Below, one piece after another: positions 1 to 50,663 of a stretch of 50,663 bases of DNA (position 1 is its first letter; every line of letters starts with the position of its first letter). The position numbers and the translations under genes were made by a program. The stretch is from Methylophilaceae bacterium. Its GTDB lineage: Bacteria; Pseudomonadota; Gammaproteobacteria; Burkholderiales; Methylophilaceae. The stretch covers positions 1 to 50,663 of the forward strand of contig JAFMCM010000010.1 in the NCBI GenBank assembly GCA_017857755.1. The letters run 5' to 3'. The notes under the pieces were generated by a model that had not been told where the DNA came from, did no database searches, and worked only from the letters and a program-made list of their open reading frames with translations.

Positions 1-19
1 TTTTTGTCTAACCATTAGC

Positions 20-685
20 TTAATTACACCAGACTTTTATCTCATGCATCACATCCATCCAAATCGCCCATCCAGCAACACCACTTAACAATAGGCCAGC
101 TAAGCGCATACTCATGCGATCACTAAAACACGCCACTCTATTTCTAAGTTTCAACCAAAGCCAAGGACCAGCGATCAATGATACACTCGTCCCTAGGGCA
201 AAAGTGGCCATACTGAAGGCACCACTCTCAGGGTTGGCATTGAGTGATGCAACCAACAAAGCAGAATACAACAATCCACATGGCATAAGCGCCCACAGCA
301 TCCCTGTCAGTAACCCACCGCCTGATAAATAAGCGAATTGCTTTACTTGATGCCAAACATAGCGAGCAAATTGATCTGCCCAAGTTGGCTGTCGTCCAAA
401 AATAAGTAGCACCAACCCCCAAGCGAGAACCAAAGCATGAAAAAAGGTCCAGAGTGGATGCAGCGCTATTGTTTGTTCTGATATCCAAACTAGCGTATCA
501 ACCGAAGCGGCGGCAATGGCACCTAAACCAGCATATCCAAGCACCCGCCCAGTATGAAACTGCCAAATCAGTTTTACCCCACGACTTTTCTGCATTCCGC
601 CACAAGCAGCACCACACATAGCGATACAGTGTGGCCCACCTGCCAATCCCATTAATAATGTTGTAAACGCTAACGGCATTTCCAT
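20..685 (-). CDS. SafE/TauE-like (DsbD_2-type) membrane protein
   Basis: This 221-residue polytopic membrane protein carries the motif GGPHCIAMCG near residue 16 and MPCG near residue 133. Those paired motifs are typical of the cytochrome c biogenesis/urease-accessory-like transmembrane family usually annotated as sulfite exporter TauE/SafE. About six hydrophobic helices are visible. Members of this family are often found beside cbb3 oxidase genes and are thought to help metal or thiol handling during oxidase assembly; its position next to fnr and the cco operon agrees with that. The substrate cannot be read from the sequence. It starts at ATG 685 and is divergent from fnr, sharing a 219-bp upstream region that holds an FNR-like site. 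Confidence 0.8.
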   Translation of the reverse strand: MEMPLAFTTLLMGLAGGPHCIAMCGAACGGMQKSRGVKLIWQFHTGRVLGYAGLGAIAAASVDTLVWISEQTIALHPLWTFFHALVLAWGLVLLIFGRQPTWADQFARYVWHQVKQFAYLSGGGLLTGMLWALMPCGLLYSALLVASLNANPESGAFSMATFALGTSVSLIAGPWLWLKLRNRVACFSDRMSMRLAGLLLSGVAGWAIWMDVMHEIKVWCN

Positions 686-823
686 ATTAGGATTTTAGAT
701 TAATTATGAAAATCCCGCTTAATATTGTCACGCTTACACTCTCCACCTTCAATTGGCACTCAAGCATGATTGTATTGACCATTACAAATAGCTGGCTTAT
801 AACATATATTAAGTTATACTGTA

Positions 824-837
824 TTGATCTATATCAG
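824..837. promoter_or_regulatory. FNR-like site in the fnr promoter region
   Basis: The sequence TTGAT-CTAT-ATCAG differs from the FNR consensus TTGAT-N4-ATCAA by one base. Twenty-two bases downstream lies TAAATA (860-865), a possible -10 element, which would place the site at about -41.5, the usual activating position. It lies 67 bases before the fnr start, so it suggests autoregulation. It could also act on the divergent membrane-protein gene. Confidence 0.5.
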
Positions 838-904
838 ACATTTGTCGGATATTTGATTCTAAATAATAAAAAATAACAATATGTTAGTGTGATAGGATCA
901 TCTA

Positions 905-1642
905 ATGAGTAAAACCTCGCTAATCCAAGATTACAAAACTGCTTGCTCAAACTGTCATTTGAGAGAGCTTTGTTTACCAGTGGGTCTTAGTCCTGACGAT
1001 TTACAAAAACTAAATAATATCGTCAAAACGCGACAGCCCGTTCTAAAAGGCGAAAAACTCTTTACTGAGGGCGACGAATTTAACTCTTTATTTGCCATTC
1101 ATACTGGCTTTTTCAAGACTAGCATCACTGCTACTGACGATGGTCGTGAGCAAGTAACAGGCTTCCAAATGACTGGTGAAATTATCGGATTAGATGGTAT
1201 TGTCAATGACCTACATACCTGCAATGCGATTGCTCTCGAAGACGCAGATGTTTGCGTCCTTCCATTTGAGAATATTGAATTATTGTCGCGCGAGTTCCCT
1301 GCCCTTCAGCGTCATATGCATAAAATCATGAGCCGAGAAATTGTCCGCGAGAATGAAGTCATCATGCTGCTAGGTACTATGCAAGCAGAAGAACGGCTTG
1401 CCGCCTTTCTTTTAAACTTATTTCAACGTTCACATATGCGCGGCTTTTCAAAATCTGAAATCGTATTGAGGATGTCAAGACAAGATATCGGTAGTTATCT
1501 AGGGATTACATTAGAAACAGTCAGCCGTACTTTCTCGAAATTCTGTGATGAAGGTATTATTGAAATCAAACAACGTTATGTGCGGATTATTAAACCTGAG
1601 GCATTGAAGGAGATTTTCAATCCTAATAAATCCTGTCAATAA
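905..1642 (+). CDS. fnr: FNR/ANR-type oxygen-sensing transcription regulator
   Basis: This 245-residue Crp/FNR-family regulator has N-terminal cysteines C14, C17 and C23, plus C117 in a context (ALEDADVCVLPF) that matches C122 of E. coli FNR. These four would bind the oxygen-labile 4Fe-4S cluster. A cyclic-nucleotide-binding-type beta-roll follows, then a C-terminal helix-turn-helix with the recognition segment ETVSRTFSKF. When oxygen is low the dimer binds TTGAT-N4-ATCAA sites; a perfect one lies before ccoI and a near match before this gene. The gene stands alone on the plus strand between the membrane protein and the cbb3 operon. Length and motifs are normal. Confidence 0.95.
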   Translation: MSKTSLIQDYKTACSNCHLRELCLPVGLSPDDLQKLNNIVKTRQPVLKGEKLFTEGDEFNSLFAIHTGFFKTSITATDDGREQVTGFQMTGEIIGLDGIVNDLHTCNAIALEDADVCVLPFENIELLSREFPALQRHMHKIMSREIVRENEVIMLLGTMQAEERLAAFLLNLFQRSHMRGFSKSEIVLRMSRQDIGSYLGITLETVSRTFSKFCDEGIIEIKQRYVRIIKPEALKEIFNPNKSCQ

Positions 1643-2043
1643 GTACTTTCACTTGTTGAAAACATCTATTTTTGTTGTTTTATTTCAACTGATGTTCTAA
1701 CTCAATCCTGCTCTAAGATATTATCATTTGTCCTATTGTAGTAGGTCACAAGTGGTGTTTCAATGGTTGTATATCGTTACCATGTCTTCAATTTAATACG
1801 TAGCATATCCTGCCGTTTGATATGCCTTGTCTCCAAAAGTAATTCATGTGTTTTAGACGCCTTATTCCATGATACTGCAGCATGTAAGCTTTAATGATTG
1901 ACCATTTACATATGGCTTTATCTAAAAATTTGATCAAGCAAAACTCCCTGAAGTGATTCAAACGCTTGACTGGATCAACCAGTGTACACACCATGACAAA
2001 CACCAACAAAATAGGGAATGACCCAGTTGAACAGCAGTCAGCC
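1643..2043. other. 401-bp gap between fnr and ccoH with no supported gene
   Basis: This stretch separates the convergent fnr and ccoH. Just after fnr there is a weak inverted repeat (GTTGAAA ... TTTCAAC, with a loop of about 20 bases) in T-rich sequence, which might act as a terminator. A 73-codon open frame on the minus strand (1788-2009) resembles no family I know and has no convincing ribosome-binding site. I see no tRNA, insertion-sequence end or recognisable promoter. Confidence 0.5.
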
Positions 2044-2331
2044 TTAATCTCTCAGCTTTACACCTGTGGCTGCATGATTCCGCGCGCTCATCGCTGGCGC
2101 TAAAGCGGCTGCATTAGCTTCAGCCGCTAAGGTCTTGTTAATTTCGAGCCCCTTAATATAGTAATTTTCAATAGCAGGATCAGGCATCTTAATGGCGTAA
2201 TACAAGGTAATAAAAGAAGCAATCATGACGATCCCTGGCCCTGCAATAATCATCCACACATAACCAAATTTCCACCATGGTGTTGAATCAGTAGTATGAA
2301 TATAATCTGCGTTCTTTTCTGCTTTTTGCAT
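2044..2331 (-). CDS. ccoH: FixH/CcoH-like cbb3 oxidase assembly protein (short form)
   Basis: This 95-residue protein has one transmembrane helix near residues 25-47, preceded by PWWKFGYVW and followed by YYIKGLEINKTLA. That is the characteristic N-terminal signature of FixH/CcoH, which helps CcoI and CcoG assemble cbb3 oxidase. The periplasmic domain found in longer FixH proteins (about 150 residues) is absent; the sequence ends in an alanine-rich tail. It is the last gene of the cco operon, 58 bases after ccoG. A short form is plausible in beta-proteobacteria, but the family call rests on the N-terminal half. Confidence 0.8.
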   Translation of the reverse strand: MQKAEKNADYIHTTDSTPWWKFGYVWMIIAGPGIVMIASFITLYYAIKMPDPAIENYYIKGLEINKTLAAEANAAALAPAMSARNHAATGVKLRD

Positions 2332-2389
2332 TTCATTTCCCTTTTCATTCTTGCGTGCTTTGTGATGGTAGCGCGCTCCTAATATCGTT

Positions 2390-3826
2390 TTATCTGGGCA
2401 CTAGAAAAATCGATCTTTCAATCAGCGTTGCTTGCGTATCCATCTCTTCAATTTCAAACTGAATTTTATGTTTCCCAGTTGCAAGCGAACCGTCAGGCAC
2501 ATCAATATTAACAACAATCCAGCGGGCTTGGGCTGGCTCTACCGCAATAAGTGCATGCTGATCACTCCCTGTAAATCCTACTTTGGCATTTTCTAAGCCA
2601 CCAACTTTGAGTTGATAACGATGTAAATTCTCTGTCGCATTCATAATCTGCAAACGATAAACATTTTGTAACATACCGCCCTCGACCAACCTAGCAAGCA
2701 CAGACCGATCACGAACCACATCGACTTTAAATGGTGTTCTTAGCCATAAACTTGTTAACAATCCAATCATTAATAAGCTTAAAAGCGAGGAATAAATTAA
2801 TACACGAGGTCTTAAGATGCGTTTAAACATTTCTCTTCGCGTCCATTGATGATCCATGGCATTCTGGGTGGTATATTGAATTAATCCTCGTGGCTCACTC
2901 ACCTTATCCATCACATGATTACAAACATCCGCACATAAACCGCAACCGATACACTCATACTGCAAGCCATCTCTAATGTCTATCCCAGTGGGACACACTT
3001 GCACACATAAACTGCAATCGATACAAGCGCCCAATGTCTCTGTTTTAGCCTCATTGAGCTTACGCGAGCCTGCACCTCTTGGCTCGCCCCGCGCTTCGTC
3101 ATAAGTCACCATCAAGGTGTCTTCATCAAACATTGCGCTTTGGAAACGGGCATAAGGACACATATATTTACACACTTGCTCGCGTATAAATCCAGCATTG
3201 CCATAAGTAGCAACGCTATAAAAAACAACCCAAAAGACTCCCCATGAACTGAGGTCAAAAAACATAATATCGGTAGCTAGTTCACGAATCGGTGTGAAAT
3301 AGCCCACAAAAGTAAATCCTGTCCAAGCCGCTAATGAAAGCCAAATCACATGTTTAGTGAGTTTTCTCGCAAATTTTTCAAATGACATCGAAGCTGCATC
3401 TAGCTTCATACGTTTTGCACGATCGCCTTCGATCTCTCTCTCCACCCAAAGAAACATCTCGGTATAAACAGTTTGCGGACATGCGTATCCACACCACAAA
3501 CGACCAGCAACCGCAGTAAATAAGAACAGTGAAAGCGCAGCGATAATCAATATCACTGTCAAATAAATTAAATCTTGCGGATATAAAACCAGTTTAAAGA
3601 TATAAAAACGTTTGGCATTTAAATCAAATAATAACGCTTGCCTCTGGCCCCACTCCAACCAAGGAACACCATAAAAGAACAATTGCGTTATCCATATCAT
3701 CACCCAACGCCATCTTGCAAAATAGCCAAAAATACGTCGAGGATAAATTTTCTCTTGTGCTTGATAGAGAGAAATCACCACCTCTTTTGGCGAGCTAGCT
3801 TTGTTTTCATGCGTATTCTTGCTCAT
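2390..3826 (-). CDS. ccoG: cbb3 oxidase accessory polyferredoxin CcoG/FixG
   Basis: This 478-residue membrane iron-sulfur protein has several N-terminal helices containing the CGYACPQTVY motif, then CKYMCPYARF, followed by two ferredoxin clusters (CIDCSLCVQVCP and CIGCGLCADVC). After a further helix comes a C-terminal periplasmic immunoglobulin-like domain. CcoG is a cupric reductase that supplies Cu(I) to CcoI-dependent assembly of the cbb3 CuB site. It lies 47 bases after ccoP and before ccoH. Its length is typical and every cluster cysteine motif is present. Confidence 0.95.
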   Translation of the reverse strand: MSKNTHENKASSPKEVVISLYQAQEKIYPRRIFGYFARWRWVMIWITQLFFYGVPWLEWGQRQALLFDLNAKRFYIFKLVLYPQDLIYLTVILIIAALSLFLFTAVAGRLWCGYACPQTVYTEMFLWVEREIEGDRAKRMKLDAASMSFEKFARKLTKHVIWLSLAAWTGFTFVGYFTPIRELATDIMFFDLSSWGVFWVVFYSVATYGNAGFIREQVCKYMCPYARFQSAMFDEDTLMVTYDEARGEPRGAGSRKLNEAKTETLGACIDCSLCVQVCPTGIDIRDGLQYECIGCGLCADVCNHVMDKVSEPRGLIQYTTQNAMDHQWTRREMFKRILRPRVLIYSSLLSLLMIGLLTSLWLRTPFKVDVVRDRSVLARLVEGGMLQNVYRLQIMNATENLHRYQLKVGGLENAKVGFTGSDQHALIAVEPAQARWIVVNIDVPDGSLATGKHKIQFEIEEMDTQATLIERSIFLVPR

Positions 3827-3873
3827 TCAATGTATCTCATCATACATATATCTTGCTCAGTCTTGTCTTCGGA

Positions 3874-4794
3874 CTAATGCTCTATAGCTGCATCAGCCTT
3901 ATTTGACAGCCCCCAAATATAAGCGGCCAATACCTTGATTTGCTCTTGAGTCAGCAAATCTTTTTGAGCAGGCATCTGATTAGTTTTGCCATGCATGATT
4001 CTGTCCATAATCTGAGCCTCGCCTGCCCCATGTAACCAAATATTATCCGTTAGGTTAGGCGCTCCGATAGCTTGATTGCCTTTGCCATCTTGACCATGAC
4101 AAGCGGCACAACTTGCAAACTTTTCCTTACCAAGCCCAGCTCTTCCAACATCATTCATACTGCCAGAAAGACTAAGTACATAGTTAGCTAGATTTTTAAC
4201 ATCTTCCTCTGAACCGACCAGTGCTCCCATCGGTGGCATCATGCCATTACGGCCATGAGTAATCGTCTCAACAATCTTATCTGGGCTACCACCATACAAC
4301 CAATCATGGTCCGTTAAATTCGGAAAGCCCCGCCCCCCGCGTGCGTCAGATGCATGACATTGCGAACAATTATTCATATATAAGCGTTCTCCAATCGATT
4401 TTGCGGCGGGTAATCTAGCAAGTTTCTCGACTGGCAAATCCACAAATTGTGCGTAGATGGGTTTTAATGCCGCATTTGCTTCTGCTATCTCTGCATCATA
4501 TTGATTTTCTTGTGTCCACTTTTTTCCTTCATAAGTAAACAATCCCGAATAAAGCGATAAATAAATCAAACCAAAGATGATGGTCATAACAAACAACCCA
4601 ACCCACCAACGCGGTAATGGATTATTCATTTCCCGCAAATCTTCATCCCATACATGCCCACTCGTGTTATCTCCATTTTGACTAACAATTTTAATTTTGC
4701 TTGTAACCCATAGTAAAAATGCACATCCTAAGATACCGATAAGAGTGATCGCAGCGATCAAGTAGGGCCAAAAATTATTGAAAAAGTCATCCAT
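3874..4794 (-). CDS. ccoP: cbb3 oxidase diheme cytochrome c subunit CcoP
   Basis: This 306-residue subunit III of cbb3 oxidase has two N-terminal helices (about 10-30 and 63-85) followed by two cytochrome c domains. The heme sites are CSQCH (C143, C146, H147) and CAACH (C229, C232, H233), with downstream methionine ligands in contexts such as GMMPPMG and QMPAQ. It passes electrons from soluble cytochromes towards CcoO and CcoN. It sits 11 bases after ccoQ, in the expected order. Length and motifs are normal. Confidence 0.96.
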   Translation of the reverse strand: MDDFFNNFWPYLIAAITLIGILGCAFLLWVTSKIKIVSQNGDNTSGHVWDEDLREMNNPLPRWWVGLFVMTIIFGLIYLSLYSGLFTYEGKKWTQENQYDAEIAEANAALKPIYAQFVDLPVEKLARLPAAKSIGERLYMNNCSQCHASDARGGRGFPNLTDHDWLYGGSPDKIVETITHGRNGMMPPMGALVGSEEDVKNLANYVLSLSGSMNDVGRAGLGKEKFASCAACHGQDGKGNQAIGAPNLTDNIWLHGAGEAQIMDRIMHGKTNQMPAQKDLLTQEQIKVLAAYIWGLSNKADAAIEH

Positions 4795-4805
4795 ATTAAA
4801 TTCCT

Positions 4806-4943
4806 TTATTTTTCCTCAAAAGGGAGCTTTGCCGCCTCTTTAAAATCAATAGCGTCTCGTCTGCGCCAGACCCAAACCATAATCCCAACAAACACAATAA
4901 AACTGATTAAGGTAATCAGCACACGTAACGTATTGATCTCCAT
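4806..4943 (-). CDS. ccoQ: cbb3 oxidase small subunit CcoQ
   Basis: This is a 45-residue gene: one hydrophobic helix (about 6-26, rich in I, V and F), then RRRDAIDF and a short acidic/basic tail ending FEEK. CcoQ is a single-span protein that stabilises the association of CcoP with the cbb3 core. The call rests on its size, the helix followed by an RRR stop-transfer patch, and its place between ccoO (15-base gap) and ccoP (11-base gap). A GGAGAGC element lies just upstream of the ATG. Confidence 0.9.
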   Translation of the reverse strand: MEINTLRVLITLISFIVFVGIMVWVWRRRDAIDFKEAAKLPFEEK

Positions 4944-4958
4944 GTTGCTCTCCGTTGT

Positions 4959-5585
4959 TTATTTCAGATGAATACCCAGCACTTGCATATAAGCAACAAT
5001 GGCATCTAATTCCGTTTTACCCTCAACTTCTGCTGCTGCCCCAACAATTTCTTCATCTGTGTAGGGCACTCCAACTTTACGTAAGGCGGCCATATTGGCA
5101 CCAATCTTGGTATTGGCTGGTGATTTCTCCAACCATGGATAGGCGGGCATAATCGATTCAGGTACTACATCCCGTGGATTATTTAAATGGATTCGTTGCC
5201 AATCGTCGCTGTATTTGCCACCTACACGATGTAAATCGGGTCCTGTTCGCTTACTGCCCCATTGAAACGGATGGTCATAAACAAACTCGCCTGCCACAGA
5301 ATAATGACCATAGCGCAAGGTTTCTGCTCTTAACGGACGAATCATTTGTGAGTGACAGTTATAGCATCCTTCTCGCAAATAAACATCACGGCCGACTAAC
5401 TGTAATGCGGTATATGGCTTAAGTCCTGTAATTGGTTCAGTTGTCGACTTTTGGAAAAACAAAGGAACGATTTCTACCAATCCACCAATTGAAACGACAA
5501 TCAAAATCAACACAATCATCAAAAAGTTGTTCGTTTCAATTTTCTGGTGGCTAAAGCTATGTTTTTTTTCATTAATATCTGACAT
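4959..5585 (-). CDS. ccoO: cbb3 oxidase monoheme cytochrome c subunit CcoO
   Basis: This 208-residue subunit II has an N-terminal anchor helix (about 21-45) and one heme c site, CYNCH (C74, C77, H78), in the typical context [12 protein letters not shown]. The methionine region IMPAYPWL follows. It carries electrons from CcoP to the heme b/b3 centre of CcoN in the cytoplasmic membrane. It starts 10 bases after ccoN, consistent with translational coupling. It is a complete, normal family member. Confidence 0.96.
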
Positions 5586-5595
5586 AAGACTATCC

Positions 5596-7032
5596 TTAAA
5601 CGTGAGCTGTAACTGCTGGAATGGTCACCACTGTTGCTTGACCATGCATTGCTGTTTTCAATACGTTCCATAGCATTACCACCATACCGCCTAAATAAAG
5701 ACCACCACCAACAAGACGAACCAAGTAATAAGGGAACTTCGCTTTCACGCTTTCAACAAAAGTGTAAGCCAATGTGCCATCTGGGTTAATTGCACGCCAC
5801 ATTAAACCTTCCATCACACCCGATATCCAAAGCGCAGCAATGTACAGTACGATACCAATAGTAGCCATCCAAAAGTGCAACTCAATGGCTTTGATGCTAT
5901 GCATTTGTTTTTGACCAAACAAGCGTGGCACAAGGTGATAAAGCGCCCCCATTGACACTAAACCAACCCAACCTAAGGCACCTGAGTGCACATGCCCAAT
6001 CGTCCAATCGGTATAATGAGAGAGTGAATTAACGGTTTTAATCGCCATCATTGGGCCTTCAAAAGTACTCATGCCATAAAACGATAATGAAACAATTAAG
6101 AAACGTAAGATGGGGTCTGTACGTAATTTATGCCAAGCGCCTGACATGGTCATCATGCCATTAATCATACCGCCCCAGCTTGGTGCGAGTAGAATTAATG
6201 AGAACACCATGCCCAGCGATTGTGTCCAGTCGGGCAATGCAGTGTAGTGCAAATGATGTGGGCCTGCCCACATATAGGTGAAAATCAATGCCCAAAAATG
6301 CACAATTGATAAGCTATATGAATAAACTGGGCGCTCGGCTTGTTTAGGCACAAAGTAGTACATAATGCCCAAAAAACCAGCTGTTAAAAAGAAGCCAACT
6401 GCGTTATGACCATACCACCACTGCACCATAGCATCTTGCACACCAGCATAAGCGGAGTAAGACTTCATAAACGAAACAGGCATCGCTGCACTATTGACGA
6501 TATGCAACAAAGCAACAGCAATGATAAATGCCCCAAAAAACCAGTTAGCCACATAAATATGCTTTACTTTTCGTTGCGTGATAGTGCCAAAAAATACGAC
6601 GGCAAACGAGACCCAAACAACAGCAATTAATAAATCAATTGGCCATTCTAGCTCTGCATACTCTTTACCTTGTGTGTAGCCTAACGGTAAAGAAACGGCT
6701 GCTGCCAGAATGACCACTTGCCAACCCCAAAAGGTAAAGTTTGCTAGTTTTGGCATAAATAGACTGGTTTGACAGGTACGCTGCACAACAAAGTAAGCAG
6801 TAGCAAACAGCGTACAGCCACCGAAAGCGAAAATGACGGCATTGGTATGTAATGGACGTAGACGACCAAAACTCGTCCAAGGCAGATTAAAGTTGAGTTC
6901 TGGCCACACCAGTTGCGCCGCAATAATCACGCCGACCAACATGCCAACAACACCCCATACAACTGCCATAATTGAAAACTGCCTCACCACTGTATCGTGG
7001 TAAGTTAACGATTTATTTCCCAAAGTCTGCAT
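5596..7032 (-). CDS. ccoN: cbb3 oxidase catalytic subunit CcoN
   Basis: This 478-residue subunit I of the C-type heme-copper oxidases has about 12 helices. Visible ligands are H62 (low-spin heme, RPLHTNA), H209 (CuB, WYGHN), H259/H260 (CuB, GPHHLHY), Y253 (expected cross-linked tyrosine) and H347/H349 ([10 protein letters not shown]). It reduces oxygen to water with high affinity and pumps protons. The 64-bp gap between ccoS and ccoN shows no FNR site, so transcription probably reads through from the ccoI promoter. Confidence 0.97.
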
Positions 7033-7096
7033 CTTATAATCCCTTTGTTAATACGTTTGGGGAATACACTTATTACCCCTTTAATCCCGTTTGTTA

Positions 7097-7234
7097 TCAG
7101 TCATCTTGTAAAATTCGCTCACCTTCCGCTTCAATATCTTCAAATTGGCCTGTATAGATTGTCCACCAAAGCACCCCTAAAACGGCTAAGACCAAAATGA
7201 CTGAAAGCGGAACAAGTAAGAAAAGAATGTCCAT
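7097..7234 (-). CDS. ccoS: cbb3 oxidase maturation protein CcoS
   Basis: This is a 45-residue protein with one N-terminal helix (about 4-22) followed by LWWTIYTGQFEDIEAEGERIL. The short motif GQF(E/D)D after the helix is the hallmark of CcoS. CcoS is needed to insert cofactors (heme b and CuB) into CcoN. It starts 8 bases after the ccoI stop and precedes ccoN, so it is probably coupled to ccoI. The CDS runs from ATG 7234 to TGA 7099-7097. Confidence 0.92.
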   Translation of the reverse strand: MDILFLLVPLSVILVLAVLGVLWWTIYTGQFEDIEAEGERILQDD

Positions 7235-7242
7235 CTTGAAAG

Positions 7243-9552
7243 TTAACTCAGCTTACTTAAGCGCGCAGCGTTTAAGATCACTAACAATGAGCTTAATGCC
7301 ATACCCAAACCCGCCAACCATGCTGGCAACAAGCCTGCAATCGCAAGTGGCACGCAAGTAGCATTGTAACTAGCTGCCCAAGTAAGGTTCTGCTTCACAA
7401 TCCGCATGGTGCGTTTCGCTTGGTCAATTAAACCCGTCACCATTGCCAATTCCCCATTCATGATGACAAAATCAGATTGCGCTTGCGCTAACGGCACAGC
7501 CTGACCCATGGCAATGGAGACATGGGCACTGGCTAACACAGGCCCATCATTCAAACCATCCCCCACCATCAATACTTTTTTCCCATCTCTTTGCATGGCC
7601 TGAATATGCGCCAGCTTATCTTGCGGACTACAGTCGCCAAACACGTGCTGAATCCCAATGGTTTTGGCAACGCGCGCTACCGCCGCTGATTTGTCGCCTG
7701 ATAACACTTCAACTTGCAGTCCATTTTGGGTAAATTTAAGGACTGAAGAAGCAGCGTCTGGTTTAATTTTTTCAATCACCTCAAAACTAGCCAACCAAGT
7801 ATCATCAGCAACTAAATGGACCGTTGAACCCTCAACCTGCTTGGCTATCGCATCAGACAAACCGCAAAAACGCATATTTCCAAATTTCAAATGGCCTAAA
7901 GCTGATTCAGCCGTCAAGCCAGCCCCAGATACTTCTTTTACCTCTTTGACTAACTGACTATTGGTTGACAGCGCCATTTCTTCTGCTGCCACTACTAAAG
8001 CGCGAGACACTGGATGTAATGAATGTTGTGCCATCGCACTGGCGATTTGAAGCGCTTCTGTTTTGGTCAATCGTTCGCTTGTTGAAATAGCGCCAACTGT
8101 CATTTTATCCAAGGTCAACGTACCCGTTTTATCAAATACAATAGTATCTACCGTTGTTAATGCTTCCAAAGCCTGCATCTTGCGCACCAAAACTCCAGAA
8201 CGTGCCAACCTACCAGATACCGTCAACATGGCAGCTGGTGTAGCCAGCGACAAGGCGCAAGGGCAGGTCACAATCAGCACAGCAACCGCTGTCATTAATG
8301 CACGACTAGGGTCAACCTGCCATAAATACAATGCCGTTCCGACAGCAGATAATAAGACGATAATTAAAAAAGGTTGCGCAATACGGTCAGCCAATAGAGC
8401 GAGTCTGGGCTTCTCTACTGAAGCGCGTTCCATCAATGAAACAATTTGTGCGTAACGCGTGCTACTTCCTATTTTTTGAATTTTGACTTGCACGGCACTT
8501 GTCAAGTTATGACTACCAGCGATCACAGTGGCGCCTAGCGTTTTTGAAACAGGCCGCGATTCACCTGTTAATAAAGATTCATCTGCATTGGTTGTACCGA
8601 AAGTAATCGTGCCATCAGCTGGAAAAGCTTCGCCTGGCAAAACACGCACTTCATCCCCTGCCATCAATCGACGTACTGCAACCCGCTCAAACTGACCATC
8701 AGCGCCCAAGCGCTCAACACTACTAGGCAATCGGCGCATCAGCACATCTAATGCGCCAGCCGTTTTGTCTCGCATCCGTAGTTCAATCCAACGGCCAGCT
8801 AATAGAAAAAATACTAGCATGGTCAAGGAATCAAAATAGACTTCAGCCCCTAACCAACTCGTTGGATTAAAAGTAGCGGAAGTGCTCACCAAAAAAGCAA
8901 TTGCAATACCCAATGAAACTGGCAAGTCCATACTAATTTGCCGCTGCTTAATATCGTTAAACGCTGTTTGGAAAAACGGACCACACGAGAAAAACATAAC
9001 AGGTAAAGTCAATACCCAAGAAGCCCAATGCATTAACTTTAGGCTATCTTGCGCAATCTCACCAGGCTTAGCAAAATAAGCAGGCATGCTGTACATCATG
9101 ACTGCCAACATACAGAAACCAGCGACTAATAAACGCCACAGCATTAAACGCTTCGCCTTGCGTCGATCATCTTGCTGAAAAGCATCTGCCGCTGGCATCG
9201 CTCGATAGCCTGCCTGATTAATTGCACCTATCCAAATAGACGGCTTGGTTTTAACCGCAGACCAAACAATACGCGCGCGACCACTGGTCGCATTAACGTC
9301 TACGGCAACAATGCCAGGTAATGATTTAACCGCTTTTTCAATGTTGAGGGCACAAGCAATACAATGCATGCCCTCAACTGCTAAATGCGACTCCCATTGC
9401 TGCACGCTGCTGTCAGCTTCAGCATCTTGTTTAAGCTTAATACTAAAACTGGCCCATTCATCAGGGTCATCTAAGGCAATCAAATCAATAGGTGCTTGAT
9501 CGACTGCAGGTTCGTTAACTTCATTCAACGGTTTGATTGGTATTGATTTCAT
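7243..9552 (-). CDS. ccoI: cbb3-type copper P1B-ATPase CcoI/FixI
   Basis: This 769-residue copper-exporting P-type ATPase is of the CopA2/FixI kind. After an unusual N-terminal extension of about 55 residues comes a metal-binding domain with GMHCIAC (C64, C67), then membrane helices, the actuator motif LTGES (328-332), the CPC metal site (430-432), phosphorylated DKTGT (474-478) and a C-terminal GDGLND hinge. It moves Cu(I) out of the cytoplasm for assembly of the CuB site in CcoN. Here it is the first gene of the cbb3 operon, under a perfect FNR box, rather than a downstream gene. Confidence 0.95.
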   Translation of the reverse strand: MKSIPIKPLNEVNEPAVDQAPIDLIALDDPDEWASFSIKLKQDAEADSSVQQWESHLAVEGMHCIACALNIEKAVKSLPGIVAVDVNATSGRARIVWSAVKTKPSIWIGAINQAGYRAMPAADAFQQDDRRKAKRLMLWRLLVAGFCMLAVMMYSMPAYFAKPGEIAQDSLKLMHWASWVLTLPVMFFSCGPFFQTAFNDIKQRQISMDLPVSLGIAIAFLVSTSATFNPTSWLGAEVYFDSLTMLVFFLLAGRWIELRMRDKTAGALDVLMRRLPSSVERLGADGQFERVAVRRLMAGDEVRVLPGEAFPADGTITFGTTNADESLLTGESRPVSKTLGATVIAGSHNLTSAVQVKIQKIGSSTRYAQIVSLMERASVEKPRLALLADRIAQPFLIIVLLSAVGTALYLWQVDPSRALMTAVAVLIVTCPCALSLATPAAMLTVSGRLARSGVLVRKMQALEALTTVDTIVFDKTGTLTLDKMTVGAISTSERLTKTEALQIASAMAQHSLHPVSRALVVAAEEMALSTNSQLVKEVKEVSGAGLTAESALGHLKFGNMRFCGLSDAIAKQVEGSTVHLVADDTWLASFEVIEKIKPDAASSVLKFTQNGLQVEVLSGDKSAAVARVAKTIGIQHVFGDCSPQDKLAHIQAMQRDGKKVLMVGDGLNDGPVLASAHVSIAMGQAVPLAQAQSDFVIMNGELAMVTGLIDQAKRTMRIVKQNLTWAASYNATCVPLAIAGLLPAWLAGLGMALSSLLVILNAARLSKLS

Positions 9553-9617
9553 CTTTATAACTATCTCGTCTCATTTAATAGAAACCCTAAGCTTAAAATG
9601 ATTTTGAGATATTGGTA

Positions 9618-9631
9618 TTGATATATATCAA
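9618..9631. promoter_or_regulatory. Perfect FNR binding site ahead of the cbb3 operon
   Basis: TTGAT-ATAT-ATCAA matches the FNR consensus exactly and is fully palindromic. It is centred about 72 bases before the ccoI start, leaving room for a -10 element and leader on the minus strand. It is the only strong FNR site I see upstream of the eight cco genes, so it most likely activates ccoI-ccoS-ccoNOQP-ccoG-ccoH when oxygen is low. Confidence 0.85.
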
Positions 9632-9681
9632 ACAAAATGAAAGTATTCACAATAATCGTTATAAATTGCCCTCAGTGAGGT

Positions 9682-10191
9682 TTAGCTTGCGTCTGTTGGT
9701 GGGGCCTCTTGCTCAGTACGAACGTTTTGTATCACTGGTTTTTGTAAAATCAAAATATTCGGGTAAGAAATCAACAGCTCGTCTTTTTTAATTAGCACAT
9801 GAAATAATGAAATTTCTTCAATCACGCCACTGATATCAGCATCTTTATCCACCACAGTAATAAAATCACCAACGCGATAAGGAAAGCCAAAGAAGATGAT
9901 TAAACTAGCGGTAATATTGCTTAAAATCGACCACTGTGCAAACAGCGCCACACCTAACACAGCAAATATTGAAGAGATAAAAATCAGTACTTGCGAATAA
10001 TCGATACTTAAATACACAATCAAAATCGCAGCATAAAGAAATAGCAAAGCAATATGGATGGTTTTTTTAATATACTTCATCCGATAAATACTCACTGACT
10101 TACCAAAGCCAGACTGGTCAACTAGCATAGTAGCTAACTTGATGCTGATTGATAGTGCAAGGAAAATTAAAGCGACAATTAATAATTTCAT
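9682..10191 (-). CDS. Short MscS-domain membrane protein
   Basis: This 169-residue protein has about three hydrophobic segments (1-20, 45-65, 70-110) followed by a short MscS-type beta domain with FGFPYRVGDFITVVD, then a conserved-looking LISYPNILILQKPV. It lacks the long C-terminal cage of MscS and most of the N-terminal helices of larger family members. It may be a minimal channel or a non-channel membrane protein. It follows rlmF by 48 bases on the same strand and could share its transcript; ccoI lies 129 bases further on with its own FNR site. Confidence 0.65.
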   Translation of the reverse strand: MKLLIVALIFLALSISIKLATMLVDQSGFGKSVSIYRMKYIKKTIHIALLFLYAAILIVYLSIDYSQVLIFISSIFAVLGVALFAQWSILSNITASLIIFFGFPYRVGDFITVVDKDADISGVIEEISLFHVLIKKDELLISYPNILILQKPVIQNVRTEQEAPPTDAS

Positions 10192-10239
10192 GTTTATTCC
10201 ACCTCAACTAACAGATGCATTTTTGATCACAATGCTTCA

Positions 10240-11133
10240 TCATGCCACAAAAAATGACCAAGCCACCATACGGCTTTGTTTTTGACCTTGTCGCATCTCG
10301 ACCGTTTTGACCTCGAGTGCGCCCGCTTTTTTTAATGCCGCATAAACACTGGGTAGCGTCGATGCTTTAGCAATCAATGTAGTAAACCATTTACATTGAT
10401 TGGCAAACAATTGGCTCTCGTCAATCATCTGCTTAACAAAAGCCGCTTCGCCACCCGCGCAATACAACTCATTGCTTTGACCACCAAAATTCAAGCCTGC
10501 TTTTCCATGTTTGCCAAGCCCGCGCCATTTACGTTGCGTACCAGCTTGCGCCTCAGCTAAAGAAGCATGAAAAGGTGGATTGCAAAGTGTGGCAGTAAAT
10601 TGCTCGCTAGGTTGAATCACACCTTTAAAAATAGCGCCTTTCTCCTGTTGCAAACGTAATTCTATCTGCTCGTTCAGCTGATTGGCATCAATAAGCTGTT
10701 GTGCATTTTGTAATGCAAGGCGATCAATATCTGCGCCAACAAAATGCCAACCATAAGTATGCTGACCAATGAGTGGATAAATTAAATTAGCACCCACACC
10801 AACGTCTAGTAGCCGGATTGGTTCCATATTGACAGTGCTTTCATTGAGCAGGTCTGCCAAATAATGTATGTAATCAGCACGGCCAGGAATCGGTGGACAA
10901 AGATAATCAGACGGAATATCCCAAACTGCCACATCATAGCAATGTTTTAATAACGCTTGATTAAGCGCTTTCACCGCAAGCGGATTAGCAAAATCAATCG
11001 AATCATCACCATATTTATTTGGCTTTACATACGGCTTTAATCCCCCACTGCTAGCAATTAGCTGGGTAAAATCATAACGCTGCCGATGTTGATTACGCGG
11101 ATGTAAATCTGTTTTGATTAACTCAGGTTTCAA
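10240..11133 (-). CDS. rlmF: 23S rRNA m6A1618 methyltransferase RlmF
   Basis: This 297-residue enzyme matches RlmF (E. coli YbiN, about 308 residues). It starts with LHPRNQHRQRYDF, has a SAM-binding segment LLDVGVGANLIYPLIG (108-123) and the N6-adenine methylase signature NPPF (185-188) followed by HASLAEAQ. It would methylate A1618 of 23S rRNA, using SAM. It starts 6 bases after the ycaO stop, so the two are probably translated from one message. No key motif is missing. Confidence 0.93.
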   Translation of the reverse strand: MKPELIKTDLHPRNQHRQRYDFTQLIASSGGLKPYVKPNKYGDDSIDFANPLAVKALNQALLKHCYDVAVWDIPSDYLCPPIPGRADYIHYLADLLNESTVNMEPIRLLDVGVGANLIYPLIGQHTYGWHFVGADIDRLALQNAQQLIDANQLNEQIELRLQQEKGAIFKGVIQPSEQFTATLCNPPFHASLAEAQAGTQRKWRGLGKHGKAGLNFGGQSNELYCAGGEAAFVKQMIDESQLFANQCKWFTTLIAKASTLPSVYAALKKAGALEVKTVEMRQGQKQSRMVAWSFFVA

Positions 11134-11139
11134 GCAACA

Positions 11140-12885
11140 TCAGCCTAATTGTGGTGCTCTAACTTTGTCGTAAGCAGCCAACAATTGCTGATGTATTTGG
11201 CTACCCTCATAATTCGCCCCCAAATTATTGAGCCCGAAATACTGTGTTTCTTGCTGATACAAACTCAAGGCTTGCTTCATGATGTCTTCACCATACATCA
11301 GCACCAAATTTGCATGATACAAGTTAATATCACTCCCCAAATCTTCCTCAATTTGCACCAAGTCTGCAATACAGCGATAGACTTTCAAACGAGCTGCAGG
11401 CAAATCATTAATCTGCGCAATCCATTCACAACCAGCTAAGATTTCATCTTGGTCACCAGCCGCAATTGCCGCCAAGGTTTTTAATTCACCGATGCGCAAA
11501 TCTAACCAAGGAGTATTGGCATCTGCACACAAACCAATCAAGATATACACATGTAAGTCGTCTTGAAAATTTAAATCCAACAAAATATCCAACAACTCAA
11601 CGGATTCTTCTCCAGACAAATCTTGCAAACGCTGCGCATATGGGCGCACATGGTTCCCTGCGCTATTGTTTTGCCATTCCAATTCTTCAACTGGATAAAT
11701 CTCACTCATTCCTGGCACAAAAATACGGCAAGAATAAACACCCAAATGCGCAAAGTCAGCAATGTACAAATCATCACCATTGTCCTGAATCTTATTGACG
11801 CACCAGTGGTAATCCTCCTCTGTACTAGTGCCAAAATTCCAATCAACAAACTCATTATCTGGCGTACTGCGTAAGAATGACCAACTGACGACGCCACTAG
11901 AGTCAACAAAATGGATTTCTAAATTTTGTGAATCAGCAATTTCTTCCATGTCAAAACCAGGTTTAACAAAACCAGTAAGACTGTCCAAAGCGCGACCTTG
12001 AATCAACTCAGTCAAGGAACGCTCCAAAGCCACTTCAAAACGCGGATGTGCACCAAAGCTAGCAAAACAACCTTGGTCTTCAGGATGCAATAATGTCACA
12101 TTCATCACAGGATATTGACCACCTAAAGAAGCATCTTTCACCAAGATACCATAACCTGCATCACGCAAACCCTCGATACCAGCTGCAATACGTGGATAGC
12201 GAGCAATCACTTCTTCTGGAACATCAGGCAAGCAAATACCTTCAGCGATAATGCGATTCTTAATATAACGCTCAAAAATTTCCGCCAAAGCTTGGGTACG
12301 CGCTTCCATCATAGTATTGCCAGCACTCATCCCATTGCTGACATAAAGATTACCAATCAAATTCACTGGGAACAACACCGTTTCACCATCACGTAGCCGT
12401 GTATAAGGAATTGCACAAATGCCTCGTGTTTGGTTTCCTGAATTCAAATCAATCAATTGACTGGCTGGTATTGTGCCTTCTGCATTATAAAATTCTTGCA
12501 GTGCAGGCGTCAGAATCTCGCTCGGCCATGCATCGCCTTTTAATGGCAACCATTGCTCATTGGGATAATGCACCCAATCGGCATTGGCGATAGTCTCACC
12601 AAGATAAAAATCCGTCCATAAATAATTAGTCCCCAAACGCTCAAAATACTCACCTAAGGCACTCGCGCGCGCCGCCAACTGTGATGCACCTTTACCATTA
12701 GTAAACAGTCTTGGACAGTCTCGATTCGTAATGTGCACCGACCAAATACCTTCCACTTCGTTTAACCATGATTTTTCTTCCACATGAATATCCAACGCGA
12801 CTAACTTTGCTTGTAAAGTAGCAATAGAAGATTCTAAAGAAGCATCTTTACTCGGGATAAAGGTTTCATTGATGGTATTGGTCAT
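11140..12885 (-). CDS. ycaO: YcaO-family protein, E. coli YcaO type
   Basis: This 581-residue protein is colinear with E. coli YcaO (586 residues). Shared segments include the start (TFIPSKDASLESSI), the ATP-binding regions SALGEYFERL, ALAEIFERYIKNRIIAEG and LTELIQGR, and the C-terminal tetratricopeptide-like half (LRIGELKTLAAIA). YcaO enzymes activate amide backbones with ATP; E. coli YcaO assists RimO in beta-methylthiolation of ribosomal protein S12, but its chemistry is not settled. The C-terminal proline-rich motif of azoline-forming YcaOs is absent, as in E. coli. It is followed 6 bases later by rlmF. Confidence 0.92.
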   Translation of the reverse strand: MTNTINETFIPSKDASLESSIATLQAKLVALDIHVEEKSWLNEVEGIWSVHITNRDCPRLFTNGKGASQLAARASALGEYFERLGTNYLWTDFYLGETIANADWVHYPNEQWLPLKGDAWPSEILTPALQEFYNAEGTIPASQLIDLNSGNQTRGICAIPYTRLRDGETVLFPVNLIGNLYVSNGMSAGNTMMEARTQALAEIFERYIKNRIIAEGICLPDVPEEVIARYPRIAAGIEGLRDAGYGILVKDASLGGQYPVMNVTLLHPEDQGCFASFGAHPRFEVALERSLTELIQGRALDSLTGFVKPGFDMEEIADSQNLEIHFVDSSGVVSWSFLRSTPDNEFVDWNFGTSTEEDYHWCVNKIQDNGDDLYIADFAHLGVYSCRIFVPGMSEIYPVEELEWQNNSAGNHVRPYAQRLQDLSGEESVELLDILLDLNFQDDLHVYILIGLCADANTPWLDLRIGELKTLAAIAAGDQDEILAGCEWIAQINDLPAARLKVYRCIADLVQIEEDLGSDINLYHANLVLMYGEDIMKQALSLYQQETQYFGLNNLGANYEGSQIHQQLLAAYDKVRAPQLG

Positions 12886-13035
12886 GATGTGGCTCTCTGA
12901 AGTGATGTCATGCTAAAAATCGCCTATTAAACATAAGGCTATAAAACGCAACAGCATAGCATGAGATTGTTGATGAATGACAGCGTACAAACTGAACCAG
13001 AACGAAAATAAGACCGTTAAAATTCTACTGGTCAT

Positions 13036-13066
13036 TTAACATTAAAAAATGCGATGATGCTAGTAT
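13036..13066 (+). promoter_or_regulatory. Possible promoter for dodecin-relA
   Basis: TTAACA (13036-13041) and TAGTAT (13061-13066) are spaced by 19 bases. The latter is preceded by TGC, giving an extended -10. It lies 37 bases before the dodecin start. The long spacer makes this tentative. Confidence 0.35.
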
Positions 13067-13102
13067 CACTTTTGTGAATGAATCATATTTAAGGATAACA
13101 AA

Positions 13103-13315
13103 ATGTCGACACCACACACTTATAAAAAAATTGAGCTGGTTGGAAGTTCTACCATGGGAACTGACGATGCTATTCAAAATGCCATAGCCAAAGCAGCTAA
13201 AACCATTAAAAATATGGATTGGTTTGAAGTCGTAGAAACACGTGGCCACTTGGTTGATGGAAGAATTGCCCATTACCAAGTCACAATTAAAGTTGGTTTT
13301 AGAATTGCAGATTAA
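13103..13315 (+). CDS. Dodecin flavin-binding protein
   Basis: This 70-residue protein shows the complete dodecin pattern: YKKIELVGSS, TDDAIQNAIAKA, W40 in NMDWFEVVETRG and H57-Q59 in AHYQVTIKVGFR. Dodecins form hollow 12-mers that bind flavins or coenzyme A; W40 and Q59 correspond to the residues that sandwich and contact the isoalloxazine ring. They are thought to buffer FMN/FAD and limit photochemical damage. A good ribosome-binding site (AAGGA) precedes the ATG. Only 6 bases separate its stop codon from relA, an uncommon pairing. Confidence 0.93.
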   Translation: MSTPHTYKKIELVGSSTMGTDDAIQNAIAKAAKTIKNMDWFEVVETRGHLVDGRIAHYQVTIKVGFRIAD

Positions 13316-13321
13316 TCACGC

Positions 13322-15307
13322 ATGATTCATGGTTCCACGGCATTACATATTCCAGCGCTATCGGATGCCGGTACGCAGGCATGGATAGCGGCTTTATCCT
13401 CGCAATTCCCGCCATCTGCTGTTGATCTGATTCATCAAGCTTGCCAATTAGCTAGCTTGGCTTATGCGGATCATACTGAGCAGACTGGATTGCCATTAAT
13501 GCATCATGCAACTGGTACGGCAGCCATTCTGATGAGTTTGAATTTGGATGCAGAAACAATTACTGCAACCATTTTATACGCCACACCGCGCTTTATTGAT
13601 AATTGGCAAGAAACGCTTAAAAGCCGCTTTGGACCGCAAGTAACGGGCTTAGTCGCTGGCTTACTACAAATTGCGCAAGTCGAAGCATTTGGTTCACAAG
13701 AAACCCAGCAACTTAAAGAAAAAACCAAAAACGCACAGGCCAAGCAGGTCGAAAGCTTACGTAAAATGTTGTTGGCAATGGTGCAAGATATTCGCGTAGT
13801 GTTAATCAAACTAGCAGAACGCACGCACACTTTACGTAATCTAGGCAATATTGGGCCAGCACTGCAACAGCGCATCGCTCAAGAAGTGCAAGGCGTTTAT
13901 GCCCCCTTGGCTAATCGACTCGGCGTTTGGCAGCTTAAGTGGGAGATGGAAGATTTATCGCTACGCTATCTTGAACCCCAACTATATAAGGAAGTCGCTC
14001 AATCATTAGACTCGCGCCGAGTTGACCGTGAACACTATATTCATCAAGTCGAGGCACAACTCAAACAACAGCTCACGCAAGCTGGTATTAAAGCAGACAT
14101 TTCGGGTCGCCCTAAACACATCTATAGCATTATTAATAAAATGCGACGCAAGCACCTCCATTTTAACCAGCTGTTTGATGTACGCGCTGTGCGTATATTG
14201 GTTAATTCAATTGAAGAATGTTATTCCGCCCTGAGTGTTGTACAAGCACTCTGGAAACCCATCCCTGGCGAGTTTGATGATTATATTGCCAAACCTAAAA
14301 GTAACCATTACCGCTCTTTGCACACTGCTGTTCATGGACCAGAAGACTTGGCCATCGAAGTCCAAATTAGAACCCATGAAATGCACACCTTCTCTGAGTT
14401 AGGTGTAGCCGCGCACTGGCGTTACAAAGAGGGCGGTAAAACCGATGTAGCACTAGATGAAAAAATTAAGGTCTTGCGCCAAATTCTAGCGTGGAAAGAA
14501 GAGCCAAAAGACAACGGCGACTTACTACAAACATTCAACACAGAACTGTTCCAAGACAATATTTACGTCTTTACGCCACAGGGTAAGGTAATAGATTTAC
14601 CTAAAGATGCAACACCGATTGATTTTGCTTATGCTTTGCACACCGACTTAGGGCATAGAACGCGAGGCGCTAAAGTAGATGGCCATATCGTGCCACTAAA
14701 CTATCGACTACAGAATGCGCAACATGTTGAAATTCTCACCCATAAAATCGGTGTTCCGAGTCGAGACTGGTTAAGTTCAAGTTTGGCTTATTTAAAAACC
14801 AATAGTGCCCGCGCCAAAGTCAGATATTGGTTTAAACATCAACATGCAGAAGCGCATATTTCACATGGTCGGAGTAAATTAGATAAAGAACTCCACCGTG
14901 CGGGGGTGGGGACGATTAACCAAGAGAAGATTGCACAAAAACTGCATTTTCATAAACTAGACGATTGCCTAAACGCAATTGGTCGCGGCGACATTACTGA
15001 ACATCAAATCGCCTTTGCTATACAAGAAATCGTAAACCCAAAACCGTTAGAAAAGCCGCAACATCCTGTGTCCAATAAATCAATGGCACCAATCGGACCC
15101 ACAGAAGTGATATTAGCTGGCATAGGCAACTTGCAAACCAATATCGCTAAATGCTGTAAACCTGCTTTTCCAGATAACATCGTCGCTTATGTGACGCGTG
15201 ACCGCGGGGTAACTGTCCATCGGGAAAACTGTACTTTTATTCATCGCTTAGAAACTAATCGGCACGACCGATTGCTCACCGCCACTTGGCGACAAGTCAA
15301 AAAGTAA
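13322..15307 (+). CDS. relA: Monofunctional (p)ppGpp synthetase RelA lacking the ACT/RRM domain
   Basis: This 661-residue protein has a pseudo-hydrolase domain (about 35-190) in which the catalytic HD pair is replaced by YA (ILYATPR, 86-87), so it should not degrade (p)ppGpp. The synthetase domain (about 260-370) carries EFDD (317-320), the acidic signature of monofunctional RelA, and KSNHYRSLHT. A TGS domain (about 412-475), a helical region and the zinc-finger domain (C611, C612, H633, C637) follow. The protein then ends, about 80 residues short of E. coli RelA (744), with no C-terminal ACT/RRM domain. The next gene is convergent only 9 bases away, so no out-of-frame remnant fits. It probably makes the stringent alarmone at stalled ribosomes with altered control. 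Confidence 0.92.
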   Translation: MIHGSTALHIPALSDAGTQAWIAALSSQFPPSAVDLIHQACQLASLAYADHTEQTGLPLMHHATGTAAILMSLNLDAETITATILYATPRFIDNWQETLKSRFGPQVTGLVAGLLQIAQVEAFGSQETQQLKEKTKNAQAKQVESLRKMLLAMVQDIRVVLIKLAERTHTLRNLGNIGPALQQRIAQEVQGVYAPLANRLGVWQLKWEMEDLSLRYLEPQLYKEVAQSLDSRRVDREHYIHQVEAQLKQQLTQAGIKADISGRPKHIYSIINKMRRKHLHFNQLFDVRAVRILVNSIEECYSALSVVQALWKPIPGEFDDYIAKPKSNHYRSLHTAVHGPEDLAIEVQIRTHEMHTFSELGVAAHWRYKEGGKTDVALDEKIKVLRQILAWKEEPKDNGDLLQTFNTELFQDNIYVFTPQGKVIDLPKDATPIDFAYALHTDLGHRTRGAKVDGHIVPLNYRLQNAQHVEILTHKIGVPSRDWLSSSLAYLKTNSARAKVRYWFKHQHAEAHISHGRSKLDKELHRAGVGTINQEKIAQKLHFHKLDDCLNAIGRGDITEHQIAFAIQEIVNPKPLEKPQHPVSNKSMAPIGPTEVILAGIGNLQTNIAKCCKPAFPDNIVAYVTRDRGVTVHRENCTFIHRLETNRHDRLLTATWRQVKK

Positions 15308-15316
15308 GTGCACATT

Positions 15317-16540
15317 TTACGATTTATTTTTTTCCATAATCCACTGCGACAAATATTTTGTACTGCTCATGGTGTGATGCTTTAACATCGCACCAGTAAA
15401 ATTATTGAGTCGATGTTGTGCTAAGCCTTGTTTAACGCATGTTATTTTTTCAATTAATTGCGTCGTCAACTGATTTGCATCAAACGGCTGTAAGTGCATG
15501 ATGGTATGATTGCTTGCCACTTCCCAAGCTGCTTGGTTTTGATAAAGATTAATAGCTGCCGCCGCGATATCTGCAGCATTTTCAGCAATGTGGCCAGGCC
15601 AGGGTAACCCCGGCAAAGCCATCCCTTCAGCCCCGATGGCGGTTGTGACACTGGGGGTTTGCATCATCATAGCATCTAACAGCTTGCCTTTCAGCCCAGC
15701 GCCAAACCGTAGCGGTGCTAAACAAACGCGCGCACTTTCCATCACATCATAAGCACTCTGCGCCCAGCCTTTAATTAAAAAGCCAGTTTTAGGCTGATGT
15801 AATGCAGTGGCTTTTGATGGTGGATAAGCACCATAGATATGTAATTCTGCATCAGGTAATTGTTTTCGAATAAGCGGCCAAATTGACTGTAAATACAACA
15901 CTGCATCCCAATTGGGCCCATGCCTAAAATTCCCAATTGTCATAAAATGTTGGCGCGCTTCAAAACTTTTGGTACTTTTGGCTAAAGCACTCAAGTCCAC
16001 CATAAAAGGTAAGTAATGTAATAAATCAGCACTGATTCTGAACATTTCGGTTAATAAATCTATTTCATAAGCAGAAATCATCAAAGCAATATCACAGCGG
16101 AAAATAGCCGCAATTTCTCGCTTAGCTAAATCGCTGGTCAAGTCCGCCAATGTCATCGCGCGATTCGCCTTTACTGCTTGATGTCTTGCATCGCGCAAAC
16201 ATTGCAAATCAACGGTATCCAATACTTTTAAGGCATCAGGACAACATTGGTCAATACGCCACCCAAATTGCTCTTCCATCATAAAACGGTCAAAATGAAC
16301 AATATCAGGTTTGTAAGCGCTCACATACGAGTTGAAGCTATCGTCGTTGAGCAGAATAGCCTGACTATCAATCCCCTCTGCCGCTAAATCAACCATATGC
16401 TCGGTTTTATTAGCTGGAGTAACAAAGGTCACCCGCCATCCTTGTTTTTTATAAGCGCGTAAAATCGCCAACATTTGATAGCCAGCTGCGGATGAGTTTG
16501 GTTCTGGCCAGACATAGCCAATAACTAGGACCTTAAACAT
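15317..16540 (-). CDS. Family 1/4-type glycosyltransferase
   Basis: This is a GT-B fold glycosyltransferase of about 407 residues. The N-terminal domain begins with MFKVLVIGYVWPEPNSSA; the C-terminal donor-binding domain contains FGAGLKGKLLDAMMMQTPS followed by GAEGM, the usual Glycosyltransferase-group-1 nucleotide-sugar motif. I place the start at 16540 because the conserved N-terminus begins there; a longer frame to 16588 would run well into tpiA. From 16540 it overlaps the tpiA end by 8 bases, implying coupling. Donor and acceptor are unknown; no other polysaccharide genes lie nearby. Confidence 0.85.
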   Translation of the reverse strand: MFKVLVIGYVWPEPNSSAAGYQMLAILRAYKKQGWRVTFVTPANKTEHMVDLAAEGIDSQAILLNDDSFNSYVSAYKPDIVHFDRFMMEEQFGWRIDQCCPDALKVLDTVDLQCLRDARHQAVKANRAMTLADLTSDLAKREIAAIFRCDIALMISAYEIDLLTEMFRISADLLHYLPFMVDLSALAKSTKSFEARQHFMTIGNFRHGPNWDAVLYLQSIWPLIRKQLPDAELHIYGAYPPSKATALHQPKTGFLIKGWAQSAYDVMESARVCLAPLRFGAGLKGKLLDAMMMQTPSVTTAIGAEGMALPGLPWPGHIAENAADIAAAAINLYQNQAAWEVASNHTIMHLQPFDANQLTTQLIEKITCVKQGLAQHRLNNFTGAMLKHHTMSSTKYLSQWIMEKNKS

Positions 16541-17324
16541 GTGATTGCACAACCGCTTGTTGTGACGCAATTGCACAAATTCCAGCAAATGTATCGACGT
16601 TTAATGAAGCTCGACCCACCAATGCACCATCAACATCAGGCATAGCAAAAAGCGACTGCGCATTATCTAAACTAACGCTACCACCATAGATAATACGAAC
16701 GTTAGCCGCAAAATGACTATCGTATTGTGCTAACAAACGCCTAATGAAAACATGCATCTCTTGTACAAACGCTGGTATTGCAGCCTGCCCTGTCCCTATC
16801 GCCCAAACAGGCTCGTAAGCAACCACTAAACCAAGTGCAAATATCTTTTGCAAGCTCAACTCATCCAAACCCAATAACGCTGACAACTGGGCTGCAATCA
16901 CCTTTTTAGCAACTCCTGCTGCATGTTCAGCCTGGGTTTCTCCAATGCAATAAATCGGCGTAATTCCCGCATCGACGGCTCTTTGAATTCGGATAACGGC
17001 TTTTTGGCTATTTTCGGCCGTATAGTGCCGCCGCTCAGAATGTCCAACAATCACCAAATGACAGCCAAACTCGGCTAACATTTCCGCCGATATACAAGCC
17101 GTATAAGCACCCTGCACAAATTGACTGACATTTTGTGCGCCCCACAGCATGCCAGTATTGGCTAATAATTGTTGCGCCTGAAACAAATAGACATAAGGCA
17201 AACACAAGCCGACCTCTACTTGCGTGATATTCTTCACAGCTTCCGCCAGCGCAAGAATACGGTTTTTATTTTCCGCTAAACGGCCGTTTAACTTCCAATT
17301 GCCAACGACTAATGGTTTACGCAT
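16533..17324 (-). CDS. tpiA: Triosephosphate isomerase, divergent
   Basis: This 263-residue TIM barrel interconverts dihydroxyacetone phosphate and glyceraldehyde 3-phosphate. The catalytic residues are present: N9 and K11 (GNWKLN), H95 (VGHSERR) and E171 (AYEPVWAIGTG), as is YGGSV (213-217). Two usually conserved spots differ: GAYTGE reads GAYTAC (A76, C77), and the phosphate-binding GG in LVGGASL reads LVGRASL (R238). In most related bacteria tpiA precedes secG and nuo genes; here it lies between an mscS gene (3-base gap) and a glycosyltransferase (8-base overlap). It could be a second copy. Confidence 0.9.
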   Translation of the reverse strand: MRKPLVVGNWKLNGRLAENKNRILALAEAVKNITQVEVGLCLPYVYLFQAQQLLANTGMLWGAQNVSQFVQGAYTACISAEMLAEFGCHLVIVGHSERRHYTAENSQKAVIRIQRAVDAGITPIYCIGETQAEHAAGVAKKVIAAQLSALLGLDELSLQKIFALGLVVAYEPVWAIGTGQAAIPAFVQEMHVFIRRLLAQYDSHFAANVRIIYGGSVSLDNAQSLFAMPDVDGALVGRASLNVDTFAGICAIASQQAVVQSHV

Positions 17325-17327
17325 ACA

Positions 17328-18641
17328 CTAATGCTGTTGCTCGCCATCTGCGTAAATCATACGAACTTCACGTTGTGGAAACGGTATCTCAATACCGTTC
17401 TGTTGTAATGTTTCAAGAATAATTAAATACAAATCTCCGCCCACTCGATTCTTACCATCATCTATCCCTTCCATCCAAAACTCAACAAACATATTGATGC
17501 CATTATCGCCAAAACTATCAATTTCACAATCTGGGCGTTCTTCAATTGGCCTTTCTTCTCCACTTAATACTTTTGGATGTGCAGCCACCGCAGATTTAAT
17601 CAAATCCACCATACTGCGTACATCCGTTTGATAAGAAACAGAAAAATCCACGCGATAACGTTGCTTCTTATGTTGATGCGTCCAATTGGTAAAAGTGCCT
17701 GTAATAAACTTTTCGTTCGGTACTACGATGTCTTTACCATCAAACGTTTCTAAGGTTGTTGAACGCATACCCAACGTTGTCACCAACCCCGACCGACCAT
17801 CTTCAAGCTCTACATGATCGCCGACGGTGAGGGATTTATCTAAAATAATAATCACGCCAGAAATAAAATTAGAAGCAATCGCTTGTAAGCCAAAACCCAA
17901 ACCAACGCCAACCGCACCACCAAAAACAGCTAAAGCTGTTAAATTAATCCCCATCAGTTTAAGCAGCAGCAAAATCACTACAAAGATTAAAACAATTTCA
18001 TACAGTTTAGCGAACAACTCTTTTGTCTTAACATCCAAGGCCACCTGGCTACGAATAATATTCTGACCCGTCCGATTCGAGATCCGCCCCAACCAAAAAA
18101 GCAGAGAACCAAAAATAAACAATCGGACAAAGCCATAAACAGAAAGTCTGATATCACCAATGGTGAAAGCAATCGCATCGAGCACCTTAATCACATCGTC
18201 CAATATGCCAATCAAGTGAAAAAAGATAATGGGCATCCCAATCCAACGAAAAGCAATGGCTAGAATGGGTTGTTTCACCAATAAATTAATCGCTGAATGC
18301 GCAAATAACAAAATAGCAACGGCTAAGGCGCCTTGCATCACCCAACCATCTTCTCCGATATACGCACTAAACTCGACCAATGCTCTTAATAAAACAATCG
18401 CAATAATTGGAAATAAAACCTTGCTCGCAAGATCTAATTTTGTATTGGCTGTTTGATCTGAATGCGTTGTATTTATATTTAAAAAAGGTAAATACTGACG
18501 CAATTGCCGTGTGATGAGATAGGCTACTAGATAAGTAGCGACAATCATACTGATTTGAATATAGGTTTCAGTTTGAATAAACACCTGTGTCAACTTTGCT
18601 AGCATATGACTGAATACTGTATCAAAGTGCATATTTTTCAT
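17328..18641 (-). CDS. MscS-family mechanosensitive channel
   Basis: This 437-residue protein has several N-terminal helices, a pore helix rich in glycine and alanine (VFGGAVGVGLGFGLQAIASN, near residue 240) and a beta domain with LTVGDHVELEDGRSG and VPNEKFITGTFTNW, followed by the C-terminal alpha/beta region. It is intermediate in size between MscS (286) and MscK. Such channels release solutes when membrane tension rises. Either ATG 18641 or ATG 18632 could be the start. It follows the aspartoacylase-like gene by 32 bases and precedes tpiA by 3. Confidence 0.9.
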   Translation of the reverse strand: MKNMHFDTVFSHMLAKLTQVFIQTETYIQISMIVATYLVAYLITRQLRQYLPFLNINTTHSDQTANTKLDLASKVLFPIIAIVLLRALVEFSAYIGEDGWVMQGALAVAILLFAHSAINLLVKQPILAIAFRWIGMPIIFFHLIGILDDVIKVLDAIAFTIGDIRLSVYGFVRLFIFGSLLFWLGRISNRTGQNIIRSQVALDVKTKELFAKLYEIVLIFVVILLLLKLMGINLTALAVFGGAVGVGLGFGLQAIASNFISGVIIILDKSLTVGDHVELEDGRSGLVTTLGMRSTTLETFDGKDIVVPNEKFITGTFTNWTHQHKKQRYRVDFSVSYQTDVRSMVDLIKSAVAAHPKVLSGEERPIEERPDCEIDSFGDNGINMFVEFWMEGIDDGKNRVGGDLYLIILETLQQNGIEIPFPQREVRMIYADGEQQH

Positions 18642-18673
18642 ACATTTCTACCCATATCATGGATTCATTTAAA

Positions 18674-19759
18674 CTAAGTGTTATCAAAGATGGAGATTGG
18701 CTTTATCTCAATCTCATATAAACGGTCTTCTGCAATATTGCTTTCGTGCGCCGCAATTTCTCCAGCAACTGCACCCATTCTCTCAAATCTAGCGATATGA
18801 AACAACGCTTCACCTTCATTAACCAAAGCAAGTTTACTGATACAAATAATAATGCCCTCCGTTTGCGCTGTTAACACCACCTCTTCATCACCAAAAGGCG
18901 AAGAAATCACCCCCAAAGGATCGCCTGACTTAACCCGAGCACCCAACTGACATAAAGGTCTAAAAATCCCATTAAAGGTTGCCCTAAACCAACTATTAGA
19001 ACGCGCTATATACGGTTCCGCTTGCACCGTGACAACCCGTTTCGATGGCAACATACCAAGGTTTCTCATCACACTCACGATTCCACGTAAACCAGTGACG
19101 ATACAAGTTTCTGATAAACGCAAGGCCTCTCCTGCTTCATAGGTAATCACTGGAATCCCAAGTTCACCAGCCTCATAACGTAAACTATTTTTAATCAATT
19201 CGGAATTCAATATCACTGGAATTGAAAACCCTTCTGCTAATGCCTTTACGGCTGGATTTTCTAGCGCGGCTCGCACCTGTGGCAAATTATCACGATTCAC
19301 AGCAGCGGTATGTAAATCAATCACATGGGTCGCGCGCTTAACAAGCTCATTAAAGAATTTATGCGCAATACGAGAAGCCATCGAGCCATTTTTACTACCA
19401 GGAAAACAGCGATTCAAATCGCGCCTGTCAGGCAAATAACGGGATTGATGGATAAAACCAAACAAATTCACCACGGGCACCAACACCAAAGTGCCATGCA
19501 ATTTATCCAAACCACGAATACTGCTCATGCGCCTAATAATCTCAACTCCATTTAACTCGTCGCCATGAATAGCGGCACAAATTAACAATACTGGTCCTGG
19601 ACGTTTACCGTGAAACACCTCCACTGGCATATCTAAAGGGGTATGGGTATATAACTGTGCCGTTGGCAAGTCAAACCGTAATTGCTGTCCTGGCGCAATC
19701 ACATGCCCAGCAATTTTAAATGGTTGCTGCTTGATCTTTTCAGCCTTCAATTTAAGCAC
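18674..19759 (-). CDS. Succinylglutamate desuccinylase/aspartoacylase-family zinc hydrolase
   Basis: This 361-residue M14-like metalloenzyme has zinc ligands in AAIHGDELNG (H65, E68) and IDLHTAA (H150), an arginine-containing RDLNRCFPG loop and a probable catalytic glutamate in ITYEAGE (E208). The C-terminal third looks like a barrel-sandwich domain (EVVLTAQTEGIIICIS). Family members cleave N-acyl amino acids or amide bonds. Such genes are commonly found next to RimK-like ATP-grasp ligases, as here (36-base gap), which suggests it trims or recycles the ligase product. The true substrate is unknown. Confidence 0.85.
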   Translation of the reverse strand: MLKLKAEKIKQQPFKIAGHVIAPGQQLRFDLPTAQLYTHTPLDMPVEVFHGKRPGPVLLICAAIHGDELNGVEIIRRMSSIRGLDKLHGTLVLVPVVNLFGFIHQSRYLPDRRDLNRCFPGSKNGSMASRIAHKFFNELVKRATHVIDLHTAAVNRDNLPQVRAALENPAVKALAEGFSIPVILNSELIKNSLRYEAGELGIPVITYEAGEALRLSETCIVTGLRGIVSVMRNLGMLPSKRVVTVQAEPYIARSNSWFRATFNGIFRPLCQLGARVKSGDPLGVISSPFGDEEVVLTAQTEGIIICISKLALVNEGEALFHIARFERMGAVAGEIAAHESNIAEDRLYEIEIKPISIFDNT

Positions 19760-19795
19760 TCCTTTATCGCACCCACTCGCTTCAAATAAGCATAG

Positions 19796-21007
19796 CTAAT
19801 CATTTTCGCCCACAAAGTAATGCGCATCATCCGTCTGTAAATCTTGTACTTTTGGTCTTCTTCTACGCATGGTTTTATCTGGAATCATCCCGCGCATCGA
19901 GTCTAACTTACCGAAGCATAACAATTTATCATTGGACTCTATCACCCGCTCAACCCGTGGGTTTGGAATCGCTTTTGCACCACGAAACAAAGTCAGTACA
20001 TTAATATCTTTTTCTACCAGCATGATCTCTTGAATGGTTTTACCAACAAACTCTGAACCCTCAGGAATCACAATCTCACTCACACCATAGCCCTTACTCA
20101 CTGTTAGCCGCTGTCGAATATCAATTTCAGGAAAATCGACCTGAGCAGAGACATAATCAATCACCGCACCCGCAATATCTAAACCTGTTGCCGTCTCTAT
20201 TCCCTCCAGCCCGGGCGATGAGTTCACCTCCATAATCTGTGGGCCATTCTTACCTTCCAACATATCAACACCAGCCACTTGCAACCCTAAAATCTGCGCC
20301 GCACGCACTGCTGTTTCACGATACTGCTCATCTAATTCAACAGCCTCAGCCAAGCCACCTCGATGCACATTGCTACGAAACTCTTGACCTTGCGCCACAC
20401 GGCGCATCGCAGCAACCACTCGATCACCCACCACAAATGCACGAATATCTTTACCCTTACTTTCAGCCACAAATTTTTGAATCAACACATTTTGTTTTTG
20501 GCTTTGCAATAACTCAATAATCGATTCAGCCGCATGAATGGTTTCAGCAAGTAATACGCCAATACCCTGCGTACCTTCAATCAACTTAATTACAACTGGT
20601 GCACCACCAACGCGTTGAATCGCTGGAATCACATCTTTTCTATCTCGCACAAATGTGGTTCTTGGTATACCAATTTGGTGACGACTTAAAATCTGCAAGC
20701 TACGCAATTTATCGCGCGAATTACTAATCCCATGCGCGCTATTTGCACAGAACACGCCCATCTCTTGAAACTGTCGCACTACCGCCGTTCCAAAATAAGT
20801 GATAGAAGCGCCGATTCTTGGCAAGACAGCATCATAATCACTCAACACCTTTTGTCTAAAATACAAATCAGGCATACCCTGCTGCAAATCAATCGAAAAC
20901 TTAAGCGTGTTTAATACCTTAACCGTATGCCCTCTTTGTAAAGCCACCTCTTTTAAACGTCGCGTACTATAAGAATTGGGGCCACAAGATAAAATGGCTA
21001 GTTTCAT
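19796..21007 (-). CDS. rimK: RimK-type alpha-L-glutamate ligase fused to a TrkA-C (RCK_C) domain
   Basis: This 403-residue ATP-grasp ligase covers the whole of E. coli RimK (300 residues): N-terminus MKLAILSCGPNSYSTRRL, ATP-binding VVIKLIEGTQGIGV (about 138-151), DIRAFVVGDRVVAAMRR, and the metal site IMEVNSSPGLEGIE (258-271). RimK adds glutamates to the C-terminus of ribosomal protein S6. About 100 extra residues follow; 309-368 fits a TrkA-C/RCK_C domain (EIVIPEGSEFVGKTI, IPNPRVERVIESNDKLLCFG), a small-ligand domain best known from potassium channels and transporters. A basic patch, RRRRPK (381-386), comes after it. Fused control by a nucleotide or ion is inferred. Confidence 0.92.
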   Translation of the reverse strand: MKLAILSCGPNSYSTRRLKEVALQRGHTVKVLNTLKFSIDLQQGMPDLYFRQKVLSDYDAVLPRIGASITYFGTAVVRQFQEMGVFCANSAHGISNSRDKLRSLQILSRHQIGIPRTTFVRDRKDVIPAIQRVGGAPVVIKLIEGTQGIGVLLAETIHAAESIIELLQSQKQNVLIQKFVAESKGKDIRAFVVGDRVVAAMRRVAQGQEFRSNVHRGGLAEAVELDEQYRETAVRAAQILGLQVAGVDMLEGKNGPQIMEVNSSPGLEGIETATGLDIAGAVIDYVSAQVDFPEIDIRQRLTVSKGYGVSEIVIPEGSEFVGKTIQEIMLVEKDINVLTLFRGAKAIPNPRVERVIESNDKLLCFGKLDSMRGMIPDKTMRRRRPKVQDLQTDDAHYFVGEND

Positions 21008-21049
21008 AAAAATATCCTAAAAATAAAGCAATTAACAACTTTTCAATCA

Positions 21050-21080
21050 TTGAACATTACGCTACTCATATCCATATAAT
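21050..21080 (+). promoter_or_regulatory. Probable rimB promoter
   Basis: A perfect -10 element TATAAT (21075-21080) is preceded by TTGAAC (21050-21055) with a 19-base spacer. It sits in the 72-bp region between divergent rimK and rimB. A start of transcription near 21087 would exclude the TTG at 21080 as the initiation codon of rimB. Confidence 0.5.
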
Positions 21081-21115
21081 TGAAGTATATTGAAACCTTT
21101 TCCAAATCAAAGACC

Positions 21116-21595
21116 GTGACCAATCAACCACTTAATCAAACGCAACTGCTAACCTTTGGTTGGCGCGAATGGGTCAAACTCCCCGAGCTTGGCTTACCCG
21201 CAATTAAAGCCAAAGTCGATACTGGTGCGCGCACCTCAGCTTTGCATGCTTTCAATCTACGTCCCTTCACTGAAAACGGCATCCAAAGGATTGAGTTCAG
21301 CATACACCCTAAACAAAAAGATTCACAAACCATCGTAACCTGCCAAGCAGATATTCTCGACAAACGCATCGTCAGTGACTCTGGCGGTCACAAAGAAGAG
21401 CGTTGGGTCATCACAACAATGCTCGCTGTCGGTGAACACCAATGGCCTATTGAAATGACCCTCACCGCCCGTGACCATATGAAATTTAGAATGTTACTAG
21501 GCAGAACTGCCTTAGAAAACCGAGCCGTAGTAGACGCAGCAACCTCCTACCTAGCCGGAAAGAGGCTGCTTAAACGGAAGCTAAACGTTGAATAA
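21116..21595 (+). CDS. rimB: RimB-like retropepsin-type protease (putative ATP-dependent zinc protease)
   Basis: This protein of about 159 residues contains FGWREWVKLPELGLPAIKAK followed by VDTGARTSALHA, whose DTG is the aspartic-protease triad, and MLLGRTAL, the hydrophobic-Gly motif of retropepsins. The family (DUF785, annotated ATP-dependent zinc protease) includes RimB, which works with RimK to control S6 glutamylation in Pseudomonas. The frame opens at TTG 21080, but the promoter there makes GTG 21116 the better start; no ATG exists before the conserved core. It is divergent from rimK and ends only 2 bases before the convergent cyoD. Confidence 0.82.
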   Translation: MTNQPLNQTQLLTFGWREWVKLPELGLPAIKAKVDTGARTSALHAFNLRPFTENGIQRIEFSIHPKQKDSQTIVTCQADILDKRIVSDSGGHKEERWVITTMLAVGEHQWPIEMTLTARDHMKFRMLLGRTALENRAVVDAATSYLAGKRLLKRKLNVE

Positions 21596-21597
21596 TA

Positions 21598-21999
21598 TTA
21601 GCGTTGAATTTGAATATTCATTAATTGGTCCATCGGCAGCATATGCTCATTTAAGTTCGTCATAATGATAATAGAACCAAAAACCACCAAAGCCACGACA
21701 AAAACCCCGAAGCATAAAGCCAAGATATTGTTAGTGCTTTCAGGACCACTAGAAATATGTAAGAAAAAGACCAAATGCACCCCCATTTGACCAATCGCCA
21801 AAGCCGCCAATAAAGCAGGCATTGATGGCGCCCAAACCGAAGCGCTATCTGCCGCCCAAAAAGACAAAGCTGTTAATATGGCGGCTAAAACCAGACCAAT
21901 TGTATACTTCTGTATACCTTCTTTATAATCATGAATTTCACCCGGTGTTGCTGGATGCGTATCGTCATAATGATTTCGTTTATTGATTAAATCACTCAT
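21598..21999 (-). CDS. cyoD: Cytochrome bo3 quinol oxidase subunit IV
   Basis: This 133-residue protein has three helices and the CyoD signature GQMGVHLVFFLHIS. It stabilises the bo3 complex and assists CuB binding. I start it at ATG 21999 (MSDLINKRN), which overlaps the cyoC stop as ATGA; a frame extending to 22038 would run deeply into cyoC. It is the last gene of the cyo operon and meets rimB tail to tail with no room for a terminator. No cyoE (heme O synthase) follows. Confidence 0.93.
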   Translation of the reverse strand: MSDLINKRNHYDDTHPATPGEIHDYKEGIQKYTIGLVLAAILTALSFWAADSASVWAPSMPALLAALAIGQMGVHLVFFLHISSGPESTNNILALCFGVFVVALVVFGSIIIMTNLNEHMLPMDQLMNIQIQR

Positions 22000-22616
22000 T
22001 TTGCCCCCAAGTAAACAATTGTAAACACGCCAATCCACACAATATCAAGGGCATGCCAAAATAAATTAAAACAATTCAACCGTCTCTGCACCATGTCAGA
22101 AAAACCGATGGTCTTAACCTGCAACATCATCACCACCAGCCAAACCAAACCAACAAAAACATGTAAACCATGCAAGCCAACTAAAGCAAAAAATGCGGAT
22201 AAAAAAGCACTGCGTGAAGGGCCAGCACCTTCATGCACCATATGACTAAACTCTTGTAATTCTAAAATCAAAAAACCTGCCCCTAACACAAACGTCGCTA
22301 GTGCCGCCCAGTATGTGTGATTGCGATTTTTTGCCGCAGAGGCCAAGCCCATTATGCCGCAGGTAAAACTAGAAACTAATAAAAATACGGTCTCCAGTAA
22401 TACATCGCCTTTTACAAACAAATCAATGCCTTTTGGGCCACCAGCTGTATGGCTACTTAAAACGGCATAAGCAGCAAACATGGCAGAGAACATAATAATG
22501 TCACTAAGCAAATATAACCAAAAACCATAGCCCACCAACACATTTGTTGGTGCGGGGCCTCGTTTCGCGTAAGGGACAGAATGGTCGTTGGCGTGTGAAT
22601 GATGAATGACTGTCAT
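21996..22616 (-). CDS. cyoC: Cytochrome bo3 quinol oxidase subunit III
   Basis: This 206-residue protein has five helices and the COX3 signatures GFWLYLLSDIIMF, HGLHVFVGLVW and FWHALDIVWIGVF. It belongs to the membrane core of bo3 oxidase, where it supports stability and proton uptake. The start lies 15 bases after cyoB, and the stop codon overlaps the cyoD start (ATGA), so the pair is translationally coupled. Confidence 0.95.
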   Translation of the reverse strand: MTVIHHSHANDHSVPYAKRGPAPTNVLVGYGFWLYLLSDIIMFSAMFAAYAVLSSHTAGGPKGIDLFVKGDVLLETVFLLVSSFTCGIMGLASAAKNRNHTYWAALATFVLGAGFLILELQEFSHMVHEGAGPSRSAFLSAFFALVGLHGLHVFVGLVWLVVMMLQVKTIGFSDMVQRRLNCFNLFWHALDIVWIGVFTIVYLGAK

Positions 22617-22631
22617 GCGTTTCCTTAATTG

Positions 22632-24590
22632 TTAAGCGTGGCCATGCGCATGCGCAGGGTCATTGAGATCAATATCAACTTCGTTTTCGGTCTGCCATGA
22701 ATGTGCAATCACCGCTGCTATACAGCCGAACAAACCTACAAGCGCTAACCACCAAATATGCCACACCATCGCAAAGCCAAACACTGTCGCGAAGAAAGAC
22801 AACGTAATCCCTAATGCGCTGGGCTTAGGCATATGAAACTTACCTGAAGGATTATCCACATATTGCAAAGGCTCACCATTAGGCTGTTTGGAATGCCAAA
22901 AATCTTCCAAAGATCGCACCTGTGGAATAGCATCAAAGTTCCAATGTGGTGGAGGTGAAGGCGTAGACCACTCTAACGTACGGCCATCCCATGGGTCACC
23001 CGCTGTACAGCGCGTTTTTTCGCGATTTCTAATACTCACTACCAACTGCACAATGGTCAGCGTAATGCCAAGCAAAATAATCAGCGCACCAATAAAAGCC
23101 ACTATCATAAAGGGTTGCCAATCTGGGTTGCTATAGTGCTGCATACGGCGGGTAGCACCCATAATGCCTAAAACATACAACGGCATAAAGGCAACATAAA
23201 AACCAATAAACCAACACCAAAATACAGCCTTACCTAAACCTTCGTGCAATTGAAAACCAAACACCTTAGGAAACCAATAGGTATAACCAGCAAACGCACC
23301 AAACACCACACCACCAATAATCACATTATGGAAGTGAGCAATAAGGAACAAACTATTATGCAAGGCAAAATCAATGGGCGGAATCGCCAGTAAAACCCCC
23401 GTTAAACCACCCAATACAAAGGTGATAATAAAACCAATTGCCCAATAAACTGGCGATGTAAACTTAATACTGCCGCCATACATAGTAAACAGCCAATTAA
23501 ATACCTTTACCCCAGTTGGGATTGAAATAATCATGGTCATAATGCCAAAAAAACCATTCACATTTGCGCCCGCACCCATCGTAAAGAAATGGTGTAACCA
23601 CACCACAAACGATAAACCACAAATAGCCAGCGTTGCATACACCATAGAATGATAACCAAACAATGGTTTTTTCGAAAAAGTACTAAACACCTCTGAGAAA
23701 ATACCAAAAGCTGGCAAGATTAAAATATAAACCTCTGGATGTCCCCATGCCCATATCAAATTAATATACATCATTGGGTCACCACCCATATTGGTGGTAA
23801 AGAAATGGAAATCCGCGTAACGGTCTAACAACAACATACCAAAAGTCGCCGTTAAAATAGGAAAAGCTGCAATAATCAACATATTCGCCGCCAATGCGGT
23901 CCAGCAAAACACTGGCATCTCAAAATAACCCATACCAGGCGCACGCATTTTAAGTATGGTCGCCGTTAAATTAATCCCTGACAGCAGGGTACCAACACCA
24001 GCAATCTGCAATGCCCAAAGATAATAATCCACCCCTACTTGCGGTGAAAAAGCCAACTCAGACAGTGGCGGGTAAACCAGCCAACCCGTCCGCGCAAACT
24101 CACCCACAATCAGCGAAATATTCATCAACGCCATCCCTGAAGCTGTTAACCAAAAACTCACCGAGTTAAGCACAGGATAAGCCACGTCACGCGCCCCGAT
24201 TTGCAAGGGTATAGCAATATTCATCAAGCCCACAACCAAGGCCATGGCAACAAAGAAAATCATAATCGTGCCATGCGCCGAAAAGATTTGATTGTAATGG
24301 TCGGGTGGCAAATAACCTGCGGCACCGCCTGCCGCCATCGCCAATTGTGAACGCATCATTAACGCATCCACAAAACCGCGCAACAACATAACCAAACCTA
24401 AAATAATATACATCACACCAATTTTTTTATGGTCAACACTGATCAGCCAATCATGCCAAAGTATGCCCCACCACTTCTTCCAAGTGATGAGTCCAACAAG
24501 CGCAATAACGGCAAAAATCATCCCCAAACCTGCAATCATCGGAATAGGTTCATGTAGCGGAATAGCCGCCAGACTTAATTTTCCTAGCAT
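22632..24590 (-). CDS. cyoB: Cytochrome bo3 quinol oxidase subunit I
   Basis: This 652-residue catalytic subunit contains low-spin heme and CuB ligands in [26 protein letters not shown] (CuB His and cross-linked Tyr, with the adjacent glutamate), WLHHFFTMG (two CuB His) and HFHNVIIGG (heme o3 and heme b His). It oxidises ubiquinol, reduces oxygen to water and pumps protons. The N-terminal [11 protein letters not shown] is typical of A-type oxidases. Its ATG follows the cyoA stop directly. Length (E. coli 663) and motifs are normal. Confidence 0.97.
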
Positions 24591-25457
24591 TTATTTATTT
24601 CCTATCAAATTAACGTCTTGCGTGTTAATCTCTGTTTCATAAAATGACGGTGTGACACAGATTTCTTTATTCGGGCCTGAATCATTCATCATCAACACCT
24701 GCTCAAACAAACCTTCTTCAACTTTGCTATAAGTCCGTGCTTTATCCGCAATACTAGGTCTTAACAAAGTTTCATAACGCTTGCGCGTTAACGAACCACT
24801 ACCCGCTTGTGTCGTTTTAACCCACTCATTAAATTGTGCTTCAGAAACTGAACGCACATCGAAATTCATATCAGAAAAACCATCGCCACTAAATTGGGCA
24901 GAAATACCAGGAAAAACCCCCTCAGAATCAGCTTGTAAATGCAACGTCGTTGCCATACCCGCCATTGAATAAATTTGGCTACCCAATTGCGGGACCAAAA
25001 AACTATTCATCACGCCGCTAGAAGTCAGCGTCAAACGAATCGGTGTATTGGCTGGTACTTCTAAATGATTTACGGTAGCGATGCCGTATTTTGGATAAAT
25101 AAATAACCACTTCCAATCCAATGAAACCACTTGAACATCTACTGTTTTTTCCACATCACCAATAGGTTTTTTCGGGTCTAAATCATGCGAACCTACCCAA
25201 GTCATACCGCCAAGAAAAATAATCACCAGAATAGGAATCGACCAAACTGTTACCTCAATTGCACCCGAATACTCCCAATCGGGTAAACGCTTCGCGCGCG
25301 GATTGCTTTCTCTAAACCACCAAGCAAAACCAATCGTAAGAATAATGACAGGAATAACAACAGCCAACATCACGACAGTGGCATTTGCCAACATCGCTCT
25401 TTCTGCAACAGCAATTGGTCCTTGCGGATCAAAAAGCCCACCTTGCCAATTTAACAT
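24591..25457 (-). CDS. cyoA: Cytochrome bo3 quinol oxidase subunit II
   Basis: This 288-residue subunit has two N-terminal helices (about 27-48 and 69-88) and a periplasmic cupredoxin-like domain (VVSLDWKWLFIYPKYGIATVN, then GVMNSFLVPQLGSQIYSMAGM) that lacks the CuA cysteines. That makes it a quinol rather than a cytochrome c oxidase. Unlike E. coli CyoA it has no N-terminal lipobox cysteine and begins very short before the first helix, so it is probably not a lipoprotein. It is the first gene of cyoABCD. The 288-bp upstream region holds two inverted repeats. Confidence 0.94.
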   Translation of the reverse strand: MLNWQGGLFDPQGPIAVAERAMLANATVVMLAVVIPVIILTIGFAWWFRESNPRAKRLPDWEYSGAIEVTVWSIPILVIIFLGGMTWVGSHDLDPKKPIGDVEKTVDVQVVSLDWKWLFIYPKYGIATVNHLEVPANTPIRLTLTSSGVMNSFLVPQLGSQIYSMAGMATTLHLQADSEGVFPGISAQFSGDGFSDMNFDVRSVSEAQFNEWVKTTQAGSGSLTRKRYETLLRPSIADKARTYSKVEEGLFEQVLMMNDSGPNKEICVTPSFYETEINTQDVNLIGNK

Positions 25458-25517
25458 TTGTTCTAAAACCTAACTTTAAAATTAAAAAAACGTTGAATAA
25501 AAAAACCAATAACAAGC

Positions 25518-25535
25518 TCAAAAGCAAGCTTTTGA
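25518..25535. repeat. 18-bp inverted repeat in the cyoA upstream region
   Basis: TCAAAAGC-AA-GCTTTTGA is a perfect palindrome about 70 bases before the cyoA start. On the minus strand it is followed by a run of seven T after about 13 bases. It may be a regulator site or a leader hairpin for the cyo operon. Confidence 0.45.
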
Positions 25536-25604
25536 AACTGCATGCGATCGCCACAACTCAAATAAAGCGTAATTGTGCCACTGGTTTATGTCGTTTTGTA
25601 ACCA

Positions 25605-25640
25605 TTAAAGTGTTAACAAAATGTAAAAAAAACACTTTAA
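25605..25640. repeat. Inverted repeat between the tautomerase gene and cyoA
   Basis: TTAAAGTGTT (25605-25614) and AACACTTTAA (25631-25640) form perfect 10-bp arms around a 16-base A-rich spacer. It lies about 165 bases upstream of cyoA and 106 bases past the end of the tautomerase gene. It may be a two-half-site operator for cyo or a weak terminator for the tautomerase transcript; the spacing favours neither clearly. Confidence 0.45.
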
Positions 25641-25745
25641 AGTAATAGATTAAATGCTGCACGAAGTTTGTCGCTTACGACAACCGAAAGTTCCCGCTAG
25701 CATGACCAAAAGTGAAATATAGTGCTTGAGTTAAAACTGACCGAG

Positions 25746-26135
25746 CTATAACTGTCCCGTTAAATATTGCGCTTCACCAAAACCAAAACTCCAATCCACA
25801 TCTGTATTGGTCATCACTGAAATCAACAAATCTTGCACAAGCAAACCACACCGCTGGACTAATGCAGCTGATAATAATTGATAAAACTTGGTCTTATTAA
25901 CTGTTGTCCTTGCACTGGTAAAAACCTGAATCACTACAGCTTGTTCAGTTCGCTCAAAACCCAAACCTGTATCCAGCAAAATCATCCGACCAGGCTTATG
26001 CTCGGTCACAATCTGATAACGGTCTTTTACTGGCACTTTAAACGCCTCAACAACACAATCTTGCACCGTATCCATCAACATTTTAATCTCGGCATCAGAA
26101 CGACCCTCAGTAATATCAATCCGTATAAGCGGCAT
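25746..26135 (-). CDS. Tautomerase-superfamily protein
   Basis: This protein of about 129 residues begins MPLIRIDITEGRSDAEI; removal of Met exposes the catalytic N-terminal proline of the 4-oxalocrotonate tautomerase superfamily. I choose ATG 26135 for that reason, although the frame extends to 26162. The length (about twice a 4-OT monomer), the internal EHKPGRMILLD and the ending WSFGFGEAQYLTG fit the larger tautomerase_2-like proteins. The substrate is unknown. It is a single gene between the cyo operon and gyrB. Confidence 0.85.
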   Translation of the reverse strand: MPLIRIDITEGRSDAEIKMLMDTVQDCVVEAFKVPVKDRYQIVTEHKPGRMILLDTGLGFERTEQAVVIQVFTSARTTVNKTKFYQLLSAALVQRCGLLVQDLLISVMTNTDVDWSFGFGEAQYLTGQL

Positions 26136-26190
26136 GTAAACCCTCTCAATTAATGCATCCATGAAGCGCTATCTTACAACATCTTGGACT

Positions 26191-26225
26191 AAACCAGCCC
26201 GCCTACATTTTCAAAGGGCTGGTTT
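26191..26225. terminator. Hairpin upstream of the tautomerase gene
   Basis: AAACCAGCCC (26191-26200) pairs perfectly with GGGCTGGTTT (26216-26225) across a 15-base loop. The T-rich tract (TTATTTTA) is on the plus-strand side, although no plus-strand gene lies upstream. On the minus strand it sits after the gyrB terminator and before the tautomerase gene, so it could be a second stop for gyrB or a leader structure. Confidence 0.5.
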
Positions 26226-26266
26226 TTATTTTAGCTTATGGTTTGTTATGTATCTAATTGCCAAAA

Positions 26267-26290
26267 TTTAGGCTCCTAAAGGAGCCTAAA
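26267..26290 (-). terminator. Intrinsic terminator of gyrB
   Basis: TTTAGGCTCC and GGAGCCTAAA form a perfect 10-bp stem with a 4-base loop. Read on the minus strand, the stem is followed by TTTT. It lies 28 bases past the gyrB stop. Confidence 0.8.
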
Positions 26291-26318
26291 GTGTTAAAAC
26301 GCGTTATTGGGGAAAGGT

Positions 26319-28739
<2,421 letters not shown>

Positions 28740-28766
28740 CTATTGTTTGTTACTGGTTTCTTTGGT

Positions 28767-29861
28767 TTAAATACGCATTGGCATGACAACATATTTGTAA
28801 TCGTCGTCTTCTGGTAGGGTGATTAAGCAGCTGCTATTGGCATCTGCAAATGAAAAATTAATATTTTCTTGTTGGGTGTTGTTGAGCACATCAATCAAGT
28901 ATGTCACATTAAAGCCAATATCTAAACTTTCTTGCGCATAGGTGATTTCTAATTCTTCTTCCGCTTCTTCTTGCTCTGTGTTGGTGCTGATGAGTTTAAT
29001 ATTGTTGTGACTTAACACCATACGAATGCCGCGGTATTTTTCATTTGATAAAATCGATGCTCGTTGCATAGCGGTTAATATTGCCATGCGGTTGACGGTA
29101 AAGGTGTTGCTGTGCGCAGTTGGAATAACTCGGTTGTAATCAGGGAATTTACCATCAATTACTTTTGAAATTAAGCGCATTTCACCAAAAGCAAAGTTGA
29201 CTTGCCCTGCTGCAATTTCGATTGTTACTTCTTCGTCGTTGTCTTCTAATAATTTGATTAATTCTATAACGGTTTTGCGCGGCAATATCACGTTATTCTT
29301 TTCATAGCTTTGGTTTAAAGTGGCCGATGTAAAGCTTAAACGATGTCCATCTGTGCCGACTAAGTTGAGTTTGTTGCCGTCAACTTCTAACAATAAGCCA
29401 TTTAAATAATAGCGAATATCTTGTTGTGCCATGGCAAATTCTACTTGCTTTAATAGGCGCTTTAATTCGATTTGCGGTAATTGAATCAGAACAGAATCAC
29501 CATTAACCTTGGTCATGACTGGGTAATCAGCTGCTGGTAATGTCTGTAAATTAAAACGACTTTTGCCTGCTTTTACCGTCATACGGCTATCTTTGCTTAC
29601 TAAGTCAATCTCGCTGTCTTCAGGCAGTGCTCGGCAAATATCTAAAAACTTTTTAGCTGAAATTGTTGTCGTAAGGGCTTCTTGTGTATGGCTGTCAATA
29701 CTCAACGAGATTTGCATTTCTAAATCGGTCGCGGTGAGCTGAATTTTATTATTATTGGCTTCTAATAATAAATTAGAAAGAATTGGGAGTGTATGCCGAC
29801 GTTCTACAATGCCAGTTACATTGATTAAAGGTTTTAATAAAACCGATCTATTAATTTTCAT
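28767..29861 (-). CDS. dnaN: DNA polymerase III sliding clamp (beta subunit)
   Basis: This 364-residue clamp subunit has the typical N-terminus KPLINVTGIVERRHTLPILSNLLLEA, internal GTDGHRLSF, GKFPDYNRVIP and the C-terminus VVMPMRI. It forms a ring dimer that tethers polymerase III to DNA. It lies between dnaA and gyrB, but 243 bases separate it from dnaA. That gap holds DnaA boxes and an AT-rich run, so dnaN probably also has its own promoter there. Confidence 0.98.
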   Translation of the reverse strand: MKINRSVLLKPLINVTGIVERRHTLPILSNLLLEANNNKIQLTATDLEMQISLSIDSHTQEALTTTISAKKFLDICRALPEDSEIDLVSKDSRMTVKAGKSRFNLQTLPAADYPVMTKVNGDSVLIQLPQIELKRLLKQVEFAMAQQDIRYYLNGLLLEVDGNKLNLVGTDGHRLSFTSATLNQSYEKNNVILPRKTVIELIKLLEDNDEEVTIEIAAGQVNFAFGEMRLISKVIDGKFPDYNRVIPTAHSNTFTVNRMAILTAMQRASILSNEKYRGIRMVLSHNNIKLISTNTEQEEAEEELEITYAQESLDIGFNVTYLIDVLNNTQQENINFSFADANSSCLITLPEDDDYKYVVMPMRI

Positions 29862-30104
29862 AGTTATGCCTAATTATTTATTTAATATATATATAAAACT
29901 AATAATAATAGTAATGTCACTTTTTTCTGTGAGTAACTCTATTTACTCAATAAAATCAGACCGTTAACTTCTATTTTTATCTGTTGTTAAATACGTTTTA
30001 GCTTGTGGATTAAATGTGTATTAATTTAACAATTTTTATTAATCATGTTTTATCCTTCTTTTATCCACAGTTTTTTATTGTTGTTATTCACAAGCGCCTT
30101 TCTA
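29862..30104. other. oriC: Probable oriC, dnaA-dnaN intergenic region
   Basis: This 243-bp region contains two exact DnaA boxes (30061-30069 TTATCCACA; 30084-30092 TTATTCACA), two one-mismatch boxes in reverse orientation (30004-30012 TGTGGATTA; 29928-29936 TGTGAGTAA) and a very AT-rich stretch at about 29876-29915 that could unwind. A 7-bp inverted repeat TGAGTAA...TTACTCA (29930-29949) overlaps one box. The flanking dnaA and dnaN genes and the change of dominant gene direction just to the right support an origin here; the dnaA-rpmH gap is the alternative or second part. Confidence 0.7.
29900..29914 (+). promoter_or_regulatory. DnaA-trio-like trinucleotide run
   Basis: TAATAATAATAGTAA is five consecutive TA(A/G) trinucleotides, 13 bases from the box-like TGTGAGTAA. 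This pattern resembles the DnaA-trio element used to load DnaA on single-stranded DNA in bacterial origins. The similarity could be chance in AT-rich DNA. Confidence 0.35.
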
Positions 30105-31463
30105 TTAATCTCTAATGACTTGCGTTAAAAACCCAATATCACGCGCAATCGCTTGGTCGTTTAAACGCAATTGTTCTATTTCTTCACATGCATGCATAAC
30201 GGTTGTATGGTGCCGGCTGCCAAAAGCTTCGCCAATTTCTGGAAAGCTGTGATTGGTTAACTCTCTGGCAAGTGACATAGCAATCTGTCTTGGTCGTGAG
30301 ACATTACGCGACCTTTTTTTGCTATACATTTCTGCTACTTTAATCTTGTAATAATCAGCGACTGTCTTTTGTATATTCTCGATGGTTACTTGACGGCCAC
30401 GAACGGCAATTAAATCACGTAGCGCATCTCTAGCTAATTCTAAATTAATTGGGTGGCCAGTAAATTTAGCCATTGCCACAATACGATTTAATGCACCTTC
30501 TAATTCACGCACGCTAGAACGAATTTGTTTAGCAACAAAAAAGGCGACATCTTCATCTAGACTGATTTTAGACTCTTCTGCTTTTTTAAGCAAAATCGCA
30601 ACCCGCATTTCAAGTTCTGGCGGTTCAACTGCGACCGTTAACCCCCAGCTAAATCGGGTGCGTAATCGTTCATCTACATCGGTAATTTCTTTTGGGTAGG
30701 TATCACAGGTAATCACAATCTGCTTTTTTTCTTCAATTAAGGTATTGAAGGCATAAAAGAATTCTTCTTGCGTTCTGGTTTTTTTACCAAAAAACTGGAT
30801 ATCATCGATTAACAATAAATCCAAAGAATGATATTGCTTTTTAAAGGCATCAAACGCTTTGTTTTCATATGCTTTTACGACATCAGAAACATAACGTTCA
30901 GCATGTAAATAGCGCACTTTGGCACCAGGTTTAAGTTCTTTTAACCGATTACCGATGGCTTGCAATAAGTGTGTTTTACCTAGCCCTACGCCACCATAAA
31001 TAAACAGCGGGTTATAAGCCGTGCCTGTGTTTTCAGCCACCTGAATCGCGGCGGCGCGCGCTAATTGGTTGGCACGGCCTGTAACATAATTATCAAAATT
31101 AAATGATGGGTTTAAACCAGATGGCGCTACTTCTTTTTTTGGGCTTACGGCTTTTGTTTTTTGAGGGAGTGACGGAATTGCGGCATCTCTGATTACAGCA
31201 CTAACAGGTGTTTTTTTTGCCACTGGTTTGTTGCTGGCAATAATTTCAATTAGCACTTGATGAGAAAGAATTTCTTCAGCAATCCTTTCAATTTTGTTTA
31301 AAAATCGATCTTTTACCCATTGTTGTACAAATTTATTGGGCGCAACAACCGTGAAAATTTTGTCTGTAAACTCTGTTTTAAGCGGTTTAATCCAGGTATT
31401 GAATTGTTGAGCTGAAAGCTCTTCTTCAAAACGGCTTAGGCAGGCGGGCCAAAATTTTTCCAT
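30105..31463 (-). CDS. dnaA: Chromosomal replication initiator DnaA
   Basis: This 452-residue initiator has domain I (1-about 75), a linker (about 76-118), the AAA+ domain with Walker A GGVGLGKT (157-164) and Walker B LLLIDDIQFF, and the C-terminal DNA-binding domain with the signature FGSRHHTTVMHACEEI. It binds DnaA boxes and opens oriC when ATP-bound. Boxes lie on both sides of the gene (30004-30092 and 31593-31601), so it is likely to regulate its own promoter. The linker is short and lysine/proline rich. Confidence 0.98.
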   Translation of the reverse strand: MEKFWPACLSRFEEELSAQQFNTWIKPLKTEFTDKIFTVVAPNKFVQQWVKDRFLNKIERIAEEILSHQVLIEIIASNKPVAKKTPVSAVIRDAAIPSLPQKTKAVSPKKEVAPSGLNPSFNFDNYVTGRANQLARAAAIQVAENTGTAYNPLFIYGGVGLGKTHLLQAIGNRLKELKPGAKVRYLHAERYVSDVVKAYENKAFDAFKKQYHSLDLLLIDDIQFFGKKTRTQEEFFYAFNTLIEEKKQIVITCDTYPKEITDVDERLRTRFSWGLTVAVEPPELEMRVAILLKKAEESKISLDEDVAFFVAKQIRSSVRELEGALNRIVAMAKFTGHPINLELARDALRDLIAVRGRQVTIENIQKTVADYYKIKVAEMYSKKRSRNVSRPRQIAMSLARELTNHSFPEIGEAFGSRHHTTVMHACEEIEQLRLNDQAIARDIGFLTQVIRD

Positions 31464-31592
31464 CGGTTTACCAATACCTTATTTAATTAAGAAGAAAGTC
31501 ATCATTGAGATTGTTGCTAGCGTTTTTTACACGATAAATAAATACAAAATGTAATCATTATTGTTACGCAATTCTAACCTGTTTAACCAGAC

Positions 31593-31601
31593 TTATCCAC
31601 A
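31593..31601 (+). promoter_or_regulatory. DnaA box between dnaA and rpmH
   Basis: TTATCCACA is an exact match to the DnaA box consensus. It lies in the 237-bp divergent promoter region, 130 bases before dnaA and 100 before rpmH. It could mediate autoregulation of dnaA or belong to a two-part origin. Confidence 0.8.
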
Positions 31602-31635
31602 GGCAGGCTTAAATTAATTATTCATTAAAATAAGA

Positions 31636-31665
31636 TTGACAAACCAGCTAGTTATCAGGTTTAAT
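31636..31665 (+). promoter_or_regulatory. rpmH operon promoter
   Basis: TTGACA (31636-31641), a perfect -35, and TTTAAT (31660-31665), five of six for -10, are 18 bases apart and end 35 bases before the rpmH ATG. Confidence 0.75.
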
Positions 31666-31700
31666 GGAGGGCTTTGTAGCATTCGCATTTGGAGAATTAA

Positions 31701-31835
31701 ATGAAACGTACTTATCAACCGTCTAAAACACGCCGCGCACGCACGCACGGGTTCTTAGTACGCATGAAAACAAAAGGTGGTCGTAAAATTATCGCGGCGC
31801 GCCGTGCAAGAGGTCGTAAACGCTTAGGTCTTTAA
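31701..31835 (+). CDS. rpmH: 50S ribosomal protein L34
   Basis: This 44-residue basic protein begins [18 protein letters not shown] and ends RGRKRLGL, the full L34 pattern. The segment [13 protein letters not shown] is typical of beta-proteobacteria. It is a structural protein of the large subunit. A strong promoter and a GGAG ribosome-binding site precede it, and rnpA follows 53 bases later as in most bacteria. Confidence 0.98.
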
Positions 31836-31888
31836 TTAAACACGACTGTATTCAGTGTTCAATTTGCTATGCATGAACATGACTAGCA

Positions 31889-32263
31889 ATGCTTAAGCCA
31901 GAAAAAAATCAGTTGTTAATGATTAGAAAAACGGATGAATTTTCATCCGTTTTTAGTTTTAGAAAACGCTATACATCAACAAATTTGGTGGTGCATTATA
32001 AACCCAGTGATTTGGGCGTAAGAGTTGGTTTTGTGGTCGCTAAAAAGGTGGCCAAACGAGCAGTCGACCGAAATTATATGCGTCGAGTATTGCGTGAGCT
32101 ATGTCGGCAAGAGTTAGCTATTTTAAGTAATGTAGATGTTGTGATTCAGGTAAAAAAACCCTTTACCAATAAAGAATTCTTATTAATGAAGCAAGAGCTT
32201 GTAATGCTCTTTAATAAAATACAGCTTAAAATAGTGCAAGATTATTTTGGTCGAGTGGATTAG
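31889..32263 (+). CDS. rnpA: Ribonuclease P protein component
   Basis: This 124-residue basic protein contains VGFVVAKKVAKRAVDRNYMRRVLRE, which includes the conserved RNR-type motif (here KRAVDRNYMRR), plus the preceding VHYKPS strand. It binds the RNA subunit and helps cleave tRNA 5' leaders. The start could be ATG 31889 or ATG 31919 (MIRKTDEF), which is closer to the conserved core; no decisive ribosome-binding site is visible. It follows rpmH and precedes yidD. Confidence 0.93.
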   Translation: MLKPEKNQLLMIRKTDEFSSVFSFRKRYTSTNLVVHYKPSDLGVRVGFVVAKKVAKRAVDRNYMRRVLRELCRQELAILSNVDVVIQVKKPFTNKEFLLMKQELVMLFNKIQLKIVQDYFGRVD

Positions 32264-32303
32264 GCCATGTTTATGCGGTTGATATGGATGGCATCAGAAG
32301 CGA

Positions 32304-32513
32304 ATGGCTAAGCTGCTTGTTTTTTTGGTTAAGTTGTACCAGTGGTGCTTAAGTCCTTTTTTTGGGATGGGTTGTCGATTTGAACCAACATGCTCGCATT
32401 ATGCAATCGAGGCGCTTAATAAGCATGGTGCGATTAAAGGTAGCTATTTAACACTATTGCGATTAGGCCGTTGTCACCCTTGGTGTGATGGTGGTCATGA
32501 TCCAGTCCCATAG
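32304..32513 (+). CDS. yidD: Membrane protein insertion efficiency factor YidD
   Basis: This 69-residue protein has the YidD signature: LYQWCLSPFFGMGCRFEPTCSHYAIEAL with the conserved cysteines, then LLRLGRCHPWCDGGHDPVP. It is a small inner-face membrane-associated protein that aids YidC-dependent insertion. It lies between rnpA (40-base gap) and yidC (53-base gap), the classical order. Confidence 0.95.
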   Translation: MAKLLVFLVKLYQWCLSPFFGMGCRFEPTCSHYAIEALNKHGAIKGSYLTLLRLGRCHPWCDGGHDPVP

Positions 32514-32566
32514 AGTGGTAGAATCAATTTTTCTTTTAACAATCATTATTTATAAAAAAGAGTTGT

Positions 32567-34213
32567 ATGGATATTAAGCGTTTAATTTTATTTGTTGTTT
32601 TTTCATTCTCTATCATGATGTTATGGGATGGTTGGCAAACAAAAAACAATCCTCAACCAGCGCTTGCAAACCAAGCGGTTGATTCTATGGTTGCTGATGC
32701 TGGTGTCCCTCAAGCAGCATCTACTGTAGCGGCAAGTGAGTTAACTGTTGCGGACCCTGCTTCAGGTGACCTCACTCCAGGAGAGTTGATTGAGGTGGAA
32801 ACGGATTTATACCAAGCCAAAATCAGTACAGTTGGCGGTGATTTACGACATTTGGTGTTGAATAAACATCTAGCAGCTGGTGATGAGTCTGGAAAGTTTG
32901 TGCTAATGGATGATGTAGGTCAACCAATGTTCTATGTTGCACAAAGCGGCTTAATTGGTTCAGCGTTACCTAATCATAAAACACGCTTCACCAGTGCTGC
33001 GCCTCGTTACTCCTTGAATAGTGACGCGGATAGTCTGGCTGTGACTTTATCATGGTCAAATAATGATGTTATGGTAGACAAAATTTATACCTTTCACCGC
33101 GGGAGTTACGTCATTGACGTTACGCACCGTATCAATAACTTAAGCGGCAATGAGATTAAGCCATCTGTTTATTATCAGTTAATCCATGATGGTGAATCCA
33201 ATCAAGGAAGCACGTTTAGGCCAACCTTTACTGGTGGTGCTTATTACACAGAGGCGGACAAGTTTAAAAAAGTGCGTTTTACTGACATGCAAGACAGTCA
33301 ATTATCGCTTAAAACAAAAGACGGTTGGATTGGTATTATTCAGCTGTATTTTGCTAGTGCTTGGATTCCTAAAGCAGGTACTTCCAACGAGTTTTATACT
33401 AAGGACTTAAACAATAATTTATATGCTGTGGGTGTTGTAAACCCAGTTCCAACCATTGCGCCGGGGACCTCGGTAACGGTGAATGCCGAGTTGTTTTCTG
33501 GCCCACAAACGGCAGCCGACTTAACAGCGGCACCTGGTTTAGAATATGCGGTGGATTACGGCATGTTAACGGTAATTTGCAAACCGTTATTTTGGCTGCT
33601 ATCAAATATCCACGGCTTTGTTGGTAACTGGGGCGTAGCGATTATCTTGCTCACCATTTTACTTAAGGCTGCTTTCTTTAAGCTATCTGCAACAAGTTAT
33701 CGCAGTATGGCGCAAATGCGTGAAATGGCACCGCGGATGCAGGCGATTAAAGATAAGTTTGTTGATGACAAACCAGGCTTGCAGAAAGCGATGATGGAAA
33801 TGTATCGCAAAGAGAAGATTAACCCGCTTAGTGGTTGTCTGCCTATATTGGTACAAATACCTGTTTTTATTGCACTTTATTGGGTGTTGTTAGGCGCTGT
33901 TGAGCTTCGTCATGCTCCATTCTTTGCTTGGATTACTGACTTATCTGCTAAAGATCCCTATTATATTTTGCCAGTGTTAATGGGGGCGTCTATGATTATA
34001 CAAACCTATTTAAATCCTGCGCCGACGGATCCAATTCAAGCAAAAGTGATGAAAATAATGCCTGTTGTGTTTAGTATTTTCTTCTTCTTCTTCCCAGCTG
34101 GTTTGGTTTTATATTGGTTGGTAAATAATATTTTATCTATTACGCAACAATGGTATATCAACAAAACCATTCACGCGGCGGCGCTGGCTAAAAAAGGCAG
34201 TGCTAAACGCTAA
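32567..34213 (+). CDS. yidC: Membrane protein insertase YidC
   Basis: This 548-residue insertase has an N-terminal helix (about 5-20), a large periplasmic beta-sandwich domain (about 70-340) and the conserved C-terminal five-helix core ([69 protein letters not shown]). The arginine of the hydrophilic groove lies in SYRSM. It inserts and folds membrane proteins such as the Fo subunits encoded nearby. Its end overlaps the mnmE start by 14 bases. Confidence 0.97.
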
Positions 34214-35549
34214 TTCACAAGATACGATTGCCGCAATCGCCACAGCTAGTGGCGCTGGCGGTATTGGTATTGTTCGTGTCTCAGGTGCTTTGTGCCAATA
34301 CATTGCCGACCAAATATTGGGCCATTGTCCTCCACCCCGCTACGCAGCTTATCTAGATTTTAAACAAGCGGACGCTACGTTAATTGACCGCGGGATTGCC
34401 ATTTATTACAGCGCGCCACATTCTTACACTGGTGAAGATGTATTAGAACTGCAAGGCCATGGTGGTACTGCTTTAATGCAGATTTTACTGGCGCGTTGTC
34501 TTGAACTGGGCGCTCGTCAGGCAGCGCCAGGTGAATTTACTAGGCGGGCCTATTTAAACGACAAGTTAGACTTAGCCCAAGCTGAGGCTGTTGCAGATGT
34601 CATTAATGCCGCAACAACAGAGGCTGCTAAAAGTGCTGTTCGTTCACTCACTGGTGCTTTTTCTGATGTGGTTAATCAATTGTTAGCCGAGTTAATCAAT
34701 TTACGTTTATATGTAGAAGCTTGCTTGGATTTTCCTGAAGAGGAAATTGATTTTATTACCCAAGGCCGAGTTGCCGAAAAAATCTCAAACAATCAACAGG
34801 TGTTGGAAAACATCTTTAGCAAAGCACAGCAAGGTGTTTTGTTGCGTGATGGTATTCATGTTGTCTTAATCGGCCAACCCAATGTTGGCAAGTCAAGTTT
34901 GATGAACGCACTTTCGGGCGAAGAGGTTGCGATTGTCACGCCGATTGCTGGTACCACAAGAGACACGATTAAAAGTGAGATACAAATCAATGGTGTGCCT
35001 TTACATGTTATTGACACGGCTGGGTTACGCGATACTGAGGATGAGGTTGAAAAAATCGGCATTGCGCGCACATACCGAGCCACAGAAACGGCGCATATCG
35101 CGTTAATTTTAATTGATGCAGCTCATGGTATTGGCGATAAAGAAAAGGCGATTTTAGCGCGCTTGCCGCACGAAATCACTAAAATATGGGTTCATAATAA
35201 AATTGATGTGTCCCTAGAAGAGCCGCGCGTTGAGGTGATGGAAGGAAGTGTTCATCTCTTTCTCTCAGCTAAAACAGGTTTGGGATTGGATTTATTAAAA
35301 ACGCATCTACTTTCCTTGGTGGGTTATCAGCAAAATACAGAAGGTGTTTTTATGGCTAGGGCAAGGCATCTCGATGCCTTAAAGAAAGTCCGACAACATT
35401 TAGTCAATGCCTGTTCGCAAATCAATATGGCAGAATTGGTGGCAGAAGAGTTAAGGTTGGCGCAGGAAGCGTTAAGCAGTATAACGGGAGAGTTCACACC
35501 CGACGATTTGCTAGGTGAAATCTTTTCACGGTTTTGTATTGGCAAATAG
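34200..35549 (+). CDS. mnmE: tRNA modification GTPase MnmE
   Basis: This 449-residue GTPase has an N-terminal formyl-tetrahydrofolate-binding domain ([22 protein letters not shown]), a helical domain, and an inserted G domain with [13 protein letters not shown] and NKID, ending in the invariant FCIGK. With MnmG it adds the cmnm5 group to U34 of certain tRNAs. It starts with GTG 34200, inside the end of yidC, because no ATG precedes the conserved N-terminus; coupling to yidC translation is likely. A normal family member. Confidence 0.96.
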
Positions 35550-35556
35550 TCATGGC

Positions 35557-35583
35557 GCAATAAGCGTTTTTACGCTTAATTGC
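35557..35583 (+). terminator. Possible weak terminator after mnmE
   Basis: GCAA-TAAGCG and CGCTTA-A-TTGC pair around a TTTTTA loop, with one bulge. No T-tract follows. A second small hairpin (AAGCG-GCT-CGCTT, 35586-35598) comes next. It may stop or slow transcription from the rpmH-mnmE operon. Confidence 0.35.
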
Positions 35584-35815
35584 TGAAGCGGCTCGCTTTC
35601 TTAAGTGGGACTGTTGATCACCCTTCTCGCTTTTTAAGTTAAGTTGATTTGTGTTTAAACCCCCTTTTGACTGATTGTTTCGATTAGCACAACGTTTTCA
35701 ACATGTTAATCGGTAAGGTTAGTAGAAAAATGTTTTAAATCAAAGCCTTTCACAAGCGCATTTTGAATCATGCAACGCACAACAGCGTTAAATGATTATG
35801 TGTTGATCCGATTAT

Positions 35816-35831
35816 TGTTCCACGTGAAACG
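35816..35831. other. parS: parS-like ParB binding site 1
   Basis: TGTTCCACGTGAAACG differs from the parS consensus TGTTTCACGTGAAACA at two positions, both outside the CACGTG centre. It is 62 bases from the next parS and about 2.7 kb upstream of parA. Confidence 0.85.
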
Positions 35832-35867
35832 ATGCAAAGTAAGGCTGGTTTTGTCTTAAAAGATGGC

Positions 35868-35903
35868 AATCTATTCATGTTCCACGTGAAACATGAATAG
35901 ATT
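35868..35903. other. parS: parS site 2 embedded in a 36-bp near-perfect palindrome
   Basis: The core at 35878-35893, TGTTCCACGTGAAACA, has one mismatch to the parS consensus. The dyad extends 10 bases further on each side (arms AATCTATTCATGTT and AACATGAATAGATT), so 17 of 18 base pairs are self-complementary. Ordinary parS is a 16-bp dyad. The extension might bind a second protein, form a hairpin, or reflect duplication. Confidence 0.9.
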
Positions 35904-35977
35904 AAATACCGTAAGGATAACTTTTTACGTTAAAATTCTAATCTTGAACAATTTTAAGTAATGTTGCGATTAAGAAT

Positions 35978-37882
35978 ATGCAGTTTCCAGATATATTTGA
36001 TGTGATTGTTGTAGGTGGTGGGCACGCAGGAACAGAGGCAGCTCTGGCTGCTGCACGCATGGGCCAAAAAACATTATTACTCAGCCACAATATAGAAACA
36101 TTGGGTCAAATGTCATGCAACCCTTCTATTGGCGGCATCGGCAAGGGTCACCTGGTTAAAGAGGTCGATGCTTTGGGTGGCGCCATGGCCATGGCCACTG
36201 ATGAGGGCGGGATTCAATTTCGGATATTGAATGCAAGTAAAGGCCCTGCAGTACGTGCCACAAGAGCGCAAGCAGACCGTATTTTATATAAGGCGGCCAT
36301 TAGACGCACCTTAGAGAATCAGCCCAACTTGTGGCTATTCCAGCAGGCGGTGGACGATATTTTATTAGCAGGTGACAAGGCGGTTGGCGTGGTCACGCAA
36401 ATCGGTCTTCAATTTTCAGCTAAATCAGTTGTGTTGACTGCAGGTACATTCTTGGGTGGTTTGGTGCATGTAGGTATGCAAAACTACAGTGCGGGCCGCG
36501 CTGGTGACCCGCCTGCTATTTCCTTGGCCACGAGATTGCGCGAAATTGGATTGCCTGCAGGACGTTTAAAAACGGGTACGCCGCCAAGAATTGATGGGCG
36601 GACAGTGGATTATGCTGTCATGACGGAGCAGCCTGGTGATTATCCAGTTCCTGTTTTCTCTTTTATGGGTAATGCGGCCCAACACCCCGCACAACTGTCC
36701 TGTTGGATTACGCATACCAACGAGCAAACGCATGACATTATCCGCAATGGCTTGGATCGCTCACCGATGTATACTGGAGTGATTGAAGGGGTCGGGCCGC
36801 GTTATTGCCCAAGTATTGAAGATAAGATTAATCGCTTTGCCGATAAAGATGCTCACCAAATATTTATTGAACCAGAAGGGTTGAATACGCACGAGCTTTA
36901 CCCTAACGGTATTTCAACCAGCTTGCCGTTTGATGTGCAGTTGGCGTTGGTGCGCTCTATAAAAGGCATGGAGCATGCCCATATCTTACGCCCTGGTTAT
37001 GCGATTGAGTATGATTATTACGATCCGCGTGCTTTAAAAAGCTCATTAGAAACAAAAGCCATTCAAGGATTGTTTTTTGCAGGGCAGATTAATGGAACGA
37101 CCGGCTATGAAGAAGCTGCCGCCCAAGGTTTATTGGCTGGTGCAAATGCCGCCCTTTACGCGCAAGAAAAAGAAGCTTGGTGCCCTGCTCGGGATGAGGC
37201 TTATTTAGGAGTCTTGGTCGACGATTTAATTACAACAGGCGTTACTGAGCCGTACCGAATGTTTACGAGTCGCGCGGAGTATCGGCTACAGTTGCGAGAA
37301 GATAATGCGGACATGCGTTTGACCGAAATCGGACGTAAGTTGGGTTTGGTGGATGATGCGCGGTGGGCTATTTTTAATGTTAAGCAAGAGGCTATTGCAA
37401 AAGAACAGCAACGGTTAAAGAAAACATTTGTTCAGCCTGCCAATGTTTCACGTGAAACACAAGAAGCTGTCTTGGGTAAGGTGCTTGAACATGAATACAG
37501 CTTGTTTGAGTTGCTGCGCCGTCCTGAAGTGAGTTATGAAGGTTTGCTGGATTTAATCCCGTCTGATGTGGTGCTGACGGATGAAGTAAAGGGGCAGGTA
37601 GAAATAGCGGCTAAATATCAGGGCTATATTGACCGGCAAAAAGATGAGATTGCAAAACAAAAAGGCAGTGAAAATATTAAGCTTGGTGATGCAATTGATT
37701 ATGCTCAAGTGCATGGTTTAAGTATAGAGGCGCGTCAAAAATTAACATTGCATCAACCAGAGACGATAGGACAAGCGGGTCGAATTTCTGGAATTACGCC
37801 TGCTACGATTTCAATTTTAATGGTTTACATGAAGCGAAAATTTAAAAAGGAATCTACCCAAGGCGGTATCGAGGCGGCATGA
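35978..37882 (+). CDS. mnmG: tRNA uridine-5-carboxymethylaminomethyl modification enzyme MnmG (GidA)
   Basis: This 634-residue FAD enzyme has an N-terminal Rossmann motif [34 protein letters not shown] with its conserved cysteine, the second dinucleotide-binding region and the C-terminal helical MnmE-binding domain ([31 protein letters not shown]). With MnmE it builds cmnm5U34 in tRNA. A perfect parS lies inside the gene (37444-37459), where it encodes the NVSRET segment. Its TGA overlaps the rsmG ATG (ATGA). Confidence 0.97.
37444..37459. other. parS: Perfect parS site within mnmG
   Basis: TGTTTCACGTGAAACA matches the bacterial parS consensus exactly and is a full 16-bp palindrome. It lies in the coding sequence of mnmG, about 1.1 kb upstream of parA and 1.6 kb from parS site 2. 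Confidence 0.95.
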
Positions 37883-38496
37883 GTCAGTTGGCTGAAAAAT
37901 TAGCATCTGGTATTGCCGAAATGGGTTTGCAGGTTGCGCCTGAAACACAGCAAGCCTTACTCCTGTATTTAGCGCTATTAAATAAGTGGAATCAAGTATA
38001 CAACTTAACCGCGGTGCGCGAGCCTTTAGAAATGGTGACTTTGCACTTGCTAGACAGCCTTAGTGTGTTGCCCTACATCAAAGGTAAGCGTTTGCTTGAT
38101 GTGGGCAGTGGTGGTGGTTTGCCGGGGATTGTATTGGCGATTTGTTTACCTGACTTGCAAGTTACAACGATTGATACGGTGCAAAAGAAGGCCATATTTA
38201 TGCGTCAGGTTAAAGGTGAGCTGGGCTTGGATAATTTAGAAGTGGTTCATGCGCGTGTTGAAGCTTTTAAAGCAGAGCCGTTTGAGATGATTATATCGCG
38301 CGCATTTTCTGAAATTGATTTGTTCATTCAGCTAACCAAGCATTTATTGGCAGATGACGGGTGTTGGTTGGCGATGAAAGGGACAACACCACAGTTGGCC
38401 TTGGATCGATTGCAATTGGGTCATAGCAAGGTGTATCCGCTTTCGGTTGCGGGCTTGGTGGCAGAACGACATTTAGCTGTTATTGAGAAATTTTAA
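37879..38496 (+). CDS. rsmG: 16S rRNA m7G527 methyltransferase RsmG (GidB)
   Basis: This 205-residue SAM-dependent methyltransferase contains YNLTAVREP, the SAM motif [17 protein letters not shown] and [11 protein letters not shown], all typical of RsmG. It methylates G527 of 16S rRNA; loss of the enzyme in other bacteria gives low-level streptomycin resistance. It overlaps mnmG by 4 bases and precedes parA by 17 bases, the conserved gidAB-parAB order. Confidence 0.96.
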
Positions 38497-38513
38497 AAAT
38501 AATTGAAAAGTAC

Positions 38514-39293
38514 TTGATGAAAATATTAGCAATTACAAATCAAAAAGGCGGCGTGGGTAAAACCACGACTTGCGTTAATCTGGCGGCCAGTTTAGCGGCA
38601 AATAAGCAAAAGGTGTTATTAATCGATTTAGACCCACAAGGAAATGCAACCACTGGTTGTGGCATTGATAAAACGCGACTCAAACATAGCATTTATCATG
38701 TACTTATTAATGATAAAACGTTAAACGAGGTGATTATCAAGAGTGAAAAAGGTGGGTTTGATGTTGCACCATCCAATCGGGAGCTTGCAGGTGCTGAAGT
38801 TGATTTGGTGAATGAAATTGCCCGTGAGACACGGCTGAAGCGAGCGATTGCTGGAGTTGATGGCTATGATTATGTGTTGTTAGATTGCCCGCCTGCATTG
38901 AATTTAGTGACGGTTAATGCGTTAACCGCTGCAAACACAGTCATGATTCCGATGCAGTGTGAGTATTACGCTTTAGAAGGATTATCAGATTTAGTAAATA
39001 CCATCAAAAAAGTTCGCATGCATTTGAATGCGAAATTAGAGATAGAGGGTTTATTGCGCACCATGTACGACTCACGCAACACCCTAGCACAGCAAGTTTC
39101 AGCCCAGCTAGAAAATCACTTTGGCGATAAAGTTTATAAAACAGTTGTTCCGCGCAACATTAGGCTAGCTGAGGCCCCAAGTTATGGTGTGCCTGTTTTG
39201 ATTTACGATAAAACGTCAAAAGGCGCTATTGCTTATCTTGATCTAGCAAAAGAAATTATAAAGAAAAATAAACCAATTAAATCAACAAATTAA
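38514..39293 (+). CDS. parA: Chromosome partitioning ATPase ParA (Soj)
   Basis: This 259-residue deviant-Walker ATPase has NQKGGVGKTTTCVNLAASLA near the start, LLIDLDPQGNATTG and YVLLDCPPALNLVTVNAL. It binds DNA non-specifically as an ATP dimer and pulls ParB-parS complexes apart. Tandem ATG codons at 38514 and 38517 both give plausible starts. It precedes parB by 8 bases and lies 1-3 kb from three parS sites. Confidence 0.97.
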   Translation: MMKILAITNQKGGVGKTTTCVNLAASLAANKQKVLLIDLDPQGNATTGCGIDKTRLKHSIYHVLINDKTLNEVIIKSEKGGFDVAPSNRELAGAEVDLVNEIARETRLKRAIAGVDGYDYVLLDCPPALNLVTVNALTAANTVMIPMQCEYYALEGLSDLVNTIKKVRMHLNAKLEIEGLLRTMYDSRNTLAQQVSAQLENHFGDKVYKTVVPRNIRLAEAPSYGVPVLIYDKTSKGAIAYLDLAKEIIKKNKPIKSTN

Positions 39294-39301
39294 TAGGAAT
39301 T

Positions 39302-40159
39302 GTGATGGCAAAACAAAAAGGATTGGGGCGCGGTTTAGATGCATTGCTGGCTGGTGATGAAGCGCTTGCCAACGAAAGTGTAGACGGTCTGAAAATGTTG
39401 CGGGTGACGCAGCTGCAGTCTGGTCAATATCAACCACGTACACACATGGATGAGGCAGCATTGCAAACATTGGCTGATTCAATTAAGAAACAAGGCATTA
39501 TGCAGCCTATATTAGTGAGAGAAATTGCGCCTGAACAATATGAAATTATTGCAGGGGAGCGTCGCTGGCGTGCAAGTCAGATCGCAGGTTTGGAAGAAGT
39601 GCCAGTATTGATTCGGGAGATTGGGGACGAGTCTGCTTTAGAAATGGCCTTAATCGAAAATATTCAGCGTGAAAATTTAAACCCAATCGAAGAAGCTGTG
39701 GGTATAAAGCGTTTAATTGAAGAGTTTGCAATGACCCATGAAAAAGCAGCCAATGCAGTTGGACGTTCACGGGTTGCTGTTTCTAATTTACTGCGTTTGT
39801 TGACGTTGGCTGATGGCGTGCAAACCCTGTTGATGGAAAGCAAACTAGATATGGGGCATGCTCGAGCATTGGTTGGTCTAGACGCGGCGCAACAGGTCAT
39901 GTTGGCCAATAAAATTGTGCAGCAAAGCTTGTCTGTGCGTGCAGTCGAAAGTTTGGTCAAAAAAATAGGTATAGAAACAAAACCAAAAACGCAGGCAAAC
40001 AATGCAAATCAAGATATTTTGGCGCTTGAGAACAGCTTAAGTGAAAAATTGGGTGCTGCCGTGAGCATTATGGCTAAAGCAAACGGGGCTGGCACATTAA
40101 AAATAAATTACAGTAGTTTAGATGAGTTGGACGAGATTATTAAGCGTGTAATACGCTAA
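39302..40159 (+). CDS. parB: Chromosome partitioning protein ParB (Spo0J)
   Basis: This 285-residue CTP-dependent DNA clamp starts GLGRGLDALLAGDE, then has the N-terminal CTP-binding domain with GERRWRASQIAGL and ENIQRENLNPIEEA, a helix-turn-helix (EKAANAVGRSRVAVSNLLRLL) that reads parS, and a C-terminal dimerisation domain. It loads at parS, slides and condenses the origin region. AGGA precedes its ATG. All core motifs are present. Confidence 0.97.
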   Translation: MMAKQKGLGRGLDALLAGDEALANESVDGLKMLRVTQLQSGQYQPRTHMDEAALQTLADSIKKQGIMQPILVREIAPEQYEIIAGERRWRASQIAGLEEVPVLIREIGDESALEMALIENIQRENLNPIEEAVGIKRLIEEFAMTHEKAANAVGRSRVAVSNLLRLLTLADGVQTLLMESKLDMGHARALVGLDAAQQVMLANKIVQQSLSVRAVESLVKKIGIETKPKTQANNANQDILALENSLSEKLGAAVSIMAKANGAGTLKINYSSLDELDEIIKRVIR

Positions 40160-40187
40160 TTGCTTGGGAACAGTGCTCCAATAAAGC

Positions 40188-40216
40188 TTGACTAAATTAG
40201 TGTATTAATTCAAAAT
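40188..40216 (+). promoter_or_regulatory. Likely atp operon promoter
   Basis: TTGACT (40188-40193, five of six) and CAAAAT (40211-40216, four of six) are spaced by 17 bases in the 113-bp gap between parB and atpI, ending 56 bases before the atpI ATG. Confidence 0.55.
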
Positions 40217-40272
40217 CGCCGCTTTGCTAAAAGCCAATTTTAAATTTCGACTGTTTTTAGTAAGTTTAAAAT

Positions 40273-40665
40273 ATGAATGATAACTACACAGGCGCTACAG
40301 CAGACAACGTTTTCGATCGAATGCTATGGTTGCAATTATTGATAATTGTGGCGGTGGCTCTCATTGCCTACGTTATTTCCGGAATACATGCAGGACTCTC
40401 TGCCCTAGCGGGTGGAATGGCGGTGTTAGTGGCCGCTTTTATTGCCGCCCGAATTGCGCAAGGGAATAGTAGTAATGCATCAGCGGTATTGATGCGAATG
40501 TTAAAAGCAGAATTAATTAAAATCATATTAATTGTTCTGTTTTTATTTTGTATTTTTAAAGCATATCAAGCATTAGTGCCAGGAGCATTAATTGCAGGTT
40601 TGGCGGTAGCGGCTATTTTTTCTGGTGCAGCCATCAGTAAACGAAGTAAACATTTGAAGATATAA
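40273..40665 (+). CDS. atpI: ATP synthase accessory protein AtpI
   Basis: This 130-residue protein has four hydrophobic helices with short polar loops (LWLQLLIIVAVALIAYVIS, AGLSALAGGMAVLVAAFIAAR, LIKIILIVLFLFCIFKAYQAL, ALIAGLAVAAIFSGA). AtpI is a small membrane protein that assists c-ring assembly or Mg2+ supply; it is not part of the finished enzyme. It leads the operon, 6 bases before atpB. The family is weakly conserved, so the call rests on topology plus position. Confidence 0.88.
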   Translation: MNDNYTGATADNVFDRMLWLQLLIIVAVALIAYVISGIHAGLSALAGGMAVLVAAFIAARIAQGNSSNASAVLMRMLKAELIKIILIVLFLFCIFKAYQALVPGALIAGLAVAAIFSGAAISKRSKHLKI

Positions 40666-40671
40666 ACCATT

Positions 40672-41577
40672 ATGACAACAGAACATACAGCAGGAAATAT
40701 GGCAGAGCACTCAGGTGAGATGACTTCTGCAACCGATTATATCAACCACCACTTGTCATTTAATGCACAAGCCGTTGGTGATGGTAATCATAGCTTTTGG
40801 AATGTAGTGCACTTTGATATGTTCATCATTTCTTTGGTGTTGGGTTTGCTGGTAGCTGGCGCAATTTGGTTAGTTGCGCGTAAAGCAACAGCAGGTGTAC
40901 CTAGCAAAACACAAGCGTTTGTAGAAATCATTTTTGATTTTGTAGACGGACAGGTTAAAGGAATGTTCCACGGTGACCGTCATGCATTTATTGCACCAAC
41001 TGCCCTCACAATCTTTCTATGGGTGTTAGCCATGAACTTGATGGATTTAGTACCAATCGACTGGTTTGCTAAATTAACAGGCTTGTTTGGTGAAGCGCAT
41101 GCGCCCTTCCGCCCGCTACCTACATCAGATGTCAATACAACATTTGCCCTTGCTTTATCAGTATGGATATTAATGATTTTCTTCTCAATTAAAGCAAAAG
41201 GCTTTGGTGGATTAATTCATGAAATCTTTGGTGCACCATTTGGCATGCCAAAACTGTTCAAACCAAAAAGTGTGATGGGTTTCATTGGTTTGTTGGCTAG
41301 CCCATTGTTGTATCTTGCAAACTTTATGTTCAATATGATTGAGTATATTTCAAAGCCACTTTCACATTCAATGCGTCTATTCGGCAACATGTACGCCAGT
41401 GAAGTGATTTTCTTGCTGATTGGATTGTTGGCGGCAACGGGTATTTTTGGAATGTTCGGCGCGGCCATTTTAGGTGCGCTTTGGGCTGTCTTTCATATTT
41501 TAGTGGTGCCATTGCAGGCGTTTATTTTTATGATGATGACAATTGTTTATCTATCAATGGCGCATGACAGCCACTAA
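40672..41577 (+). CDS. atpB: ATP synthase Fo subunit a
   Basis: This 301-residue membrane subunit contains the essential arginine in [17 protein letters not shown] and a C-terminal helix ([23 protein letters not shown]). It forms the two proton half-channels beside the c-ring. The N-terminus is long and histidine/acid rich. Position between atpI and atpE and motifs are standard. Confidence 0.97.
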
Positions 41578-41612
41578 CAAGAGTTTAGAAGTAGTTTTAA
41601 TTTAATGAGTAA

Positions 41613-41891
<279 letters not shown>

Positions 41892-41968
41892 TTTTTTAAG
41901 ATTGCTTAGGATGATTGGGTTGATCAATGGATTAACCCAGATGATTAAGTTTTGAACTTGGAGCAAAC

Positions 41969-42439
41969 ATGAACTTTAATTTAACGCTCATTGCGCAAGC
42001 AGTTACGTTTGCAGTATTGATTTTAGTGATCGTCAAATTCGTTTGGCCACCGCTTTTAAAAGCAATTGAAACGCGTCAAAAAGAAATCGCTGATGGCTTA
42101 GCAGCTGCACAAGAAGGTAAAAGTGCATTAGAAACTGCTTCTAAAAAGTCAGAGGTTGCTTTAAACGATGCGAAACAAAAAGCCAGTGAAATTATTGGCC
42201 AAGCAGAAAAGCGTGCGAACGAAATTGTAGAAGAAGCAAAAACAACTGCAAAAGTAGAGGCTGAGCGTATCAAAGAAACAGCAAAATCAGAAATTGAGCA
42301 AGAAGTCAATCGTGCAAAAGAAGGTTTACGTGCACAGGTATCTGTTTTAGCTATTTCAGGCGCTGAAAAAATATTGCGTAAAGAAATTGATGCAAAAGCA
42401 CATACAGCGATTCTTACACAATTAGCGGCGGAGCTATAA
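41969..42439 (+). CDS. atpF: ATP synthase Fo subunit b
   Basis: This 156-residue protein has one N-terminal membrane helix (about 5-26, ending VKFVWPPL) and a long charged, alanine-rich coiled coil. It dimerises as the peripheral stalk that links subunit a to F1. Length equals E. coli AtpF (156). It is separated from atpH by 3 bases. Confidence 0.96.
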
Positions 42440-42442
42440 CTC

Positions 42443-42979
42443 ATGGCTGAAATCTCAACCATTGCAAGACCATATGCTGTCGCAGCGTTTAAATTGGCGA
42501 AAGAAAAGAAAGCCCTGGCTAAGTGGTCAGAGATGCTTTCATTAGCAAGTGCAGTCAGTACCGATGAGCAATTAAATCAGTATATTCATGATCCAAAAGT
42601 AAATGGTCAGGTAATACAAGATGCTTTTCTCAAAGTCTGTGGCAATCATCTAGATGCAGCAGGTCAAAACCTCATCAAGGTTTTGGTGGAATACAAACGG
42701 CTATCGATTTTGCCCGCGATTAGTTCTGCTTTTGAATTATTAAAAGCGGACGAAGAAGGCACGTTGGAAGCACAAATTATTGCTGCAGTTAAGCCATCAG
42801 CCGCGGTAACCAAAGAAATCGTGAAAAAACTTGAAGCGAAGTTTGGAAAAAAAGTCACTGCTGAAATTGTGATCGATTCAGAGATTATTGGTGGAATGAA
42901 AATTATTGTGGGCGATACAGTAATTGATGCGTCCGTTAAAGGTCAGTTACAAAATTTAGCTTATTCGTTAACCGCATAA
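42443..42979 (+). CDS. atpH: ATP synthase F1 subunit delta
   Basis: This 178-residue soluble protein has the N-terminal helical domain ([19 protein letters not shown]) and the C-terminal signature [26 protein letters not shown]. It joins the b stalk to the top of the alpha/beta ring. Normal length and position. Confidence 0.97.
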
Positions 42980-43010
42980 GCAAGCGATAAAAAACTTTAG
43001 GAGTTTAGTA

Positions 43011-44552
43011 ATGCAATTATCTACATCAGAAATCAGTGAACTGATTAAAAGCAGATTAGAAGACTTTGAGGTCAGCAGCGAAGCGCGTACTCAAGGTACA
43101 GTCATCTCAGTAACTGACGGTATTGTACGTATTCATGGTCTATCAAACGTCATGTCAGGCGAAATGATTGAGTTCCCAGGAAACACATACGGTTTGGCAC
43201 TTAACCTTGAGCGTGATTCAGTCGGCGCAGTGGTGTTAGGTGATTATGAGCATATTACTGAAGGCGACATCTGTAAATGTACAGGTCGTATTTTAGAAGT
43301 GCCTGTTGGTCCAGAACTAATCGGACGCGTGGTCAATGCTTTGGGTCAGCCAATTGATGGCAAAGGTCCAATTAAAACCAAATTAACCGATAAAATTGAA
43401 AAAGTTGCGCCAGGCGTAATTGACCGTAAATCAGTTTCACAACCCGTTCAAACAGGTTTGAAATCAGTTGATTCTATGGTACCTGTTGGCCGTGGTCAGC
43501 GTGAATTGATTATTGGTGACCGTCAAACTGGTAAAACAGCAGTTGCGGTTGATGCAATCATCAACCAAAAAGGTGAAAACATGACCTGCGTGTATGTTGC
43601 GATTGGTCAAAAAGCATCAACTATTGCAAACGTGGTACGCAAGCTAGAAGAAAACGGCGCCATGGAATACACCATTGTTGTAGCGGCAACTGCTTCTGAT
43701 TCTGCTGCATTGCAATTCTTAGCGCCATATGCTGGCTGTACAATGGGCGAGTTTTTCCGTGACCGTGGCGAAGATGCCTTAATCGTTTATGATGACTTAT
43801 CAAAACAAGCGGTTGCTTATCGTCAAATTTCACTATTACTTCGTCGTCCACCAGGTCGCGAAGCATACCCAGGCGATGTATTCTACATTCACTCTCGTTT
43901 ATTAGAGCGTGCTGCTCGTGTAAATGAAGAATATGTAGAAAAATTCACCAAAGGTGAAGTAAAAGGTAAAACAGGTTCATTGACGGCATTGCCAGTGATT
44001 GAAACAGCTGCAGGTGACGTTTCTGCATTCGTTCCAACAAACGTGATTTCAATTACCGATGGTCAAATTTTCTTGGAAACTGACTTGTTTAATGCGGGTA
44101 TTCGTCCAGCGATTAACGCAGGTATTTCAGTGTCGCGTGTTGGTGGCGCTGCACAAACGAAAGTCATCAAGAAATTAGGTGGTGGTGTACGTTTAGCACT
44201 GGCGCAATATCGTGAATTGGCGGCGTTTGCACAGTTCGCTTCTGATTTAGACGAAGCGACACGTAAACAATTAGACCGTGGACGTATGTTTACAGAACTA
44301 ATGAAGCAAGCACAATACGCACCATTGAGCGTATCAAACATGGCAGTCACTTTGTTCGCTGCGAACAAAGGCTATTTTGACGATGTACCAACCGACAAAG
44401 TGTTGGCATTCGAAAGTGGTTTGCACGGCCATATGAAATCTAAATACAAAAAATTGATGAATGCGATTGAGAAAAATAAAGCATTAGGTGACGATGATGA
44501 AAAAGCACTTGATGAAGCAGTTAAAGACTTTAAAGCAACAAGCGCATATTAA
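43011..44552 (+). CDS. atpA: ATP synthase F1 subunit alpha
   Basis: This 513-residue nucleotide-binding subunit has Walker [10 protein letters not shown], the catalytic-interface arginine region [17 protein letters not shown] and [19 protein letters not shown]. It supplies the non-catalytic sites and the arginine finger to the beta subunit. AGGAG lies upstream. Length equals E. coli AtpA (513). Confidence 0.98.
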
Positions 44553-44576
44553 TCTCTCGTAAATTAGGACAATAAA

Positions 44577-45446
44577 ATGGCTGGTAGTAAAGAGATTAGA
44601 ACCAAGATTAAGTCGGTAGAAAATACCCGCAAAATCACTAAAGCAATGGAGATGGTTGCAGCATCTAAAATGCGTAAAGCGCAAGATAGAATGCGTGCGT
44701 CACGTCCATATGCTGAAAAAATCCGCAACGTTGCTGCTCACCTTTCATATACGCAACCTGATTTTAAACATCCGTTTTTAATTAAACGTGACGTGGTAAA
44801 GAATGTTGGGTTGATTGTAGTGAGCTCTGACAAAGGCTTATGTGGTGGTTTAAATACAAATATGTTGCGCATGTCTGTTAACCAAATGAAAACATGGGAA
44901 ACAGAAGGCAAAAACATTAAAGTGAGTGCATTTGGTAGCAAAGGCCTAAGCTTTATGACGCGTGTTGGTGCCGATGTGCAATCACACGCGACAGGTTTGG
45001 GCGATGTACCGCATTTAGAAACCTTAATCGGTTCGATCAAGGTAATGCTAGATGCGTTTGAATCAGGTGAAATAGACCAACTATTTATCTGTTATACCAA
45101 GTTCATTAACACCATGAAGCAAGAGCCAGTAATGGAACAATTACTACCGCTATCAGGTGACAAAATGGGAAGCCCAGCAGGCAATTGGGCATACATTTAT
45201 GAGCCTGAACCTGAGCCTGTGATTAATGAGTTAATGACGCGTTATATCGAGTCCTTGATTTATAGCGCGGTTGCTGAAAACATGGCATCAGAACAATCAT
45301 CACGGATGGTTGCAATGAAGGCAGCATCAGACAATGCGAAGACTGTAATTGGTGATTTGAAATTGGTTTACAACAAAGCACGTCAAGCAGCAATTACAAA
45401 AGAGATTTCTGAGATTGTTGGCGGCGCAGCAGCTATTTCGGGTTAA
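44577..45446 (+). CDS. atpG: ATP synthase F1 subunit gamma
   Basis: This 289-residue central-shaft protein has both coiled-coil termini: [20 protein letters not shown] at the start and [22 protein letters not shown] at the end, with [11 protein letters not shown] between. It rotates inside the alpha3beta3 ring. Length is typical (E. coli 287). Confidence 0.98.
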
Positions 45447-45472
45447 GAGTTTATTTATATTAGAGTATCTGA

Positions 45473-46933
<1,461 letters not shown>

Positions 46934-46949
46934 TTTCTGAGAGTTAAAA

Positions 46950-47369
46950 ATGGCAAATACAGTTCATGTTGATGTAGTAAGTGCAGAAGAGGAAATTTTC
47001 TCAGGTCTTGCTGAGTTTATCGCAGCACCTGCATCGGCAGGTGAAGTGGGTGTTTATCCACACCATGCACCAATGATAACCACAATTAAACCGGGCGCAT
47101 TACGGATTAAATTACCAGACACAGCAGAAGAAACCTTGATCTTTATATCGGGTGGCATTCTTGAAGTACAACCTGGATTAGTAACCGTACTTGCAGATAC
47201 GGCAATTCGTGGTCATGATTTGGACGAAGCGAAAGCAATTGCTGCTAAAGCGGCGGCAGAAGAAGCGATGAAAAACAAGGCTTCGGATATGGACTATGCA
47301 AAAGCGCAAGCAGAACTTGCTGAAGCCGTTGCACAAATTCAAGCAATCGAACGATTACGTAGAAAATAA
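46950..47369 (+). CDS. atpC: ATP synthase F1 subunit epsilon
   Basis: This 139-residue protein has an N-terminal beta-sandwich ([51 protein letters not shown]) and two C-terminal helices that can inhibit hydrolysis. It couples the gamma shaft to the c-ring. It is the last gene of the atp operon and is followed by a strong terminator. Confidence 0.97.
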
Positions 47370-47380
47370 TCAGTCGGTAT

Positions 47381-47408
47381 AAAAAAGCGGCCTTAGTGCC
47401 GCTTTTTT
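47381..47408 (+). terminator. Intrinsic terminator of the atp operon
   Basis: AAAAAAGCGGC pairs with GCCGCTTTTTT around a 6-base loop, giving an 11-bp stem that ends in a run of T. It begins 12 bases after atpC. Confidence 0.95.
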
Positions 47409-47463
47409 ATTGTCAATTTTCCATGACATAGACAGCTAAAGCCGTAGTAGAATAGACAATCTT

Positions 47464-48840
47464 ATGCAAAATAACCGACTTAATATCATCATCCTCGCTG
47501 CCGGAAAAGGTACGCGCATGCATACCCATCAACCAAAAGTATTACATCAAATCGGCGGCAAACCGATGTTAGAACATGTAATCAATTGTGCTAACGCATT
47601 AAACCCGCACAAGGTAGTAGTGGTTTATGGCTATGGTGGTGAACAAGTAAAAGCTGCATTTAGCGACAAAAAAATCATATGGGCAGAACAAGCAGAGCAA
47701 CTAGGCACTGGCCATGCAGTACAGCAAGCCTTACCTCATTTAGATGAAGAAGGTCAAACACTGATTTTACTGGGTGATGTACCCTTAATCAGCCAAGCAG
47801 CATGCCAAAACATACTCAATCAAGCTGACCAGCAATTAATGATTCAATCCTTTGATAAAAGCAATCCCGCAGGCTACGGCAGAATTGTGCGGCAAGCTGG
47901 GACAGTGTCAGCCATTGTAGAAGAAAAAGACGCCACTGCAGAGCAACGCACCATAACCGAAGTGAACACAGGCATTATGGCAATGCCGACAGCAAAACTG
48001 CGTCATTGGCTAAGTCAGTTGAACAATCACAATGCGCAACAAGAATATTATTTAACGGATATTGTTGGCATTGCTGTGGCAGACCAGACTGTAGTAAATG
48101 CAGAAAAAACAAACGATGAATGGTCGGTTACGGGCATCAATAGCAAACAAGATTTAGCCTTTATTGAACGGGTATATCAACAACGTGAAGCAGAAAAATT
48201 GATGCAAAAAGGCGTAACCCTACTTGACCCAGCCCGCATTGATTTACGCGGGGTTTTACACACCGAAAAAGATGTACAAATTGACGTGGGTTGTATTTTT
48301 GAAGGGAAAGTCACTTTAGGAGAAGGTGTTCGAATCGGCGCCTACTGTGTGATTAAAAACGCTCAGATTGCCGCGGGCACCAACATTGCACCCTTTAGCC
48401 ACATCGAAGCCGCCACAATCGGACAGAATAGTAAAGTAGGACCTTATGCAAGAATACGTCCAGGTACAGTACTCAACGACGAAACGCATGTAGGTAACTT
48501 TGTTGAACTGAAAAATGCGCAAGTTGATACTGGAAGTAAAATCAATCATTTAAGTTACATTGGTGATGCAACCGTAGGCAAAAATGTCAATATTGGTGCT
48601 GGTACCATTACCTGTAACTATGACGGCGCCAACAAATTTAAAACGGTAATAGAAGACAACGTATTTGTAGGCTCAGACAGCCAATTGGTCGCACCAGTCA
48701 AAATTGGTAAAGGTTCCACCATTGCTGCAGGGTCAACCATTACCAAAGATACACCAGAAGATGCACTCACCTTATGCCGTGCAAGAGAACAAAAATCAAT
48801 TTCGGGTTGGAAACGCCCAGTAAACACGAAGAAAGACTAA
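47464..48840 (+). CDS. glmU: Bifunctional GlcNAc-1-P uridylyltransferase / GlcN-1-P acetyltransferase
   Basis: This 458-residue enzyme has an N-terminal pyrophosphorylase domain (LAAGKGTRMHTHQPKVLH, LLGDVPL, NTGIMA) and a C-terminal left-handed beta-helix (VGPYARIRPGT, NFVELKNA, GAGTITCNYDG). It makes UDP-GlcNAc for peptidoglycan and LPS. A possible promoter (ATGACA at 47423, TAGAAT at 47448, long spacer) lies after the atp terminator. It is followed by glmS after 3 bases. Confidence 0.97.
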   Translation: MQNNRLNIIILAAGKGTRMHTHQPKVLHQIGGKPMLEHVINCANALNPHKVVVVYGYGGEQVKAAFSDKKIIWAEQAEQLGTGHAVQQALPHLDEEGQTLILLGDVPLISQAACQNILNQADQQLMIQSFDKSNPAGYGRIVRQAGTVSAIVEEKDATAEQRTITEVNTGIMAMPTAKLRHWLSQLNNHNAQQEYYLTDIVGIAVADQTVVNAEKTNDEWSVTGINSKQDLAFIERVYQQREAEKLMQKGVTLLDPARIDLRGVLHTEKDVQIDVGCIFEGKVTLGEGVRIGAYCVIKNAQIAAGTNIAPFSHIEAATIGQNSKVGPYARIRPGTVLNDETHVGNFVELKNAQVDTGSKINHLSYIGDATVGKNVNIGAGTITCNYDGANKFKTVIEDNVFVGSDSQLVAPVKIGKGSTIAAGSTITKDTPEDALTLCRAREQKSISGWKRPVNTKKD

Positions 48841-48843
48841 CCT

Positions 48844-50663
48844 ATGTGCGGCATCCTAGGCGCAGTGGCAAAGACAAATGTGGTTTCAACCTTAATCGAA
48901 GGTCTCAGCCGACTAGAATATCGAGGTTATGATTCAGCTGGTATTGCGGTTTTAGACGGCGACATTAAACGTGTTCGAGCCGTTGGCCGCGTCAGTGGCA
49001 TGCAAGCAAAAGCAGAAAGCGCACAATTATCAGGTCTAGTGGGAATAGGCCACACCCGTTGGGCAACCCATGGAGGCGTCACAGAAAGTAACGCACACCC
49101 GCATGTATCACGTGATGAAATCGCAGTTGTACATAATGGCATTATTGAAAACCACGACGAGCAACGCGAACGGTTAACAGCCTTCGGCTATGACTTTACA
49201 TCACAAACAGACACAGAAGTCATTGCCCATTTAATCCATTACTATCATGACAAAGGTGAGTGCTTACTATCATCTGTAAAACTAGCAATTAAAGAACTCA
49301 AAGGCGCGTTTGCCATTAGCGTTATCTCGATAAAAGAACCAGATAGCATGATTACAGCACGACAAGGTTGTCCGCTGTTACTTGGATTAGGGCAAGAAGC
49401 CAATTATATTGCATCGGATGTTTCTGCCATATTAGCCGAGACACGCAAAGTCATATACTTAGAAGACGGAGATGTTGCCGAAATCACGGCGAACAGCATC
49501 ATCATTTGGGATAAAACAAACACGGTAATCGACCGAAAAATCCACATGAGTGATGTCTCATTAGCGAGCTTAGAGCTCGGACCATACGCGCACTATATGC
49601 AAAAAGAAATTCATGAACAACCTCGCGCATTAACTGACACCATAGAAGCCTTAATTGATGATGCCAGCTTCTCGCCGGCTTTATTTGGTAAGAAAGCCGA
49701 AACAGTCTTTGAACAAATTGATAGCATATTAATTTTGGCCGCAGGCACCAGCTACTATGCAGGATTAACGGCAAAATATTGGATAGAAAGTATCGCTGGA
49801 CTACCAACCAACGTTGAAATTGCCAGTGAATACCGTTACCGTACATCAGTACCAAACCCTAAGCAATTGATTGTAACCATTTCACAATCGGGTGAAACGC
49901 TCGACACAATGGAAGCACTAAAGCATGCGCAAAGCTTAGGACAAGAACAGACATTATCCATATGTAACGTGCAAGAAAGCGCCCTGCCGCGTGCCTCAAA
50001 ACTCATATTCTATACCCGCGCAGGCGCCGAAATTGGGGTTGCATCCACAAAAGCATTTACAACACAACTAGTGGCTTTATTTACATTAGCGGTCGTGCTT
50101 GGTAAGCAGCGCGGCAAAATAAACAAAACAGCAGAAGATGCATATCTAGAAGCGCTACGTCATCTGCCAGTAAGTGTGCAATATGCATTAAATTTAGAAC
50201 CGCAGATTAGTGAATGGGCAAAACACTTTGGCGATAAAGACCATGCCTTATTTTTAGGGCGCGGGGTACACTACCCGATTGCAATGGAAGGTGCGCTCAA
50301 GCTAAAAGAAATCTCATATATACACGCCGAAGCCTATCCCGCTGGCGAACTAAAGCATGGCCCTTTAGCTTTAGTCGACAGCAATATGCCTGTGGTGGTG
50401 ATTGCACCAAACGATACATTATTAGAAAAAGTAAAATCGAATATGCAGGAAGTAAAAGCACGCGGCGGCGTTTTATTTGTGTTTGCAGATGCAGATAGCC
50501 ACTTCACCGAATCAGAAGGTGTACACGTTATCCGAACACCCCGCCACGTTGGCGTGCTATCACCAATCTTACACACGATACCAGTACAACTCCTGTCTTA
50601 TCACGTGGCATTGTTAAAAGGGACAGACGTTGATAAGCCAAGAAATCTGGCTAAGAGTGTGAC
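48844..50663 (+). CDS. glmS: Glutamine-fructose-6-phosphate aminotransferase, 3' end cut by the window edge
   Basis: The reading frame is open from ATG 48844 to the right edge, 606 full codons. It begins MCGILGAV, with Cys2 as the nucleophile of the glutaminase domain, followed by [13 protein letters not shown] and [11 protein letters not shown]; two SIS isomerase domains follow ([32 protein letters not shown]). The last visible residues, LAKSVT, match the usual C-terminus LAKSVTVE, so only about two residues and the stop are missing. It makes GlcN-6-P, the first step towards the GlmU product. Confidence 0.97.

Follow-up and report, generated by a model that had tools for sequence, protein, structure and literature searches.

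A RimK-type glutamate ligase joined to an RCK_C domain in a Methylophilaceae bacterium

The window, i.e. the whole stretch of 50,663 nucleotides analysed here, encodes a complete RimK joined to an RCK_C domain. The gene is listed among the window ORFs at positions 19796-21007 of the minus strand, has an ATG start and encodes a 403 amino acid protein, and its nature as a real fusion is confirmed by the profile searches below. RimK-RCK_C is a variant of a known enzyme family. In our judgement there is about an even chance that the protein is a RimK-type ATP-dependent alpha-L-glutamate ligase carrying its own RCK_C switch, gated by the ionic or osmotic state of the cell. Domain content and gene context suggest, as our best inference and not as a result, that the cell's ionic state acts as the switch for glutamate tailing.

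Domains and predicted fold of the fusion protein

Both RimK domains score well over the Pfam cut-offs (Rimk_N 121.1 bits against 26.4, RimK ATP-grasp 199 against 21). The full protein reaches 260.7 bits with TIGR00768 (cut-off 143.4) and narrowly, with 332.3 bits against 331, passes the S6--L-glutamate ligase equivalog PRK10446. The solved RimK structures align with residues 1-287 only and the NCBI S6-ligase profile is 300 positions long, so that the end of E. coli RimK near residue 300, as given in the preliminary description of this DNA, holds. Beyond the core, PF02080 matches the window protein at E=8.1e-11 with 42.1 bits (gathering cut-off 27), and the last 104 amino acids searched alone match it at E=1e-11 with 45 bits. 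The preliminary description had read residues 309-368 as a TrkA-C (RCK_C) domain fused to RimK and proposed a PF02080 search and a structure prediction of the C-terminal segment; both were run, the fusion was borne out and the bounds proved right within 3 residues. The NCBIfam TrkA model matches residues 310-374 at 3.8e-5 with 22.6 bits, far under its own cut-off of 407. Pfam detected neither an RCK_N/TrkA_N domain nor a RimB domain within the fusion protein, and in none of 84 fusion loci did the ORF with the highest-scoring RimK also encode a RimB domain. An Rfam scan of the window gave nothing above threshold. The features of the locus are collected in Table 1.

Table 1. Domains of the fusion protein and neighbouring genes, in window coordinates
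Feature	Position	Strand	Basis and remarks
RelA/SpoT-type protein	13322-15307	+	A few genes from the fusion; neighbour in 3/84 loci including the window, not conserved
MscS-type mechanosensitive channel (PF00924)	17328..18641	-	Pfam; next gene after AstE/AspA, same strand
AstE/AspA-type metallohydrolase (PF24827)	18674..19759	-	Pfam; next gene downstream, after a gap of 36 bases; GTG taken as start codon; HGDE motif at residue 65
Arg-rich C-terminal tail, residues 372-403	19799..19894	-	R383, P385 and L390 at least 98% conserved in 78 relatives
RCK_C / TrkA_C domain (PF02080), residues 310-371	19895..20080	-	Pfam and predicted fold
Linker, residues 287-309	20081..20149	-	Highest conservation in the fusion family, mean 0.94, n=78
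RimK ATP-grasp catalytic domain (PF08443), residues 98-286	20150..20716	-	Pfam, 7.5e-59
Rimk_N pre-ATP-grasp domain (PF18030), residues 1-94	20726..21007	-	Pfam, 2.5e-35
RimB-type retropepsin-like protease (PF05618)	21080..21595	+	Pfam; divergent from the fusion; DTGA motif; TTG start assumed

The C-terminal 117 residues were modelled with AlphaFold2 from an alignment of 26 relatives (A4), with a mean pLDDT of 67.6 and values of 68-88 for ten-residue blocks across the domain. Of the 50 Foldseek matches listed for this model, 48 carry the name of an RCK protein from a K+ channel or K+ transporter; the exceptions are 1vct, annotated as putative potassium-channel related, and 2bkn, of unknown function. 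The best PDB matches include KtrC, MthK, KhtT, KtrA, GsuK and TrkA. On realignment the model gave Z 11.3 with KtrC (1.6 A over 80 residues), Z 12.2 with GsuK (3.8 A), Z 11.1 with KhtT, Z 9.0 to 10.5 with TrkA and Z 8.7 to 9.0 with BusR. The C-terminus is thus predicted to have the RCK_C fold, and it is best matched by RCK_C domains from K+ systems. Modelling of the full-length protein gave low confidence (mean pLDDT 60.3), for which reason no domain arrangement is claimed, although RimKs were its best structural matches.

Compared to known systems, the core is alike throughout to the solved RimKs of E. coli and Pseudomonas (7qyr, 7qys, 5zct, 4iwx; 45-52% identity). With the RCK_C domains of KtrA/KtrC, KhtT, TrkA, MthK, GsuK and BusR the C-terminus has both profile and predicted fold in common, but in the fusion the domain sits on a soluble ATP-grasp ligase. 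The RimBK hybrid of Desulfotalea, as described in PMC11957791, is likewise a RimK fusion, but carries the protease at its N-terminus while here an RCK_C domain is found at the C-terminus. No description of a RimK-RCK_C fusion was found in the open-access literature among the matches listed, though a 2009 review on the gene contexts of ATP-grasp ligases might hold one, and the words "TrkA" and "RCK" do not occur in the main text of the 2025 rim survey (PMC11957791).

Conservation, relatives and distribution

Fifteen of the seventeen tabulated functional positions (S7, S14, R64, S68, K100, K141, D187, R189, R203, R211, H215, R216, D248, E260 and N262) are identical in 44/44 fusions and in 40/40 plain RimKs. 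We take positions 100, 141, 178, 187, 203, 248 and 260 to be functional sites of RimK. For the P. aeruginosa enzyme, residues 7, 8, 14, 64, 68, 189 and 262 are reported to contact the glutamate chain, and 211, 215 and 216 to line the active site (PMC10092738). The two remaining positions are not constant. Position 178 is Lys in all 44 fusions and Glu in 38/40 plain RimKs, and position 8, Arg in 37/40 plain RimKs, is in the fusions Cys (26), Arg (16) or another residue (2), with Cys in the window protein. Apart from these two positions, the RimK core keeps its catalytic and glutamate-binding residues; in the window protein these include S7, S14, R64 and S68 of the N-terminal domain and K100, K141, R189, D248, E260 and N262 of the ATP-grasp domain.

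Conservation along the protein was computed for 78 of the 84 fusions; L023, L056, L057, L058, L072 and L125 were left out, their alignments not starting at residue 1 or their gene being masked by a longer opposite ORF. Means are 0.94 for the linker, 0.85-0.90 for the core and 0.79 for the RCK_C domain. Within the latter D334, N336, P348-P350 and R354 are kept in at least 98% of the 78 and are candidate residues of a pocket other than that of BusR. In a maximum-likelihood tree computed by a quick method from the cores of 44 of the 78 fusions, 40 plain RimKs and two RimBK hybrids, all fusion cores lie on one side of a branch of length 1.47 (SH-aLRT 100) and the RimBK hybrids on the plain-RimK side, while the window protein groups with Cycloclasticus (SH-aLRT 94). 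The fusion is conserved, and its cores form an old-looking clade apart from plain RimK, which has no RCK_C domain.

In a set of 61 genomes, made up of the source genome and 60 relatives of which some are incomplete, the fusion was found in the source genome only. In a class-level set of 369 genomes, 164 had a match at E <=1e-60 and four, the source genome included, had a full-length fusion, the other three being 82-84% identical to that of the window. The remaining matches among those listed share no more than 57% identity and stop by residue 306, or extend past it only through stop codons; as the list, though limited in length, is sorted by E value, it is unlikely to conceal another fusion. 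When 84,980 species genomes were scanned with the alignment of the C-terminus, 258 stretches proved to encode a relative of it; the scan relied on two exact peptide patterns, by which more distant relatives may be missed. Of the 258, the 80 best were examined. Going by record titles, most belong to Gammaproteobacteria or Planctomycetes, and other groups are represented by single MAGs; the gammaproteobacterial carriers include Microbulbifer, Cycloclasticus, Granulosicoccaceae, Halieaceae and Neptunomonas. Many of the carrier genera are presumably marine. Out of these 80, 79 hold the fusion gene in one ORF, and in L072 it is split over two; in L056 and L057 the ORF as called begins 22 residues in. 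PF02080 (E <=0.001) was detected together with both RimK domains in all 52 aligned relatives scanned (alignment A3).

The closest relatives of the window protein among the best 80 are those of Cycloclasticus, with 90.6 and 88.3% identity. As these closest matches lie in Cycloclasticus and the gene is absent from close relatives of the source genome, horizontal acquisition by the source genome is likely; the GC content, 0.39-0.45 over 13-27 kb, gives no sign of it. AstE matches at E <=1e-20 were found in 3/40 relatives, the best being 51% identical. Plasmids and phages were considered as carriers and rejected: none of 37 plasmid records with a match at E <=1e-60 covers 80% of the query, the 30 matches listed ending by residue 298, and none of 19 phage records with a match at E <=1e-20 does so, these ending by residue 313. 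One Cycloclasticus genome has, about 8 kb from its intact copy, a truncated second fusion copy (G431:C11:60811-61332; 174 aa matched, 91% identical).

Gene neighbourhood

Downstream of the fusion lie the AstE/AspA-type and MscS-type genes, and divergent from it the gene of a RimB-type protease, which scores 122.7 bits with the NCBIfam RimB model, under the cut-off of 200. No EAL domain was found among the window neighbour genes scanned with Pfam. Within 8.1 kb of the fusion, in 84 loci, RimB is present in 46, AstE in 38, MscS in 27, CorA in 15 and MgtE in 9; within the same distance of plain RimK, in 40 loci, the counts are 34, 32, 3, 8 and 1, so that RimB and AstE are rarer beside the fusion than beside plain RimK. 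In 16/84 fusion loci, some of them on short contigs, none of the five neighbours is found. The plain-RimK loci were taken from the top of the class-level match list where the contig had room and are all of the window's class, unlike the fusion loci, which also include Planctomycetes; G316 contributes two of them and the fusion-bearing genome G215 one, and two are shortened by contig ends. The neighbour names were confirmed with Pfam on seven representatives for CorA, MgtE and MscS and on the window genes for AstE and RimB.

MscS lies near the fusion in 11/31 genomes, against 0.83 expected from the number of MscS genes per genome (P 2e-10, a value which presumes independent genomes, whereas relatives are not independent), and in 6/26 against 0.64 when Microbulbifer and the window are left out. 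Compared with plain RimK loci the excess has p 0.003 (0.0035 within 3 kb), and without Microbulbifer the difference is weak, with counts of 17/73 against 3/40 and p=0.041, or 0.095 when only neighbours up to 3 kb away are counted. CorA and MgtE show no significant difference between the two types of loci (p 0.81 and 0.17). The association of fusion loci with ion channels looks real; it is common in part, for CorA, to plain RimK loci and is somewhat stronger with the fusion for MscS. The link to ionic state drawn in the preliminary description is therefore backed by the neighbourhood, though only partly as a property specific to the fusion. That ionic neighbours set the fusion apart holds only in part, CorA and MgtE giving no significant difference from plain RimK loci and the MscS excess being modest.

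Some individual loci deserve mention. In L118 (3844-9919), and also in L083 and L094, genes for MgtE, CorA, MscS, RimK-RCK_C, RimB and AstE form one cluster. In two Cycloclasticus loci (L050:9595-11004 and L053:9602-11011) a RimBK hybrid gene, its identity checked with Pfam in L050, follows the fusion downstream at a distance of about 1.2 kb, with AstE in between, so that two differently fused RimKs share one cluster, and MscS and CorA in these loci could belong to the RimBK-type gene instead of the fusion. In L068, L078, L086 and L117 the fusion is followed on the same strand, after about 85-95 bases, by the gene of a protein with a transglutaminase core (Pfam-confirmed in L078), which resembles the inactive transglutaminase RloB of the rlo operon. 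The CorA-type genes near plain RimK in 8 of 40 loci leave room for a Mg2+ link of RimK in general.

Function, substrate and ligand

The preliminary description put forward that the protein has a regulatory domain of its own, which fits the profile, the predicted fold and the conservation of the C-terminus; gating by a ligand is what we infer beyond these. In the mechanism we propose, the RCK_C domain, being of a type that pairs up, would connect the protomers within the RimK tetramer. Binding of an ion or small ligand of the cell interior that reports the ionic or osmotic state to RCK_C would open or close the active site, which would set the amount of poly-alpha-glutamate made or attached. 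RimB, a polyglutamate endoprotease, and the AstE/AspA-type hydrolase would cut back or remove the product, and the MscS channel encoded nearby may be part of the same osmotic programme. A more specific version, which we put forward tentatively as a possibility, is that K+ entry or the ensuing nucleotide state is read by an RCK_C dimer which sets poly-alpha-glutamate tails, ribosomal or free, with RimB/AstE-type erasers and with MscS, CorA and MgtE in the same regulon. If true, the K+/glutamate osmotic response would be coupled directly to protein or polymer modification.

The RCK_C domain could alternatively be a dimerisation device only. A purely structural domain which fixes the oligomer, on an ordinary RimK modifying S6 and regulated by RimB alone, is unlikely in our estimate without being negligible. 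Such a role would agree with BusR, in which RCK_C is reported to be dimeric even without ligand (PMC8517857), and the narrow pass of the S6-ligase equivalog and the fifteen positions shared with plain RimK speak for an ordinary enzyme. Against it stands that RimK, reported to be tetrameric in crystals, forms tetramers in Pseudomonas without any RCK_C (PMC10092738). Of 30 fusion genomes, 18 carry another RimK type and 12 do not (E <=1e-50; two of the 12 with a second fusion copy), and this co-occurrence, together with the deep separate clade of the fusion cores, argues for a separate job of the fusion.

The C-terminus of S6 bears on the same alternative. S6 of the source genome ends in Glu, as an S6 substrate would have it, but a terminal Glu is present in only 5/12 hosts with the fusion as sole type, and it is also found in three genomes of the window's genus (G002, G004, G005) whose best fusion match is only E 2e-16 or weaker. 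The other counts are 11/18 for genomes with the fusion and another RimK, 15/29 for genomes with plain RimK only (30 taken, one with no S6 match), and 5/29 for relatives with no close RimK, these 29 being those with the locus retrieved out of 37 with a match besides the source genome. The termini being unrelated to the fusion in the four genome sets, terminal Glu was dropped as a substrate marker. Ribosome modification, which the preliminary description had taken as the function, is a candidate function only: the functional positions agree with it, but a terminal Glu of S6 does not go with the fusion. Possible substrates of the fusion are S6, another protein or free poly-alpha-glutamate.

That the enzyme modifies no protein and makes free poly-alpha-glutamate for K+/glutamate osmotic balance is rather improbable in our view. 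RimK is reported to make the free polymer, and more of it with RimB, a synthesis which is expected to deplete the glutamate pool and disturb osmolality (PMC11957791); the MscS, CorA and MgtE neighbourhood and the uninformative S6 C-terminus are also in its favour. Against this, the frequent Cys at position 8 means that chain binding may differ in either direction.

As to the ligand of the preferred ionic switch, the preliminary description had pointed to second messengers, a link which is weakened by the genome content. In the source genome (99.4% complete) no match was found to a diadenylate cyclase (DAC) domain, for which 11/14 controls were positive and the search covered this genome only, so that other fusion hosts may differ, nor to a GGDEF domain, for which 8/14 controls were positive. 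RimABK of Pseudomonas, reported to be c-di-GMP-regulated (PMC7343187; PMC4741518), resembles the fusion locus in its RimK with a RimB neighbour; unlike it, the fusion host has no GGDEF match and has AstE and MscS genes beside the fusion. The best PDB sequence matches of the C-terminus, all weak, are BusR (E 0.009), KhtT (0.019) and KtrA (0.028), families with c-di-AMP-bound structures, and 7b5u, 7agv and 4xtt among the RCK matches are such structures. The c-di-AMP pocket of BusR is reported to consist of I153, G154, N157, V158, H160, A164, T165, I166 and P181 (PMC8517857; PDB chain numbers were shifted by two to match). In the weak alignment at E 0.009 the corresponding window positions are I325, Q326, M329, L330, a gap, I335, N336, V337 and V352, so that most of the pocket is not kept: its polar rim is missing, as are A164 and P181. 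It is therefore very improbable, despite these matches, that the fusion is a c-di-AMP receptor of the KtrA, KhtT or BusR kind in which c-di-AMP gates glutamate ligation, and for this host both c-di-AMP (no DAC match, pocket not kept in the weak alignment) and c-di-GMP (no GGDEF match) were set aside. The ligand in this host is probably neither of the two, and the remaining candidates are a mononucleotide (ATP/ADP, NAD(H)) or a cation. The source genome has one other RCK_C match, a putative Kef-like antiporter.

The fusion is a direct and testable candidate for control of RimK outside the c-di-GMP-using Pseudomonas, by the cell's ionic state. It spans Gammaproteobacteria and Planctomycetes, is often found beside ion channels, and would let the deletion of one domain probe the regulation of polyglutamylation. 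The orthology group K05844 is, we assume, rimK. With K14940 it belongs to the glutamate-modification genes reported to be commoner in brackish than in marine genomes (PMC10219603), by which a marine role is not simply favoured. Weak side evidence comes from a Cs+-resistant strain of E. coli, in which RimK A160G is reported among three nonsynonymous changes (PMC10831881).
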